This document shows positions 1 through 64,000 of a stretch of 64,000 bases of DNA, piece by piece. The number at the start of each line of letters is the position of its first letter. The first letter of the stretch is position 1. The stretch comes from Candidatus Adamsella avium. GTDB lineage: Bacteria; Cyanobacteriota; Vampirovibrionia; Gastranaerophilales; CAJFVJ01. Position numbers and translations under genes: made by a program. The notes beneath the pieces are model-generated. The model worked only from the letters and a program-made list of their open reading frames with translations. It searched no databases and was not told where the DNA came from. The stretch spans positions 739,998-803,997 of the forward strand of contig CAJFVJ010000003.1 of assembly GCA_904420445.1 (NCBI GenBank). Direction: 5' to 3'.

Positions 1-446
1 GCAAGATAATCGTTTACCGTAACAACATGAGCCCCTTTGCCTGTCAGAGCATTCAAATAAACAGGAAGCGTAGCAACAAGAGTTTTACCTTCACCTGTTC
101 TCATCTCAGCTATCTGTCCTTTGTTCAGGACCATGCCGCCTATTAACTGAACATCATAGTGACGCATGTTCAGAACTCTTTTTCCTGCCTCTCTCACTGT
201 CGCAAAAGCCTCGGGGAGAATCAAATCAAGAGCTTCATTCTGAAGAATCAGGTCTTGTTTTTTATCTTCAACTTTTCGTCTGTTATCGAGCTTATTTTTG
301 AACTCAACCGTTTTTGCACGGAGTTCATCATCAGATAGTTTCGAAAAATCTTCTTCAAGTATATTTATATGTTCAACTATCGGTAAAAGTGTTTTAACTT
401 TTCTTTCATTCGGGTCGCCCAATAGTTTTGCCAATAACTTCATCAT
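1..446 (-). CDS. secA: SecA preprotein translocase ATPase (N-terminal part, cut by window edge)
   Basis: Motor ATPase that drives unfolded preproteins through SecYEG. Only the first 148 codons are inside the window; the rest lies before position 1. The protein starts [16 protein letters not shown] and includes the SecA DEAD-motor signature [11 protein letters not shown] (Walker A) followed by [23 protein letters not shown]. Two ATGs are adjacent (446 and 443); an AGAGGAA ribosome site lies about 10 bases upstream. It is separated from uvrC by a terminator and a possible small RNA, so it probably has its own promoter. Identity is very safe because the N-terminal SecA sequence is highly conserved. 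Confidence 0.96.
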
Positions 447-501
447 AATTTTAAATTCCTCTTCCCTCGGGATAAAAATTCCTCAAATATAATTTTATCA
501 C

Positions 502-531
502 AAAAAAAAGAGGGTTAATAAATTACCCTCA
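502..531 (-). terminator. Rho-independent terminator
   Basis: Read on the minus strand, a six-base-pair stem GAGGGT/ACCCTC with a nine-base loop is followed directly by eight T. It would end transcription coming from uvrC or from the possible RNA gene at 532-683 before secA. Confidence 0.65.
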
Positions 532-680
532 TATTAAACTTTAAGTGCCACAATGGGTTACGCTTTTATTAAACTTTTTAGAGAAAGATAAGCCGCAAAA
601 GAATTTCTTACTTTGCTCTTGGCTGAAAGAAGTACCACCTGTTGTTCTATTTACGGCTTATCATCAGGTTCAGCTATCAC
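502..680 (-). ncRNA. Possible structured small RNA, about 180 nt, family not recognised
   Basis: This 346-base gap between uvrC and secA has no convincing ORF but strong pairing potential. GATAAGCCG (587-595) is perfectly complementary to CGGCTTATC (654-662). GCTGAA (622-627) can pair with TTCAGC (669-674), and CCTG (638-641) with CAGG (665-668). These pairings cross the first stem, so the two helices would form a pseudoknot or exclude each other. On the minus strand a promoter-like pair (711-716 and 687-692) lies just upstream and a terminator ends the segment, which together look like a free-standing transcript. It does not match tmRNA, SRP RNA, RNase P RNA or common riboswitches that I know. 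It could also be the 3' end of the uvrC message or a secA leader. Confidence 0.35.
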
Positions 681-686
681 GCATAT

Positions 687-716
687 ATATTAATAAAAAC
701 ATTTGTTGTTCAACAA
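687..716 (-). promoter_or_regulatory. Possible promoter for the small RNA
   Basis: On the minus strand TTGTTG (716 to 711) is followed after 18 bases by TAATAT (692 to 687). Transcription would start near 680, at the edge of the structured segment. Each hexamer matches the sigma-70 consensus only partly, in AT-rich DNA. Confidence 0.3.
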
Positions 717-792
717 TTGCATGATATAACTAAAAACTTAACAATAATTAATATGTTCAATAAAAAATTTCTGTTAACACCATGCCAAATTT

Positions 793-2616
793 TTACAAAT
801 TTTGGAGCGCATCAAAAATTTTCTCACCTGTTTTCAGCCCGAACATATCCTGCAGTTCTTCTTTGTTTGCAGCGAGAATGCCCTCTATCGTTTCAAAACG
901 TTCGAACAATTGTTTCTTCTTCTTTTCTGACACTCCTGGGATTTCATCCAACGAAGACTCTACCGCAGTTTTTGAACGCAGCTTTCTATGATAAGTTATT
1001 GCAAACCTGTGCGCTTCATCCCTGACTTTCTGGAACAAGAACAGCGCTTTTGAGTTAAGAGGAAACAAAATAGAATTCTTCTGATGGGGTAAAAAGACCT
1101 CCTCTTCCCGTTTTGCAAGAGATACGATATCTGATGAAATTCCTCCCAGTTCATCAAGCACTCCGACAGCTGATGATAACTGTCCCTTGCCGCCATCTAT
1201 AATAATCAAATCAGGCATGGGCAGATTTTCTTTTTTAAGACGGGAGTAACGGCGTCTTATTACTTCCCGCATGGATTGGAAGTCATCCACCTGCGTATCT
1301 TTCAGAGTACGGATTTTAAATCTTTTATACATGGATTTTTTAGGTCTTCCGTTCTCAAAATAAACCATTGACGCAACGGTGTTCGTTCCCTGAATATGAG
1401 AAATATCAAAACATTCTATGGTATGGGGGAAATTCTTGAGTTTCAGTTTTTCCTGAATATAAGACCCGACCTCATTCCACTCATCAGCCATCTGAGTTGA
1501 AAGAGTAAGTTTCAGGCGGTCAAAACTGATAGAGGCGTTCTTGTTTGCAAGGTCTATCATTTCTTTTTTCCTGCCGATTTTTGGAACCGTGACATCAACC
1601 TTTTTGCCTTTTTTTATTTTCAGCCACTGAGATATCAGGTCTTTTTCTTCCTCCGAAATTTCGAGAGGCAAAAAGATTTCTGATGCTATATCATCAGTTG
1701 AAATATAATAATCCTTCAAAAATCTCTCCAAATACTCTTCTGTCGTATTCTCAGGAGAAATTTCATAGTCAAAATCCTGTTTATCAATCAGTCTGCCATG
1801 CCTGATTTTCATGACAACAAAACACAGGCGGTTGCTCTCACGATAAAACCCGATAATATCCTGAAATATGTTTGTATTTTCCGAAACAACTTTCTGCCGT
1901 TCCATAACTTTTTTCACGTCAAAATAGCTGTCACGGTATCTGGCTGCCTTCTCATACTGCTGCTTCTCGGCATAAACTTCCATCTGATGCTTCAGCTGTT
2001 CGAGGAGTTCCCCTTGATTTCCGGATAAAAACATTTCAACCTGTTTTACAAGAGCCTTATACTCCTCAGATGAAACAAGTTTCTGGCATGGTCCGAGGCA
2101 TTTTCCTATTTGATAATAGATACATGGACGGTCTTTAAATCTAGGGGTTTTGCACTGTTTGAGAGGAAAAATTTTTTTTATCAGCTCGAGAGTAGAGTAC
2201 ATCGCTCTTGAATTTGTATACGGGCCGTAGTATCTTCCCTTTGCCATATTTTTGTTGGCACGTCTTGTGACAATTATGCGGGGATAATCTTCATCGGTAA
2301 TCAAAAACCAGGGAAACTTCTTATCATCCTTCAAAAGAACATTGTATTTCGGCTTATGTTTTTTTATCATGTGAGATTCAAGTATCAGCGCTTCAACCTC
2401 GGTATCAGTCACAATATATTTGAAACTCACAATCTGAGGCACCATAACTCTCAGCTTCGGCGAGTCATGATTTTTGTTGAAATAACTCCTGACACGGTTT
2501 TTGAGAACCTTTGCCTTGCCGACATAGATAATCTCACCGTTTTTATCGAGCATAAAATATACCCCCGGCATATCGGGGAGTAAATTCAGCTGTTCTTTTA
2601 AAGGAATGTTTGTCAT
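793..2616 (-). CDS. uvrC: Excinuclease ABC subunit C
   Basis: UvrC makes the two incisions on either side of a lesion in nucleotide excision repair, working with UvrA and UvrB. The 607 residues have the usual order. A GIY-YIG nuclease comes first (PGVYFM...[18 protein letters not shown], residues about 18-46). A cysteine-rich stretch near 155-175 precedes the UVR helix pair at about 200-235. The RNase H-like second nuclease follows ([10 protein letters not shown] and [11 protein letters not shown]), and a C-terminal helix-hairpin-helix ends the protein ([24 protein letters not shown]). The ATG overlaps the panD stop in an ATGA, so the two are translationally coupled. Full length, nothing missing. 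Confidence 0.97.
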
Positions 2617-2966
2617 ACCTTTATTATATTATTTTTTTCATCAACATGAACAATCTTTGGAACGAGTTTATCGGCTTCCTCAGGAGTGCACTGTGCAAAG
2701 GCAACAATAATCACTTTATCGCCGACGGCAACTTTTCTTGCGGCAGCTCCGTTCAAACAAATATCACGGTTTCCTCTTTTTCCTGTTATGACATAAGTTG
2801 AGAAGCGTTCGCCGTTGTTCACATCAAGGATATCAACTTTCTGACCTTCTCTTATACCAGATGCCTGCATAAGCTCTTCATCTATGGTGATAGAGCCGAC
2901 ATAATTCAAGTTTGCATCTGTTACCGTTGCACGATGGATTTTTGAGTACAACATCTCTATTAACAT
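2613..2966 (-). CDS. panD: Aspartate 1-decarboxylase
   Basis: Converts L-aspartate to beta-alanine for pantothenate and CoA synthesis. It is a pyruvoyl enzyme made as an inactive proenzyme that cleaves itself. The cleavage site Gly24-Ser25 sits in NYVGSITID, at the same numbering as in E. coli PanD, and [19 protein letters not shown] is the family barrel core. Length (117 residues) is normal. An AGAGG ribosome site precedes the ATG. It lies 11 bases after proS and overlaps uvrC by four bases, giving a proS-panD-uvrC operon of functionally unrelated genes. Confidence 0.97.
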
Positions 2967-2977
2967 AATTCTAACCT

Positions 2978-4705
2978 CTATGAAACGGCTTTCACCGCTT
3001 CTATCATTTTTTCAACTGCCTCATCAGGAGTAAGTTTCATGACTTCTCCAGTTTCCCGAATCTTAAATTCAACCAAACCTTCAGAAAGAGTTTTTCCTGC
3101 AGTAATTCTATAAGGGAAGCCGATTAAATCGGCATCTTTGAATTTTACGCCCGCTCTTTCTGCTCTGTCATCGAGAACAACCTCGACTCCTGCTTTTTGA
3201 AGTTTTTCATAAATATCTGAAGCAACTTTCATCTGCTGCTCATCCTGATCGCTGACAGGTACAACTACAACATGATATGGAGCAATCTGTATCGGCCACT
3301 TGATACCGTGTTCATCATGATATCTTTCAACTGCGGCAGCAGCCGTTCTCGAAATTCCTATACCGTAACATCCCATTATGAAGGGTTTTTCTTTACCGTC
3401 TTCTGCTGTAAATGTTGCATTCATTGCCTTTGAATATTTTGTACCGAGTTTGAAGATATTACCTACTTCAATACCTTTCGTAATCATCAGATGCCCGTCG
3501 CACTCGGGGCAGCCTTCTCCGACCTGAGCAAGTCTGATATCAAACAGCTCGGGCAGCTCAATATCAACGCCCCAGTTTGCACCGACAAGGTGCTTATCTG
3601 TTTGATTTATGCCGACTACGAAATTTTTCAAATCTTTAACGCTCAAATCAGCAACAATTTTCACGTTTTTCATTCCTTTCGGACCGATGAACCCAGGTTC
3701 TGCGCTGAATCCGTTTTTATTCATCAGTTCAAGAATTTCTTCAGATGTAGCAATTCTTATTTCATTTGCTCCAAGAGCATTCTGAAGTTTGATTTCTTCT
3801 ACGTTCTGATCTCCTCTGATTAGAGCTATTGCAGGCTTGCTGTCTGCTATATAGACAAGAGCCTTACAAATAATTGTTGAAGGAATTTTCAAAAATTCTG
3901 CAAGTTCTTCAATTGTTCTTGTATGCGGAGTATCAACTATCTCAGCTTTTTCAAAACGCCCTGTCATCTCAGCCGGCAGCATCTTTGATGTTGCATTGTT
4001 TGAATTTGCTGCATAAGAACATTTATCGCAGTATAAAACATCATTTTCCCCGCTGTCAGTTTTGGTCAACACCATAAATTCATGGCTGACGCTTCCGCCG
4101 ATTGCGCCAGAGTCACTTCTGACCATACGTGTTTCAAGACCGCATCTAAGGAATATTTTGGTGTAAGCTCTTGCCATTTTCTCATAAGCGATATCAAGCC
4201 CTGCTTCATCAACATCAAAGCTGTAGGCATCTTTCATAATAAATTCACGACCTCTCAAAAGTCCGAAACGGGGACGGATTTCATCCCTGAATTTATTTTG
4301 AATTTGATAGAGATTAACAGGCAGCTGGCGGTAAGAACGTATTTCATCACGAGCAAGTGCAGTAATCACCTCTTCATGAGTCGGTCCGAGTGCCATTTCT
4401 TTGCCATGGCGGTCTTGAAGCCTCATCAGCTCTTTTCCATAGACTGCCCAGCGACCTGACTGTTCCCATAGTTCTTTAGGCTGAACAATCGGCATCAGAA
4501 GCTCTTGAGCACCTTCTTTGTCCATCTCTTCTCTTACTATATTTTCTATTTTCTTGAGAACTCTCCACATCAGAGGAAGATATGTATAAATACCTCCTGC
4601 GAGTTTTCTCATATAACCGCCTCTTAAAAGAAGCTGATGAGAAACGACTTCTGCGTCTGATGGGACTTCTCTCAGAGTCTGAACAAATAAAGATGACATT
4701 TTCAT
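2978..4705 (-). CDS. proS: Prolyl-tRNA synthetase, bacterial type with editing insert
   Basis: Class II synthetase charging tRNA-Pro. Motif 2 is the [17 protein letters not shown] region near residue 140, and motif 3 is [16 protein letters not shown] near 440. Between them lies the INS editing domain (about 225-400, including [15 protein letters not shown]), which hydrolyses Ala-tRNA-Pro. The C-terminal anticodon-binding domain follows (about 470-575). Length (575) is typical of the E. coli-like form. First gene of the operon with panD and uvrC. Cys-tRNA-Pro, which INS does not clear, is the substrate of the YbaK protein encoded at 42377-42847. Confidence 0.98.
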
Positions 4706-4747
4706 ATTATAACTAACCTCTTATTCCATTTTTTTTAATGATATAAC

Positions 4748-4781
4748 AAAAAAATAAAAAAGAGGACATTTTCATCCTCTT
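4748..4781 (-). terminator. Rho-independent terminator after cobO
   Basis: On the minus strand a seven-base-pair stem (AAGAGGA at 4760-4766 with TCCTCTT at 4775-4781) with an eight-base loop is followed by a T-rich tract. It ends the cobO transcript before proS begins. Confidence 0.8.
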
Positions 4782-4831
4782 CTGTAATTTATCCCCAATC
4801 TCCAACCATTTACGTTGGTTTAGTTTATATA

Positions 4832-5368
4832 CTAATATTCTATCCCTTGTCTTGCCATAACTCCCGTATCAAAGTAGTGCTTAATGGGTTTCATCTCGGT
4901 AACAAGATGAGCCATTGCAATCAATTCGGGGTTAGCTCTTCTCCCTGTCAGTACAATCTCCAATTCCTGAGGCTTGTTCATCAGAGCCTCTTTAATTTCT
5001 GAAATTTTTATCATCCCTAAATCAGCGCAGATATTAATCTCATCTAGAATAATAAGCTGATATTTTCTGCTCTGGATTGATTCTTTTGCAAACTGCCATC
5101 CTCTTCTTGCTTCTTTGAAATCTTCAATACAAACATTGTGAGAATAAACAACTCTGTCCATACCGAATTGAGCGACTTCAAAGTTTGGCAAAAATTTTGA
5201 AGCGGACATCATTTCGCCGTAGTAGTTAGCACCGTTATCCCCTTTTGTGAACTGAATCATAAGCACTTTCCACCCATGACCCAAAGCTCTCAGTGCCAAT
5301 CCCAAAGATGCTGTAGTTTTCCCTTTTCCGTCCCCTGTGTAAATCTGAATGTAGCCGTTTTGTAACAT
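4832..5368 (-). CDS. cobO: Cob(I)alamin adenosyltransferase, CobO/BtuR type
   Basis: Transfers the adenosyl group of ATP to reduced corrinoids, making adenosylcobalamin or its precursors in the cytoplasm. The P-loop TGDGKGKTT is at residues 11-19, as in CobO/CobA. LIILDEIN is the Walker B-like strand, and the RRANPELIAMAHLVTEM segment near the C-terminus is also conserved. Length 178 is normal. It stands alone, with its own terminator and no other cobalamin synthesis gene beside it, so it may serve salvage of imported corrinoids. A GGAGGA ribosome site lies upstream of the ATG. Confidence 0.93.
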   Translation of the reverse strand: MLQNGYIQIYTGDGKGKTTASLGLALRALGHGWKVLMIQFTKGDNGANYYGEMMSASKFLPNFEVAQFGMDRVVYSHNVCIEDFKEARRGWQFAKESIQSRKYQLIILDEINICADLGMIKISEIKEALMNKPQELEIVLTGRRANPELIAMAHLVTEMKPIKHYFDTGVMARQGIEY

Positions 5369-5938
5369 AGTAAGAATAATTCCTCCGAAAAATTAATGCA
5401 GCGACAACAAGATAACAAAATAACCAACAACGTTATTTTATCAGTTAAAAGTTACTAACCATTTTTTAGAGTTAAACTTTTTTATATATCTTTATTATCT
5501 CTATCTATTATTATCTTTTATTTTTCCTAGCAATTTAGACTCGAAAAGCTATACCCGATATAATAGAACAAAACTCACCCGTTGGGCAAAAAAAACTTTG
5601 ATTTGTTACATTAAAAATTTTACAACATATTTGAAATCTAGAGCTGCTCTGTTTATAGGGTTTTGTAGAAAAAATTAACAACAAAAAAATTAAACAATCT
5701 TAATGAACTATTGAAAAATCCTAAATATAATAATTCCGACTATATTTATTAAAAAAATTAGTGCATTATTTCTTAAACTTATTTCTGAAAAACTGAAACA
5801 TCATTCCGAAAAAAATATTTTTTTAAAAAACCTTAAAAATTCTTATCAATTAAAAAAATCTATAGCATTCGGATTATTTATAAAATATCTGTTATGTTAT
5901 AATGAAAAAGAGAGAGAAAAACAGAAAGTATTTCATAA
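5369..5938. other. 570-base AT-rich intergenic gap
   Basis: This is the longest gene-free stretch in the window, between divergent cobO and the sigma factor gene. I find no convincing ORF and no tRNA. Besides the extended -10 just before the sigma gene, there is an isolated TATAAT at 5559-5564 with TTAGAC 18 bases upstream. A transcript from there would run through about 370 bases of A/T-rich DNA with no clear terminator. The rest shows nothing I can name. Confidence 0.6.
5895..5903 (+). promoter_or_regulatory. Extended -10 promoter for sigma factor/prepilin peptidase
   Basis: TGTTATAAT is a perfect extended -10 element (TGn plus TATAAT), 36 bases before the sigma factor start. The -35 region is poor, as is usual for extended -10 promoters. 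The same nine bases occur before ftsH. Confidence 0.5.
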
Positions 5939-6730
5939 ATGATGGAAGAGTCATTTAACAAACAAGACATAGATTATTGGATAAAAGAATATAAAAACTC
6001 CAAAAACGAGCATATAAAAGAGCAGCTGCGTAAATTTATCGTAATTGCATGCACTCCTCTTGTCAAAAAAATCTCTCACGGTCTGGCGAGAAGAAACACC
6101 GACCCGATAGAAGACCTCATTCAGGTCGGAAGCGTCGGGCTGCTCAAAGCTATTGATAACTACGATTTAACTCAGGGGTCAAGTTTCAAAACTTATGCAA
6201 CTTACCTCATCACGGGAGAAATAAGACACTATCTCCGTGATAAATCTTCAATGATTAGGGCGCCAAGAGAGCTGCAGGAGTTATCATATCGTGTAAATCA
6301 GATTATACAGAAACTCACGGTAGAATTAGGAGAACCCCCATCAGACCTTGAAATTGCCGGAATGCTGCAAATACCTGTCCAGAGAGTCAACGAAGTAACA
6401 GAAGTGGATAGAAGGAAAAATACGGTTTCTCTTGATTATATTGCCTCATCGAACAATGATTCAGACCAACCGTTGATTGAAAGATTGGTTGACAGCAATT
6501 ATCAGGAAAAAATTGACCGTCAGGAAATAAAAATTATACTGACAGACGCTCTTGAGATGCTTGATGAAGATTTGAAAAAAATTGTACTAATGAGTTATTT
6601 CAAAGATATGAGCCAGCAGGAAATCGCTGATGAACTCGGAATATCTCAAATGCAGGTAAGCAGAAAAATTAAAAAAGCACTGAATGAGCTGTTTAACATA
6701 ATCAAAAATAAAGAAGAAATGCTGAAATAA
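5939..6730 (+). CDS. Alternative sigma factor, SigF/SigB-like group 3
   Basis: RNA polymerase sigma factor of the sigma-70 family without region 1. Region 2 contains PIEDLIQVGSVGLLKAIDNYD and the -10 recognition helix (about residues 55-100). Region 3 is RELQELSYRVNQIIQKL...GEPPSDLEIAGML (about 118-155), and region 4 ends in the helix-turn-helix MSQQEIADELGISQMQVSRKI (about 220-245). The 263-residue length and region order fit the SigB/SigF/SigG group. The stop codon overlaps the start of the prepilin peptidase gene (TAATG), so both are made together. In cyanobacteria SigF governs type IV pilus genes, so a pilus role is a reasonable inference. No anti-sigma gene is adjacent. Confidence 0.92.
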   Translation: MMEESFNKQDIDYWIKEYKNSKNEHIKEQLRKFIVIACTPLVKKISHGLARRNTDPIEDLIQVGSVGLLKAIDNYDLTQGSSFKTYATYLITGEIRHYLRDKSSMIRAPRELQELSYRVNQIIQKLTVELGEPPSDLEIAGMLQIPVQRVNEVTEVDRRKNTVSLDYIASSNNDSDQPLIERLVDSNYQEKIDRQEIKIILTDALEMLDEDLKKIVLMSYFKDMSQQEIADELGISQMQVSRKIKKALNELFNIIKNKEEMLK

Positions 6731-7695
6731 TGACTCTCGAACTTTATTTGAATATATTTGCGGCAATAATCGGACTCTGCATAGGCAGTTTTCTGAACGT
6801 TGTTGCCCTAAGACAGCTGAAGGGAGAGGAGTTTGTCATGAAGGCTTCTCATTGCCCGAAGTGCAACAATTTCCTCAAATGGTATGACAACATCCCTGTG
6901 TTGTCTTATCTGTGTTTGGGCGGCAAGTGCAGATTTTGCAAAGAAAAAATCAGCATACAATACCCGATTGTCGAAGCTTCAACAGGTATTGTGTTTGCTT
7001 TTTTGTTTTTCTTTTTCGGATTGAGTTTCAAAACACTGTTTTTGATGATTTTAGCCTCTCTTATGATTGTCATGTGCATCACTGACATAAAAGAGCAGGC
7101 TGTATTCGACACAAACTCATACCCTGTCATAATCTTAGGTATTTTATACAACGCACTCAACTTTGGAGATATCAGCATTCTGAACTCTTGTGCTGCTGCC
7201 GTTGCCGGTTTTGTGTTTTTCGAAATTGTGGCAAGAAGCGGCAAACCCTTCTTTGGAGAAAGAATTTTCGGAGAAGGAGACTCAATCATTGCAGCTGGAC
7301 TCGGAGCATTCTTCGGTCTGAAAGCATTAATCCCGATAATTATAGTCAGCTTCCTGATACAGGTTATCGCCGGCATGCCGGTTGTTGTGAAAAATATGCT
7401 GAAAGAAAAAGACTACAAATCGGTAGCTGCCGTATTTGCATTGATTTTCTGCATAATGCTTGCATTTGCAAACAAATATATGATTAAGCATGAAGAACTT
7501 ATTTATTATTCACTCGGCCTGTCAGGCTTGACAATTATTATCGCAATAATCTCTACAGTCATAATCCTCGGTGGAATAAAAGAAAGACAATCTTTCACAC
7601 TCTTGCCTTTCGGACCTGCGTTGATTATCAGCGGACTGCTTTATATGTTTGCCGGTTCAAATCTTTTATCCTGCTTAATCAAACTCTTTACATAG
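6730..7695 (+). CDS. pilD: Type IV prepilin peptidase (A24 aspartic protease)
   Basis: Membrane protease that cuts prepilin leader peptides and usually methylates the new N-terminus. The N-terminal GSFLNVVALR motif precedes a zinc-type cysteine pair of pairs (Cys42, Cys45, Cys67, Cys70). The two catalytic aspartates are Asp119 in TDIKEQAV and Asp184 in GEGDSIIAAG. Several hydrophobic segments follow. At 321 residues it is longer than many PilD proteins because of an extra hydrophobic C-terminal part. It is translationally coupled to the sigma factor by a one-base overlap. The last 55 bases overlap dxr, which runs in the opposite direction. No pilin or assembly genes are in the window. Confidence 0.93.
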   Translation: MTLELYLNIFAAIIGLCIGSFLNVVALRQLKGEEFVMKASHCPKCNNFLKWYDNIPVLSYLCLGGKCRFCKEKISIQYPIVEASTGIVFAFLFFFFGLSFKTLFLMILASLMIVMCITDIKEQAVFDTNSYPVIILGILYNALNFGDISILNSCAAAVAGFVFFEIVARSGKPFFGERIFGEGDSIIAAGLGAFFGLKALIPIIIVSFLIQVIAGMPVVVKNMLKEKDYKSVAAVFALIFCIMLAFANKYMIKHEELIYYSLGLSGLTIIIAIISTVIILGGIKERQSFTLLPFGPALIISGLLYMFAGSNLLSCLIKLFT

Positions 7696-8813
7696 TCCCG
7701 TGTGTGTTTATCTACCTCAATAATATCAGCAAGCGAAGGATTTCTGAGAGTTTTGTGTTTTGATAAAGCATCCTCTACAATTTCCCAGATGCGGTAAAGA
7801 GGAATTTTATTCTCAAGATATGCATATACGGCAACTTCGTTTGCGGCATTCAGCACAACGGGATTTGTTCCGCCTTCTTTTCCCGAATGATAAGCAAGTT
7901 CAAGACAGCGGAATTTTTTGAAATCAGGTTTCTCAAATGTAAGCTGTCCGATTTGAGTAAAATCAAAGCTGTCTGTTTTTATCCCCTCAGAACGTTCAGG
8001 ATACGTCAGAGCGTACTGTATAGGAATATGCATGCTTGGAATACCCATCTGTGCGATAACGCTTCCATCGTTGTATTCAACAGCGCTGTGTATAATACTT
8101 TGAGGATGTATGACGACTTCTATATCATCATAATCAACTCCAAAGAGATGGTGAGCTTCGATGACTTCAAGACCTTTATTCATCAAAGTGGCAGAGTCAA
8201 CGGTTATTTTACTGCCCATATGCCATTTCGGATGATTCAGTGTTTGCTCGACTGATGCATTCTTCATATATTCTAAAGGTTTATCCCTGAACGGCCCGCC
8301 CGATGCGGTAATAAGAAGTTTTCTTACCTGATTTATATCTTTTATGCACTGATGAATGGCAGAATGCTCGCTGTCAACAGGTAAAAGTTTTGCTTTTGAT
8401 TTTTTCAACCTTTCATTCACAATATCGCCTGCGGCAACAAGAGTTTCTTTGTTTGCAAGCGCCACATCAACATTGCTGTTGATGGCGGCAAGTGTCGGGA
8501 ACAGACCGTTCAATCCGGTAACACTGACAAGGACAATGTCATTTATTGCATTTTGAGCAATTTCAACAAGCCCGTCATTGCCGCATAAAACTTTAAGTTC
8601 GGGAAATTCTTTTTCCAGAGCCAAAGCTGCGTCTTTATCATCCATCGAAACAACTTCAGGGTTATACTTTCTAATCTGTTCGCTAATCAGCCCAACATTA
8701 TGCGCCGCAGCAAGAGCGTAGATTTCAAAGTTATCAGGCATCTTATCGACAACTTCGAGAGCCTGCCTGCCTATCGAGCCTGTTGAACCGAGTATGGAAA
8801 TTTTCTTTTTCAT
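7641..8813 (-). CDS. dxr: 1-deoxy-D-xylulose 5-phosphate reductoisomerase
   Basis: First committed step of the MEP isoprenoid pathway: NADPH-dependent rearrangement of DXP to MEP. The NADPH site is ISILGSTGSIGRQALEV at the N-terminus. The catalytic region has LPVDSEHSAIHQC and LITASGGPF, and the substrate loop ends in HPKWHMGSKITVDSATLMNKGLEVIEA. Length 390 is normal. It sits 27 bases downstream of the GH13 gene and is likely co-transcribed with it. Its 3' end overlaps the prepilin peptidase gene by 55 bases tail to tail; both proteins read normally through the overlap. Confidence 0.98.
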   Translation of the reverse strand: MKKKISILGSTGSIGRQALEVVDKMPDNFEIYALAAAHNVGLISEQIRKYNPEVVSMDDKDAALALEKEFPELKVLCGNDGLVEIAQNAINDIVLVSVTGLNGLFPTLAAINSNVDVALANKETLVAAGDIVNERLKKSKAKLLPVDSEHSAIHQCIKDINQVRKLLITASGGPFRDKPLEYMKNASVEQTLNHPKWHMGSKITVDSATLMNKGLEVIEAHHLFGVDYDDIEVVIHPQSIIHSAVEYNDGSVIAQMGIPSMHIPIQYALTYPERSEGIKTDSFDFTQIGQLTFEKPDFKKFRCLELAYHSGKEGGTNPVVLNAANEVAVYAYLENKIPLYRIWEIVEDALSKHKTLRNPSLADIIEVDKHTRDYVKSLIKQDKRFEPANI

Positions 8814-8840
8814 AATAAAAAAGTATAGGACAAACAGAGT

Positions 8841-10868
8841 TTATTTCACATTATTTTTTTGTCCGAATAAAATCAAGCTGTTTGATTCTTCAAAGTCACC
8901 CTGAATAATATGCAATTTCTTTGCACTGCTTAACTGATAAGTATTACCTGAGAACGGGTCATACCAGGAGTCAATGTCTGAAAACGGAAGATTTGAAATA
9001 TCAACAACTACATCTTCCTCGGGTTCATTTCTTGATACAATGACTATTGCACACTCATCCTCAAGATATCTGGCATAAGAATACAACTTGTTCTCATCAT
9101 CAACTTTAACAGTCAAAAACACACCGTCACGCAGACATTGTTTGTGCTGGCGAAGACTTATCAGCTGTTGGTAATACCCGAATATTTTCCTCGGTTCCTG
9201 ATAGGCAATGAGATTGTCAAATACATCCCATTTCATAGGACGTCTGTTATCAGGGTCTTCATTCCCCTTCATACCTATTTCATCACCGTAATAAATCGTA
9301 GGAGCACCGATAAGACTAAACTGCATCAGCAGTGCTGTTTTGTAAACTTTGAAATCACTCAAAACAGAACGCAGACGTCTTGTATCATGAGTTGAAAAAC
9401 AATTGAACTGCGACTTATCAGTGTTGAAAGAAATATTTGCATAATTCTTATGCAAAATCTCATCAAGCTCGCTGATAGAAATTTCATCCTCTGCCTGAAC
9501 TCTGTCACTCTTCGGCTCGAGTATTTCTCCTGATAAGAAGTTCAATATAACTTCTCTTATAGGATAGTTCATCACTGCGTCAAATCGTCTCGGACGATTT
9601 TCAGAATTTGAGTTGAGAAAACTGTTTGTTATCTCATCATTTGACCATATTTCGCCAAGAATATACAAACTGTCTTTATCTCTTCCGAGATTTTCGAGTT
9701 CTTTTCTCATCTCTTCCCTGAACTCTTCCCAGAACTCATGAGCGTTCTCAAGCAAATCAGGCACATCAAGCCTGAATCCGTCAAAGCCAAGCCTTAGAAC
9801 CCTCCTTGCACTCTCAAAGAGATGTTCTTTTACGTCAGGATTTTTGGTGTTCAACTCCGGTATCTCAAAGAAGCCAAACCAGCAGTTATAACTCGGCTGA
9901 TTATTTATATCAGTAAGCAAATAATACGGCTGATCCGCAATAATTGCCCCTAGTGATGAGTTTTTAAATTTCTCGGGATTTTCTATCGGAAACTTGTATT
10001 TCCCGCCCCATATGCTGAGATAACTTTCTTTCGACGGATCAAAAGAGGTTTCTCTCGGGTCATTTTCAACTTCCACATTGGTGTATTTGGCTTCGTTTGA
10101 ATTTTGCAAAATAGGAATTTCTATCTTCTGACCGTTTTCAAAATAAATCCCCCGATACCAGTCAACATACTGGGACTCTGGACCGTTTTTAATAATATCT
10201 TTGAAAGCATAATGGTTTAATCCGGTATGATTGAAGACAACATCAAAAATAATTTTTGCACCTTCTTGATGCAATGCTTCCATCAACGATTTCAAATCCT
10301 CTGATGTTCCAAACTGGGGGTCAATTTTCATCAAATCTTCAGGCCAGTATTTGTGATTTGACGCTGTAGAAAAATATATCGAATTGAGATAAATTGCGCA
10401 GTCGCTCAAATCTCCGTTGTATAATTCTTTCAGGTAGTCTATTTTTTGTTCTATCCCCTTCAAATCACCGCCGAAACTGTTAAAATAATCAGGTTTCTCA
10501 CCCCAGTCCGCCATGCCCGGTTTATCACAGCTTTTATGAAATCTATCAGGAAAAATCTGATACCATATAGCATTTCTTGACCACTCGCATGTGCTGATTG
10601 TCGAATAATACAGCTCGCTCATATCAGGATAATAAGAATCTCCGTCTATCAAAAACTTATACGGTTCTCTGCCCGGTTTTACATCAAATACCCCCACCCA
10701 GTGGTTATTCTTATCTTTGATAAGGGCATAATCATCAAGCACTGAATAATCTCTTCCCCATTCATTGAACTCACCGAGGAGATGAACGCTCTTTATCTCC
10801 ACATTCTTATAACCGCAACTGTCAGGATCAAAGCAAAAAATTTCTTTCACCAGTCCTCGTTTTTGCAT
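8841..10868 (-). CDS. GH13 alpha-amylase family enzyme, neopullulanase/cyclomaltodextrinase-like
   Basis: Predicted intracellular alpha-glucan hydrolase; no signal peptide is visible. An N-terminal CBM48/E-set domain (about residues 22-82, HLLGEFNEWG and YKFLIDGD) precedes the catalytic barrel, which starts at IWYQIFPDRF (101-110). GH13 conserved regions are visible: DVVFNHTG (209-216), GFRLDVPD with nucleophile Asp368, LGEIW with acid/base Glu406, and FSTHDTRR with His494 and Asp495. A C-terminal beta domain closes the 675 residues. It probably acts on maltodextrins or glycogen, but the exact linkage cannot be read from the sequence. The divergent TetR gene may control it. dxr follows 27 bases downstream. 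Confidence 0.9.
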   Translation of the reverse strand: MQKRGLVKEIFCFDPDSCGYKNVEIKSVHLLGEFNEWGRDYSVLDDYALIKDKNNHWVGVFDVKPGREPYKFLIDGDSYYPDMSELYYSTISTCEWSRNAIWYQIFPDRFHKSCDKPGMADWGEKPDYFNSFGGDLKGIEQKIDYLKELYNGDLSDCAIYLNSIYFSTASNHKYWPEDLMKIDPQFGTSEDLKSLMEALHQEGAKIIFDVVFNHTGLNHYAFKDIIKNGPESQYVDWYRGIYFENGQKIEIPILQNSNEAKYTNVEVENDPRETSFDPSKESYLSIWGGKYKFPIENPEKFKNSSLGAIIADQPYYLLTDINNQPSYNCWFGFFEIPELNTKNPDVKEHLFESARRVLRLGFDGFRLDVPDLLENAHEFWEEFREEMRKELENLGRDKDSLYILGEIWSNDEITNSFLNSNSENRPRRFDAVMNYPIREVILNFLSGEILEPKSDRVQAEDEISISELDEILHKNYANISFNTDKSQFNCFSTHDTRRLRSVLSDFKVYKTALLMQFSLIGAPTIYYGDEIGMKGNEDPDNRRPMKWDVFDNLIAYQEPRKIFGYYQQLISLRQHKQCLRDGVFLTVKVDDENKLYSYARYLEDECAIVIVSRNEPEEDVVVDISNLPFSDIDSWYDPFSGNTYQLSSAKKLHIIQGDFEESNSLILFGQKNNVK

Positions 10869-10937
10869 AAACCAAGCTCCTTATATAAACTAACCGCCAA
10901 AGACACTATAGGATAATAATAAATAATACCACATTTT

Positions 10938-10966
10938 TTGTCCTGTTAACTCGTTTGCGATATAAT
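10938..10966 (+). promoter_or_regulatory. Promoter of the TetR gene
   Basis: TTGTCC (10938-10943) and a perfect TATAAT (10961-10966) are 17 bases apart. The start codon lies 28 bases after the -10. Confidence 0.65.
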
Positions 10967-10996
10967 TATTACAATATATATATGAGAAATAATTAT
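10962..10996. promoter_or_regulatory. Possible operator: perfect 9-bp inverted repeat
   Basis: ATAATTATT (10962-10970) and AATAATTAT (10988-10996) are perfectly inverted with a 17-base spacer. They lie between the TetR -10 box and its start codon, where autorepression would act. The arms are pure A/T, so chance is possible. Confidence 0.3.
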
Positions 10997-11615
10997 GCCT
11001 CAAATACTAAAAGAAGAACTCAAAGAACAAATTCTGACTGCCGCTAAAAAAGAATTTCTGACAAAAGATTTCCAAAACGCAAGCATAAGAAACATAGCAA
11101 AAAGCTTATCCTGTTCAGCAGGAAATATATACAACTATTTCGAAAATAAAGACGCACTCTTTCTCGCAACCGTGCAGGATACTGTTTCTGAATTTGAAGA
11201 GGCAAGAAGCTATATAGAAAAAACTCTGAAAGATAAAAAAACTTTGATTTATCTAAACTTTGACAAATCAAAAGCTTATGCAAATCTTATAGTAAACTTC
11301 ATTCTCAAACACAGGGAAAATCTCTACCTGCTTTCTTGCAAATCAAGAGGCTCTCAGCTTGAAAACTTTTTAGACAACTGGGCTAAAGAATATGCAAAAC
11401 TCGAATATAAAAGCATTACACTAAAAGCAAAAGGACATAAGGAATTGTTCAAGCATCTGCCGAGTCAGTTTTTTATTGAAAATTTGTGCCTGTTTTTCTT
11501 TGACTGTGCAAAATCTCTGGTAGAAAAAGATTTGGATGAAAAACAACTTGTTAAATATCTCGGGGAGATTTTTTCGTTTATTTATCAGGGTTGGGAATAT
11601 TATATTGATTTCTAG
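10995..11615 (+). CDS. TetR family transcriptional regulator
   Basis: One-component repressor type. The N-terminal DNA-binding domain (about residues 8-55) has the TetR helix-turn-helix signature ASIRNIAKSLSCSAGNIYNYFENKDALF. The remaining helical part (about 60-206) would bind a small ligand and dimerise; it resembles no specific subfamily that I can name. It is divergent from the GH13 gene across 126 bases with a good promoter, so it may regulate itself and that gene. The ligand is unknown. Confidence 0.9.
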   Translation: MPQILKEELKEQILTAAKKEFLTKDFQNASIRNIAKSLSCSAGNIYNYFENKDALFLATVQDTVSEFEEARSYIEKTLKDKKTLIYLNFDKSKAYANLIVNFILKHRENLYLLSCKSRGSQLENFLDNWAKEYAKLEYKSITLKAKGHKELFKHLPSQFFIENLCLFFFDCAKSLVEKDLDEKQLVKYLGEIFSFIYQGWEYYIDF

Positions 11616-11622
11616 TTTTTGA

Positions 11623-11823
11623 TTATGCAATCAGGTTCATCAAGCCTGAGCCTGTTTTCTTCTGGCTGTAGAAAGGGTTTTCTTCCAACAATGATTCAAG
11701 TGAGCTGTATCTTTTTACTCTTGAAGCTCTGAATCTCATTTCTGCAAATTTATCAACTGTATTTTTGTATGCATCTTTTGCGAATACGTTTGTTAAAAAT
11801 TCGTTAGCTTTAAAGTTTTCCAT
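11623..11823 (-). CDS. Small basic protein of unknown function (66 aa)
   Basis: I do not recognise this protein. It starts MENFKANEF and has a charged helical middle (VDKFAEMRFRASRVKRYSSL) and a short tail, TGSGLMNLIA. The start at 11823 is chosen because AAGGAA lies eight bases upstream; the longer in-frame extension has no ribosome site and an unlikely composition. It is convergent with the TetR gene, seven bases from its end. No signal peptide or membrane segment is seen. A real small gene is likely because of the ribosome site and biased composition. Confidence 0.55.
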   Translation of the reverse strand: MENFKANEFLTNVFAKDAYKNTVDKFAEMRFRASRVKRYSSLESLLEENPFYSQKKTGSGLMNLIA

Positions 11824-11929
11824 AGTCAAATTCCTTATCTCTACTGCTTTTATGTGTGTCTTATATATTATTAAAAACAAAAAGTATATATTTATTGTCT
11901 TTTTGATATATACTTTGCTTAACATTTAG

Positions 11930-11958
11930 TTACATTTATATTTTTATTTTGTGATAAT
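11930..11958 (+). promoter_or_regulatory. Promoter of rnhC
   Basis: TTACAT (11930-11935) and GATAAT (11953-11958) are spaced 17 bases, with TG one base before the -10. The start codon is 28 bases further on. Confidence 0.5.
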
Positions 11959-11985
11959 CTTGAATTAACAAGGATTTTCAGGATT

Positions 11986-12891
11986 ATGCCCACAAACAGT
12001 TATTCTCAAAAATTTGATATATCAAAATCGCAGGAACTCAAAAACAAACTCTCAAACTTCTCTTTTGAGGAGGCGGCACATGCACTCTGGCGAGCAAAAG
12101 GCAGTGGGGTAACAGTTACTTTATACAAAAGCGGGAAAATTCTTGTTCAGGGAACAGGTACAGAAAACTTTATTCATGAATACCTCGGGCAAAATGTCGA
12201 AAAACAAACAACCCTCAATCTGCCGACAGAGAAAAACGACAAAATAGAACATTCTTTTACCTCATGGATAGGAACCGATGAATCAGGCAAAGGAGATTAT
12301 TTCGGTCCGCTGATAATTGCCTCAGTTGCTATTACTCCCAAAAATCAGGAAATTTTGGGCAATCTTGGCATAAAAGACAGCAAAAAACTTGATGACAAAC
12401 AAATTGCACAGCTTGCGATAAAAATCAAACAAAACTCTCTGTTCTCGATAGTCACAATTACGCCCCAGAAATATAACGAGATCTATAAAAGCTTCAATAA
12501 TCTGAATAAACTTCTCGCCTGGGGACATGCAAGAGCCATCGAAAATATTCTCGAAAAAGCGCCTGATGGAAGTATCAAAAACGCCATCTCAGATAAATTC
12601 GGAGATGAATCATTCATAAAAAATGCTTTAATGAAAAACGGAAAAAATATAAATCTAATCCAGAGAATTCGTGCTGAAAGTGATTTGGCTGTTGCCTCAG
12701 CATCTGTTCTTGCACGGGATGAATTCGTAAAAAGAATGGACAAATTATCATCGGAATTTGGAATTTCGCTGCCTAAAGGTGCTTCATCCCTTGTTCTTGA
12801 AGCGGCAAAAGAGTTTGTAAATAAACATGGGAAAAGTCAATTGAACAAAGTAGCAAAACTTCACTTCAAAACGACTAAAGAAATTTTATAA
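11986..12891 (+). CDS. rnhC: Ribonuclease HIII
   Basis: Cleaves the RNA strand of RNA:DNA hybrids. The N-terminal TBP-like substrate-binding domain (about residues 1-80, VTVTLYKSGKILVQG) is diagnostic of RNase HIII as against HII. The catalytic domain starts with WIGTDESGKGDYFGPL (Asp98, Glu99), followed by IKDSKKLDDKQI and ESDLAVASASVLARDEF. Length (301) is normal. It has its own promoter and no obvious operon partner. RNase HIII is common in Firmicutes and patchy elsewhere. Confidence 0.95.
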   Translation: MPTNSYSQKFDISKSQELKNKLSNFSFEEAAHALWRAKGSGVTVTLYKSGKILVQGTGTENFIHEYLGQNVEKQTTLNLPTEKNDKIEHSFTSWIGTDESGKGDYFGPLIIASVAITPKNQEILGNLGIKDSKKLDDKQIAQLAIKIKQNSLFSIVTITPQKYNEIYKSFNNLNKLLAWGHARAIENILEKAPDGSIKNAISDKFGDESFIKNALMKNGKNINLIQRIRAESDLAVASASVLARDEFVKRMDKLSSEFGISLPKGASSLVLEAAKEFVNKHGKSQLNKVAKLHFKTTKEIL

Positions 12892-12998
12892 ATAAATTAT
12901 CCATTTAACGTATAGACAACTATTATACATTCTATGATAATAATATACGTATTTTTGCCGTAATCTTAGAGGCAGAGATATGCGGCAGAAAAACAATC

Positions 12999-13400
12999 AT
13001 GAAAAATAATTTATTTAAAAATACAAAATCATTTATTGAACAAAATTCTTCTATAGAAGAAGCTGTTGAAAAATTCAAAAAAGAGGCAGAAGATACTCTT
13101 GTCGTTCTAGATAACAATTTTTCAATAAAAGGCTCTGTATACAAAGAGGATGTCCTGAATTATTATGAACAAAACAAAAATTCACGACTTTTCAAAAAAG
13201 AAAAAATATCAAAACTTATTTCAATAAAAAAATCAACAATCATCATGTATCCGCAAAATAATATAAGAGATGTTCTCACTCTTATGAATAATATGAAACC
13301 AAAAGCCATTGCTATCGCAAACAATCCCTGGGAAAAGAAATTCCTCGGGATAATAATGCCTAAAGATTTGAAAAATCTGAAAACATCTCAATCTTTATAA
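12999..13400 (+). CDS. Divergent CBS-domain-pair protein
   Basis: This 133-residue protein looks like two CBS motifs and nothing else. The first is around SIEEAVEKF...TLVVLDNNFSIKGSVYKEDVLNYY (residues 20-60). The second is around NIRDVLTLMNNM...AIAIANNPWEKKFLGIIMPKDLKNL (85-128). CBS pairs bind adenine nucleotides and usually regulate a partner; no partner is evident here. Similarity is at the level of pattern, so this is a moderate call. Its last six bases overlap the M16 gene on the other strand. Confidence 0.55.
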   Translation: MKNNLFKNTKSFIEQNSSIEEAVEKFKKEAEDTLVVLDNNFSIKGSVYKEDVLNYYEQNKNSRLFKKEKISKLISIKKSTIIMYPQNNIRDVLTLMNNMKPKAIAIANNPWEKKFLGIIMPKDLKNLKTSQSL

Positions 13401-14636
13401 GCCGGCAACATACTCGGGAGTTGCTAGAACGGATATAATCGAGTTGCCGTCCAAATATTTTTGCGCAACAGCCTGCACCTGTTCTGCGCTGACTTTTTCT
13501 ATTCTGTCAAAAATCTCTGCATCAAACTCTGCACCAAGCCCCATAAACTCATAATATGCAAGATAATAAGCCTGCTGAGAATTTGTTTCATGATAGTATT
13601 TGCGCTTACCCAAAAGATTGTTCTTCGCTCCTGAAAGTTCTTTTTCACTCATAGGAATATTCTGAATTTTACCTATTTCTTCTCTGAAACCATCAAGAGA
13701 TATTTGAATATTCTTCGGTTCCGTTCCGATATAAATCGTAAAAATCCCCGTATTTTTCAATGATTCATAAGAACTTCTCACATCATAAGCAAGCCCCTTT
13801 TTATCTCTTAGTTCAAGCAAAAGACGGGAGCTCAATCCGCATGCGCCAAGGGCTGTATTCATTACACTCATTGCAAAGAAATCTTCATCCTCAAGCTTCG
13901 GAGCAAGCCAGCCCTGAACAATCTGAGCCTGTGCAGAATTTTTCTTCGCTATGGTAACTGTTTTGCTCTCAGAAATAGGAGTTATCAAAAATTTCGGGCG
14001 TTCAACACTTCTATTCTCAATAACACCAAGAGTTTTATCAAGTTTATCAACAATTTTTTCATAGTCCATAGAGGATACAACAGACACAACTATATTATCT
14101 GCAGAAAAAATATTTTGATAAAAACTCTCTACCTTATCTTTGGTAACATTTTTCAGATTATCAAGAATTTTTGTATATGTATTCCCGTAATAATGATTTG
14201 GGAACATATTTTTTGCAAGATTATCAAAAGCCTGCAATCTTGGAGAATCCAAATCAGCAGTCAACTCTCCTCTCAATTTTGAAATTTCTTTTTGAACTTT
14301 TTCAAAAGTTGACTCTTTCAAAACTTCATCTATCAAATCAGAAGCTACATCAAAATCTTCATCCAAAAAATAAGTCTGAAGCCTTATATAATCGTGTTTA
14401 ACATCTATATTGAACTCAAAACCGTTGTTATCAATAATATCAGCAATCTCTTCCGCCGAATGTTTTTTTGTCCCCTGCAAAAGCAGTCTGCTCATAACAT
14501 TTGCAACCCCTGCCTCGAGTGATAAATTATTCAACGAATTTAAAAAAACATTCACTGCTGTTCTTGGTGTGTTTTTATTCTGTCTGTAGAGCACGGTGAT
14601 TCCGTTTTGCAGCTTGTATCTGTTCAAATTATTCAT
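13395..14636 (-). CDS. M16 family peptidase homologue, non-catalytic partner subunit
   Basis: Zinc metallopeptidase fold of the M16 (processing peptidase/PqqL-like) family. The HxxEH zinc motif is missing: where it should be, the sequence reads AGVANVMSRLLLQGT. The substrate-binding Arg/Tyr region is kept (GLSSRLLLELRDKKGLAYDV, about 285-305). This division of labour, one catalytic and one R/Y subunit, is known for two-subunit M16B enzymes. The start overlaps the end of the catalytic gene by eight bases, so the two are probably made in equal amounts. Confidence 0.9.
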   Translation of the reverse strand: MNNLNRYKLQNGITVLYRQNKNTPRTAVNVFLNSLNNLSLEAGVANVMSRLLLQGTKKHSAEEIADIIDNNGFEFNIDVKHDYIRLQTYFLDEDFDVASDLIDEVLKESTFEKVQKEISKLRGELTADLDSPRLQAFDNLAKNMFPNHYYGNTYTKILDNLKNVTKDKVESFYQNIFSADNIVVSVVSSMDYEKIVDKLDKTLGVIENRSVERPKFLITPISESKTVTIAKKNSAQAQIVQGWLAPKLEDEDFFAMSVMNTALGACGLSSRLLLELRDKKGLAYDVRSSYESLKNTGIFTIYIGTEPKNIQISLDGFREEIGKIQNIPMSEKELSGAKNNLLGKRKYYHETNSQQAYYLAYYEFMGLGAEFDAEIFDRIEKVSAEQVQAVAQKYLDGNSIISVLATPEYVAGL

Positions 14637-15987
14637 TTTCGCCCGCTCCTTCCGGCATAATTACTGAGATAGTAGCCTTGTTTATATCAAGATACTTTCT
14701 TGCTGTTTCCTGTACATCTTCTTTTGTAATAAAATTCAACGTTTTCAAATAATCATTCAAGCTGGAAACATCATCGCACACCGTAATATTAAACCCGATT
14801 GTTTCTCCTATTTCAGAAACAGTTTCTGACAACTCGGCAAAACGTATCTTGAGTTTTTTCTTTGCTTTCTCAAATTCCTCATCGGTAATCTGCTCATCTA
14901 ACACATTCTGAACCTGCTCTTTTACCTGAGAGATTGCCTCATCTTTCCTTGACGCCTCAAAATTTGCCTGAACATAAAAATTATTCCCGTCACGAAGGGC
15001 ATAGTTGCTTGTATCGATAATATTGAATACAGGATTTTCAGGTTTCTCTACAAGATTTTTGTACAATCTCGAACTTGTTCCATCACCCAAAACAACACCG
15101 ATTATATCCATAATCAACGTGTTTTTCATATCATTTGCCGGTGCACACTTATATCCGAACATAAGAAAGCCCGTATTTACACTGTGAGTTGACTCAACAT
15201 ATCTTGTTTCTGTTTGCTCATCCTCCTGCTCTCTCTGCAGAAAAAGAGGCTTTTGTGTGTTTCTTTTTTCATCAAAAGAAAATTTTTCAAGAATTGAATT
15301 CAACACTTTTTCTTTATCAAAATCACCAACGACTATGGTTGTCATATTCGAGGGAACATAGTGAGAGGCATAATAGTCATAAATTATCTCTCTTGGGACA
15401 GACGCAATCACCTCTGAGGTTCCAATAACTTTTCTTTTATAAGAATGTTTCTTATACATCTCGGCATTAAGCTGTTCATAAGTCCTGCTCCATGGCCTGT
15501 CTTCGCACATCTTAATTTCTTCAAGAACAACATATCTTTCTCTTTTCTCTGAAGGTACTTCTTTTGAAAAATCAAATGAAGGTCCTATCTCTTCATCAGG
15601 AAAGCAGGCATTCAGCATCATATCAGAGTGTAAGTCGATAGCTACATCAAGATTATCATCAAGATTCGGAATGGTTATGTAATAAAAAGTATAATCCTTG
15701 CTCGTTCCGGCGTTGATTATAGCCCCTCTTGACTCGAGAGTTCTATCAAAATATCCTGCCTTAAACCTTTTTGTCCCCTTAAACATCAAATGCTCAAGAA
15801 AATGAGAAATACCCGTGTTTGAATCATCTTCATTTATTGACCCTGTTTTTACCCATGTGCTTATATTTAGCATTTCGCTGTCTTTGTGGGCAAGAATGAC
15901 AGTATGCCCGTTATCCAGTTCATAGATATTTATAGGCTCATCCAAAAAAGGATATGGTTGTTTTATCAAATTTTTAACCGAACTCAT
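14629..15987 (-). CDS. M16 family zinc peptidase, catalytic subunit
   Basis: Catalytic partner of the preceding protein. The inverted zinc motif HFLEH is at residues 62-66 (His62, Glu65 and His66), and the distal glutamate is in VVLEEIKM near 156. The spacing between them is somewhat longer than usual, from an inserted stretch around 135-150. No signal peptide is seen, so it probably works in the cytoplasm on peptides. The start has weak ribosome-site support. 242 bases separate it from the divergent atpD. Confidence 0.93.
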   Translation of the reverse strand: MSSVKNLIKQPYPFLDEPINIYELDNGHTVILAHKDSEMLNISTWVKTGSINEDDSNTGISHFLEHLMFKGTKRFKAGYFDRTLESRGAIINAGTSKDYTFYYITIPNLDDNLDVAIDLHSDMMLNACFPDEEIGPSFDFSKEVPSEKRERYVVLEEIKMCEDRPWSRTYEQLNAEMYKKHSYKRKVIGTSEVIASVPREIIYDYYASHYVPSNMTTIVVGDFDKEKVLNSILEKFSFDEKRNTQKPLFLQREQEDEQTETRYVESTHSVNTGFLMFGYKCAPANDMKNTLIMDIIGVVLGDGTSSRLYKNLVEKPENPVFNIIDTSNYALRDGNNFYVQANFEASRKDEAISQVKEQVQNVLDEQITDEEFEKAKKKLKIRFAELSETVSEIGETIGFNITVCDDVSSLNDYLKTLNFITKEDVQETARKYLDINKATISVIMPEGAGENE

Positions 15988-16138
15988 ACAGATTACTCCA
16001 AAAAATAGTTTATTTTATAATAATTCTAGCAAATATATGCCAAACATAAAAATAATATACAAAAAGTTATCTTTGCAGTATTTTCTTAGTATAAGATACT
16101 CTAGGAATTGTATTTTAAAAAAATTTATTTATTAATTA

Positions 16139-16168
16139 TTAGCACAATATTTTTGAGAATTGTATAAT
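16139..16168 (+). promoter_or_regulatory. Promoter of the atpD operon
   Basis: TTAGCA (16139-16144) and a perfect TATAAT (16163-16168) are 18 bases apart, 62 bases before atpD. Confidence 0.5.
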
Positions 16169-16211
16169 TAATAAGGTAAGAAAAAAATATAAACAATAAA
16201 TGTTCTAATAG

Positions 16212-17651
<1,440 letters not shown>

Positions 17652-17665
17652 ACGAGGTATATAAT

Positions 17666-18067
17666 ATGCCCTTAAAACTAAAAGTAATCACTCCTGAAAA
17701 AATATTGATTGATACGGAGGTAGATGAATTTTATTCAACAGCAACCGACGGAGACTTTGGCATAATGCCAGGGCACATCCCTTATATGACTCCTCTTGCT
17801 ATCGGCGTATCAAAATATGTTCAGGGTGATAAAGATACATATATATCAACTATCGGAGGGCTGTTTCAGGTTCAAAACGATGAAATTATCGTTTTGACAG
17901 ATTCTGCCGAGTTCGGAAATAAAATCGACGAACAAAGAGCCAAAGAAGCAAAAGAAAGAGCAGAAGCCCGCCTTGGTTCACTCAAAACAGAAAATGATAT
18001 AAGAAGGGCAGAACTTGCTCTTGCAAGGGCGATGGCAAGACTAAAAGCTGCCCGTAAATCAAAATAA
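17666..18067 (+). CDS. atpC: F1Fo ATP synthase epsilon subunit
   Basis: Rotor-stalk subunit that couples F1 to Fo and inhibits ATP hydrolysis. The N-terminal beta sandwich (KLKVITPEKILIDTEVDEFYSTATDGDFGIMPGH) and the C-terminal two-helix part (QRAKEAKERAEARL...AELALARAMARLKAARK) are both present. It starts 14 bases after atpD with a GAGG ribosome site. Called atpE in cyanobacteria, where it also forms a two-gene unit with the beta subunit. Confidence 0.97.
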   Translation: MPLKLKVITPEKILIDTEVDEFYSTATDGDFGIMPGHIPYMTPLAIGVSKYVQGDKDTYISTIGGLFQVQNDEIIVLTDSAEFGNKIDEQRAKEAKERAEARLGSLKTENDIRRAELALARAMARLKAARKSK

Positions 18068-18069
18068 AA

Positions 18070-18813
18070 ATGAATCAACAAACAAAACTTAAATTGAATA
18101 TTGCCCATCTCTATCCGGAATTACTCAATATTTACGGGGATATGGGCAATATTTATGCTCTCAAAAAACGCTGCGAGTGGAGAAATATCGAAATAGAAAT
18201 ACACAATATCAACACCGGCAGCAATATAAACCCTGAATTATTCGACATCTATTTTATCGGCGGCGGACAGGATAAACAACAAATTGATGTTGCAAAGGAG
18301 ATGCAAAAACAAAAAGAAAATCTCAAACAAGCAGCTGAAGATAATGCGGTTATGCTCGCAATCTGCGGCGGATACCAGCTGCTTGGAAAATATTACCTGC
18401 CGCATGAAGGTGACAAACTTGAGGGAATAGGGATTCTCAATGCTTATACAATTGCCGGAGATAAACGTTTTATCGGCAATGTTACAGTAAAATCAAATTT
18501 TTTATCTCCTGAAACAATCGTCGGATTTGAAAACCACAGCGGGCTGACTTACCTCGAGGAAGGCACAACGCCGATTGGAACTGTCATAACCGGTAACGGT
18601 AATAACGGAAAAGATTTCACGGAAGGAGCAAGATACAAAAATGTCTTCGGAACATACCTGCATGGCTCGCTTCTCCCCAAAAATCCTCAATTTACTGACT
18701 ATCTGATAACACTTGCCTTAAATAAAAAATATAACTGCGAAATTGAACTGGACAAACTTGATGACACCCTCGAAAACATCGCCCACAAGGAAGCCCTAAC
18801 CCGTAAATACTAA
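18070..18813 (+). CDS. gatD: Type 1 glutamine amidotransferase, GatD-like (lipid II isoglutaminyl synthase subunit)
   Basis: GatD supplies ammonia to MurT, which amidates the D-Glu of the peptidoglycan stem. The opening LNIAHLYPELLNIYGDMGN followed by LKKRCEWR is typical of GatD/CobB-CobQ-like amidotransferases. The nucleophile is Cys99 in LAICGGYQLLG, and His in TYLHGSLLPKNP (about 197) completes the triad. The gene starts two bases after atpC, so it rides on the ATP synthase transcript. MurT is not adjacent and must be elsewhere if the pathway is complete. A cobyric-acid-type amidotransferase is the alternative but would be much longer. Confidence 0.85.
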   Translation: MNQQTKLKLNIAHLYPELLNIYGDMGNIYALKKRCEWRNIEIEIHNINTGSNINPELFDIYFIGGGQDKQQIDVAKEMQKQKENLKQAAEDNAVMLAICGGYQLLGKYYLPHEGDKLEGIGILNAYTIAGDKRFIGNVTVKSNFLSPETIVGFENHSGLTYLEEGTTPIGTVITGNGNNGKDFTEGARYKNVFGTYLHGSLLPKNPQFTDYLITLALNKKYNCEIELDKLDDTLENIAHKEALTRKY

Positions 18814-18945
18814 ATCAATCGTACTTTATATCACAATTTATATTCAAATTTTAATTTAAATAGATGATTTTATATTCGCTTGCTGATGATACCTTTTACT
18901 TAAGGTTTACTCAAGACATAATAGAAGAGTTGAGAAAGGAAAAAC

Positions 18946-19401
18946 ATGAGCAAGATTAGTGAAATCAGCAGCAGCTTAAGCATCTTTAAAAGAGCAACAG
19001 CTGTCAAAAATGAAAACAGTGCATCATCTTTTGCATCAAATCCTTTTGGTATCAGCTTCAAAGGTAAAGCTTTATCAATGGATGCATTTGTATCTAGCAC
19101 AAAAGAACAAACTCCTTCATTCAAGGAAAACATTCAACAAAAAGGTAAACTATTCGCTTCAGCAGTAGTTACCAACATGACAAATTTCAAAAATTCATTT
19201 AGGGAAAAACTTCAACCGGTAATCAACTTCGGTAAAAAAGCCAAAGAAAACATCTCAAATCTTTGGAACAAAATGAACAGCTACGAAATTAAAATGCCTT
19301 CATTCAACTTCGGAAGCGAAGGAAAAATTAATGAACTGACAAAACTTCCGGTATCGGAACTAGAAGAACAACTTAGTTCTCATATAGCAGCTTTAAGTTA
19401 G
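18946..19401 (+). CDS. Unknown protein with ISFKG motif (151 aa)
   Basis: I recognise no family. The first 35 residues are Ser/Ala/Asn-rich and probably disordered, and end in the motif ISFKG (36-40). The rest is lysine-rich with amphipathic helices (about 60-115) and ends in a Glu-rich helix. No signal peptide or membrane segment is visible. AAGGA lies before the ATG. It is followed 16 bases later by a small HEAT-like protein, and a strong terminator closes the pair. The motif recurs in at least four other proteins of this window (see findings). Confidence 0.75.
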   Translation: MSKISEISSSLSIFKRATAVKNENSASSFASNPFGISFKGKALSMDAFVSSTKEQTPSFKENIQQKGKLFASAVVTNMTNFKNSFREKLQPVINFGKKAKENISNLWNKMNSYEIKMPSFNFGSEGKINELTKLPVSELEEQLSSHIAALS

Positions 19402-19417
19402 AAAAGAGGAATGAAAA

Positions 19418-19771
19418 ATGGCAAAAGTTGAACACATTATCGAAGCACTCTGCCGTCATAAAGATGACAGCGCAGTAGAAGTTTTAAGCAGAATCGGCAC
19501 AAACTGCCCTATAGATGACATCAGAGAACAAACAGCAAAAGCTCTGGTAAGAAGAAACACACATGACTCTCTATCAGTAGTTATAATTAACAAAGGAAAA
19601 GGTATCAACGACCTGAACCCTAAAGTAGCTATGAGCGTTATAAACGAAATTATCTCACTCAAAGACAAATCAGAAGCTATGAAAATCCTTGAGGATACAA
19701 TCAATATGCACTCTGATGAAAATGTAAGAGAAACAGCCCGCTCGGTAAAAGCTTTGATTGAATTATCTTAA
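19418..19771 (+). CDS. Small HEAT-repeat-like helical protein (117 aa)
   Basis: An all-helical protein with repeat-like units of about 35-40 residues. The first, VEHIIEALCRHKDDSAVEVLSRIG, is followed by DIREQTAKALVRRNTHDSLSVVI, and the last ends in DENVRETARSVKALIEL. The pattern of a helix pair with a central Asp-x-x-x-Arg-x-x-Ala resembles HEAT/PBS-lyase repeats, which bind proteins. It is co-transcribed with the ISFKG protein 16 bases upstream (ribosome site AGAGGA) and ends at a terminator. The function is unknown; a partner or chaperone of the upstream protein is a guess from position only. Confidence 0.7.
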   Translation: MAKVEHIIEALCRHKDDSAVEVLSRIGTNCPIDDIREQTAKALVRRNTHDSLSVVIINKGKGINDLNPKVAMSVINEIISLKDKSEAMKILEDTINMHSDENVRETARSVKALIELS

Positions 19772-19830
19772 AAAACAAAACACTGAAATACATATCAACA
19801 AAAGACCAATTTAATGGCATATCATAAATA

Positions 19831-19859
19831 AAAGAGTCCTTATATAAGGACTCTTTTTT
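19831..19859. terminator. Bidirectional terminator
   Basis: A perfect stem (AAAGAGTCCTTA paired with TAAGGACTCTTT) with almost no loop is flanked by T runs on both strands. It serves the HEAT-like gene on plus and the SFRG gene ending at 19877 on minus. Confidence 0.9.
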
Positions 19860-19876
19860 AATTAAGACAAATTTGT

Positions 19877-20386
19877 TTATTTATTGACAACTTGCTGATA
19901 AATATGAAGAGGCATAGTATCAATATCTTTTGAAGACTCTCTTTCCTCTCCTGTCAAAGTTTCATAAACACCATTCGGGCTCATTGACATAAATTCTTTG
20001 CCTGAGAGTTTTTTCAACTTATCAAAACCTTCTTTGAATTTATCTGAGTGCAAAATAGTGTCCAAATCATCATCTTCAAAAACATCAAGAATAACGCCTG
20101 CAACTCTTGCACCTTTTACGCTCATATTATCAGCTTTCATCAAAATTTTGAGATTATCGCTATATGAAGAGGCTTCATCTTCTCCATCAGGTCCAAAAAC
20201 AGTGTCACCTCTGAAAGAAACCTGCGCTCTGCCCTGAGCTTCAAGAGCATTCATTGTTTTTTGAATAGCTTGAGGAGCTGATGTTTGGGTTTGAGGAGAT
20301 GCAGGGACCTGAGGCTGAGGAGCCGGTTGTGTTTCATTTTGCTTCAAAGAATTTGCACCGAATGTTTGTACTGCGTTGATGTTCAT
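19877..20386 (-). CDS. Unknown protein with VSFRG motif (169 aa)
   Basis: The N-terminal 50 residues are a Pro/Gln/Thr-rich disordered tract; the motif VSFRG follows at 56-60. The C-terminal part is acidic and helical (ARVAGVILDVFEDDDLDTIL, then FDKLKKLSGKEFMSM). I recognise no domain. No signal peptide. It is the second of two minus-strand genes with this motif, 72 bases after the one at 20459-20752. It ends at a shared terminator. Confidence 0.75.
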   Translation of the reverse strand: MNINAVQTFGANSLKQNETQPAPQPQVPASPQTQTSAPQAIQKTMNALEAQGRAQVSFRGDTVFGPDGEDEASSYSDNLKILMKADNMSVKGARVAGVILDVFEDDDLDTILHSDKFKEGFDKLKKLSGKEFMSMSPNGVYETLTGEERESSKDIDTMPLHIYQQVVNK

Positions 20387-20458
20387 AATATACCTTTCTT
20401 AAAAAACTATTTTTTGTACACATGCTAAAAAAACAAACAAAAAATTTTTTGACATTTT

Positions 20459-20752
20459 TTATCCGATTTTATCAAAACTAAAACCCACTTCTTTCAGCGA
20501 ATTTTCTACTTTTTCATTATCCTGAGTGTAAAAATCCAACTCAATTTCTTCTCTATCAGGGTTTTCTTCAAGCTGGGCACTAACATCATCTCCGTTTTTT
20601 GCTATGCTCATGAGATATCCGAGAGTCATTTCCTGCAAAACAGATTTGTTTATCCCTGTTTCCTGCGTTTCAAAAGCCTTATCTCCGGGCTTCTTCAAAT
20701 TTATCAAATATGTCCCTCTGAAAGAAACAGGCGAAACACCCATCATGTTCAT
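20459..20752 (-). CDS. Unknown small protein with VSFRG motif (97 aa)
   Basis: A short protein starting MNMMGVSPVSFRGTYLINL, so the motif is at residues 9-13, close to the N-terminus. The rest is acidic with an alpha/beta pattern (SVLQEMTLGYLMSIAKNGDD, then EEIELDFYTQ). No known domain, signal or membrane segment. It lies between the LD-carboxypeptidase gene (76 bases upstream) and another SFRG gene, all on the minus strand. Confidence 0.75.
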   Translation of the reverse strand: MNMMGVSPVSFRGTYLINLKKPGDKAFETQETGINKSVLQEMTLGYLMSIAKNGDDVSAQLEENPDREEIELDFYTQDNEKVENSLKEVGFSFDKIG

Positions 20753-20828
20753 ATCTTTTGTCCTTATTTTTTAACTACAGATAAATAAAAAACAAAAAGA
20801 TTTTTTTTGAACACATGAAAAATTTTTT

Positions 20829-21725
20829 CTAAATAAATCTTAAACTTCCTCTCTCTGCATCAATCATATATTCAACACCTATCGGAAGAGTATATCTCGG
20901 TGCAACATGCGACGCATCAAATCCATAAAATACAGGTATTCTTATATCTTCAAAAAATTCTCTCAAAAATTCTTTCAACACATCTTCATCGACATCGCTG
21001 CCGCTGAATTTTGCAATAATAACTCCCCTAACCTTATCAAACACCCCGCATAACCGTAACTGCGTCAGCATTCTGTCTATCTTATACAACGGCTCTGAAA
21101 CATCTTCAAGAAGCAATATTTTTTCCTCAAAATCAATCTCAAAAGGCGTTCCAATCAAAGACAAAATCGTAGCCAAATTCCCGCCGACCAATACCCCTTT
21201 CGCCATGCCGGGATTTATACAAGCAAAATCATCATTATGCACAAATCCATCAACAGGATGCCCCTCAAGAATGTCAAAAAAACTCTTCACTGTTATTGCA
21301 TATAAATCATCAACCCCGAAATCACTCACTGCAAACGGTCCATGATAAGTCACAAGCCCCGTCTTCATATAAAACACATTCAACAAATTTGTTATATCAC
21401 TATATCCGCAAAATATCTTTCTGTTTGCAGCTATCAAATCATAATTAATCTTATCAAGCATACGAAGCGTTCCATATCCGCCTCTTGAAGATAATATCGC
21501 ACTGATTGAATCATCCTCGAAAAAAGCCTCAAGTTCCCTTACTCTCGTATCATCATCCCCTGCAAGATAGCGTTTTTTATCCGTTACATGGGCAGAAAAT
21601 TTAACCCTGTAATCATACCTGTCAAAAAATTCTTCTATTTTTTCATAAGGAAATTCATCTTTTACACATCCGGCTAAAGACAAAATTCCTATTGTATCAC
21701 CTTTTGTTAATTTCTTTGCAAACAT
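20829..21725 (-). CDS. ldcA: LD-carboxypeptidase, S66 family (LdcA/MccF-like)
   Basis: Serine carboxypeptidase that removes the terminal D-Ala of tetrapeptide murein fragments during recycling; some relatives (MccF) cleave peptide-nucleotide antibiotics. The nucleophile is Ser109 in CGYSDIT, with Glu207 in LLLEDVSE and His273 in FDASHV. The N-terminal LKKGD-type start (KKLTKGDTIGILSLAG) is typical. Length 298 is normal. No signal peptide, so it is cytoplasmic. It is divergent from dnaX across about 75 bases. Confidence 0.93.
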   Translation of the reverse strand: MFAKKLTKGDTIGILSLAGCVKDEFPYEKIEEFFDRYDYRVKFSAHVTDKKRYLAGDDDTRVRELEAFFEDDSISAILSSRGGYGTLRMLDKINYDLIAANRKIFCGYSDITNLLNVFYMKTGLVTYHGPFAVSDFGVDDLYAITVKSFFDILEGHPVDGFVHNDDFACINPGMAKGVLVGGNLATILSLIGTPFEIDFEEKILLLEDVSEPLYKIDRMLTQLRLCGVFDKVRGVIIAKFSGSDVDEDVLKEFLREFFEDIRIPVFYGFDASHVAPRYTLPIGVEYMIDAERGSLRFI

Positions 21726-21802
21726 GATATTTGATTTTTCTTTATAACAGCAGTTTGTAATATAATAATACTATTAAATATCATATTTTGGAGAAGAGCA
21801 AG

Positions 21803-23677
21803 TTGGGCGAGTCATATATTCCTCTTTATCGTAAATACAGACCACAAACTTTCGCTGACCTCATCGGGCAGGAAGCATTGGTCAAAACACTCTCTAATGC
21901 CATAAAACTCGACAAAGTTGCGCATGCCTATCTGTTCACAGGTCCTCGAGGAACAGGAAAAACTTCATCGGCAAGAATCTTCGCAAAATCATTGAATTGC
22001 ATTAACGGTCCGACAACAGAACCTTGCGGAAAGTGCCCGAACTGCCTTGATATGATGAATGGCAGCTCGCTTGATGTCATCGAACTCGACGCAGCAAGCA
22101 ACAACAGTGTGGAAGACGCAAGAAATCTTCTTGAAAAAACTCAGTTTGTTCCTATTTCTGGAAACTACAAAATTTATATCATAGACGAAGTTCACATGCT
22201 CTCAACAGCTGCCTTCAACGCCCTTCTCAAAACACTTGAAGAACCTCCGAAAAAACTTATCTTTATCCTGGCCACTACAGAACCGCATAAGGTGCTTGAA
22301 ACAATTATCAGCCGGTGCCAGAGATTTGACTTCAGAAGAATAAAAAGCGAAGACATCTTCAAAAGGCTCAAACATATCTCTGAACTCGAAAAAATTAATA
22401 TAACCGATGAGGCTATCAGACTTATTGCAAGAAAATCTTTCGGCGGAATGAGAGATGCTCTTGCCATGCTTGATCAGGCAAGCGTTCTTGCCCTCGACGG
22501 CAAAACAATTGATGTTCCTGATGTTTTGAGTATTATCGGCTCGCTGAGCGAAGACTCTCTGTTTGAAATAGTCGACACACTCGCTCACAAAAAGCCTGAT
22601 AAACTCCTCGAAATTCTCAACAAAATTCTTCAATCAGGCAACGAACCTTCGATGATTCTCAAAGAGCTGACGCAGTACTTCAGAAACCTTCTGTTGATAA
22701 AATCATGCGACCTCTCTGATAACAAAGACGAACTCCTTGAAGTGTCAAACGAATATGTTCCAAAACTCAAAGAGCAGGCTGAATTATTCGAAGTTGTCGA
22801 AATTGCCCAAATTATAGAAAAACTCTCGGAGTATAACAACAATCTCAAAAACAGTACAAACCAGCTGCTGTGGTTAGAAGTTATGCTGATAAACATCCTC
22901 TACAGACAGGATATCAACACAATCAAAAGCCTCGAGAAAAGAATTGAAAAGCTCGAAGAACAACTCTCAAATCCTCAAAATATTATCGTACAAAAACCTC
23001 AAGAGAGCCCATCACAGAAAGAAAACTTTGTTCCAGTTTCTGCACCCGTTCAACATCAAGAGCAAATATCACAAGAAGAAGCTCCTCAAAAACCAATCCA
23101 CGAACATCATCAGGACTCTCAAACAGCAGAAGAGAAACTCGAAAAGCAGTTAAATTCGGCTCACACAACAATTTCAGGCGACTTGAAAGAAAGATGGAAA
23201 ACAATTCTCACGAACATCGAAAGCGTGCCATCACGCATGCTCTTCTGCAATCTTTCAAAACCCGTTGAAATAAACGAAGACAGAATTGTCATAACATTCA
23301 AAGTCGAATCATTCATCAAACAGGCAAAAGAAACAAACAAAATTGCTCCGCTTGAAAAAGCAGCCCAAAAAATGTTCGGAAAAGTTCCTCAAATAATTCT
23401 CCGCACACCACTGGAAAGTGATAATAAAATAGAAGAATCGCCGAAAGAAATCGCAAAAGAACTGGCTTCCTCGGAAAAAAAAACTGAACATTCAATCCAG
23501 ATAGAACATAATCTTGATGAAAATCTAGAAAAAACACAGCAGGATGATAAAAAGGAAACAAACCGGACCCAAGCCGCTCCCAAAAAAGAGAAAGACCTTG
23601 CCCATGCCTCAAGTTTGTTCCTTGAAGAAGAGGCAAAATACGTGGTAGATTTGTTCCAGGGTAAAATAATAAATTAA
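21803..23677 (+). CDS. dnaX: DNA polymerase III subunits gamma and tau
   Basis: Clamp-loader ATPase. I place the start at the TTG at 21803 (GESYIPLYRKYRP) because GGAG lies nine bases upstream; a TTG at 21788 is possible. Walker A is GPRGTGKTS, the zinc module is CGKCPNC with an earlier Cys, Walker B is IIDEVHML, and the SRC motif is IISRCQRF. A charged linker (about 400-460) leads to a C-terminal tau domain (about 465-545). At 23475-23483 there are nine consecutive A. A -1 slip there reads AAC then TGA, giving a product of about 561 instead of 624 residues. Confidence 0.97.
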   Translation: MGESYIPLYRKYRPQTFADLIGQEALVKTLSNAIKLDKVAHAYLFTGPRGTGKTSSARIFAKSLNCINGPTTEPCGKCPNCLDMMNGSSLDVIELDAASNNSVEDARNLLEKTQFVPISGNYKIYIIDEVHMLSTAAFNALLKTLEEPPKKLIFILATTEPHKVLETIISRCQRFDFRRIKSEDIFKRLKHISELEKINITDEAIRLIARKSFGGMRDALAMLDQASVLALDGKTIDVPDVLSIIGSLSEDSLFEIVDTLAHKKPDKLLEILNKILQSGNEPSMILKELTQYFRNLLLIKSCDLSDNKDELLEVSNEYVPKLKEQAELFEVVEIAQIIEKLSEYNNNLKNSTNQLLWLEVMLINILYRQDINTIKSLEKRIEKLEEQLSNPQNIIVQKPQESPSQKENFVPVSAPVQHQEQISQEEAPQKPIHEHHQDSQTAEEKLEKQLNSAHTTISGDLKERWKTILTNIESVPSRMLFCNLSKPVEINEDRIVITFKVESFIKQAKETNKIAPLEKAAQKMFGKVPQIILRTPLESDNKIEESPKEIAKELASSEKKTEHSIQIEHNLDENLEKTQQDDKKETNRTQAAPKKEKDLAHASSLFLEEEAKYVVDLFQGKIIN

Positions 23678-23768
23678 AATTTTTTTTGTAAATATTTATT
23701 AAAATAAGAAAATTTTTGACCTTCAGGATATTTCTTATATTCAAAATAAGTCCAAGAAGGGAAAGATT

Positions 23769-24071
23769 ATGCTATCATCAATTAATTTTCAAGGAAATTA
23801 CAACATTGACCCGTCTAAAGCAAGCCCTCTCTGCAAGGTTGTAGCAGCCGTTGACATCAGCAAATTTGCAAAAGAATTCGACGGAGAAATGACTTTCAAC
23901 CCGGAAGCATATGATGCTTTTGATGCAATACAACAGCCCTATACCTTAGCTATAGATGAAGATAAAATTTCAAAAGAAAAGTTTAATGCGCTTCTTGATG
24001 AGCTTGATGCCCTCGATGTAAAATTTACCAAAGAAAAAGACTCTGACTCAAAGCTGGATATACAGGGATGA
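23769..24071 (+). CDS. Unknown small protein with INFQG motif (100 aa)
   Basis: The protein begins MLSSINFQGNYNIDPSK, carrying the INFQG variant of the shared motif at residues 5-9. The rest is acidic and alpha/beta (LCKVVAAVDISKFAKEF, FDAIQQPYTLAIDEDK, then a Lys/Asp-rich tail). No family is recognised. It stands alone between dnaX and the kinase with a good ribosome site (AAGAAGGGAAA). Confidence 0.7.
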   Translation: MLSSINFQGNYNIDPSKASPLCKVVAAVDISKFAKEFDGEMTFNPEAYDAFDAIQQPYTLAIDEDKISKEKFNALLDELDALDVKFTKEKDSDSKLDIQG

Positions 24072-24177
24072 ATGTAACAAAATATTGCAATAAACTTTTT
24101 TTCACAAAAAAACTCTTATCAACAATCCGTTTTAGCTATAAAATAAATACACGGTTTTTTCGTGAAAGGGTATTGTA

Positions 24178-25023
24178 ATGACTTTAGCAAATCAAGATAA
24201 TAATTTGATTATAGAAAGCCTTATGAAAATCATCGAGAGATATTCCTCTGATGAAACAAATGTAATAAAAAGCATAAAACCGGATTTTATCAACAAAATA
24301 GAAAAATTATTGACTCAAAAAAATATCACACTGGCTATCTCAGGAGAATCGGCATCAGGGAAGTCAACATTTGTTGAAAGCATACAGGATTATATCTCAT
24401 TCCTGCAGGAATTCAGCGAAGATAACATCCTCACCATTATCTCAGGGGATAACTACTTCAACGACATATCAAAAGAAATCAAACAATACGGAAGTTTTAA
24501 TGCTCTTATCGACTCAGGATACAACCCTGATGCCCCTGAGAGCTTTCAATTAGATTTAATGCGAGAAGATATCGCAAATTTGAAAAATGGCATAGACATC
24601 AAAATTCCACAGTACAAAGTCAATGGAACAGGAATCAGTGTGCCAAAAGCAATAGAGAAGAAATCTTCTGACATAAACATCGTTGAAGGAATCTGCGTGT
24701 TATATGACAAAGTTCATGACCTCTTCGACATCAAAATCTATATCGATGTAGATGAAGATATAAGAAAAGAAAGATACCTCTCAAGAGCAAAACAGCGCAA
24801 TCAGAGTCTTGAAGAAGTCAAAGAACAGTGGGAAATTGTGAACAAGTCAGCAATCAAATACATCAGACCGACAAAAAAACATGCGGATATTGTTATCAAC
24901 GGCAGCATTGAAATCAGACAGCTCAAAAATTTCGCATCTGATTTACTATCAACAGTTGCTTCTTTCAAACGTCAGAAATCTTCTGATATTTTCAGCAGAG
25001 AATTCGCTCTAAAAAATGACTAA
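24178..25023 (+). CDS. Uridine kinase-like P-loop kinase
   Basis: A 281-residue phosphotransferase of the uridine kinase/phosphoribulokinase group. The P-loop is SGESASGKST (residues 55-64). IISGDNYF matches the DxYY-type substrate loop. VEGICVLYD and FDIKIYIDVDEDIRKERYLSRAKQR (lid with arginines) follow in the usual order. A helical N-terminal extension of about 45 residues precedes the kinase core. The substrate cannot be read from the sequence; uridine is the default guess. It is flanked downstream by a strong terminator. Confidence 0.75.
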   Translation: MTLANQDNNLIIESLMKIIERYSSDETNVIKSIKPDFINKIEKLLTQKNITLAISGESASGKSTFVESIQDYISFLQEFSEDNILTIISGDNYFNDISKEIKQYGSFNALIDSGYNPDAPESFQLDLMREDIANLKNGIDIKIPQYKVNGTGISVPKAIEKKSSDINIVEGICVLYDKVHDLFDIKIYIDVDEDIRKERYLSRAKQRNQSLEEVKEQWEIVNKSAIKYIRPTKKHADIVINGSIEIRQLKNFASDLLSTVASFKRQKSSDIFSREFALKND

Positions 25024-25039
25024 AATTCTTTATTTATAA

Positions 25040-25073
25040 AAAAGGAACCTGTAAAATACAGGTTCCTTTTTTG
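25040..25073. terminator. Bidirectional terminator
   Basis: A perfect 14-base-pair stem (25040-25053 with 25057-25070) with an AAA loop is flanked by T runs on both strands. It ends the kinase gene on plus and the AsmA-like gene on minus. Confidence 0.92.
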
Positions 25074-25087
25074 TTTTGTTCATAAGA

Positions 25088-28000
25088 CTAAAAATCAAGC
25101 AAAATCTGTTTTGTTCCCTTTATCAGTTTTTCAATTTTTTCAGCCTTATCAGCGGCAGAATTTGACTTTGTCTGAGCCGGCTGTTGGGTTTGGTCTGATG
25201 ATGGAGAGGTCTGAGCGGCATCAGCAGAAGAATCTGTCTGAGTTCCTGCTTGATTTGTCTGTGATTGAGAAGAACTATCAGAATCAGTCTGTGTTGTATT
25301 ATCTGAAGACGAAGCTTGGGGAACCTCATCTTTTATCCACTTAAACATCTTAACAGAAGCAGGTTTAAAGACATTTCCATTTATTTTTACAAGAAACATT
25401 CCGGCGCCATCGCTGTTATCTGTTAACTTGGGAACCTGTGCTCTGTCAGCTTTCCCCTCTGTTGTCTGAAAACCCGAAAGAGGTATATTCAACAACTCGG
25501 TAAGAGGAGTCAGCTTGCTGACAACCTTATCAAACGCCGCCTGAGAAAGAGGTCCTAACGCATCAACCATATCTTGAGACAAACGGCCGATAACCTGCAG
25601 ATTACCGTTAAATGTTATGTCATTCAGATTACCTTTCATATAAAGACTCATCTTTGGTCCCTGCGTTTTCAAAGAATTGATATTGATATTTCCGCCTTTG
25701 GAAAAAGTCAGTGTTCCGTAAGCTTTGTTGAACTTACCCGTTTGATTAAGCGTCGAAAGATTGATAACTTTATTTACCGCAGCAGATACAGCATTATTTG
25801 AAAGAATATTTGACGCTTTCAAATAAAAATCCAAACGTCCGAGATTTCCCATCTCACCGTTGGAAATTGTTATATTAACAGTTCCGTTCAGCGTTTTTGT
25901 AATTTCCTCAGGCGTTACCCCGCTGAACTTCAAATTAGCATCAGCTGAAGCATTTCCTGAAATTGTCTTTGAGGGCATACCGAGAAACTTCACTGCAAAA
26001 GTATCAGAGTTAATATCACTGCCCTGCACTGACATATCAACAGCACCGTTCATAAGGTTATAAACGACTTTACCGCTTGCAGTTCCGCCCATTGTTGATG
26101 TTTTCAATGAGGATAATATAGCATTATATTTCTTATCCAAACTGAAATTTGAAGTAAGATTGTTAAACTCTGTTTTGTTCAACATCAACCTTGACACCTT
26201 CAACGAACCTGTTTTTATGAGAACAGGAGAGTCAGAAGCTGAAGCTGATTTTGAAGAAGCTGATGATGCAACGGTATTTGTTGTTGGAGCAGCTGGAACA
26301 GAGGCAAAAATAGAACCTACTTCATCTATGTTCAAGAAAGAGGAAACAACAGCAACATTTGATATGGTATAAGGCATCGAGAATTTCGAAGGTCCCTGGG
26401 CATTGATAGAAAGACTGCTTGATTTTGCTTTCAAGTCAGGAACTTTTACCGATAACAAATTATTTTCAATCTTTATGTCAATAACACCGGCACTAACACT
26501 CATATCAGGGAGAACAAGATTCTGAACTTTGATATATCCCTTCATCTGAGGATTTGTCAGCACTCCATTGAGAAGCAAATCACCCGCAAGAAAAGAAGAG
26601 TTAGAAATTCCAACAGGAAGATTTACCTTTATCGGCGAAACCGTATGAACCCGAACATTCGCAAGCGACGGTTGTTTTTTATTCAAATCATTTATCTTGC
26701 CAGATACATCAAGGAGTTTCTTCGAATTTGTTGTATAAAGTCCTGTGTTTACTATTTCAAACGAATTATTTTCCAAAACGCCATCCAAGACAATATTCGT
26801 ATTTTGGTCAAATCCTGTTAAGAGCAAATAATTTGATGAACTGTTCGAAACAACGGCTTTTGTGCTTATTTTTTCAGGGGTACCGCTTATTTCAACAGTT
26901 ACAGGAACAACACCTTTTGCAAGTCCCTGCATGCCGGCTAATTTTGCTATATCTTTTTCATATAGCTTCCCTTTAGCAAGCAGATTAAATTTTATATCAT
27001 CATCAAAGTCGACATTACCGTTAATATTGAACGCTGAACTCGGTGAATTCAAGAATAAAGACGGAATAGCAACTTTCAACTTGCCATCAAGCAAAGAAAC
27101 AAGCCCGCTGCTTACAGTCACAGGAACAGGCAAATCCTGATGTTTTATATTAAAAGAACTCAAATGAAGTTCAACCTTAGGTTTGATAGTTTCTAGTTTG
27201 CCGACAAGAATAGCCTTAGCTGAAATAACCCCGCTCAGGCTTTTTACTTTATCAATTTGTTTTTTTGATTCTGTATCAATATTTTTTGACTCTTTCAAGG
27301 ATTCAAACAAAGAATGCAAATTCAACGATGGAACCATCGCTGTTATATTTGCAGTCATTTTGTTGTCTATGTTCCCAGAAATAACCAGAGGTGATTTGTC
27401 AATATTTGCTTTAATTCCATCAATAACAACACCGTTGCTGTTCAACGCTATTTGTCCGTTAAGATTATTCAAAGAAGGTTTGAACCCTCTATAACCGAGA
27501 GAAATACGATTAAGATTTATATATCCGGAACAATCAAGTTTATCAGCAGAACTTTTAACCTTAGCATCGACCAAAAAAGAACCGCCTACCAAAACATCTT
27601 TGATATTAACACCGGGAATAATTGTTTCTATAGCCGCCACAAAATTTCTGAGGTCAACCATACTTATTTCGCTTGTTTTCACGGTAATATCAGTATTTAC
27701 TTTTTTCTTGAAATCAGCTTTACCGTTAACTTTTATAACAGAAGCCCTGCTTACATATAACTCTGAATTTATCCCGAGATTATGTCCCTTAAACACAATA
27801 TCTATACCGCTTTCAGGGAGTTGATAATCATTTATCTTTGCACTCAACTTCGTAACTTTAAAGTTTCCGTTTATATTATTAAGACTTTTTATATTAAGCT
27901 TTGTATCCAACTCAGCTCTAAGATTATTCTTTGCTATTTCAATAACGGGATTCATCTCTTGTTTTGAATTATCTTCAGAAACAGCCGCCTCACCGCCTTC

Positions 28001-28711
28001 CATATCTTTCATAACAGAAGCGAGATTTACTTTTATATCAGCCTTGTAGTTAAAATGCTCCTTCCCGTTAACAAGGAACTTACCGTCAACTCTGGCTGAC
28101 ACCTCTTTTTTTAAATCAAAATTATCTATGAGAATGTTATCCCCCTGTGCAACAATTTCAAGCAAAAACGGGTCAAATGCATCAACAAATACAAATTTAT
28201 AATCAGCTATTTTTACATCATGCAAAATAACATTAAACATATCAGATGAACTCTTAGGCGTTGATGCAGCATTTTGATTTTTATCTGACGGCATCAGTTT
28301 TTGAAGACCGACAAATTCTCCATCAACTGTTCTTGCAAGATTTATACGGAGTTTTGAAGCCTCAAGAGAAGATATTTTAACCGTCTTAAACAACAACGGA
28401 AGAAGCTCCATCCTGACATTCAATTTTTCTGACGAAAAAAGAGAATCCGCATTTACATAGTCAACAACAGGCTCTTCCAGTTTGACTCTTACGCTGAGCG
28501 GTAACTCAAGGCTTATGTTCATTTTTTTATAACCGAGTTCTAACCCTGTTGCATTTGTAAACTCTGAATTTACGGATTTCTTAAACCCTTCTGAACCAAC
28601 ATAGATATTCAAAGCCTGAAAAAATACAAAAAATACTACAATAACCCCGATAACAGAACCTGTTATCAGCTTGCCTTTTGCAGACTTGAAGAAATTTATT
28701 ACTTTATTCAT
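25088..28711 (-). CDS. Large AsmA-like envelope protein (1207 aa)
   Basis: Membrane-anchored protein of the AsmA/TamB type, thought to bridge the periplasm and carry lipids in diderm bacteria. One N-terminal transmembrane helix (about 15-37) is followed by the AsmA-type start (LELGYKKMNISLELPLSVRVKLEEPVVDY). A very long run of repeating beta strands with many L-x-G-x-V patterns follows, then the conserved C-terminal region near 900-1080 (NGTVNITISNGEMGNLGRLDFYLKASNIL). The last 100 residues are a Ser/Gln/Thr-rich disordered tail. No partner gene is adjacent. The fold call is confident, the substrate is not known. Confidence 0.85.
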   Translation of the reverse strand: MNKVINFFKSAKGKLITGSVIGVIVVFFVFFQALNIYVGSEGFKKSVNSEFTNATGLELGYKKMNISLELPLSVRVKLEEPVVDYVNADSLFSSEKLNVRMELLPLLFKTVKISSLEASKLRINLARTVDGEFVGLQKLMPSDKNQNAASTPKSSSDMFNVILHDVKIADYKFVFVDAFDPFLLEIVAQGDNILIDNFDLKKEVSARVDGKFLVNGKEHFNYKADIKVNLASVMKDMEGGEAAVSEDNSKQEMNPVIEIAKNNLRAELDTKLNIKSLNNINGNFKVTKLSAKINDYQLPESGIDIVFKGHNLGINSELYVSRASVIKVNGKADFKKKVNTDITVKTSEISMVDLRNFVAAIETIIPGVNIKDVLVGGSFLVDAKVKSSADKLDCSGYINLNRISLGYRGFKPSLNNLNGQIALNSNGVVIDGIKANIDKSPLVISGNIDNKMTANITAMVPSLNLHSLFESLKESKNIDTESKKQIDKVKSLSGVISAKAILVGKLETIKPKVELHLSSFNIKHQDLPVPVTVSSGLVSLLDGKLKVAIPSLFLNSPSSAFNINGNVDFDDDIKFNLLAKGKLYEKDIAKLAGMQGLAKGVVPVTVEISGTPEKISTKAVVSNSSSNYLLLTGFDQNTNIVLDGVLENNSFEIVNTGLYTTNSKKLLDVSGKINDLNKKQPSLANVRVHTVSPIKVNLPVGISNSSFLAGDLLLNGVLTNPQMKGYIKVQNLVLPDMSVSAGVIDIKIENNLLSVKVPDLKAKSSSLSINAQGPSKFSMPYTISNVAVVSSFLNIDEVGSIFASVPAAPTTNTVASSASSKSASASDSPVLIKTGSLKVSRLMLNKTEFNNLTSNFSLDKKYNAILSSLKTSTMGGTASGKVVYNLMNGAVDMSVQGSDINSDTFAVKFLGMPSKTISGNASADANLKFSGVTPEEITKTLNGTVNITISNGEMGNLGRLDFYLKASNILSNNAVSAAVNKVINLSTLNQTGKFNKAYGTLTFSKGGNININSLKTQGPKMSLYMKGNLNDITFNGNLQVIGRLSQDMVDALGPLSQAAFDKVVSKLTPLTELLNIPLSGFQTTEGKADRAQVPKLTDNSDGAGMFLVKINGNVFKPASVKMFKWIKDEVPQASSSDNTTQTDSDSSSQSQTNQAGTQTDSSADAAQTSPSSDQTQQPAQTKSNSAADKAEKIEKLIKGTKQILLDF

Positions 28712-28751
28712 ATAACATCCTCACTCCATAAAATCCTTAATAATTATACCA

Positions 28752-29291
28752 TTAAAACATAAACCTCGATACACAAACGGCAGCAGCAATCCCTATAATA
28801 TCAGAAATAATACCGACATGAAGAGCATGTCTGAATTTTGTAATTCCTACTGCTCCAAAATATACACTCAAAACATAAAATGTTGTTTCAGAACTTCCTA
28901 ACATAACAGCTGCCATCTTCGCTGCATAAGAATTTCCTCCATGTTCATGCACTATCTCTGACATAATACCAAGAGCTCCTGATCCCGAAAGAGGACGAAC
29001 TATCATCAAAGGAAGCATATCAACAGGTATCTTCAAATATTCAAAAACACTACCGACAGCTTTCTCAATCAAATCAATGGCACCTGATGCCCGAAACATT
29101 CCTATCGCAACAAGAATTGCCACCAGATAAGGAATAATTTTTACTCCGACAGAAAAACCGCTTCGTGCCCCTTCGACAAAAGCTTCATAAATAGCAACTC
29201 TCTTAAATGCCCCGAACAGCAAAATAAAAACTACCATAACAGGCAATATCCACAGAGAAATAACATCAGCAGCATACTTCAAATTATCCAT
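28752..29291 (-). CDS. spmB: SpmB-like nucleoside-recognition/Gate domain membrane protein
   Basis: Small integral membrane protein with about five hydrophobic segments. The Gate-domain pattern is visible in VKIIPYLVAILVAIGMFRASGAI and MLPLMIVRPLSGSGALGIMSE. I place the start at 29291 (MDNLKYAADV), preceded by GGGAGAAAAG inside the end of spmA; an upstream ATG would lengthen the overlap without a ribosome site. In Bacillus SpmA and SpmB affect spore core dehydration, but homologues are frequent in bacteria that do not sporulate, so the real role here is open, probably transport. Confidence 0.85.
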   Translation of the reverse strand: MDNLKYAADVISLWILPVMVVFILLFGAFKRVAIYEAFVEGARSGFSVGVKIIPYLVAILVAIGMFRASGAIDLIEKAVGSVFEYLKIPVDMLPLMIVRPLSGSGALGIMSEIVHEHGGNSYAAKMAAVMLGSSETTFYVLSVYFGAVGITKFRHALHVGIISDIIGIAAAVCVSRFMF

Positions 29292-29871
29292 CTTTTCTCC
29301 CGCATTTCTCAAAAATCTTCGTAACAACTATCGCCGACCCGAAAGATATACATGTGGCAACAAGAGTAGGGAAAATTATTTCAGTAGGATTTGTATTTCC
29401 AGCGGCAACAAGCACTGCAATGGCAGATGCAGGAATAAGCTGAAAACCTGATGTATTCATCCCGAGAAACATACACATAGGATTGCTTGCCGTATCTTTT
29501 TTAGCATTAATCTTCTGCAGCTCCTGCATCGCTTTTATGCCGATAGGAGTAGCTGCATTCGTCACACCAAGGGCATTTGCAGAAAAATTCATGGCAATAT
29601 GTCCTATTGCCGGATTATCTTTTGGTATTTCAGGAAACAGCCATCTTGAAACCGGAAGAAAAATTTTTGATATCAAACTGACAAGACCTGATTTCTCGGC
29701 TATTTTGACAAGCCCGAGCCAGAAAGCCATCACTCCGATTAATGAAATAGACAACTTCACGGCAAACGAAGCATTATCAAGCATCGCATTTGTCACCTTC
29801 GAAATGTTACCTGTGAATATACTAACAATGATGGATACAACTATCAAAAACAGCCAGATATAACCAATCAT
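29284..29871 (-). CDS. spmA: SpmA-like nucleoside-recognition/Gate domain membrane protein
   Basis: Partner of SpmB. The N-terminus MIGYIWLFLIVVSIIVSIFTGNI is a membrane segment, and the family signature HIAMNFSANALGVTNAATPIGIKAMQEL is at about 90-120. The start at 29871 is chosen because GGAGGAG lies immediately before it; a TTG 12 bases upstream falls inside that site. It overlaps spmB by eight bases. No sporulation genes are nearby. Confidence 0.88.
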   Translation of the reverse strand: MIGYIWLFLIVVSIIVSIFTGNISKVTNAMLDNASFAVKLSISLIGVMAFWLGLVKIAEKSGLVSLISKIFLPVSRWLFPEIPKDNPAIGHIAMNFSANALGVTNAATPIGIKAMQELQKINAKKDTASNPMCMFLGMNTSGFQLIPASAIAVLVAAGNTNPTEIIFPTLVATCISFGSAIVVTKIFEKCGRKDG

Positions 29872-29972
29872 AAACTCCTCCAATCATCTTTTTATTTTAA
29901 ACTAATACATCAAAAGATAGATATTTATTAACTTTTATCTCTTAATATGCTTTAATAAAAATAAAGCTATGT

Positions 29973-30917
29973 GTGAACATGTCTATGGGTAAGCAAGTCT
30001 CACAGCAAAAGACAAATAATATCTCCTTGACCGGATACAAAATCCTTCACATATTAGGGTTGTTGACAAAATCACCTCAAAGTGAAGCTGATTTGAATGA
30101 GTATTTCGCCAATAACAAACTCATCGGGAAAAAAGTTTCTGATGACAGCATAAGCTTGTATATAAATACTCTCAGAAAAATCGGATGCAAAATATCAAGA
30201 CCGTCAAAATCAAACAACTACAAATATGAATTGACTTATAATCCGTTTATATTATCTCTTGATGAAAAAGAAAAACAAACTCTATCAACAGCCACAAAGT
30301 ATCTTGCCAAAATAAACAACTGGAAATTCATATTTGACGTTGACAATGTCTTTCTCGAACTGCAAAATCTCATAAATATCAACAAAGATGAAATCCTCAG
30401 TTCCATATCAAATATAACAAGCATAGACAAACAAATTATTCTGAAACTCAACCTCCACTGCAAAAATAAAAACGTAATAACAATACACCACAGAACCCTT
30501 TCTTCTGATGAAATTAGAAAAATAACAATTCTTGCAGATGAGATGTTTCTCGAGTCAGGGAAATTGTATATATGGGGCTATAATTTTAAGCAACAGGAGA
30601 TGCAGTATTTCAGAGTAGATAAAATTCTTGATATAAAAAAAGTAGGCATAAGCAATAACGAACCAATAATCAAAAAACCAATAGCTGTCTACAAACTCAA
30701 AGATGAACTTGTAAAAACATTCAAAATCGATGAAAACCAGATCATTATCTCAAAAAAATCAAATGAATTGATAATCGAAGAACAAATTATCAACAGATTC
30801 AAATTTGTTCAAAAAATTCTATCATACGGCACAAATTGTACTTTGCTATCACCGCAGAATATCGTAGACGAAATAAAACTTACTCTCGAAACTCTGGAGC
30901 AGATATATGAAAAATGA
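29973..30917 (+). CDS. WYL-domain regulator, first of a pair
   Basis: Predicted DNA-binding regulator: an N-terminal winged-helix region (about 15-75, LTGYKILHILGLLTKSPQSEADLNEYF) and a central helical linker. The WYL-type domain (about 170-235) has LYIWGYNFKQQEMQYFRVDKILDIKKV. WYL domains bind ligands or single-stranded nucleic acid and often control DNA damage or defence genes. The start is uncertain: GTG at 29973 or ATG at 29979 or 29985, none with a clear ribosome site. The end overlaps the next WYL-like gene by 11 bases. Confidence 0.75.
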   Translation: MNMSMGKQVSQQKTNNISLTGYKILHILGLLTKSPQSEADLNEYFANNKLIGKKVSDDSISLYINTLRKIGCKISRPSKSNNYKYELTYNPFILSLDEKEKQTLSTATKYLAKINNWKFIFDVDNVFLELQNLININKDEILSSISNITSIDKQIILKLNLHCKNKNVITIHHRTLSSDEIRKITILADEMFLESGKLYIWGYNFKQQEMQYFRVDKILDIKKVGISNNEPIIKKPIAVYKLKDELVKTFKIDENQIIISKKSNELIIEEQIINRFKFVQKILSYGTNCTLLSPQNIVDEIKLTLETLEQIYEK

Positions 30918-31821
30918 AAACAGCAAAAATTTTATTCAGGCAGCCTATAGAATACTATTTCTTCTGAAACTCCTAACTAAAAAAGATATGACGCTCAAAG
31001 AAATAGAAGAAAAATTTTCTCAAAATGAAGATATTCCATGTGAAACAAGAAAAGAAACCCTGCTCAAATACCTAAAAACTTTAAACCTGGCAGGTTATAA
31101 AATAGAAAAAATCGGAAATAAATACGGAATCAAAGAATTTCCGACAAAACTGAATCTCTCCAATTCCTCCATAAATACACTCATAAATCTTCAAAAATTT
31201 ATACAGGGACTCTACAGACACAAACTCTCTGTAGACTACAGCAAATTTATCACTCACCTCTCGAAATACCTGTCAAAAGAAAAACTGAACAAAATATCAA
31301 ACCTCAAAAACGATAATCGTGAGATTTTCAAAGAATACCTCCACTACAAAGACATACTCACAACAATTGATGAATATCTGAACAAAGGAAGAAAACTCGA
31401 AATAACAACCCTCTCTCAAAAGAAAATACTTTTGGACTCACCTGAGTTAGATTACTATGACAAAGAAATATTTCTGAGCGGATACAACAAAAAGACAAAA
31501 GAACTCACCTCAATTCCTGTCGAAACCATTACCAAAATTAATCTCTCCTCTCAGGTATCAAGCAAAATAAACATCTATCCCTCTATAACTTTCAAACTCA
31601 AAGGAAAACTATCTCACAACTACAAACTTAAAACAAACGAAAAAATACTCTCCTATGACAAAGAAAAACAAGAATTAATAATTCTAAACACAAAAGAAGA
31701 CAAAAATCTTCTATTTAGAAGAATCATCAGATACGGACTCCTCTGCGAACTTCAAAGCCCAAAATATATCAAAGAAGAATTCAAAGACTTTATCTCTCAG
31801 ATGAGGAAGAATTATCAATGA
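30907..31821 (+). CDS. WYL-domain-like regulator, second of a pair
   Basis: A diverged paralogue of the preceding protein with the same layout. The N-terminal helix-turn-helix is about 10-70 (AAYRILFLLKLLTKKDMTLKEIEEKF), followed by a helical linker. A degenerate WYL-like region is about 165-215 (EIFLSGYNKKTKELTSIPVETITKI), where the WYL tryptophan is replaced. The C-terminal parts of both share FRRIIRYGLLCELQSP and KFVQKILSYGTNCTLLSP. GGAG precedes the ATG. It overlaps the upstream gene by 11 bases and kdsC, on the other strand, by 32. The pair recalls PafB-PafC. Confidence 0.65.
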   Translation: MKNENSKNFIQAAYRILFLLKLLTKKDMTLKEIEEKFSQNEDIPCETRKETLLKYLKTLNLAGYKIEKIGNKYGIKEFPTKLNLSNSSINTLINLQKFIQGLYRHKLSVDYSKFITHLSKYLSKEKLNKISNLKNDNREIFKEYLHYKDILTTIDEYLNKGRKLEITTLSQKKILLDSPELDYYDKEIFLSGYNKKTKELTSIPVETITKINLSSQVSSKINIYPSITFKLKGKLSHNYKLKTNEKILSYDKEKQELIILNTKEDKNLLFRRIIRYGLLCELQSPKYIKEEFKDFISQMRKNYQ

Positions 31822-32293
31822 GCAAATCGCATAACTCTCTTACCGCTCCTCTTCCTCCATCCTTCGAAGAAACAAACATAGAAATTTCTTTCACCCTATC
31901 AACAGCATCATGAGGACAACATGATAACCCGGCTTTATCCAAAATACACAAATCAGGCAAATCATCACCCATATAACACACATTATTCAACTCAAGATTA
32001 TAAATTTTTAAAAGCTCATTAAGCGCCTCAAGCTTATTTTTTGCACCTTGATAAACATGCGTAATGCCTAAATCGTTTGCACGTCTTTCAACTATATCTG
32101 ACTTCCTCGCTGTTATAATCGCAGTAATATACCCGTAACGTGGCAAAAGACTCAACCCCTGTCCGTCTTTCGCATTAAAAGTCTTTATCTCTCTGCCATC
32201 ATCACAATAGGATATATCACCATTTGTCATAACACCATCAACATCAAAAACAACAAGCTTGATGTTCTTTATCTTCGATATAATATTCTGCAT
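31790..32293 (-). CDS. kdsC: 3-deoxy-D-manno-octulosonate 8-phosphate phosphatase
   Basis: HAD-superfamily phosphatase making free KDO for lipopolysaccharide. The catalytic DVDGVMTNG (Asp17, Asp19), ITARKSDIVERRANDLGI and YMGDDLPDLCIL are the family motifs. The 167-residue length, without a cap domain, fits C0-type KdsC tetramers. It starts directly after the kdsD stop. The last 32 bases overlap the WYL-like gene tail to tail. Confidence 0.95.
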   Translation of the reverse strand: MQNIISKIKNIKLVVFDVDGVMTNGDISYCDDGREIKTFNAKDGQGLSLLPRYGYITAIITARKSDIVERRANDLGITHVYQGAKNKLEALNELLKIYNLELNNVCYMGDDLPDLCILDKAGLSCCPHDAVDRVKEISMFVSSKDGGRGAVRELCDLLIDNSSSSER

Positions 32294-33274
32294 CTACGCA
32301 ACTCCCATCTTCAAAAGGTCATGAATATGCACCATTCCTATAGGATGCATTTGCTCATCATTCACAACAAGAGAGGTAATAGAGTTTGCCTCCATCAAAT
32401 GCAGCGCCTGCGCAGCTAAAGCATTTACTTTTATTGTCTTTGGATTACGGGTCATCGCTTCTGATACAACAAGATTATCCATATCTTTATAATGCAAAAC
32501 AGCCCTTCTTATATCACCGTCAGTCAAAATACCGGCAGTCTTGCCTTCTTTATCTACAACTATAGCGGACCCTAACTTCTTCGCCGAAATCTCTTCAAGA
32601 GTGTTTTTGAACAACTCATCTTCTCTCACAAGCGGTAAATTCTCTTTCGAAATCATTACCTCTTCAACAGTATACAAAAATCCTCTTCCAAGAGCTCCCG
32701 ATGGATGGAAAAACAAAAAGTCTTCCTTCGTAAATCCTCTCTTTTGCAAAAGACATACAGCAAGCGCATCTCCCATTGCCAACGTAGCCGTCGTGCTCGC
32801 TGTCGGAGCTTTACCAAGCGGACAGGCTTCTTTTTCAACAGAGATATCAAGTACGGCATCACTCAAATGAGAAAGCGTCGAATCCATCTTTCCGGTCATC
32901 CCGACAAGTTTTATACCCAATCTCTTGACTATCGGAAGCAGATGCAAAAGCTCAGAAGTTTCTCCGCTGTTTGAAATCGCAATCACAACATCTTCTCTTG
33001 TCAGCACCCCTGAATCACCATGTGTGCTGTCTGCAGGGTGTAAGAAATAAGACGGCGTTCCCGTGCTTGAAAGAGTGGCAGCAATCTTCTGCCCGATAAG
33101 CCCTGATTTTCCCATACCGGTAACAATCACACGCCCCTTGCAGGCATAGAGAATATTCAGAGCATTCTCAAAATTTTCACCCAATCTTGGAATAAGATTT
33201 TCTATCGCTTCAGCTTCTATTTTCAGAACATCTTTCGCAAGAATCAAAAAAGCACTCTCTTTACAATAAACCAT
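32294..33274 (-). CDS. kdsD: D-arabinose 5-phosphate isomerase
   Basis: Isomerises ribulose 5-phosphate to arabinose 5-phosphate, the first step to KDO. The SIS domain (about 35-170) has VTGMGKSGLIGQKIAATLSSTGTPSYFLHP and VIAISNSGETSELL. Two CBS domains fill the C-terminus (about 205-320). The start at 33274 (MVYCKESAF) is chosen because GGAGGTG lies seven bases upstream; a longer frame has no such site. It abuts kdsC with no gap, a two-gene KDO unit. Confidence 0.95.
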   Translation of the reverse strand: MVYCKESAFLILAKDVLKIEAEAIENLIPRLGENFENALNILYACKGRVIVTGMGKSGLIGQKIAATLSSTGTPSYFLHPADSTHGDSGVLTREDVVIAISNSGETSELLHLLPIVKRLGIKLVGMTGKMDSTLSHLSDAVLDISVEKEACPLGKAPTASTTATLAMGDALAVCLLQKRGFTKEDFLFFHPSGALGRGFLYTVEEVMISKENLPLVREDELFKNTLEEISAKKLGSAIVVDKEGKTAGILTDGDIRRAVLHYKDMDNLVVSEAMTRNPKTIKVNALAAQALHLMEANSITSLVVNDEQMHPIGMVHIHDLLKMGVA

Positions 33275-33423
33275 CTTCACCTCCGAGCTACAATTCAATT
33301 ATACTTTGCTCAACAGATGTATAATCAGATTTATTAAAAATAATTTACATAACCCGTATTTTAAGCAAACTTTCAATACTTTTCGTTTTTAATAAAATAG
33401 TATAAATAAAAGGTAGGGAAAAT

Positions 33424-34104
33424 ATGGTTTCTTCTTATTATAGTATAGCAAAAATTAACGGAAATTCAGGAATCTACGATAATAAAATACAAAATCCTTC
33501 TGTAAGATATGGAAGAAATGCAGCAGACAACTACCAAAAATATCTTGAAGGCGGACAAATCCCTCCTCTCAGCAGGGAATATGATTTTACAAAACTTGAA
33601 GATATAGATGATTTCACACAAGAATTAAGCTCTCCAGAGCATGAAAGAGCCCTCAGATATCCGACTGATTTTTCATATAAATATCTCCCCGGTAATGTAA
33701 ATCCATATAATCTTGATACAAAAGCACTTCTTGGTTCGGCATTCGAAGAGATGGGAAAAACAACAAAAATCCCTGTTAAAGACTTTACCCAGCAGCTGCA
33801 GTCCGCTTTGGGACCGAATGTGTCCGCAGAAGCTCTTGATATAAACAAAGACAGCAATATAGATATAGGGGAATATGCGACATCTACTCTTGTTGCCGAT
33901 ATGCTCAGCTCAGATAATACAAAACTCAAAAAAGAAAATATCACGGGAACAATAAATAATCAGGGAGAAAACAGCTCCTTAGCATATATAAACTCTAAAA
34001 ACAAAGCTGTTGCCTCTGCAGAATTTAAGGCAATATACGACGACTTTAAACTGGATGAAGCGACAAAAGACTTTTTATCAGACCCGAATAATACAGTAAT
34101 CTAA
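33424..34104 (+). CDS. Unknown protein with one EF-hand-like loop (226 aa)
   Basis: No family recognised. The N-terminal 70 residues look disordered and Tyr/Asn-rich. A single calcium-binding EF-hand-type loop is at 139-150 (DINKDSNIDIGE), with acidic or polar residues at loop positions 1, 3, 5, 7, 9 and Glu at 12, flanked by predicted helices (FTQQLQSALG and YATSTLVADML). No signal peptide. AGGTAGGGAA precedes the ATG. The last four bases overlap the acyl-CoA ligase gene on the other strand. Confidence 0.75.
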   Translation: MVSSYYSIAKINGNSGIYDNKIQNPSVRYGRNAADNYQKYLEGGQIPPLSREYDFTKLEDIDDFTQELSSPEHERALRYPTDFSYKYLPGNVNPYNLDTKALLGSAFEEMGKTTKIPVKDFTQQLQSALGPNVSAEALDINKDSNIDIGEYATSTLVADMLSSDNTKLKKENITGTINNQGENSSLAYINSKNKAVASAEFKAIYDDFKLDEATKDFLSDPNNTVI

Positions 34105-36005
34105 ACATTTGAGTACATTTTATCAATAACATCTTTATAATATTCAAAGACGTTATTTCTTCTGATTTTTCCCGTTTGAGTCAGAAACCCTTCTTCTTGG
34201 GATAATTCTCTATCAAGAAGCCTGAAATTTGCAATTCTCTCAAACTGAACAAAATTAGGGCGTTCTTGAACTCTCTTTTTTAACTCGAGTTTTATCAGTT
34301 CTTTCACCCTCGGATTTTCTGCAACAGAAACCTCATCAACATCAGCATCTTTTCCGAGAACTGATTTCAAGTTTACAACATCAGGCACAACCAGAGCTCC
34401 AAGCGACGGTTTGTCCTGTCCTGTCAGCACTATCTGTTTGATATAAGGACTCTCTAAACATGCATCCTCTATACCCTGCGGTTCAATATTCTCACCGTTT
34501 GATAAAACAATAGTTTCTTTCTCCCTGCCGATTATGATTATGTTATTGTCTTTTGATAAATAAACAATATCACCAGTATTCAACCATCCATCCTCGGTTT
34601 TCACTTTAGCAGTGCTCTCTGGATTTTTATAATACCCCATCATAACCTGAGGACCTCGAACCATCAGCACTCCTCTTTGTCCGAACCCGACTTCCTGTTT
34701 CGTTTCAGAATTTACAACCTTTATCTCGGTATAAGCGAAAGCAGGACCGATAGAATTCAAGAAACCTGTCCATGGTTCTCTGACTGAAATAATCGGAGAT
34801 GCCTCTGTCAGCCCGTAACCGTTGCGCACTTCTATCCCTACAGCATCAAAAAATTCGTCTAAATATCCGCTCAATGCACCGCCACCGCTTATACCGAGCT
34901 TATAATTCGGAGAAAAAGCGGCCTTTATCTGTTTATAAACAGTAGCAGACGCAATCTTATGAACAGGATATAAAAGTATCAAATCACATAATGCACAAAG
35001 TTTATCACCCAAAGAAGGACAGGGCAGCTCAGTGCATATTCCTTTCAAAATTCTTCTCGCTTTCCTGAATTTGATACTCGTTCTAATCAACGTACGAATT
35101 TTCTCTTTCTTCTTCTCAGGAAGAGCATTCAACTTATATTGTATTCCTGAATAAATACTCTCCCATATCCTCGGAACACTAATCAAAAAGTTCGGCTGGT
35201 ATTTGAACAGGTCTATCTTAAAATTCTTAACAGATGTATAAATAAACGTTACACCCTGCGACATAAGATAATACTCGCATGTTCTCTCATAAGCATGCCA
35301 TATCGGCAAAACACAAAGAGCTGACCCGTAGCAGTCGACTCTTATTCTATAATGAGCAACCTCTACCTGAGAAAGCAAATTGCGATAAGACAACATAACC
35401 CCCTTCGGCTCACCTGTCGTTCCTGAAGTGTAAATCAGAGTGGCTAAAGAGTTTTGGTCTATTTCTACTTTTTCAAAGGCTTTTTTCTCACCGAGTTTTA
35501 TAACCTCTTCAAATGAATACACTGGAACGGTTATATCTTCATCAGAAGATTTATCTCCGCTCAATATCACGGCAAATTCAACAGAGGTTTCTTTCAAATA
35601 TTTCTTCAATCTGTTCAGAACAAATGCATTCTGCACAAAAACAGCCCTGCTGTCACTGTGCTTAAGAATATAAATAAGCTCTGCATCTGATGAACCTATT
35701 CCTCTGACGGCATTAACTATACCCGCAAGAAACATTCCCTGATCAGCAATCATCCAGTTTGCAGAGTTTTCGGAAAACATTCCGACATGGTCGCCTTTTC
35801 TCAATCCAAGCGCTCGAAGTCCCATAGAAAAAACTTTAATTTTTTCAAATAACTCCGAATAAGTATACTTTACACCTAAATAATCATCCTGCAGCGCAAC
35901 GACTTTTCCATGACGGGATACAATCTCTTCCCAATAATCAAAAAAACTGTCAGCTACAACAGGTTTTTCAAAAACTTTTCTCTCATCCATACCCTGATAA
36001 TCCAT
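34101..36005 (-). CDS. Long-chain acyl-CoA synthetase (AMP-forming)
   Basis: Activates fatty acids to acyl-CoA or acyl-adenylate with ATP. The adenylation core motif is LIYTSGTTGEPKGVMLSYRN (about 195). NGYGLTEASPIISVR is near 395, and DGWLNTGDIVYLSKDNNIIIIGREKETIVLSNGENIEPQ is near 470. Length 634 is typical of the FAA1/AAS-like group found in cyanobacteria and plastids. It may recycle free fatty acids from membranes. Transcribed alone. Confidence 0.93.
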   Translation of the reverse strand: MDYQGMDERKVFEKPVVADSFFDYWEEIVSRHGKVVALQDDYLGVKYTYSELFEKIKVFSMGLRALGLRKGDHVGMFSENSANWMIADQGMFLAGIVNAVRGIGSSDAELIYILKHSDSRAVFVQNAFVLNRLKKYLKETSVEFAVILSGDKSSDEDITVPVYSFEEVIKLGEKKAFEKVEIDQNSLATLIYTSGTTGEPKGVMLSYRNLLSQVEVAHYRIRVDCYGSALCVLPIWHAYERTCEYYLMSQGVTFIYTSVKNFKIDLFKYQPNFLISVPRIWESIYSGIQYKLNALPEKKKEKIRTLIRTSIKFRKARRILKGICTELPCPSLGDKLCALCDLILLYPVHKIASATVYKQIKAAFSPNYKLGISGGGALSGYLDEFFDAVGIEVRNGYGLTEASPIISVREPWTGFLNSIGPAFAYTEIKVVNSETKQEVGFGQRGVLMVRGPQVMMGYYKNPESTAKVKTEDGWLNTGDIVYLSKDNNIIIIGREKETIVLSNGENIEPQGIEDACLESPYIKQIVLTGQDKPSLGALVVPDVVNLKSVLGKDADVDEVSVAENPRVKELIKLELKKRVQERPNFVQFERIANFRLLDRELSQEEGFLTQTGKIRRNNVFEYYKDVIDKMYSNV

Positions 36006-36066
36006 AAAATTTTAAACTTATTTTTTTATTAATTTAATTTTATCATATTCTGTTTCTATGTAAATT

Positions 36067-37158
36067 TCAGAAATTAAATTTTATTGAAAATCCATATTTC
36101 TGTGACTCAGAACTATCCAAATTTCTTGTCTTTGACGCCTTTAACTGAAAGTTTACATTATTAAGCTTTGGTATCTTATCACCCAAAAAATAATCAAGAA
36201 TAAACTCATCCGTATACGCATCATAATCAGAATACTGCTTGTGCTTCGCCCTGAGAGTCAAATTCTTCGTCAAATACAACTCTGGCATAATATTCAAGTT
36301 ATCAACATAAACATCTCCCAAAAGGCTCCTCGAAACCTCGCTTCTCAACCCGAGATTTTTGAACCGATAAGAACTGAACAATCCGTAAGATGAATTATTC
36401 CTGTTATCTATATTCTTATCATAAAAAGCTCCGCCGATTTTCAAACTGGAGAAAACCTCGCTGCCGTATCCGAACGGTTTGAAAGAAAGAACGCCCCCCT
36501 TTGCAAGCCCTTCATCCGATGAAATCGCCTTATCAAGATTGTACGCCCCGACTGCATAATCAAATAACCCGCTGCTGCCTGAAAATCTTACCCCAAGGTC
36601 ATTCACCCCGTAAGCATACTCGGCATCTTCAATAAACGAAATATAATTCCCGTTGCTATTTGACAACCTTGCATTTCCGAGTGCAAAACTCTGATTCTGC
36701 CCTACGGGAAAAGATATAAACGAATTTGATGCAACGGTTTGATTGCCGTCTATGGTATTCAAGTTCTTCGCCGTAACACCTATGTTATAGTTAACTTTAT
36801 CATTTATTTGACCGCCGTAATTTGCATCCATCCTATCAACCGCCTGATATCTGTGCAAATACTGAGTGTCCTGCCCGTAATATCTTAGAGAAAACTGAAA
36901 TTTTCCCTCACTGTCAAGCGCACTGTCATAAAGTATCGGCCTAAGTTCATTGACTATCTCAGGGATTTCAGTGTCTTTCGGAATATAAAGCTGCTGAGGC
37001 TCGGAGAGAATAAATCTGTTCGTTGAGACCATCCCTTTTACGGGAGAAGACGGAGAAGATGACACCTCATCATCTGATAAATCAAGTGTTATCTCCTCAT
37101 CAGCATAAGCTAATCCGCTAAATAAGCATAAAATTAATGCTAAAAAAACTCTTTTCAT
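36067..37158 (-). CDS. Outer-membrane beta-barrel protein (363 aa)
   Basis: A clear signal peptide (MKRVFLALILCLFSGLAYA, cut before DEE) is followed by an acidic Ser/Pro-rich linker and then a long alternation of polar and hydrophobic residues typical of transmembrane beta strands. The C-terminal residue is Phe in the pattern FSIKFNF, the signal for BAM-mediated insertion. I cannot assign a porin family. It indicates an outer membrane, in agreement with kdsD/kdsC. It lies downstream of the glutamate synthase genes with a 40-base gap. Confidence 0.75.
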   Translation of the reverse strand: MKRVFLALILCLFSGLAYADEEITLDLSDDEVSSSPSSPVKGMVSTNRFILSEPQQLYIPKDTEIPEIVNELRPILYDSALDSEGKFQFSLRYYGQDTQYLHRYQAVDRMDANYGGQINDKVNYNIGVTAKNLNTIDGNQTVASNSFISFPVGQNQSFALGNARLSNSNGNYISFIEDAEYAYGVNDLGVRFSGSSGLFDYAVGAYNLDKAISSDEGLAKGGVLSFKPFGYGSEVFSSLKIGGAFYDKNIDNRNNSSYGLFSSYRFKNLGLRSEVSRSLLGDVYVDNLNIMPELYLTKNLTLRAKHKQYSDYDAYTDEFILDYFLGDKIPKLNNVNFQLKASKTRNLDSSESQKYGFSIKFNF

Positions 37159-37198
37159 AGCTCTAATTTTAGCTCATATAATAATTATTTTCCATATT

Positions 37199-39490
37199 TT
37201 AATTGGGAACCATCGTCCATATTCCGCAAGGACAAATCCCCGCACAAATACCGCAGCCGATGCATTTCTCGTCATGGCTTATGTATTCAAAAGTGCCGTC
37301 TTCATGCTGAACACGTTCAATCGCACCGTTCGGGCATGTATCCCTGCAATATCCGCAATCCCTGCAATATCCGCAGCTCATACAACGATTTTGCTCTGTT
37401 GAATTATCAGCTTCAAATCTCTGGTAATAATTGAACTTCAATCTCTCTGACGGTATCAGTTCTCTTTCTTTTCCCGAAACAAGCTGTTCATGTCTGAACA
37501 TCCTGTCAATGTTCAAAGCTGTATTACGACCATCGCCCATTGCGTTGGTAAACAATGAACAACGATGAGCATCACCGATAATAAACACCTTTTCATCAGC
37601 TAAAGAACGAAGAGTTTCATCAACAAGAGCCTGAGAACGCTCATTCAAATAATCTTTCTCAAGAAAATCAAACACAGGTCTGTCACCGACTGATATAATC
37701 ACACTGTCAGCTTCCAAAAACCTTCCGTCTTTCAAATAAACACCGTCCTGCGTCACTTTTTCAGTAAAAGCCGGCCACAAAATTTTTGCCCCGAGAGATT
37801 CTGCATGAGCTATCTCTTTATCGAAAGCTGACGGTTTCTGGATATCAACAGCAGTCACCTCTTGAGCACCCAGTTTATAAGCCTCGATGATAACATCCAT
37901 CGCCGCATTTCCTGCACCGATTACAACAACTTTCTTGCCTATCTCCGGTCTTTGCCCTCTGTTGACAGCTTTCAAAAATTCAAGACCTTTTATCAGTCTT
38001 TCATGTCCTTCAAAAGGTATAACAACAGGGCTGTGTGCGCCAACAGCGACAACTACTGCGTCAAAATTCTTACGTAAATTCGCAAACATCTCTTTTGTTA
38101 CTTTTGAAGATGTATGAATTTTTACCCCGGAATTCTTGAACCTATCCATCTCTATCTTCAAAACATCTCTCGAAAGACGTTCATTTGGAATAACCTGTCT
38201 GAGCTTGCCGCCGATTTCAGTATCTTCTTCATACAAATCAACGCTATATCCCATCATAACAAGATGCCATGCCGCTGTAATCCCTGCCACACCGGCTCCG
38301 ATAATCGCAACCTTCTCTTTTTTTGATACCGGTGGAACAGGCAGCTGAACTTTTGCTGACATACCTCCAAGCAAACCTATTTCAAGAGGAGAATCAACCT
38401 CACATCTCGAACATTCATCCATACAAAGATTAGGACATACCTGCGCACAAACAGAAGCAGGAAACGGGCTGTATTTCAAAATCAATTCATAAGCTTCTTT
38501 ATGCAAGCCTTTTCTCAAAAGAGAGAATCTCTGCTGCGTCGGTATTCCTATCGGACAATTATATTCACAGGGAGCACTGTATGCATAATTTTTCCACTTT
38601 GGAATTTTCAAACGGGTCTTATCTCTGGGAACAAGCTCTCCTGCCTGAAAATCATCTTCGATTAAATCTCCGAAAATTCCGCCCTGAACCCACTCATTCA
38701 GACGAAAATCCTTCAAAGAGCGTCTTGTTTTCTTTGAACGTTCTTCATAAGTTTTTGCAACAATTTTCTTCCACTTCGAAAAATCAGCAATCTCCGTATA
38801 AAGATGTATTTTACCTATTTTTGAAAGAAAATCCTTCAAACCTTCTTTCAAAAATTCCAAATCACTCGAGTCTAACTCCATTACCCACACATCATCAGAA
38901 ACACCTGCGAGATTTCCTCTCACATAAACTATACCTCCGACCATGCCCGTGCAGGCTCTGTCACCCAAAACGGAATGAAAATCTTCGCACTCATAACCGC
39001 ATACAACGGCAACACCGCCGCCCATAAACTCAAAGCTGAAAGACCCTGTATTCTTCAACACCCAGAACTCGGGTTCTGGAAACTTCGGGTCATGCTTCAT
39101 CAACGCACCTGAACGTGTGCCGCTGCGGCCGCCGATAAAAATCTTTCCTGACGCTGCACAATGAGCTGTTGTATCACCTGAATCGCCTTTGACAACAATC
39201 TCAGCGCCAGAGTTCAACCAGCCGACATCAGCAGGAGCACTCCCTTCTACAATAATCTTTGTATGAGGCATCCCCATCGAGCCGACTCTCTGTCCCGGGT
39301 TTTTGACGTTGAACACAAGTTCTCCGCCGTCTTTCCTCCACATAGAACCGCCGATATTATGCTGACCCGATGCATTTATATTAAACTCATTCACACCTTC
39401 ATCAACTTTTTTGTAAATCCATTGAAGAAGCTCCTGTGTCGATAACCTTTTATTGTTTTCTAAAGTATTTATTTCTGCAATTTCTGTCAT
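37199..39490 (-). CDS. gltD: Glutamate synthase: GXGXG domain fused to NADPH-dependent small subunit and ferredoxin module
   Basis: An unusual fusion of 763 residues. The first 250 are the GXGXG right-handed helix domain of glutamate synthase (GEIVVKGDSGDTTAHCAASG-like turns, IFIGGRSGTRSGALMKH, CTGMVGGIVYVRGN). Next comes a GltD-type reductase with a cysteine-rich FeS N-terminus (NCPIGIPTQQRF, CAQVCPNLCMDECSRC), an FAD site (AIIGAGVAGITAAW) and an NADPH site (VVIGAGNAAMD). At the C-terminus is a double 4Fe-4S ferredoxin (CRDCGYCRDTCPNGA, CIGCGICAGICPCGIW). It would pass electrons from NADPH to the FMN subunit encoded nine bases upstream. Confidence 0.92.
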   Translation of the reverse strand: MTEIAEINTLENNKRLSTQELLQWIYKKVDEGVNEFNINASGQHNIGGSMWRKDGGELVFNVKNPGQRVGSMGMPHTKIIVEGSAPADVGWLNSGAEIVVKGDSGDTTAHCAASGKIFIGGRSGTRSGALMKHDPKFPEPEFWVLKNTGSFSFEFMGGGVAVVCGYECEDFHSVLGDRACTGMVGGIVYVRGNLAGVSDDVWVMELDSSDLEFLKEGLKDFLSKIGKIHLYTEIADFSKWKKIVAKTYEERSKKTRRSLKDFRLNEWVQGGIFGDLIEDDFQAGELVPRDKTRLKIPKWKNYAYSAPCEYNCPIGIPTQQRFSLLRKGLHKEAYELILKYSPFPASVCAQVCPNLCMDECSRCEVDSPLEIGLLGGMSAKVQLPVPPVSKKEKVAIIGAGVAGITAAWHLVMMGYSVDLYEEDTEIGGKLRQVIPNERLSRDVLKIEMDRFKNSGVKIHTSSKVTKEMFANLRKNFDAVVVAVGAHSPVVIPFEGHERLIKGLEFLKAVNRGQRPEIGKKVVVIGAGNAAMDVIIEAYKLGAQEVTAVDIQKPSAFDKEIAHAESLGAKILWPAFTEKVTQDGVYLKDGRFLEADSVIISVGDRPVFDFLEKDYLNERSQALVDETLRSLADEKVFIIGDAHRCSLFTNAMGDGRNTALNIDRMFRHEQLVSGKERELIPSERLKFNYYQRFEADNSTEQNRCMSCGYCRDCGYCRDTCPNGAIERVQHEDGTFEYISHDEKCIGCGICAGICPCGIWTMVPN

Positions 39491-39499
39491 TTTTTATTC

Positions 39500-41146
39500 C
39501 TAACAAACATGTTGTATCTGAAGACGATCTGCAACATTCTTATCTACCGTAACCAGCGCATCAGAACGGCCGACGGGCAAAGAACTGTTGCCTACGGGGG
39601 CAAGAAGTTTTTTCAACTCCGTATCGGTTGCCTTGAAATAATTAACTATATTTTCAGCTACCCTATCAATATCGAGTCTGTTTACAAGCAGAGGATTTTG
39701 AGTAGCTATCCCGACAGGGCACAAGTCAGTGTTGCAGGCGTTGCACTTGCCGAAATCATTTCCGACACAGCCTGCCATCTGCAAAATTAACCTGCCTGCA
39801 AAAACTCCGTTTGCTCCGAGGCATATCATCTTGAATGCGTCAGCTGCAAGGTTTCCGTTCATTCCCATTCCGCCGCCTGCCCATAGAGGAATCTGTCCCT
39901 GTTTGCCCTGATGTACGGCTGCAAGATAACAATCTCTCAACTTGGATACAATCGGATGTCCTGTGTGATTCAAAGAAATTTCATGCGCAGCGCCTGTGCC
40001 GCCGTCCAATCCATCGAGGAAAAAACCTCCGACAATGTTATACGGATCTCTCAAAAGATTATTATAAACAGATACGCTTGTTGATGATGCCGCAACTTTA
40101 ATCGCAACGGGAACCCTGAATTTGAATGCGGCATTCATCGATAAAAACATCTTCTGAACACTCTCTTCAATTGAATATAAACCCTGATGATTCGGAGGGC
40201 TTAACAAATCAGATTTTGGAACCCCTCTGATTTCCTGAATGTGTTTTACAACTTTCTTTGCCATCAAAAGACCGCCGTCACCGGGTTTTGCACCCTGACC
40301 TATTTTTATAAGCACGCCTGCAGGGTCTTCTATCATATCAGGCATCGAGTTTATAATCCTATCCCAGCCAAAGTGCCCCGAAGCTATCTGCAAAATCATA
40401 TATTTCAGATAACGTGACTTCAAAAGACGCTCAGGAATACCTCCTTCGCCCGTGCACATTCTGATTGGAATACCAAGCTCTTCGTTCAAATAGGCAGTCG
40501 CTATCGCAACAGCCTCCCACATTCTCCATGACAGAGCACCGATTGACATATCGCCGATAATAATCGGATAAATCCATCTGTTCGTAGGCATATTTGACTT
40601 AAGTTCAAGATTGCCGTCTTTAACATCAAATGTCATATTCTCTGCAGACATAACACGCCCGAGGGGTGTTCGCATATCAAAAGTGTGACGCAGTGCATCC
40701 AAAGACGGGTCTGTCATCTGAGATATACGCCCTACCTTAATTTTATCAAGCGTTCTTCCTTCAGTATGAATATTACAGCGCCCGCCTCTTTTGACTGACT
40801 CACCGGTTGCACATCTATAACGTGTTCCATAAACTTCACGTTCGTTCCTCACCGGCTTGATTGCATTGTTTGCACAAACTTTCTTGCAAATTCCGCATCC
40901 ACGGCAATAATTTGTATGACTTACCACCTGCTTGATATAAGGCTGCGCCCAGGTTTCTTCTTCCTTTGTAAAACCGTCTTCATCAACCTTTGCCTGAGTT
41001 TTCTTTATTTTCAGGACATCCACTTTCAATGCGCCAAAAGAACATGCAGCAACACACTTACCGCACATAGCACATTTTGAACGGTCATATTCTATTGTCC
41101 ACGGCAGCTCGTCCACTGCCAGCTGATTAATCTTTACTGCTGCCAT
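39500..41146 (-). CDS. Glutamate synthase FMN/iron-sulfur central subunit (archaeal-type, GltB2)
   Basis: Carries the synthase site where 2-oxoglutarate and ammonia give glutamate. Two 4Fe-4S motifs are in the N-terminal 100 residues (CAMCGKCVAAC, CRGCGICKKVC). The FMN barrel has GGTGAAHEISLNHTG, and the 3Fe-4S-type cluster is CNACNTDLCPVGIATQNP. The protein lacks both the amidotransferase and the GXGXG domain, which are separate genes here, as in archaea and some anaerobes. Start overlaps the amidotransferase gene by 13 bases. Confidence 0.93.
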   Translation of the reverse strand: MAAVKINQLAVDELPWTIEYDRSKCAMCGKCVAACSFGALKVDVLKIKKTQAKVDEDGFTKEEETWAQPYIKQVVSHTNYCRGCGICKKVCANNAIKPVRNEREVYGTRYRCATGESVKRGGRCNIHTEGRTLDKIKVGRISQMTDPSLDALRHTFDMRTPLGRVMSAENMTFDVKDGNLELKSNMPTNRWIYPIIIGDMSIGALSWRMWEAVAIATAYLNEELGIPIRMCTGEGGIPERLLKSRYLKYMILQIASGHFGWDRIINSMPDMIEDPAGVLIKIGQGAKPGDGGLLMAKKVVKHIQEIRGVPKSDLLSPPNHQGLYSIEESVQKMFLSMNAAFKFRVPVAIKVAASSTSVSVYNNLLRDPYNIVGGFFLDGLDGGTGAAHEISLNHTGHPIVSKLRDCYLAAVHQGKQGQIPLWAGGGMGMNGNLAADAFKMICLGANGVFAGRLILQMAGCVGNDFGKCNACNTDLCPVGIATQNPLLVNRLDIDRVAENIVNYFKATDTELKKLLAPVGNSSLPVGRSDALVTVDKNVADRLQIQHVC

Positions 41147-42240
41147 CTTTCCACTTCCAAATTATTGTCTACAACAACCATCTCCCGCTCATTGGGATAA
41201 ATATCATCTTCGATGCTTCTTTGAGGCAAAATTTCGTTTGCACCTGTTACCTCTGAAGATATAACAACCATATCATCCGTCCTTGCAACCACTACGGGTC
41301 TGAGTTTTTTTGAATCGCATAAAGTGAACATCGTCCCGTCAGGAGTAACTCCGATTATGGTATTAGGTCCGTTTATTTCAAGATTCGATAAAGATGCCTT
41401 TATTCTCAACAACACCTCTTTATCTGCACGTTCCTGTATATCAGAATAAGGAAGCGGTGTCACTGTGTGTTTATAATACTTAAGCGGCCACTTCAAAATT
41501 TTGTGAATATAATGAAGTGTGTACAAAAAACACTGCGAATCAGACTCAAAACCTATATATCCCTTGTAGAGATTTTCCTGAAACAGCTTGTTCTTTTCAT
41601 AAAATGTATTCTCACCGTTGGCAAGTGCCGTATATCCCTGCAAAAAGAACGGATGAGCAGCATATCTTACGATATCATAGTTGGTATTCTGTCTGCACTG
41701 CGCTGTTATAATCTTTGCCGTAAAATCAGAATTCGGCTGCCATAAGTTGAAATACGTGCCGATATCTCTTGGATCGCCGATTTCTTTCAACATGACAACA
41801 TCGGGCCAGAAAGAATAAACATACCCCTCATCAGCTTCCTCAAGAGCTTTTCTCAGCTTGAGCCTTGTATCAACAAGCAATTCCTGCTTTTCATCATCAG
41901 GTGCATATTTGAAACTCTTCGGATACTGAAAAACTTCAAACACATAATTCGGCATAGGCTCTATATTCAAGCCTTCTTTGTTGCAAATTTCAGGCGACCA
42001 CTGAAGAACACGAACAAAGCCTATTGAATGCAAAATACTCTCTGCAAGCCTCATGCCCTCATCTGTGCATGCCATTGACAGAGTCGGTAAATCTTTGTAT
42101 TTTTCAAAAATACCGCCCAAATCCTGCATTACAAATGCAAATCCTGAGTTATCATGCCCCTTTTGCTGTGAGCGCATAAGCTCAAGAGCCTTTGAAGGGT
42201 GAATATAGCTTTTCGACTTAATCGCACCGATTCTACACAT
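41134..42240 (-). CDS. Glutamate synthase class II amidotransferase subunit (GltB1)
   Basis: Releases ammonia from glutamine. The catalytic N-terminal cysteine is Cys2 (MCRIGAIKSKS), exposed after removal of Met1. The Ntn-hydrolase pattern continues in QQKGHDNSGFAFVMQDLGG. Length 368 is normal for the stand-alone subunit. First gene of the three-gene glutamate synthase unit; the start is followed by tight overlaps. The usual glutamine-synthetase neighbour is absent from the window. Confidence 0.92.
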   Translation of the reverse strand: MCRIGAIKSKSYIHPSKALELMRSQQKGHDNSGFAFVMQDLGGIFEKYKDLPTLSMACTDEGMRLAESILHSIGFVRVLQWSPEICNKEGLNIEPMPNYVFEVFQYPKSFKYAPDDEKQELLVDTRLKLRKALEEADEGYVYSFWPDVVMLKEIGDPRDIGTYFNLWQPNSDFTAKIITAQCRQNTNYDIVRYAAHPFFLQGYTALANGENTFYEKNKLFQENLYKGYIGFESDSQCFLYTLHYIHKILKWPLKYYKHTVTPLPYSDIQERADKEVLLRIKASLSNLEINGPNTIIGVTPDGTMFTLCDSKKLRPVVVARTDDMVVISSEVTGANEILPQRSIEDDIYPNEREMVVVDNNLEVERWQQ

Positions 42241-42376
42241 AATCCAAACATCCGCCTCATTTAAAAAAGTTGTATTCTGACAATACGATATTTTTTATTT
42301 TCATGTCAAGAAAAAAATCACCTCAAATATAGATAAATTAAAGTTTAGGCTGTATTTAAATTATTTTCTGAAATTT

Positions 42377-42847
42377 TTACATAATAATATCTGAAATCTT
42401 CAATCTTACAAGCTTTTTCAGATTTTCAACACTCATCTCAACCTGATAACCTATCTTCCCCGCACTGAAAATTATCATCTCAAAATCAGACGCCGACGAA
42501 TGAACAACCGTTTCAAAACTCTTCTTCATCCCGATTGGGGAACATCCTCCATGCACATATCCGGTCGTTGGAAGCAAATCTTTCTGCTTCAGCATCTCAA
42601 CGGATTTTTCTCCGACAGCATGCGCCGCTTTCTTCAAATCAAGTTCCTCTGCAACCGGAATCATAAAAACATAATGCTTCTTCGACTTACCGACAGTAAC
42701 AAGCGTTTTGAAAACCTTCTCAGGATTTTGTCCGAGGACACCGGCAACTTCAACTCCGCTTATTGCGTCTGTATCCGCATAAGTATAATGATTGTAAGGA
42801 ATTTTACTTTTATCAAGAATCCTCATAACATTTGTTTTGTAATCCAT
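42377..42847 (-). CDS. ybaK: Cys-tRNA(Pro)/aminoacyl-tRNA deacylase, YbaK type
   Basis: Hydrolyses Cys-tRNA-Pro formed by ProS. The core has the family lysine region VFKTLVTVGKSKKHYVFMIPVAEELDLKKAA and the C-terminal GGCSPIGMKKSFETVVHSSA. The start at 42847 (MDYKTNVMRIL) is supported by GGGGG just upstream and the usual family length of about 155; a longer frame from 42934 is not needed. It complements the editing domain of ProS at 2978-4705. It lies alone, divergent from rpmE. Confidence 0.93.
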   Translation of the reverse strand: MDYKTNVMRILDKSKIPYNHYTYADTDAISGVEVAGVLGQNPEKVFKTLVTVGKSKKHYVFMIPVAEELDLKKAAHAVGEKSVEMLKQKDLLPTTGYVHGGCSPIGMKKSFETVVHSSASDFEMIIFSAGKIGYQVEMSVENLKKLVRLKISDIIM

Positions 42848-43000
42848 ATTACCCCCGTTTGAATAAAGTGAATTCATCCTGATTTTACTACAATATTTCG
42901 GAGGTTTTAATATTTTATTAACGAATGTAGACAATCTCTTGACGACGATATAATTTTATACGAATATACAAGAATGAAATAAAGAAAAGAGGTATAAAAA

Positions 43001-43201
43001 ATGAAAGAAGGAATACATCCTGATTATAAAAAAACTACAATAACCTGCGTTTGCGGTAATGTAATAGAAACAGGTTCCGTTAAAGAAGGTATAAGAGTTG
43101 AAATCTGCAACAAATGCCACCCGTTCTTTACAGGAACTCAAAAGATTCTTGACTCTGAAGGAAGAATCGAAAAATTCAACAAACGCTACGGCAAAAACTA
43201 A
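43001..43201 (+). CDS. rpmE: Ribosomal protein L31
   Basis: Large-subunit protein at the intersubunit bridge. The zinc-binding form: CVC near residue 16-18 and [13 protein letters not shown] near 37. Length 66 is normal. AGAGG precedes the ATG and a TATAAT (42949-42954) lies upstream. A terminator follows immediately after the stop, ahead of thyX. Cysteines complete, so the zinc-containing (C+) form rather than the zinc-independent one. Confidence 0.97.
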
Positions 43202-43229
43202 ATTTATTTGCCATATCAAAGAACTTAAT

Positions 43230-43256
43230 AAGCCCGTTTTTACGGGCTTTTGTTTG
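43230..43256 (+). terminator. Rho-independent terminator after rpmE
   Basis: AAGCCCGT and ACGGGCTT form an eight-base-pair stem with a TTTT loop and a T-rich tail. It overlaps the 5' region of thyX; some read-through may feed thyX. Confidence 0.8.
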
Positions 43257-43282
43257 ATAATTTTCAAGAGAGCAGGTGCACA

Positions 43283-43975
43283 ATGAAAGAGAACTTCCCT
43301 ATCGTTAATCTGATTAGCATGCCTGATGATATGCTCAAAACAATTTATACGGCATGCAGAACTTGTTATAGTGCAGACTACCCTATCAACATCTGGGATA
43401 AGAGCAATGACAGAGAAAAAATGCTCAAACTCGTCAAAAATGTTCTCGCATCAGGTCACCACAGTACTATAGAACACTGTCATCTTGTTTTCTCTATCAG
43501 CGGAGTTTCAAGAGCCTGCACCCATCAGCTTGTGCGCCACAGACACATGTCTTTTTCTCAAAAATCTCAAAGATATGTGACTGAAAAAGGAGAATTCGAA
43601 TATATTACCCCTCCGACAATCAAAGGAAGCCCTCTTGAAGCAGAGTATGATGAGTTTATGAAAAAAACAGCGGAATACTATTCAAAACTCATCGCAAACG
43701 GAATACCCGCAGAAGACGCAAGATTTATCCTGCCAAACGCTGCATCAAGCTCGCTTATTGCTAGTTTGAACCTGAGAGAACTCATACATCTTGCAAATTT
43801 GAGATTATGCACAAACGCACAGCTTGAAATAAGAATGTTAACAAAGAAAATGTGCGAACTCGTTGTCGAAAAAGAACCTTGGCTGAAAGAATACCTCGTT
43901 CCAAAATGCGAGGCAATAGGTTATTGCAACGAACACAGAAGCTGCGGACGTGTCCAGAAGAGAGAAAAAGTCTGA
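43283..43975 (+). CDS. thyX: Flavin-dependent thymidylate synthase
   Basis: Makes dTMP from dUMP using FAD, NADPH and methylene-tetrahydrofolate. The ThyX motif [14 protein letters not shown] is at residues 85-98. The substrate region [23 protein letters not shown] is typical. The start at 43283 (MKENFPIV) is supported by AGGTG upstream. Length 230 is normal. Dut (59943-60386) supplies its substrate dUMP. The stop lies 17 bases before prfA. Confidence 0.96.
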
Positions 43976-43992
43976 TAAGAGGTTTACCACTG

Positions 43993-45078
43993 ATGAAAGA
44001 TATGTTGGAAAAAATAAAAAGTATCGAAAAAAGCTACAACGACCTTGGCGTAACTCTATCAGACCCCGAAGTCATTCAGGACTACAACAAATTCAAACAG
44101 CTCTCAAAAAAGAGAAAATCAATGGAAGAAACAGTCGAACTCTACCACAAATGGCAGGAGGCAGAACAAAGACTGAACGAAGCAACCTCCTTGATAAAAA
44201 ACGAATCTGACGCTGAAATGAAAAGTTTTCTGCAATCAGAAATTGAAGAATCACAAAAAATTATCGAAGACTCTGAGGAAAAAATGAAACTCCTCCTCCT
44301 CCCGCGTGACCCGAATGATGATAAAGACATCATGCTCGAAATAAGAGGCGGAGCAGGCGGCGATGAAGCAAACATATTTGCCGGAGATTTGATGAGAATG
44401 TATCTCAAATATGCCGATAAACAGGGCTGGCAAACTCAAATCCTGAGCATATCAAACTGCGAAGCAGGCGGAGTATCGGAAGTTGTAATCTCTATTCAGG
44501 GGGACGCTGTTTATAGCAAGCTTAAATACGAATCAGGCGTGCACAGAGTCCAAAGAGTTCCTGCAACGGAATCTCAGGGACGTGTTCACACAAGCACTGC
44601 AACAGTCGCAGTTATGCCTGAAGTCGGAGATGTTGAAATAGAAATTAATCCTAACGACCTCGATATTTCAACAGCACGCTCAGGCGGAGCAGGCGGGCAA
44701 AACGTTAACAAAGTCGAAACTGCTGTTAGAATAGTCCATAAACCATCTGGCATTATGGTCCACTGCACGGAAGAAAGAAGCCAGCTGCAAAACAAAGAAC
44801 GTGCAATGCAAATCCTCAAAGCAAAACTCTATGACATAGAAGTCCAGAAGCAGATGAAAGAAATCACTGACCTTAGACGCTCTCAAGTCGGTACAGGCGA
44901 TAGAAGCGAGAGAATTAGAACCTATAATTTCCCTCAGGGCAGACTCACAGACCACAGAATAGGACAAAACCTCAACGTCTGGACGGTAATTGAAGGTGAC
45001 TTGGACGAACTCCTCAACATGTTAATCAGCTACGACCAGCAGAAGAAACTCGAAATGCTCGCTCAGACAGCTGAATAA
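43993..45078 (+). CDS. prfA: Peptide chain release factor 1
   Basis: Terminates translation at UAA and UAG. The GGQ motif is in [17 protein letters not shown] and the stop-codon recognition motif is PAT in [23 protein letters not shown], as in RF1, not the SPF of RF2. The start at 43993 ([18 protein letters not shown]) is supported by AAGAGGT ten bases upstream; the frame is open further upstream inside thyX but the upstream part is not RF1-like. Length 361 is normal. The downstream gene begins 33 bases later. Confidence 0.97.
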
Positions 45079-45111
45079 CCAATATACCGAAAATTTAGGA
45101 TAGAGTTAATA

Positions 45112-47670
45112 ATGGATAAAACAGTTGAAAAACTTCTCAGAGAAGTGAACAAACCCTCACGTTATACAGGAGGAGAAGTCGGCTCTGTTAACAAAGACTG
45201 GAATAGTTCAAAAGTCCGCTTTGCCATCACCTTCCCTGATACCTACGAGGTCGGAATCTCAAACCTCGGCTGCAGAATTCTCTACCATGTTCTGAATAAA
45301 CAAAACGGCGTCTTATGCGACAGAGCGTATGCTCCTGAAAAAGATTTTTATCAAAAACTCAAAGATAATGACATTCCGCTCTACGCTGTCGAATCCAAAA
45401 GACCTCTCAAGGATTTCGACGTTCTAGCCTTCTCTTTGCAATATGAACTCAGCTACCCGACACTGCTTGCAATACTAGACCTTGCAAAAGTAAATCTCCT
45501 CTCAAAAGACAGAGCTGATGACGAACCGATAGTCATAGCAGGCGGTCCCGGGGCTTACAACCCTGAACCTATGAGCGAGTTCATAGACGTTTTTTTGATT
45601 GGCGACGGCGAAACCCTCCTCGCTGAATTTTCAAAAAAACTCATCGAACTCAAAGGACAAAAAAGACAAACCATCCTGAAAGAACTCACAAAACTAGAAG
45701 GTGTATATGTCCCTGCATTTTATGAAAACCAGAAAAACGATTTTTCAACGCCAAAACCAGTTGATAAAACCCTCCCGCAAAAAATAAAAAAAAGAATTGA
45801 TTTATTCACAAATGAGAACACTCCGACTGATTTTCCGGTTTCATTTACAGCCGGAGTCCATGACAGAGCAGTTGCAGAAATAAGAAGAGGCTGCGGGAGA
45901 ATGTGCAGATTCTGTCAGGCATGCTTCACAAACCTTCCGGTCAGAGAACGGGATAGCAAAGAAGCAGCACAAATAGTCGATGACCTTCTTCACAACACGG
46001 GCTATGAAGAATACTCTCTCCTTTCTCTTTCATCAAATGACTACACAAACATCGAAAACCTTGCCGCTTATCTCTGTGAAAAATATTCAAACAGCGGATC
46101 ATCCATATCTCTGCCAAGTCAAAGGGCGGACTCTTTCAGCCTGAAACTTGCCCAAACAGTCAGTTCTGTTAGAAAAAGCACCCTCACATTTGCTCCTGAA
46201 GCCGGCAGCCAGCGACTTCGTGATGTAATCAATAAAAATCTTACACAGGAACAAATCCTGAATGCTGTTATGACAGCTTATGAAGCCGGGTGGTCAAAAG
46301 TTAAACTATATTTCATGATAGGTCTTCCGACAGAAACATTTGACGACCTCGATGAGATTATCAATCTTCTCCGTACAATCAAAAAAGAGGTCTATAGAGT
46401 TAAATCAGAAAAAAATATCCCGCATCACCTTGATATGACCTGCACTATCTCAACGTTCGTTCCAAAAACATTCACACCGTTTCAATGGTGCGCTCAAAAC
46501 TCTATGGAGCTGATTGATGAGAAAATAAAATACTTGAGGCAAAAATCAAAATTCATCAAAGGGCTGAAGATGAATTTCTCTGACACTTTCCTCTCACAAA
46601 TCGAAGCTGTGTTCTCAAGAGGCGACAGAAACCTGAATAAACTTATTCTGCAAACCTTCAAAAACGGCTCATATCTTGATGCCTGGTCAGAGAACTTCAA
46701 CAAAGAGCTGTGGATAAAATCATCAAAAGAAACAAACATAAACTTTGACGACTACGCCCAAAGACAAATCCCGCTTGATAGCGAGCTGCCATGGGGATTT
46801 ATCGACACAGGGGTTGATGTTGAATGGTTAAAAAACGAATACAATCAGGCAATGAACAATCAAACCTCATATCCCTGCGATGAAAAATGTACAAACTGCG
46901 GAGTATGTCAAAACTCAAAAAACAAAAGACTTACCTGCGAAAAGACATCTTTTGAAAAACCCGAATCAAAAGTATTCAACACACAGAATGATAGTGTTTA
47001 CAAATACCGAATAAAAATAGAAAAAAAAGGAAACCTCAAATATATCTCACATCTTGATTGGGCTGGAACGTTTTATAAAGCCGTAAGGAAAACCGGACTT
47101 GACATCGTGTTCACACAAGGATTTAACCCATCTCCCAAAATATCAATGGGTGTTGCACTACCTCTGTTTGTTGAAAGCGAAGGTGAACTTGTCGACATCG
47201 AATTGTTTGATAACATACAACCTGAAAAACTAAAAGAACTAATACAGCCAAAACTTCCTGACGGCGCTAATATAGTCAATATAGAACAGATAAATAAAAA
47301 ATCACAGGCTATAGAAAATGAAGTATCATGGGCAAGATATATTGCACAACCTCTTGACAAGATAAATATAAAAGAATTAAACTTATCTTATAAATTAAGT
47401 GAGTTTTTAGAAAAAACTAATCTGTTTTTAGAAAAAACTACAAAAAAAGGTTTGAAAAAACAAATAAACATTAGACAGTCGCTGTATAGTGCAACCATCA
47501 GCGATGAACATTCGGGAAAAATAGAGTTTATACTAAAAACAGCACAGGGAGCGCCCCGTGAAATTCAGTCACTTAGAGCAGATGACTTTTTGCAAATGCT
47601 CACCCCAAATCTAAGATGGAATATAGTTAGAGTAGATTTGTTAGATGAGAATTTTAAGAAAATATTTTAA
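45112..47670 (+). CDS. B12-binding-family radical SAM protein fused to DUF2344 domain
   Basis: An 852-residue fusion. The N-terminal part has a B12-binding-like fold (about 30-190, FAITFPDTYEVGISNLGCRILYHVLN). A radical SAM domain has the CxxxCxxC cluster motif in RRGCGRMCRFCQACF at about 261-268. A Cys-rich hinge (about 590-610, PCDEKCTNCGVCQN) and a C-terminal DUF2344 domain (about 625-852, YRIKIEKKGNLKYISHLDW, FNPSPKISMGVALPLFVES) complete it. In Firmicutes the two halves are often separate neighbours of RNase E/G. The reaction is not known to me. RNase E starts 17 bases downstream. Confidence 0.9.
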   Translation: MDKTVEKLLREVNKPSRYTGGEVGSVNKDWNSSKVRFAITFPDTYEVGISNLGCRILYHVLNKQNGVLCDRAYAPEKDFYQKLKDNDIPLYAVESKRPLKDFDVLAFSLQYELSYPTLLAILDLAKVNLLSKDRADDEPIVIAGGPGAYNPEPMSEFIDVFLIGDGETLLAEFSKKLIELKGQKRQTILKELTKLEGVYVPAFYENQKNDFSTPKPVDKTLPQKIKKRIDLFTNENTPTDFPVSFTAGVHDRAVAEIRRGCGRMCRFCQACFTNLPVRERDSKEAAQIVDDLLHNTGYEEYSLLSLSSNDYTNIENLAAYLCEKYSNSGSSISLPSQRADSFSLKLAQTVSSVRKSTLTFAPEAGSQRLRDVINKNLTQEQILNAVMTAYEAGWSKVKLYFMIGLPTETFDDLDEIINLLRTIKKEVYRVKSEKNIPHHLDMTCTISTFVPKTFTPFQWCAQNSMELIDEKIKYLRQKSKFIKGLKMNFSDTFLSQIEAVFSRGDRNLNKLILQTFKNGSYLDAWSENFNKELWIKSSKETNINFDDYAQRQIPLDSELPWGFIDTGVDVEWLKNEYNQAMNNQTSYPCDEKCTNCGVCQNSKNKRLTCEKTSFEKPESKVFNTQNDSVYKYRIKIEKKGNLKYISHLDWAGTFYKAVRKTGLDIVFTQGFNPSPKISMGVALPLFVESEGELVDIELFDNIQPEKLKELIQPKLPDGANIVNIEQINKKSQAIENEVSWARYIAQPLDKINIKELNLSYKLSEFLEKTNLFLEKTTKKGLKKQINIRQSLYSATISDEHSGKIEFILKTAQGAPREIQSLRADDFLQMLTPNLRWNIVRVDLLDENFKKIF

Positions 47671-47687
47671 TAAGGATTTGAAAAAAA

Positions 47688-49604
47688 ATGAATAAGTCAA
47701 TCGTTATCTCAGAGCGGGATAATATCGCCGCAGTTCTTGAGAATGGTCGTGCTGCAGAATTTTATATACACAAAGGGGATATTCTTTTAAATGATGTATA
47801 TCTTGCAAAAGTAGAGAATATATTACCGAGTATCGACGCTGCTTTTGTTAACGTCGGAAGCGACAAGATGGGCTTTCTCCATGCTTCTGATGTTATCGGA
47901 AGAGGTGCTCTTCAAGATAAACTTAAACCGGGACAAAAAATTATAGTTCAGGTTGTCAAAGAACCGACCGGACATAAGGGACCGAGAGTAACAATGTCTT
48001 TAAGCCTGCCCGGAAGATTTCTCGTTCTTATGCCTGAAGAAAACGGTATCAGCATAAGCAGAAAAATTTCTTCTGCAAAGGAACGAGCAAGACTCAAGTC
48101 AATTGTCAGCCTCATAAAACCGGCAGGACTCGGTGTGATTATAAGAACGGAAGCAGAACATCAAACAGATGCTGAAATTCAGGAAGACCTCGAAATTCTC
48201 CTCGAAAAATGGACAACCATCGTTAACTCAGCAGACACGATAGAACCTCCAAATCTTCTTTATCGTGATCAGGATTTGTTGTACCGTGTAATCAGAGAAG
48301 CCTGCACCGAGGATATAGAAGAAATTATATTCGACACACCGTTTGCAATGCATAGAGCAACCCAGATCCTTCAATCATGGAATATGGGCAAAAATATAAA
48401 ACTCAAAACCTACAAAGGAAGCGAGCCTATTCTCGTTGCAACGGGCGTTGATAAGGAAATTAAAGCAGCTCTCCAAATCAAAGTTAATCTTCCCTCAGGT
48501 GGATATCTGTTCATCGAAACAACGGAAGCTCTCTCGGTAATCGACGTCAACAGCGGTAAGTTCACAAGCTCCGCTACTCAGGCTGAAACAATCAAATTCA
48601 CAAACCTCGAAGCAATTGATGAAATAGCCCGCCAGCTCAGATTGAGAAATATCGGCGGTATGATTATTATCGACTTCATCGATATGGAGAGCAGGGTTGA
48701 TAAAATAGCAATCCTCGAAGCACTTGAGCTTGCTCTTGAGCCTGATAAAGCCAAACCAACCGTCGGTCAGCTCTCTGACCTGGGTCTGGTAGAACTTACA
48801 AGACACAGACAGGGACAGAGCTTATCCGAAATATTTACGAAAAAATGTCCTGCCTGCGGCGGTACGGGACATATTATGGTAGACTTTAATTTTGCAAACT
48901 CTCCTCAGGAAGCTGAGGCAAACATGAAGAATGCAAAATTAAATAAAATCCCTCAAAAACAAAATAACAACAAATTCCAGCAAAATAACAACAATCTGAA
49001 ACCGGAAAGATTGAAAAATCCTCAAAATCAAAACCAGAGGGCAATGCAGACAAATCCTTCAGCAGTAGCAGAGGCATCGGAAACAAGACAAAATCAGCCT
49101 CAGGATAACTTTGTTCTGACAATGAATAAAGTAGAAGACTTTTTCACAAAAACAAACTATTATATTAACGTAGCGAAAAACATCAAAATAGCAGCTGTTC
49201 CATCTTCTTTTATTCATAAAAATCTGAACAACAACTATCAAAAAGATGTGTTCACAATTATTACTGAACTTGAATCAGAAAGAGAACCTGTTCAAATTCA
49301 ACAACAACTTGATATACAACCGGAAGCAACTGTTGTAACTCAGGAAGAACAAACAGAACAACCAGCTGCAGCTGTTGTGGAAGAACAGCCAAAAGAAGAA
49401 GAAAAAACAGAAGAAAAACCTAAAAGAGGAAGAAGAACAACCTCTGCAAGAAAGAAAAAAGAAGAAACTTCAGAATCTGAAACAACTGAAATAAAACAGG
49501 AATCAGAACAAACGGAAGAACCAAAAACAAAAGCAAAAACAGTTGCAAAACGTCCGAGAAGACCACGTGCAACCAAAAAGGCATCAGAAGAAAAGGAAGA
49601 ATAA
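47688..49604 (+). CDS. rne: Ribonuclease E/G
   Basis: Single-strand endoribonuclease for mRNA turnover and rRNA maturation. The S1 RNA-binding domain is about 35-125 (GDILLNDVYLAKVENILPSIDAAFVNVG). Catalytic aspartates are in ALSVIDVNSGKF (about 286) and MIIIDFIDM (about 329). The zinc-link is CPACGGTGH near 388. From about 410 on the protein is a disordered Asn/Gln- then Glu/Lys-rich tail ending in basic stretches (KRGRRTTSARKKK, KRPRRPRATKK). A basic C-terminal tail fits the cyanobacterial RNase E type. Stop and next start overlap by one base (TAATG). Confidence 0.93.
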   Translation: MNKSIVISERDNIAAVLENGRAAEFYIHKGDILLNDVYLAKVENILPSIDAAFVNVGSDKMGFLHASDVIGRGALQDKLKPGQKIIVQVVKEPTGHKGPRVTMSLSLPGRFLVLMPEENGISISRKISSAKERARLKSIVSLIKPAGLGVIIRTEAEHQTDAEIQEDLEILLEKWTTIVNSADTIEPPNLLYRDQDLLYRVIREACTEDIEEIIFDTPFAMHRATQILQSWNMGKNIKLKTYKGSEPILVATGVDKEIKAALQIKVNLPSGGYLFIETTEALSVIDVNSGKFTSSATQAETIKFTNLEAIDEIARQLRLRNIGGMIIIDFIDMESRVDKIAILEALELALEPDKAKPTVGQLSDLGLVELTRHRQGQSLSEIFTKKCPACGGTGHIMVDFNFANSPQEAEANMKNAKLNKIPQKQNNNKFQQNNNNLKPERLKNPQNQNQRAMQTNPSAVAEASETRQNQPQDNFVLTMNKVEDFFTKTNYYINVAKNIKIAAVPSSFIHKNLNNNYQKDVFTIITELESEREPVQIQQQLDIQPEATVVTQEEQTEQPAAAVVEEQPKEEEKTEEKPKRGRRTTSARKKKEETSESETTEIKQESEQTEEPKTKAKTVAKRPRRPRATKKASEEKEE

Positions 49605-50080
49605 TGAAAAAAATAATAATATTTTCACTAATATTATTTTCTATCCTTACTTTCAATAATATATCATTTGCAGAGTATGACAACCATACTCTGCAATCTT
49701 ATAACATAACTCTTGCCCAAAAAACAGAAACAAATGACCTTCCTGATATACCTCAGACGCTTGCTCCTGAAGAAAAAGACCAGATTGACAGCTATCTGAA
49801 ACAGGATGAACCTTTGATGAGTACAAATATGTTATTCAAGGCGCTAAAGGCTTTTGGACTGGCATGTGCATCATTTTTCTTATTTGTGGCTGTCATCCTT
49901 CTGATTAACAAATTTCTCTTTAAGAAAAATATATCTTCTACGCAAAACGTTGAGATGACACATCACACACCAGAAGAACAAAACGACGAATTCGATAAAA
50001 TCAAAGAAAACTACCAAAACGAAATGAATGCCAAAGTCGGCGAAGTTATATATGACTTTTACAAAAGAAATATGGATTAA
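49604..50080 (+). CDS. Unknown membrane protein with signal peptide (158 aa)
   Basis: The N-terminus MKKIIIFSLILFSILTFNNISFAEYD looks like a signal peptide cut after SFA. An exported linker of about 70 residues follows, then one transmembrane helix (about 85-107, LKAFGLACASFFLFVAVILLINKFLF) and a charged C-terminal tail of about 50 residues. It is translationally coupled to rne. No family recognised. A role next to a membrane-bound RNase E assembly is only a guess from position. The last four bases overlap the exonuclease gene on the other strand. Confidence 0.75.
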   Translation: MKKIIIFSLILFSILTFNNISFAEYDNHTLQSYNITLAQKTETNDLPDIPQTLAPEEKDQIDSYLKQDEPLMSTNMLFKALKAFGLACASFFLFVAVILLINKFLFKKNISSTQNVEMTHHTPEEQNDEFDKIKENYQNEMNAKVGEVIYDFYKRNMD

Positions 50081-51000
50081 TAAGTTTTTATCTTATCAGG
50101 CTTTTGAATTACGATATTTCTAACTTCTTTTATATCAACTCTCGCCTGTGATAACTTCTCTTTATTCTCTTCTGAAACACCGTTGCTTGTCAGAATTCGG
50201 TCTATCAATCCGTTGTTGACACGAATAACCTTATCCCAGGCATCTATTTCTTTGAGAGTATCTTTTATCTGCGAAATATCATAATCATGCGTCACTTTTG
50301 ACCCGTAAGATAAAACTTCACCAGTAGAAGAAGTTATCTCACGTCCGCCCTGCTCGAAATAAACTTTGAAAATGGATTTTATATCACTCAGCTCAGAATG
50401 CATAATCTGTATTGCATCCTGTATTCGCAAATATCTTTCAAATAAATAATCAACATTCTCAAGCTGCGACATCTGCCATGCATTCTTCTGCCGGTATAAT
50501 GCCTCAAGCCTCGGATAAGAAAGCGCAAGCCCTCTTGCATCAGCCATCGCTCTATGACGGGTATCTGTTGTTACCCCCATACGGGTCATCAAAGCGTCCA
50601 AACCGCAAGAGAACTCATCAGGAAAGACTTCTTTGAACATCTGCTGGGTATCAATCCTCGGATTTGTCAGCTCTTTTTGATATAAGTCTACAGACGCCTT
50701 GTTCAAATAGCTGTAATCAAAAATAACATTATGTCCTACAATGGGATAATCCTTGATAAAATCAAGAATCTTCGGCATAACTTCCTCCAATACAGGTGCA
50801 TCCTTGACCATATCTTCTGTTATGCCGTGAATTTTTATGCTTGAGTTTCTTATGTGTTGTTTTGGGTTGATTAAAGTTTCATACTCTTCGACAATTTGCC
50901 CGTTCACAAGTTTGAGCGCCGCAAATTCAACCATTTTCTCACGGGTAAAATCAAGCCCCGTTGTTTCTACGTCCAAAACTATTACTGTATTATCTGTCAT
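50077..51000 (-). CDS. DEDDh 3'-5' exonuclease (DnaQ/PolC-like) with C-terminal extension
   Basis: A proofreading-type exonuclease. Motif I is VLDVETTGLDF, motif II HNVIFDYSYL, motif III HRAMADARGLAL (DEDDh, His present), all within the first 175 residues. The remaining 130 residues are an unknown domain with a beta-rich part (VYFEQGGREITSSTGEVLSYG). The start at 51000 (ATG) is preferred to a TTG six bases upstream. It could be a stand-alone proofreading subunit or an RNA exonuclease. Transcribed alone. Confidence 0.85.
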   Translation of the reverse strand: MTDNTVIVLDVETTGLDFTREKMVEFAALKLVNGQIVEEYETLINPKQHIRNSSIKIHGITEDMVKDAPVLEEVMPKILDFIKDYPIVGHNVIFDYSYLNKASVDLYQKELTNPRIDTQQMFKEVFPDEFSCGLDALMTRMGVTTDTRHRAMADARGLALSYPRLEALYRQKNAWQMSQLENVDYLFERYLRIQDAIQIMHSELSDIKSIFKVYFEQGGREITSSTGEVLSYGSKVTHDYDISQIKDTLKEIDAWDKVIRVNNGLIDRILTSNGVSEENKEKLSQARVDIKEVRNIVIQKPDKIKTY

Positions 51001-51075
51001 CTTCAACTTCTTTTGTTAGTTATCCCTCTCAACAATATTCTATCATAAAAGTCTTATCAGATGACAACAAAAAGA

Positions 51076-51099
51076 AAAACGGCTCATAAGCCGCTTTTT
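51076..51099 (-). terminator. Terminator after the helical protein gene
   Basis: CGGCT and AGCCG pair around CATA; on the minus strand a T-rich tract follows. It ends the gene at 51141-51617 and can also work on plus. Confidence 0.7.
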
Positions 51100-51140
51100 A
51101 GTCATTATTCACATATCAATATCACTTTAATATGCACTAT

Positions 51141-51617
51141 CTAATGACTAAACCCTAACTCCTCCCCCAATATTTGAAGTTTATTTATTACTTCAAGGGT
51201 CTTATTATAATTTATATCTGCCTTTATTCTGCAATGAAAAGCCTCAGAAAGCTTATCATTGAATGTGTATTTAGACTTAACCAACACCTCATATGCCTTG
51301 TCTATCGCTTTTGAATTTGTTTCTTCATCATTAACAAGCAAAAAAAGCGCTGTTTCTATTATCCCTGCAAGCTTAAGCATATGCGCAGGCTTCTGCGATG
51401 ATGTATAAACAGGACTCGTTGTGCTCGCTTTCTTTATAATCACTGATTTTGCACTGATATCAGCAAGTATATTCGCAAGAGAAACAATATCTCCATGGCA
51501 ATAAGCATTTGCCACTTTAGCCTTCAGTCCGACAGCTCTTTTTATCCCGAGTTTCATCTCATCTTTCATGGGATGTTCTGAGAAATAACTATAATCTATG
51601 GATTTTAATATATTCAT
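51141..51617 (-). CDS. Unknown helical protein (158 aa)
   Basis: No family recognised. The sequence is predicted to be all helical, with Lys- and Ala-rich stretches (MKLGIKRAVGLKAKVANAY, LSEAFHCRIKADINYNKTLEVINKL). No signal peptide or transmembrane segment. The start has no clear ribosome site; ATG 16 codons further in (MKDEMKLG) is possible. It has its own terminator and a 303-base gap upstream shared with the divergent SOD gene. Confidence 0.6.
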   Translation of the reverse strand: MNILKSIDYSYFSEHPMKDEMKLGIKRAVGLKAKVANAYCHGDIVSLANILADISAKSVIIKKASTTSPVYTSSQKPAHMLKLAGIIETALFLLVNDEETNSKAIDKAYEVLVKSKYTFNDKLSEAFHCRIKADINYNKTLEVINKLQILGEELGFSH

Positions 51618-51920
51618 AAATTTGAAATTAACTTTGTTTTGTCGTTTGTATCTAAAATTAAAACACTTTTTTCCTTTACTGTTAAGAGCCTTTATTCAAA
51701 AACTTTTTCACCTGCCATCATCAAAATCCACAAAAAGCGCTCAGGCATGGTAATTCACAAATTTTTGAATACTCAACATTTACATTAATAATTCTTAATA
51801 CAGTATATACTTTACTTAAAAAATTTAACATTCATGGATTAATTTCAAAAATAGGATAACTGTTCAATACAAAAAACATATCTTTATTGATTAATTAATA
51901 ATAAATAGGAGGAACCTGCA
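51618..51920. other. 303-base divergent intergenic region
   Basis: It lies between the helical protein (minus) and the SOD gene (plus). It must hold both promoters, but no clear -35/-10 pair stands out. The only sharp signal is AGGAGG at 51907-51912, the ribosome site of the SOD gene. No RNA gene or repeat is seen. Confidence 0.5.
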
Positions 51921-52526
51921 ATGGAAACACAAATCTATACCCCTAAAGAATTTCCTGAACTCTTTAATCTGAAATCGCTCTCAAAACAAGCCGTTGACTA
52001 CCATCTCAAACTTTATGACGGATATATCAAAAAACTCAACGAAATTCAGGATGAATACAAAACAATCAATCTCGATACAGCAAATCACAACTACTCACAC
52101 CACCGTTCCCTGCTCGTTGAAAAAGCATACAACTACAACGCCGTCGTTTTCCATGAAATGTTTTTCGAAAACCTCATCTCAAAACCATTTGAACCTGAAT
52201 GCTGGTTAAGAGAAAAAATAGAAAAATACTTCAAGTCCTTTGACACCTATATCAGGGACCTGAATGCAACAGTAAGAAGCTCCCGTACAGGATGGGCTGT
52301 TACAGGCTACAACCACACTGATGACACCATTCAAAACTATGCAATAGATTCCCACTACATAAGCGTTCCCATAAAAATCACTCCTATACTGGTCATTGAT
52401 ACCTGGGAACATTCCTTCATGCCTGACTATGGAATAGATAAAGCAGGTTACTTCGAACACATTATCCCCGAGATAAACTGGATTATAGTCAAAGACCGCC
52501 TGCAAAAAGCAATCAGTGGTGTTTGA
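51921..52526 (+). CDS. Divergent Fe/Mn superoxide dismutase
   Basis: Converts superoxide to peroxide and oxygen, or is a relative with another role. The four metal ligands appear to be His28 (VDYHLKLYDGY), His78 (NAVVFHEMFF), Asp160 and His164 (DTWEHSF). The gateway His of SodB (His30 in E. coli) is not found: the stretch after His28 is one residue shorter than usual and reads LKLYDGY. The 201-residue length is normal. A perfect AGGAGG lies eight bases before the ATG, so expression is probably high. The last 14 bases overlap the RWYD gene on the other strand. Confidence 0.8.
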   Translation: METQIYTPKEFPELFNLKSLSKQAVDYHLKLYDGYIKKLNEIQDEYKTINLDTANHNYSHHRSLLVEKAYNYNAVVFHEMFFENLISKPFEPECWLREKIEKYFKSFDTYIRDLNATVRSSRTGWAVTGYNHTDDTIQNYAIDSHYISVPIKITPILVIDTWEHSFMPDYGIDKAGYFEHIIPEINWIIVKDRLQKAISGV

Positions 52527-52842
52527 TTTCTCTTGATAACCCGAGTTCTTCAAGAGCATGAATAAAATTCTCGGCAGCTTTCTTCTGAGTTTCCGGAGGA
52601 ACAATCCTCAACAACTCGATAACCTTTGAGAGAGTGGGATCTTTGTCATACCACCTGTTTTGCTGCGGAGGTCTTACCATTTCATAAAATTTTGCAACGG
52701 TTTCTTTTCCGACTTTTTCTTCTATTTTTTCAAGAAAAACCTCAGCCTGAGCTTTCAGCTCATCCTGATAGTTTCGCAAAAGCTCTATAACTTCCATTAA
52801 CAGAGGATCATAATCATACCAGCGTTTATATTCTTGGGACAT
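52513..52842 (-). CDS. Unknown protein with two RWYD repeats (109 aa)
   Basis: Two tandem units of about 39 residues make up nearly the whole protein: residues 7-45 (RWYDYDPLLMEVIELLR...) and 63-101 (RWYDKDPTLSKVIELLR...). Shared positions include RWYD-x-DP-x-L and VIELLR, then A-x-x-F and LEE or IEE. No signal or membrane segment; probably cytoplasmic and helical. It begins 12 bases after murA and has an AAGGAA ribosome site. The function is unknown; position suggests a link to cell-wall synthesis but this is not shown. Confidence 0.75.
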   Translation of the reverse strand: MSQEYKRWYDYDPLLMEVIELLRNYQDELKAQAEVFLEKIEEKVGKETVAKFYEMVRPPQQNRWYDKDPTLSKVIELLRIVPPETQKKAAENFIHALEELGLSREIKHH

Positions 52843-52854
52843 ATCATTCCTTTT

Positions 52855-54213
52855 TTATTTAATCAGTAATGGTTCTTCCACCTTGTAGTTATCTACCCGT
52901 TTGGCATGCCCGCCGAGAGAAGTCAGCTTATCAACAAGGTTCTCATATCCCCGGTCAATATGATGAATATTCTGGATGACAGTGCGTCCATAAGCTGATA
53001 AACCTGCAACAATCAATGCGCCGCCTGCTCTCAGGTCGCTTGCTTTAACCTCTGTTCCCGTGAGTTTTTCGACACCTTTAATTATGGCGTGATTGCCGTC
53101 ATGGTGAATATCTGCACCCATCCTTGCAAGCTCTCCGATTTGCATAAAGCGATTTTCATACAGATTTTCCGTTACAATACTTGTGCCATCAGCAATAGCG
53201 AGAATAGAACTGAATGGTGACTGCATATCAGTCGGGAATCCGGGATAAGGCTGCGTAACAATATTCGTTGCCTTAGGACGTCTGCTGCAGGATACTTCCA
53301 TTGTCAAAGGTTCAAGAATGTTCACCTCTGCCCCTATTTCAATCAGCTTGTTAGTAACAAACGTAAGATGATTAGGGAATACATTTCTAATAATCGCATG
53401 CCCTCTTGTTGCAACAACTGATGCCATATAGGTGCCTGCTTCTATTCTATCGGGCATGGTTGTATAAGAAATGGGTTTAAGAGAGCCTTTCGGAACACCA
53501 TTGATAACTATCTCGGATGTACCTGCTCCTGAAATATCGGCACCGGCCAAATTCAAAAAGTTTGCCAAATCAGCAATTTCAGGTTCTTGTGCGGCATTCT
53601 GAATTCTCGTAGAACCCTCGGCAAAAACTGATGCCAGAATAATATTCTCTGTAGCACCGACACTCGGCTTATCAAGATAAATATCAGCTCCGGCAAGTTT
53701 TGAAGCTTTTGCAATAACATAACCGTTTTCAATTTTTACTTTTGCTCCGAGAGCTTCAAATCCTTTTATATGGTAATCTATTCTTCTCTCACCTATTGCA
53801 CATCCTCCAGGCATCGCAACTTTTGCTTCCTGACATCTGCTCAATAAAGCTCCGAGGACAATAAACGATGCCCTCATCTTACTGACCAGTTCATATGGGG
53901 CGACAACACCAGTTATATTTGACGCATCTATTTCAAGAGACTTATGAACTTTGTCATATTCAATCTTTACGCCAAGACAGTTGAGGACTTTTATCATTGT
54001 ATCCACATCTGTCAAATCAGGGACATTATACAATTTGCAGGTGTCACTAATCAAAATACAAGCGGCCATCTGCTTCAATACGGCATTCTTTGCTCCACCT
54101 ATCGAGACTTCTCCGTCTAACCTTGTTCCGCCGTCAATAACTATACACTCTGACAATGGTATCCCTCCATTCGGTAGAATTTTCTTTATTTTTTTTAACA
54201 CTGGATCCTGCAT
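52855..54213 (-). CDS. murA: UDP-N-acetylglucosamine 1-carboxyvinyltransferase
   Basis: First committed step of peptidoglycan synthesis, adding enolpyruvate to UDP-GlcNAc. The sequence GGTRLDGEVSIGGAKNAVLK is the substrate-binding start. Cys138 in MPGGCAIGERRIDYHI is the fosfomycin-sensitive residue, and KMRASFIVLGALL and TMPDRIEAGTYMASVVATRG are conserved. Length 452 includes a roughly 20-residue N-terminal extension. The downstream RWYD gene follows within 12 bases. No other mur gene is nearby. Confidence 0.97.
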   Translation of the reverse strand: MQDPVLKKIKKILPNGGIPLSECIVIDGGTRLDGEVSIGGAKNAVLKQMAACILISDTCKLYNVPDLTDVDTMIKVLNCLGVKIEYDKVHKSLEIDASNITGVVAPYELVSKMRASFIVLGALLSRCQEAKVAMPGGCAIGERRIDYHIKGFEALGAKVKIENGYVIAKASKLAGADIYLDKPSVGATENIILASVFAEGSTRIQNAAQEPEIADLANFLNLAGADISGAGTSEIVINGVPKGSLKPISYTTMPDRIEAGTYMASVVATRGHAIIRNVFPNHLTFVTNKLIEIGAEVNILEPLTMEVSCSRRPKATNIVTQPYPGFPTDMQSPFSSILAIADGTSIVTENLYENRFMQIGELARMGADIHHDGNHAIIKGVEKLTGTEVKASDLRAGGALIVAGLSAYGRTVIQNIHHIDRGYENLVDKLTSLGGHAKRVDNYKVEEPLLIK

Positions 54214-54345
54214 CTTTATTTATTATCTCTCAAACAAATCAGATTACACTATATATTATAATTTTATTATAGAAATAACAGAAAGTCGTTAAGTTTTTGT
54301 TATATCTAATACATTTAACTTATTTTTCTGCAAAATTCATTTTAA

Positions 54346-54354
54346 TGTTATAAT
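54346..54354 (+). promoter_or_regulatory. Extended -10 promoter of ftsH
   Basis: TGTTATAAT, identical to the element before the sigma factor gene, lies 50 bases before ftsH. The -35 region is weak. Confidence 0.45.
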
Positions 54355-54403
54355 TTATTAACTGAGATATTTCCTGAAATAAGAGTTTATAGAGGATAGA
54401 TAA

Positions 54404-56230
54404 ATGAAAAAGAATCAAACAATAGGTTTTTATATACTGCTCGTATTTCTAATCGGTGCATTGTTCTTTTCATTCAAAGGACAGGGAACAAAAACAACAG
54501 TTAAAGAACTGTCTTACAGCTCTTTTCTGAACAAAGTCGAGCAGAAAGAAATTAAATCGGTTACAATGATGGGCAACTCCATCAACGCCGTTCCTGCATC
54601 AGAAAAAAATATCAATTATTCTGTAATAATCCCCCTGAATGACCCGGGGCTTATGCAAAAAATGGAAAAAAATAATGTTGATATAACCGTCAAAAATGAA
54701 GAAAATAAAGGGCAGCTCTTAGGGTTCATAGGTTCTTTATTCTTCCCTATTTTGTTCTTGATTATTCTTCTGTTCATATTCAAAAGTGCCCAAGGCGGCG
54801 GTTCTCAGGCAATGTCTTTCGGGAAAAGCAAAGCCAAAATGATGGTAGACAACAAAGTCAAAATTACTTTCAAAGATGTAGCAGGTATCGATGAAGCAAA
54901 ACAGGAACTCGAAGAAATTGTTGACTTCCTCAAAAGCCCTGCAAAATATCTTTCCCTCGGGGCAAAAATTCCTAAAGGCGTTCTGCTTGTCGGCTCACCC
55001 GGTACAGGTAAGACTCTTATGGCAAAGGCAGTCGCAGGAGAAGCAGGCGTTCCGTTCTTTAGCATAAGCGGTTCTGACTTTGTTGAAATGTTCGTCGGTG
55101 TCGGTGCATCAAGAGTCAGAGATTTATTCGAACAGGCAAAAAAACACTCTCCCTGTATTGTATTTATAGATGAAATTGATGCAGTAGGACGCCAGAGAGG
55201 CGCAGGGCTCGGCGGCGGTCATGATGAAAGAGAGCAAACTCTCAACCAGCTGCTTGTTGAAATGGACGGTTTTGACGGACAAACAAACAGCATAATAGTC
55301 ATAGCTGCAACAAACAGACCTGATATTCTTGATAATGCGCTTCTTCGTCCCGGACGTTTTGACAGGCAGGTCGTAATAGACAGACCTGATGTCCTCGGCA
55401 GAGAACAAATCCTCGAGGTTCATGTCAAAGGCAAACCTCTTTCAAACGAAGTTGATATCAAGACTCTTGCAAAAAGAACACCCGGTTTCACAGGTGCAGA
55501 CCTTTCAAATCTCTTGAACGAAGCTGCATTGTTCGCTGCAAGAAAAGAGAAAAAAGAAATCGAGATGGATGACCTCGAAGAAGCAATCGACAAAATCATC
55601 GCAGGACCAGAAAAGAAAAGTAAAATTATAACTGATGAAGAAAAAGAAAACACGGCATACCATGAAGTCGGGCATGCCCTCATCTCAAAACTTCTTCCAA
55701 ACTGCGACCCGCTGCATAAAGTGACAATTATCCCTCGTGGTATGGCTCTTGGAATAACAATGACGCTTCCTGAGAAAGACCATCTGACTTACAGAAAAGA
55801 ACAGCTCTATGATCAAATAGCAATGCTTCTTGGCGGCCGTATCGCAGAAGAGCTCGTTTTTGGCGAAGACAAAATTACAACGGGCGCATCAAATGATATC
55901 CAAAGAGTGACCGATATAGCAAACAAGATGGTAACCTCTTACGGAATGAGCAAGGATTTGGGACCGATGACATTCGGCACCCACAACGAACATGTTTTCC
56001 TCGGGCGTGACTTCGGTCATGAGAAAAACTACTCTGAAGAAGTTGCTTTCAAAATAGATAAAGAAGTTAAATCTATCGTAGATGAACAATATAAAAGAGC
56101 AAAACAACTTCTGATTGACAACAGAGATATAATGGAAGAACTTGTCAAAGTGCTCCTTGAAAAAGAAACTCTCGACAAAGAAGAAGTAGATGAAATAATC
56201 GAAAAAGTCAAAGAAAATAGAAATTCCTGA
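54404..56230 (+). CDS. ftsH: ATP-dependent zinc metalloprotease FtsH
   Basis: Membrane-bound AAA+ protease that degrades damaged membrane proteins and some regulators. Two transmembrane helices bracket a small exported domain (about 6-24 and 105-126). The AAA+ module has [21 protein letters not shown] and the second region of homology [21 protein letters not shown]. The zinc site HEVGH is near 423 in [12 protein letters not shown]. Length 608 is normal. A strong bidirectional terminator follows. AGAGGAT precedes the ATG. Confidence 0.98.
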
Positions 56231-56250
56231 AATTCATAAATAACACAACA

Positions 56251-56280
56251 AAAAATACCTGCTGATAGCAGGTATTTTTT
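56251..56280. terminator. Bidirectional terminator
   Basis: A 13-base-pair stem (56251-56263 with 56267-56279) with GAT loop and T runs on both sides. It ends ftsH on plus and the VSFKG gene on minus. Confidence 0.92.
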
Positions 56281-56301
56281 TTGTTTAAATAAAGTTTTTT
56301 A

Positions 56302-57273
56302 TTATCCGAAGAAACCGTTTGATGCCCCTTCAAGAACCATAGTGCCGACTGCTTTGCTGAACTGGTCTTTTATTGTTTCCTGCTGGAATTTATCAGGGAT
56401 TTTATCACCGTTTTCATCTTCGCTGACACCTGATACAGCCTTGAGTCCTGCACCGACACCGACAGCATTTCCGGTAACTTTAATCAAACCGTTCTTTGCA
56501 GTTCTTCTTTCTACATATTTACTAAATGCAGCCAAATCATCTTTGTTCCAGTCAGATACAGACTTTTTGAAGCCTGAAGCATATTCAGCTTTAGCAACAC
56601 CGAGGTCAATACCTTTGTTTCCTTTTACCCAGGAGATAAATGCACTATCTTCAGGATTTATATCATCGGCATTTTGCTTTATTTCTTTAGCAAACTGAGC
56701 TTTCACTGCAGCCAAATCGAAATCTTTCGATTTTTTCAACCAATCAGGGAATGCTTTCATCTCTTCATCGGTCAAATCAGCAACGCCTTTGGTAAGATTT
56801 TTTGAGAAAGCTTTTCTCATGTTGTCTTCATCCATACCTTTTGATGCAAATTTTCTGATTTTATCAGGCATTCCTGTGATTATTCCGACAACAGTTTTCT
56901 TAATCCTGCCTGCATCTTCTCCGACTTCGAGTTTCCCTGCTTGTTTTTCAAATCCGTGGAATAACTCAACAGCTTTATCTGATACTGTATCAAGATATTT
57001 GGTATTTGAACTGAGTGAAGAAAGGACACCTTTTGCCGTTTTGCTTGCCACTAAATAACCGCCTGTGCCGATACCGACTAACATAGCAAGAATACCGAGA
57101 GTTTTCGTTCCCTTGTTTCCTTTATCGGCAAGATCAATAACAACACTGCTCACTGTATCAGCAACATCGGCTTCAGAAACTTTCGGAGCTTCATTCTGCT
57201 GTTCCCGTCCTTTAAAAGACACATGATTCTTTGGTTGCAGTGGCTGACATGAAATACTGTTGATTGTGTTCAT
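56302..57273 (-). CDS. Unknown repeat protein with VSFKG motif (323 aa)
   Basis: A disordered N-terminus with VSFKG (18-22) leads to a hydrophobic Gly-rich segment (about 58-77, KTLGILAMLVGIGTGGYLVA) that could insert in a membrane. Three tandem helical repeats follow at 156-193, 194-230 and 231-257 (FSKNLTKGVADLTDEEM..., FAKEIKQNADDINPEDS..., YASGFKKSVSDWNKDDL...). Near the C-terminus DENGDKIPD (286-294) matches a thrombospondin-3/EF-type calcium loop. No classical signal peptide. A promoter-like TATAAT lies upstream. Not assigned to any family. Confidence 0.8.
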   Translation of the reverse strand: MNTINSISCQPLQPKNHVSFKGREQQNEAPKVSEADVADTVSSVVIDLADKGNKGTKTLGILAMLVGIGTGGYLVASKTAKGVLSSLSSNTKYLDTVSDKAVELFHGFEKQAGKLEVGEDAGRIKKTVVGIITGMPDKIRKFASKGMDEDNMRKAFSKNLTKGVADLTDEEMKAFPDWLKKSKDFDLAAVKAQFAKEIKQNADDINPEDSAFISWVKGNKGIDLGVAKAEYASGFKKSVSDWNKDDLAAFSKYVERRTAKNGLIKVTGNAVGVGAGLKAVSGVSEDENGDKIPDKFQQETIKDQFSKAVGTMVLEGASNGFFG

Positions 57274-57318
57274 ACCTAATACCTTTTTTATTAATTAAGC
57301 ACATCCACCAATATAAAG

Positions 57319-57347
57319 ATTATAAAGGATAAAGATTGCTAAATAAA
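57319..57347 (-). promoter_or_regulatory. Possible promoter of the VSFKG repeat protein gene
   Basis: On the minus strand a perfect TATAAT (57324 to 57319) has a weak TTTATT 17 bases upstream. The start codon is about 46 bases downstream. Confidence 0.35.
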
Positions 57348-57381
57348 GTTTTTTTTATTTAAAAAACTTTACAAAAGTAAT

Positions 57382-58620
57382 CTATCCCTCAAAATACTTT
57401 CTATCCTTGATTTTTTCGGGTAAAAAACTCTGTTTGAAAGCAGGGTTGTCATGAGTATAAACATAGTCTACCCCGAAGCCGTATTTTTTTGCATCCTTAT
57501 AATGAGCATCTCTCAGATGGTCAGGCACGGGATAATCATCACCGTTTATTTGAATATCAGATAAAGCTTTATCTATAGCCATAATCGCCGCATTAGACTT
57601 TGGCGCCCTTGCAACATATTCAACAGCCTGAGCAAGAGGAATACGTCCTTCAGGCATGCCTAAGAGTTCAACAGCACGATAAGCATTCAAAGCAACACCA
57701 AGAGCATCATGGTCAGCATTGCCGACATCTTCGCTTGCACAAACAATCAATCTGCGTGCAATAAAACGAGGGTCTTCTCCTGCTGCTATCAACTTTGCCA
57801 GCCAATAAATTGCAGCATCGGGGTCAGAACCTCTCATGCTCTTCTGAAAAGCAGATGCAAAATCATAATGCTCCTGAATACCGTATTTTATATTTCTTTT
57901 CTGGGTAAGTTTTTCTAACAGCTCAGGAGTCAACACCCTCTCTCCGTCAACTATATTTGCACTAAAATACGAATTTTCAACAAGATTTAGTGCAAGACGG
58001 GCATCTCCGTTGCTATATTTCACTATCAGCTCGCCAATTTTGGGATTAAGAGTAATTTTTCCGTATTTTTCAATCAAGAACTTATACCCTTTCCTGATAA
58101 TCTTCAATAAGTTATCATTATCAATCGGCTTGAGCATAAGAGTCTGAGTCCGTGAAAGCAGAGCAGGCACAACTTGAAAAGACGGATTTTCAGTAGTTGA
58201 CCCGATTATATAAAAAGTTCCGTTCTCAACATAAGGCAAAAGAGCGTCCTGCTGTGTTTTTGAAAACCTGTGAATTTCATCAACAAAAACAATCGTCTTC
58301 TTTCCAAGCATTTTTAGATTGTCTTTTGCCTGCACAACAGTATCTTTGATATCCTTTATACCCGAGCTGACGGCACTCAACTCAACAAAACAGCTGTCTG
58401 TATTTTTGGCAATCAGCCTCGCAAGAGTAGTCTTACCGCACCCTGGAGGACCCCAGATTATCAAAGAAAAAAGGTGAGAGGATTTCAAAAGATTTAAAAT
58501 TGCGGAATTTTGACCGAGAACCTCCTGCTGCCCAAAAAACTCATCAAGAGAAGACGGCCTCAGCTGTTCAGCAAGAGGGATCTGTTTGTATTTATCTTCG
58601 AGCGTGTCAAATAAATTCAT
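57382..58620 (-). CDS. rarA: Replication-associated recombination protein RarA
   Basis: Clamp-loader-like AAA+ ATPase acting at stalled replication forks. The RarA-type start LRPSSLDEFFGQQEVLG is followed by Walker A WGPPGCGKTT, Walker B FVDEIHRFSKTQQDALLPYVE and sensor region IGSTTENPSFQVVPALLSR. The C-terminal tetramerisation domain includes MRGSDPDAAIYWLAKLI. The start at 58620 (MNLFDTLEDKY) is chosen on family length (412) and GGTGAG upstream; an open frame upstream is not needed. Divergent from the lipoprotein gene. Confidence 0.96.
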   Translation of the reverse strand: MNLFDTLEDKYKQIPLAEQLRPSSLDEFFGQQEVLGQNSAILNLLKSSHLFSLIIWGPPGCGKTTLARLIAKNTDSCFVELSAVSSGIKDIKDTVVQAKDNLKMLGKKTIVFVDEIHRFSKTQQDALLPYVENGTFYIIGSTTENPSFQVVPALLSRTQTLMLKPIDNDNLLKIIRKGYKFLIEKYGKITLNPKIGELIVKYSNGDARLALNLVENSYFSANIVDGERVLTPELLEKLTQKRNIKYGIQEHYDFASAFQKSMRGSDPDAAIYWLAKLIAAGEDPRFIARRLIVCASEDVGNADHDALGVALNAYRAVELLGMPEGRIPLAQAVEYVARAPKSNAAIMAIDKALSDIQINGDDYPVPDHLRDAHYKDAKKYGFGVDYVYTHDNPAFKQSFLPEKIKDRKYFEG

Positions 58621-58636
58621 TGTTTTTCTCACCCTG

Positions 58637-58642
58637 TATAAT
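58637..58642 (+). promoter_or_regulatory. Possible -10 of the lipoprotein gene
   Basis: A perfect TATAAT lies 41 bases before the TTG start, in the 62-base gap to rarA. No -35 is clear. Confidence 0.35.
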
Positions 58643-58682
58643 ATAATTAAGTGTAACATCAAAAGTTTATGGAGTTTATATA

Positions 58683-59936
58683 TTGAAAACTTTTATTAAA
58701 CTAACTCTATGCCTGATATTCGCTACATTTTTATTGAGCGGATGCACAAAACAAATGCAGGAAGAAAAAATAACGGTCGAGTTCTGGACTCTTCAGCTTA
58801 GTGATTTCACTCCGTATATGAACTCCATGATAGATGAATATGAAAAGTCACACCCTAATATAAAAATCAAATGGATAGACGTTCCTTTCTCTGAAGGTGA
58901 AAAAAGAGTCCTCGCCTCAATCATGAGCAACCATGTCCCTGATTTGGTGAACCTCAACCCGTCTTTTTCATCAACTCTTGCATCAAAAGGAACTCTCAGC
59001 GATATATCAGCTTATTCAGACAAACAAGACTTCGATGACTTTCTCCACCCTGCAATGAACCTCTGTACTCAAAATGGAAAGACTTACTGTATCCCTTGGT
59101 ATATAACCTCATCGATAACTCTATATAATTCCGAACTGACAGATAAAGCAGGCATTAAAAAACTTCCGCAAAAAGATGAAGAAATATACGAATTTGCAAA
59201 ACAAATCAAAAACAAAACGGGAAAATACGCTCTTATGCCGACTTTATCGGAAGACGGTTATATGTTCAAAAACCTCATCAAACACAATATCAGTATAATA
59301 GATGAAAAAAATAAACAAATTTTCCTCAGCACCAAAGAGGTTCAAAATATCTATAAAATTTGGAGCGAACTCTATTCAAGCAGCTTTATTCCGAAAGAAT
59401 CAATCACCCAAACCCACAGAGAAGCGCTTGAAAAATATATGTCAGGAGAACTTGCCATGCTGCAGACAGGCGCAAATTTTCTTGTGATGATAAAAGACAA
59501 TGCACCTGATATCTACAAAAAAACAAAACTTGCCCCTCAGCTGAATTTGGAAAACGGTGTTGTTGACTTCTCTATGATGAACTTGATAATTCCTGAGAAA
59601 TCAAAACACCAAAAAGAAGCTCTCGAGTTTGCCTTATTTTTAACCAGCGAAAAAAATCAAGTCGAATTCTCAAAACTTGCGCCGGTTTTGCCATCATCAA
59701 AAAAAGCTCTCGACAACAACTTTTTTGATAGTGATTCAACATTAATAGAGCAAGGGCGTAAAATTTCCGCATATCAAATGAAAACAGGAAAAACAAATAT
59801 TCCGCTATATCCACAGCAAAAAGAAATAAACACAACAGTTGATTATGCCACGCAAAAAATTATTCTGAAAAAAGAAACTCCTCAAAAAGCTCTTGATGAA
59901 GCTGAGGAGAAACTGAAAAATATCTTATTCAAATAA
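58683..59936 (+). CDS. Sugar ABC transporter substrate-binding lipoprotein
   Basis: Extracytoplasmic binding protein of the carbohydrate family (SBP_bac_1). The lipobox LLSGC places the lipidated Cys at residue 21, after a hydrophobic signal (TFIKLTLCLIFATF). Typical start EFWTLQLSDFTPYMNSMIDEYEKSHPNIKIKWIDVP, with Trp and Tyr residues for sugar stacking (YCIPWYITSSITLYN). TTG start; GGAG is nine bases upstream. No permease or ATPase gene is adjacent, so the rest of the transporter lies elsewhere. Sugar unknown. Confidence 0.88.
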   Translation: MKTFIKLTLCLIFATFLLSGCTKQMQEEKITVEFWTLQLSDFTPYMNSMIDEYEKSHPNIKIKWIDVPFSEGEKRVLASIMSNHVPDLVNLNPSFSSTLASKGTLSDISAYSDKQDFDDFLHPAMNLCTQNGKTYCIPWYITSSITLYNSELTDKAGIKKLPQKDEEIYEFAKQIKNKTGKYALMPTLSEDGYMFKNLIKHNISIIDEKNKQIFLSTKEVQNIYKIWSELYSSSFIPKESITQTHREALEKYMSGELAMLQTGANFLVMIKDNAPDIYKKTKLAPQLNLENGVVDFSMMNLIIPEKSKHQKEALEFALFLTSEKNQVEFSKLAPVLPSSKKALDNNFFDSDSTLIEQGRKISAYQMKTGKTNIPLYPQQKEINTTVDYATQKIILKKETPQKALDEAEEKLKNILFK

Positions 59937-59942
59937 ATTTTC

Positions 59943-60386
59943 CTAATACCCTGTAGACCCGAAGCCTCCTGATGCCCTGTTTGTAGCGCCGACGGTTTCT
60001 ACAACTTCAATCTGCGCTTTGACAACAGGAGCTACAATCATCTGAGCAATACGGTCACCGGGGTTAATTGTATACTCTTCCTGAGAAAGATTGATAACAG
60101 GCACCTTCAACTCGCCTCTATAATCCTCATCAATCGTTCCAACGCAGTTCACAAGAGTAATCCCGTGTTTTATCGACATGCCGGATCTGGGTCTGACCTG
60201 TGCTTCATACCCGTGAGGAAGTTCAATGATTATGCCTGTAGGCACAAGCTTTCTTTCAAAAGGCTTGAATGTCATCGGCTCATCAATCCCTGCGGTCAAA
60301 TCCATGCCTGCTGCGCCTGCTGTTGCATATTCAGGCAGAGATTTATTGTTATCCAATTTTTTTATTTTCAAAACTATCGTATCCAT
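59943..60386 (-). CDS. dut: dUTP diphosphatase
   Basis: Hydrolyses dUTP to dUMP, keeping uracil out of DNA and supplying ThyX. Trimeric-type motifs are present in order: AGAAGMDLTA, RPRSGMSIKHGI, NCVGTIDEDYRGEL, PGDRIAQMIV, and the C-terminal P-loop-like RASGGFGSTGY. Length 147 is normal. AAAGGAGGAG precedes the ATG. It lies 14 bases after dnaA and is likely its operon partner. Confidence 0.97.
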   Translation of the reverse strand: MDTIVLKIKKLDNNKSLPEYATAGAAGMDLTAGIDEPMTFKPFERKLVPTGIIIELPHGYEAQVRPRSGMSIKHGITLVNCVGTIDEDYRGELKVPVINLSQEEYTINPGDRIAQMIVAPVVKAQIEVVETVGATNRASGGFGSTGY

Positions 60387-60400
60387 AACTCCTCCTTTAG

Positions 60401-61849
60401 CTATATTTTTGATAATATTCCTGATATTTCATCTATTGTTTTTGAGAGTGAAATATTATGCAGCTTTTCTTCTTTCACTTTCTCATAAGAATATAAAACC
60501 GTGGTGTGTTTTCTTCCGCCGAGAGCCTCTCCAATCTTTGGGAAACTATATCCCATAGTTTCTCTTATCAAATAAATCGCAATCTGGCGGGCTTTTGATA
60601 CATCCTTTGACTTCGACGGGCTCATTATTTCATCAGCCTCTATTTTGAAATACTCTGCAACAATATCAACAATATCCTCAACACTGAGATTTTTCGGCGC
60701 AGAAACTTCTACTATATTTTTCACCACCTCAGGAACTACAGGAAGACTGTTTATGCTGCAATAAGCAATCACACGATTCAACGCTCCCTCAAGTTCACGG
60801 ACATTATGGCTGTAAGCGGAGGCTATAAGCTTCAAAACATCATCAGTGACATTAAGCTTCTCTATCTCTGTTTTCTTCTTCAAAATAGAAACTCTCGTTT
60901 CAAAATCAGGCGCTGATATATCAGCAAGCAAACCCCACTCAAAACGGCTCCTCAACCTGTCTGTCAGAGTAGGTATTTCCTTCGGAGGTCTATCACTCGT
61001 CAGCACAATTTGTTTTCCTGAATTATAGAGATTTTCAAATGTATGAAAAATCTCCGTCTGCGTTGTTTTTTTCGACTCAAGAAACTGAACGTCATCAAGC
61101 AGCAGAACATCAACATTCCTGTACTTTTGCCTGAATTCTGACATTTTGAACGTAGAATTCGAACCTGATTGTATGCAGCTGATTAAGTCGTTCATGAAAA
61201 CTTCCGTGTTGGTGTATTTTATCTTAAGCCGAGGATGATTAACCAGAATATAGTGTCCTATCGCATGCATAAGATGAGTTTTGCCAAGTCCCGTACCGCC
61301 GTAAATAAACAGAGGATTATGCAGCTTTGCCGGTTCTTTTGCAACTGCCATCGCAGCAGCATGAGCAAATTTGTTGTTTTCGCCGACAACAAAATTATCA
61401 AAGGTATATTTCAAATTGAGATTATAAGATGTACTCTTCAAAGCATCTATCTGGAACTCGTTGAAGACAGGTTTTACCTGAGGCATTGCGCCTTCTCTTG
61501 TTGTCAGTTTCATTCCTGATTTCGGTTCAACAACCTTTTGCGCAAGTTTTTTTTCTAGCTGGCTTTTTCTCTGCAAAAATTCATCTGATAAGTCTTTTTT
61601 TAGAACTATATTCAGGTTATAACTGCGTCTTGTTGTATCCTTCAGAGCTTTGCATATCATGGATGAAAAACGTTCTCTCACCCAATCTCTGCTGAGAGTA
61701 TCTTTTGTTGCTATCACAAACGTCTTATTCTCAACACTCACAGGAGTAATAGGTCTTATCCAGGACTCAAACTTCGAGTGTTCTAGCTCATTGCTGAGAC
61801 AAGTCAATACACCTGCCCAAATTTCTTCCGCTGTTTTTTCTTCCGCCAT
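60401..61849 (-). CDS. dnaA: Chromosomal replication initiator DnaA
   Basis: Binds DnaA boxes and opens oriC. Domain I (about 1-85) and a linker precede the AAA+ domain III with GGTGLGKTHLMHAIGHYIL, LLLDDVQFLESKKTTQTEIFHTFENL and arginine-finger region. The domain IV signature ARQIAIYLIRETMGYSFPKIGEALGGRKHTTVLYSYEKV binds DNA. Length 482 is normal. No DnaA box cluster is seen in the flanking gaps and dnaN is not next to it, so the origin is probably elsewhere. Confidence 0.98.
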   Translation of the reverse strand: MAEEKTAEEIWAGVLTCLSNELEHSKFESWIRPITPVSVENKTFVIATKDTLSRDWVRERFSSMICKALKDTTRRSYNLNIVLKKDLSDEFLQRKSQLEKKLAQKVVEPKSGMKLTTREGAMPQVKPVFNEFQIDALKSTSYNLNLKYTFDNFVVGENNKFAHAAAMAVAKEPAKLHNPLFIYGGTGLGKTHLMHAIGHYILVNHPRLKIKYTNTEVFMNDLISCIQSGSNSTFKMSEFRQKYRNVDVLLLDDVQFLESKKTTQTEIFHTFENLYNSGKQIVLTSDRPPKEIPTLTDRLRSRFEWGLLADISAPDFETRVSILKKKTEIEKLNVTDDVLKLIASAYSHNVRELEGALNRVIAYCSINSLPVVPEVVKNIVEVSAPKNLSVEDIVDIVAEYFKIEADEIMSPSKSKDVSKARQIAIYLIRETMGYSFPKIGEALGGRKHTTVLYSYEKVKEEKLHNISLSKTIDEISGILSKI

Positions 61850-61925
61850 AATAATCTTTATTTTATTCTAACCATTCGATTGTATACATTATTTTACCGC
61901 AAATTTTTCATGAAAAAAGTAAAGT

Positions 61926-62339
61926 TTATTTAACTTGAAAAGGACACTTGCTGCATCTTGCTTTAGGATGTTTTATTAAATTATCTTCGAGGTCATACAT
62001 CTCCTCAATATGCGCAACAAGAGGACTTCCGCATACAGGACATTTCAAACCTTCATAAATCCCATCAAGAATACAAAGTCTGATTGACTCTATCGCATCA
62101 TCAAGACTCTTGTGCGACTTATCAAAATGTTTTTCATATCTTTTGATATCAGTCAAAGACAACCTCAAAGCCTTTGCAAGACGCTGTCTGATAGTTGAAG
62201 GTAAAAACAGCTCCTGTGCTGATTCTATTCTTTCAATCATCTCAACCGGAACATTAGCCTTATGAGCAAGCCCCATTTGAGATAATCCCATTTTTTCCCT
62301 TGTTTGCGAAACAAATTGCGCCAGCGACATCTTTTCCAT
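61926..62339 (-). CDS. XRE-type helix-turn-helix protein with C-terminal zinc ribbon
   Basis: An XRE/Cro-like DNA-binding domain (residues 5-62, QTREKMGLSQMGLAHKANVPVEMIERIES) is followed by a linker and a zinc ribbon with cysteines 100, 103, 129 and 132 (CPVCGSPL, CSKCPFQVK). The start is uncertain: ATG at 62339 or 62330 or one further upstream at 62366, none with a clear ribosome site. It lies 76 bases before dnaA on the same strand, so it may be the first gene of the dnaA-dut unit or regulate it. Not assigned to a named regulator. Confidence 0.75.
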   Translation of the reverse strand: MEKMSLAQFVSQTREKMGLSQMGLAHKANVPVEMIERIESAQELFLPSTIRQRLAKALRLSLTDIKRYEKHFDKSHKSLDDAIESIRLCILDGIYEGLKCPVCGSPLVAHIEEMYDLEDNLIKHPKARCSKCPFQVK

Positions 62340-62413
62340 GTTAAGTATTTTATTTTTTCCCCACATTGATGATAAACTTGACTATATAAGATTTTACTAT
62401 AAGGATAAAGAAC

Positions 62414-63502
62414 TTGAAAGAAAATTTATCACTCACATCAACAGCAATCGGAAGCCTGCCACACAACAGCGCACAGGCGGCTCTTGACCTGATTTTTTCA
62501 ACACCGATAGATATCCCCTTCTGGCCTCAGCTCTCAAAAGTCAGCCCTAAAGAAGATATGATTATTCAGCTGAATGAAAACATCCCGGGGCTTAAATTTG
62601 ATGAAGAAAACAACAAACTGTTTTTTGATACGGAATCAGAAGAATTTTTCCTGGGGCTTGAAGAATTCTTTGAAGACTATGAAAAAATCACCGCCGAAAA
62701 AAACTTCGATTTGCTTGAAAAATATGCAATAAGCGACAAATTCGCCTGCTCTATTCATCCTTTCCTCGGAAAAATCAAAGAAACAAAACCCTTATACGCA
62801 AAAGGACACGTTACAGGTCCTTTCAGCTGGGGAGTAAGCATCTGCGACCCTGAGAAAAAAGCAGCGTTCTATGATGAAACTCTTAGAGATATAATCATCA
62901 AAGCACTCACCCTGAAAGCTCTCTGGCAGGTTATAAACATCAAAAAAGCATCCCCAAAAACAACACCGATAATCTTTCTCGATGAGCCTACACTATCGCA
63001 ATATGGCACATCAGCCTTCCTGACAGTAACAAAAGAAGATATAACAACCGGCATAAGCGAAATCTCACAAGTTTTGAGAGATAATGGAGCTCTCATAGGC
63101 GTCCATTGCTGCGGAAAAACAAATTGGTCGCTGATTACAGACAGCGAGGTTGATATTCTCAACTTCGACGGTTATTTCTTCGGCGAAAGCCTTTCAGCAT
63201 ACTCAAAAGAAATAGACAGCTTCCTCAAAAAAGGAGGATTCATTGCCTGGGGAATGATTCCGACTCTTGACCCTGAAGCACTTGAGAAAGAGGACTTGAA
63301 CTCACTTCTTGCAAAATTTGAAGCAGACAAAAATTATCTCCTCAAAAACGGCATTGATGAAAAACAACTCCTCTCTCAAAGCATAATAACTCCCTCCTGC
63401 GGCGCAGGCGTGTTGAGTGAGGAACTCGCTCAAAAAGCAATCAGGCTTACAAAAGAACTCTCTGATGTATTGAAGAATACTTACGGAGGAACAGCAAAAT
63501 GA
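62414..63502 (+). CDS. MetE C-terminal/UROD-like methyltransferase-type protein
   Basis: A TIM-barrel protein of the UROD/MetE superfamily, 362 residues, with only the catalytic-half length of MetE. Putative zinc ligands are His231 with Cys232 or Cys233 (IGVHCCGKTNW) and the C-terminal Cys near 329 (TPSCGAG). The start AIGSLPHNSAQAALDL is typical. It may be a core-MetE-type methionine synthase or a corrinoid methyltransferase. The TTG start has AAGG eight bases upstream. The stop overlaps the next gene in an ATGA, so the two act together by inference. Confidence 0.8.
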   Translation: MKENLSLTSTAIGSLPHNSAQAALDLIFSTPIDIPFWPQLSKVSPKEDMIIQLNENIPGLKFDEENNKLFFDTESEEFFLGLEEFFEDYEKITAEKNFDLLEKYAISDKFACSIHPFLGKIKETKPLYAKGHVTGPFSWGVSICDPEKKAAFYDETLRDIIIKALTLKALWQVINIKKASPKTTPIIFLDEPTLSQYGTSAFLTVTKEDITTGISEISQVLRDNGALIGVHCCGKTNWSLITDSEVDILNFDGYFFGESLSAYSKEIDSFLKKGGFIAWGMIPTLDPEALEKEDLNSLLAKFEADKNYLLKNGIDEKQLLSQSIITPSCGAGVLSEELAQKAIRLTKELSDVLKNTYGGTAK

Positions 63503-64000
63503 CTCTGACTCTTGCAATCATCGGCAAAAGCGGCAGCGGGAAAACAACCGTCACAAAAGCATTTATGCGAGTAATGAAAGAAAAATATCCGGAAAAATCA
63601 ATCCTTCTTTTTGACAATGATTTAACCTGTGAATTAGGACATACCTTCGGGCTTGACATCAGAAACACCGTATATGGCATAAGAAGCGGCAAACACGAGT
63701 ATAAAACAGGTATCCCGAGCAAAATGACCAAACAGGAATACATCGAATGGGCGCTCGAAGACATTGTCGTCAATCTTGAGAAAAATGTTGACATCCTTGT
63801 TTCCTGGTTAATCGGTTCAAAAGATTGCAGATGTCCGATTACACAGCAGATAAACGACGCCCTTGCAAAATTTTTCAAACAGTATGATATAGTCATCTTC
63901 GACTGCGAACTTGATTTGAAATACCTTAACCAGCTTGTTGACTGCCATATTGATACGGCGCTTATCATTGCGGAACCTACTGAAGAATCGGCAAGACTTG
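63499..64000 (+). CDS. CooC-like P-loop ATPase (C-terminus beyond window)
   Basis: A MinD/CooC-type ATPase; the first 167 codons are in the window. The P-loop IIGKSGSGKTTVTKAF is at residues 7-22. FDNDLTCELGHTFGLDI follows as the switch region, and IVIFDCELDLKYLNQLVDCHIDTALII resembles the D-containing Walker B. CooC family proteins insert metals or activate corrinoid and CO-dehydrogenase enzymes. GGAGGA precedes the ATG, which overlaps the MetE-like stop by four bases. The gene reads through the window end. Confidence 0.75.
   Translation, partial: MTLTLAIIGKSGSGKTTVTKAFMRVMKEKYPEKSILLFDNDLTCELGHTFGLDIRNTVYGIRSGKHEYKTGIPSKMTKQEYIEWALEDIVVNLEKNVDILVSWLIGSKDCRCPITQQINDALAKFFKQYDIVIFDCELDLKYLNQLVDCHIDTALIIAEPTEESARL

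Follow-up and report, generated by a model that had tools for sequence, protein, structure and literature searches.

We lean to the view that two adjacent genes of Candidatus Adamsella avium, here called A and B, encode one obligate two-subunit activator of the WYL family, in which A would be the sensing subunit and B its partner, with AACCGAAAATATG as a candidate binding site in families f3 to f5 of the order Gastranaerophilales. Homology, tandem order and joint inheritance of the pair are shown below, and the heterodimer itself is inferred. The features concerned are collected in Table 1, where coordinates without a locus label refer to the window, by which we mean the whole 64-kb stretch of DNA that was analysed.

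Table 1. Positions of the genes, predicted domains and candidate regulatory features, in the window unless a locus is named
Feature	Position	Strand	Basis and remarks
Divergent intergenic stretch before A, short	29884..29972	+	possible -10 TATGCT at about 29946; no AACCGAAAATATG match
Gene A, HTH-WYL-WCX protein, proposed sensing subunit	29973..30917	+	ORF list, Pfam, AlphaFold model, Foldseek
A winged HTH, residues 16-92	30018..30248	+	AlphaFold model; conserved better than the rest of A (mean pairwise identity 34.4%)
A WYL domain, residues 151-226	30423..30650	+	Pfam; Tyr199, Arg214 and Lys217 at the places of PafB Y196, R211 and R214
A WCX domain, residues 236-312	30678..30908	+	model; Pfam WCX below cut-off only
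A/B overlap, 11 bases	30907..30917	+	ORF coordinates
Gene B, paralogous to A over the full length, WYL pocket degenerate; partner subunit as proposed here	30907..31821	+	BLASTP, profile-profile comparison, AlphaFold, Foldseek
B winged HTH, residues 9-79	30931..31143	+	AlphaFold model
B WYL domain, residues 147-217	31345..31557	+	AlphaFold model; pocket residues largely missing among relatives
B WCX domain, residues 226-303	31582..31815	+	model; conserved better than the rest of B (mean pairwise identity 38.3%)
Candidate small RNA	L213, about 1404-1470	-	element, hairpin
Candidate small RNA	L216, about 1404-1470	-	element, hairpin
Candidate small RNA	L223, about 1546-1612	+	element, hairpin
Candidate small RNA	L240, about 224-290	-	element, hairpin

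Gene structure and predicted fold

A sequence-only reading of this DNA had described two genes overlapping by 11 bases, and the ORF coordinates confirmed this arrangement. Counted from the GTG at 29973, the A ORF comprises 314 aa; because the Met encoded by the ATG at 29979 is invariant in an alignment of 14 A proteins, this ATG is the likelier start than the annotated GTG. The B ORF begins with ATG and comprises 304 aa. The two genes overlap in 48 of 57 pairs (28 of 36 relatives, 19 of 20 further loci, and the window), and translation of A and B is likely to be coupled through the overlap. Both genes look native, because their third-position GC (0.356 for A and 0.351 for B) lies inside the range of eight neighbouring genes (0.315-0.391). 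Elsewhere in this genome (L001:1174-2097; C3, about 847.9-849.1 kb), a 325-aa gene adjoins a further WYL-WCX regulator, which has 307 aa and is unrelated to the pair.

Pfam recognised the WYL domain of A barely above its cut-off (22 vs 21.8 bits) and found neither WYL nor WCX above cut-off in B, and an NCBIfam scan returned sub-cut-off matches only. The AlphaFold models of A (mean pLDDT 83.9, pTM 0.56) and B (mean pLDDT 87.8, pTM 0.72) both predicted an HTH-WYL-WCX layout with a WYL barrel, and both matched HTH-WYL-WCX structures over nearly their whole length in Foldseek searches. The combination of HTH, WYL and WCX in one protein, which characterises class A WYL regulators, is accordingly a predicted property of each protein, in the case of B by fold only.

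Paralogy of A and B and their relation to known WYL proteins

A and B proved to be homologous over their full length, both by BLASTP (27% identity, E 6e-12) and by profile-profile comparison (probability 100, E 3.9e-42, 302 columns). The earlier description of paired, strongly diverged WYL-type regulators is supported. When the A profile was searched against PDB sequences, BrxR (7qfz) was the best match (E 0.0068), followed by PafB (E 0.011) and PafC (E 2.6); the B profile found no WYL protein up to E 10, and a cyanobacterial homologue found none among PDB sequences. The match between the A and B profiles far exceeds those to PafB and PafC, so the two duplications look independent. On these scores we reject descent of the pair from PafB/PafC, and by the same measure the closest sequence homologues of A and B are not PafB and PafC, respectively.

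We also examined the relationship by phylogeny. In a 71-row tree, built from 30 of the 57 pairs and 11 of 16 cyanobacterial rows, with PafB and PafC not among the rows, the A proteins, the B proteins and the 11 cyanobacterial homologues each fell on one side of a branch, with UFBoot/SH-aLRT support of 99/96, 99/94 and 96/86, respectively. A quick tree of 131 rows, including the long row L001, gave support of 98 for A and 67 for B. The 71-row tree and the profile scores therefore indicate that A and B split once, before the order diversified, and apart from PafB/PafC.

At the level of predicted structure, Foldseek placed the PafC and PafB chains of 9fnd as the top two matches of the A model (E 2.5e-13 and 3.0e-12) and of the B model (E 1.0e-10 and 1.7e-9), with DriD next in both cases. 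Rigid-body fits of the full-length models to PafBC and DriD were poor (TM 0.23-0.43, rmsd about 9-21 A in Foldseek), because the domains are differently set. VIA-align ranked BrxR and CapW above PafBC for A (BrxR 7qfz on top, Z 13.2, 206 residues, rmsd 16.5) and placed PafBC first for B, with several others tied within 1 Z. The likeness to PafB-PafC that had been noticed from sequence is thus retained as a structural one, PafBC being the best solved match of both predicted models in Foldseek. We rate A-B as a variant of the asymmetric WYL pair that arose independently, a look-alike and not a descendant of PafBC.

Distribution and fixed pairing in Gastranaerophilales

The A profile matched 189 of 192 Gastranaerophilales genomes (G005, G018 and G136 gave no match), and the A protein alone matched 38 of 40 near genomes. 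When the profile search was extended to the phylum, 199 of 292 genomes matched, those outside the order weakly (best E 2.2e-23), and in the other family of the same class none of the five genomes covered matched even at E 0.01.

The order of the two genes was equally constant. Among the loci of 37 relatives, 36 carried A and then B in the same orientation, and in one the contig ends before A could start. All 20 further loci, picked among the more divergent matches, also carried A then B. With the window counted in, the tandem with A first and both genes on one strand was present wherever no contig end interrupts the locus (57 of 57), so that every uncut locus has two adjacent paralogues, as in PafB/PafC. 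The 57 pairs include L181 (G137), in which A is broken, and leave out L024, which holds only B on a contig ending 33 bases past the B frame. The A genes of L181 (G137), G040, G043, G077, G133 and G145 are listed with a single in-frame stop, which may be real decay or an assembly error; four of these six genomes belong to genus g25. The sequence-only reading had named two observations that would speak against such a pair, namely the absence of one gene from most relatives and the grouping of the two with unrelated WYL families, and neither of them occurred, although PafB/PafC, available only as a 67-residue segment, had no place in the tree.

Unequal retention of the WYL pocket

The available part of PMC11804915 reports that PafB requires R211 and R214, and also Y196, R181, R204 and R208, for binding of ssDNA. 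It further reports that the equivalent change is tolerated in PafC, the pocket of PafB being essential for ssDNA binding and that of PafC not. We located the PafB residues on the PafB chain of 7p5x and carried them to A and B by alignment. The WYL Tyr, at the place of PafB Y196, was present in 54 of 57 A proteins, 22 of 57 B proteins and 15 of 16 cyanobacterial single proteins. The place of R214 was basic (R or K) in 54/57, 11/57 and 15/16 of them, respectively, and that of R211 was Arg in 26/57, 1/57 and 14/16. The places of R204 and R208 were as a rule non-basic in A. In the window, the WYL motif is L-Y-I in A and I-F-L in B, and the two arginine positions hold R and K in A but P and T in B. 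Scored pair by pair (n=57), the pattern of Tyr plus basic residue was found in A only in 46 cases, in both proteins in 5, in neither in 5, and in B only in 1. As judged from these alignments, B has mostly lost the WYL Tyr and the arginine that PafB needs for ssDNA, whereas A mostly keeps both.

The full pocket is suggested to be ancestral and to have been lost in B, because the cyanobacterial single proteins keep it; the 16 proteins counted exclude the short L149 and L159, and L160 and L161. The WYL domain of B has a mean pairwise identity of 23.9%. In the WCX domain, Tyr was found in 34 of 57 A proteins and 57 of 57 B proteins, and Cys in 44 and 57 of 57. The two proteins do differ in the WYL motif, as the sequence-only reading had it, but its wording, that the second protein had lost the WYL tryptophan pattern, is rejected, since the W position of WYL holds no W in any of the 57 A or 57 B proteins.

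Gene neighbourhood

The neighbours of A-B were constant within families and different between families. Genes that we take to be spmA-spmB lay divergent from the pair in 6 of the 38 loci compared (f1, f3, f5 and f6). In f2, 17 of 18 loci have anmK as the divergent neighbour and 12 of 18 a downstream gene for DNA polymerase III alpha, and in f7 loci a lactamase-fold metallo-hydrolase was upstream in 4 of 4; one member of each of the anmK, polymerase and hydrolase clusters was checked with Pfam. No conserved defence gene was found among the recurring neighbours, and no pup-proteasome genes lay beside A-B in the loci compared. In one f7 genome (G016 C10; L037 / L097), recA lies about 1.5 kb from A-B on the opposite strand, an arrangement not seen in the other f7 genomes.

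Because the neighbours change between families, none of them is an obvious target. The lack of a constant neighbour, taken together with the near-universal match of the A profile in the order, fits a core regulator acting in trans, in support of the earlier suggestion that no target gene is adjacent and that the pair may be a global regulator.

Candidate promoter elements

Upstream of A, CCGAAAATATGTA with at most one mismatch was found in 6 of 15 loci (f1 and f3-f6), compared with 2 of 3000 shuffled sequences. Eight genomes of f3-f5 held six exact copies of the element, of which four stand before A; of the two at other places, one lies inside a gene. Genome-wide counts of AACCGAAAATATGTA, allowing up to 2 mismatches, were not above the reversed control. 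We then considered spacing to a -10-like box. Among the one-mismatch sites in the eight genomes, 10 of 15 had such a box at a distance of exactly 39 bp, counted from the first A of the element; 0 of 5 exact sites had one at +39, and the 84 two-mismatch sites showed no peak there (104 distinct sites in all). Two of the ten +39-spaced sites are the promoters of A itself (G012 and G006), and two precede orthologous proteins of about 415 aa that are 42% identical and have no Pfam match (L220:330-1583; L227:129-1373). Three lie before the candidate small RNA described below, and the genes behind the rest include those for an RTX-repeat protein and for a cyclic-nucleotide-binding protein. Four f4 genomes carry the exact element before A, but with the -10-like box at a greater distance (where clear, 48 to 58 bp from CCG).

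The AACCGAAAATATG element was missing before A in f1 (the window), f6 and some f4 loci, and no element with a spaced -10 box was detected anywhere in the 64-kb window at up to 3 mismatches. The element core was found in 0 of 32 recA loci, and by eye the upstream region of the genome's own recA shares nothing with that of A; we accordingly do not regard recA as an obvious target. The A proteins with the element in their own promoter have a common recognition helix, TICIYINTLR or close to it, which f2 proteins do not have. This ties the element to A by inference, and A-B would be expected to bind AACCGAAAATATG.

A single element across the whole order is ruled out, as f2 has another block before A, TTAATGAA-N6-TTAATGAA. 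Allowing at most one mismatch, this block was found in 8 of 8 genomes of genus g3, with 8 of its 9 matches lying before A, and its direct repeat sits in a long conserved block upstream of A (e.g., L042, about 5100-5270). There is also an ACATG element in f2, about 8-10 bp before the -10 box and mainly before A. Neither the f2 block nor the ACATG element helps to find a regulon.

A candidate small RNA in f4

In four f4 genomes (G011, G021, G023 and G031), we detected a candidate 61-nt small RNA that consists of TTCAATGCTATAA, a terminator hairpin of 7 pairs and, after it, a T run. The unit is preceded by the element, at three one-mismatch sites and one two-mismatch site, and the promoter element has the form AACCGAAAATAT(G/A)TT, with TTCAATGCTATAA invariant. 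The units are intergenic, with different neighbours where these were looked at, and an Rfam search of the small-RNA stretches returned no family.

LexA and the SOS background

The LexA DNA-binding domain (PF01726) was not detected in the genome carrying the window. As the PF01726 control missed Synechococcus elongatus, this model can miss cyanobacterial LexA, and we therefore also searched for the S24 peptidase, whose control matches in that species. Across the order, PF01726 matched 28 of 146 genomes at E 1e-3 and 14 of 146 over cut-off. Of six such loci inspected, L092-L095 encode LexA-like proteins directly upstream of umuC, L096 is short and without the LexA tail, and the match in L091 may be foreign to its genome, possibly through contamination. 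The L092-L095 loci, with a LexA-like S24 gene followed by a umuC-like polymerase gene, belong to two genera, and the A proteins of these genera are more diverged than any others sampled. The S24 peptidase matched in 22 of 39 genomes, with 13 of 17 f2 genomes giving no match, and the S24 protein of the genome carrying the window has, by eye, an XRE/CI-like HTH. RecA was found in 39 of 39 genomes.

Comparison with known systems

Like PafBC of Actinobacteria, A-B consist of two adjacent HTH-WYL-WCX paralogues, with 9fnd as the best Foldseek match of both, and one of the two WYL pockets keeps its ligand residues better than the other; a widespread core role in the lineage would be a further likeness. 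A-B differ in that the two proteins match each other far better than they match PafB or PafC, in having no pup-proteasome neighbours in the loci compared, and in the retention of only part of the PafB arginines in A. The candidate site of A-B also lies at the -35 place, whereas the PafBC motif is described as lying close to the -10. BrxR and CapW have the same domain layout, and among PDB sequences the A profile scores best against BrxR 7qfz; the known ones adjoin defence genes, as far as the available portions of their literature go, whereas no conserved defence gene appeared among the recurring neighbours of A-B. DriD of Caulobacter crescentus, the second-best fold match, is likewise an HTH-WYL-WCX activator and binds ssDNA, but it is a single-gene homodimer according to the available part of PMC11804915. 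The single-gene WYL proteins of photosynthetic cyanobacteria are full-length homologues (41.7-98.0 bits with the A profile, n=16) with the pocket kept in 15 of 16; they differ in forming a separate clade and in having no A-B tandem in the loci seen (in G267, two matches lie about 1.3 kb apart).

Proposed mechanism and alternatives

In the model that we favour, A and B would each contribute a winged HTH, a WYL domain and a WCX domain to one heterodimer. A would be the sensing subunit, as it keeps the WYL Tyr and the basic residue that PafB uses for ssDNA, and B, with its pocket mostly lost and its WCX domain best conserved, would, in the manner of PafC, be its partner and provide a second contact with DNA. 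Binding of a nucleic-acid ligand may then lead A-B to activate promoters in trans, including their own promoter in some families. In f3 to f5, the putative site would be AACCGAAAATATG, whose first base lies 39 bp upstream of the -10 box, that is, at the -35 place.

Whether the ligand signals DNA damage is a separate matter. It is doubtful, though it deserves serious weight, that A-B are an independently evolved PafBC-type damage activator replacing the RecA-LexA SOS response, with A binding ssDNA and A-B inducing repair genes. PafBC and DriD, the best solved matches, are both ssDNA-sensing activators; no LexA DNA-binding match was found in the genome carrying the window, and 14 of 146 genomes of the order exceeded the cut-off; the genome's own S24 protein has a CI/XRE-like HTH, and 13 of 17 f2 genomes gave no S24 match, with RecA found in all 39 genomes. 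Against these points, A keeps only part of the basic residues of PafB, an S24 protein does occur in 22 of 39 genomes, and PF01726 can miss cyanobacterial LexA. Nor did any repair gene turn up behind the candidate element, and the shared motif before DNA repair genes that the sequence-only reading had suggested looking for was absent, as far as the element core is concerned, from all 32 recA loci, which leaves its proposal of DNA-damage sensing without support so far. A LexA-replacing damage switch in which an ssDNA-sensing A and a pocketless B act at AACCGAAAATATG-N26-TATAAT, in one family via the 61-nt small RNA, is in our estimate distinctly improbable.

Two separate WYL homodimers, each with its own targets and adjacent by chance or by common expression, would be in keeping with the HTH being kept in both proteins and with the fact that, PafBC apart, the WYL regulators studied so far, DriD among them, are mostly homodimers (PMC11804915, in its available part). 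Adjacency and order are nevertheless kept in all 57 loci despite changed neighbours, and A and B show opposite patterns of residue conservation, so that we regard this arrangement as improbable. Far less credible still is a local regulator of the divergent spmA-spmB, or of whatever adjoins the pair: spmA-spmB do recur beside it in f1, f3, f5 and f6, but in only 6 of 38 loci, and other families have other neighbours (anmK in 17 of 18 f2 loci, the metallo-hydrolase in 4 of 4 f7 loci). For spmA-spmB, we reject local control because of this change of neighbours between families. Returning to the two-subunit activator, the earlier interpretation is supported in its description of a paired, diverged regulator likened to PafBC, and descent from PafB/PafC is not supported.

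Significance

To our knowledge, paired WYL regulators with divided labour are known only from actinobacterial PafBC. In the available portions of the literature on Gastranaerophilales, Melainabacteria and Vampirovibrionia, we did not find WYL regulators, LexA, SOS, transcription factors or small RNAs treated. An independent asymmetric WYL pair in another phylum would show that such heterodimers evolved more than once. The pair is near-universal in an order with few cultures, and the present analysis names residues to test. A-B are a candidate controller of stress genes where LexA is rare, for which we provide a concrete promoter element and a candidate small RNA.
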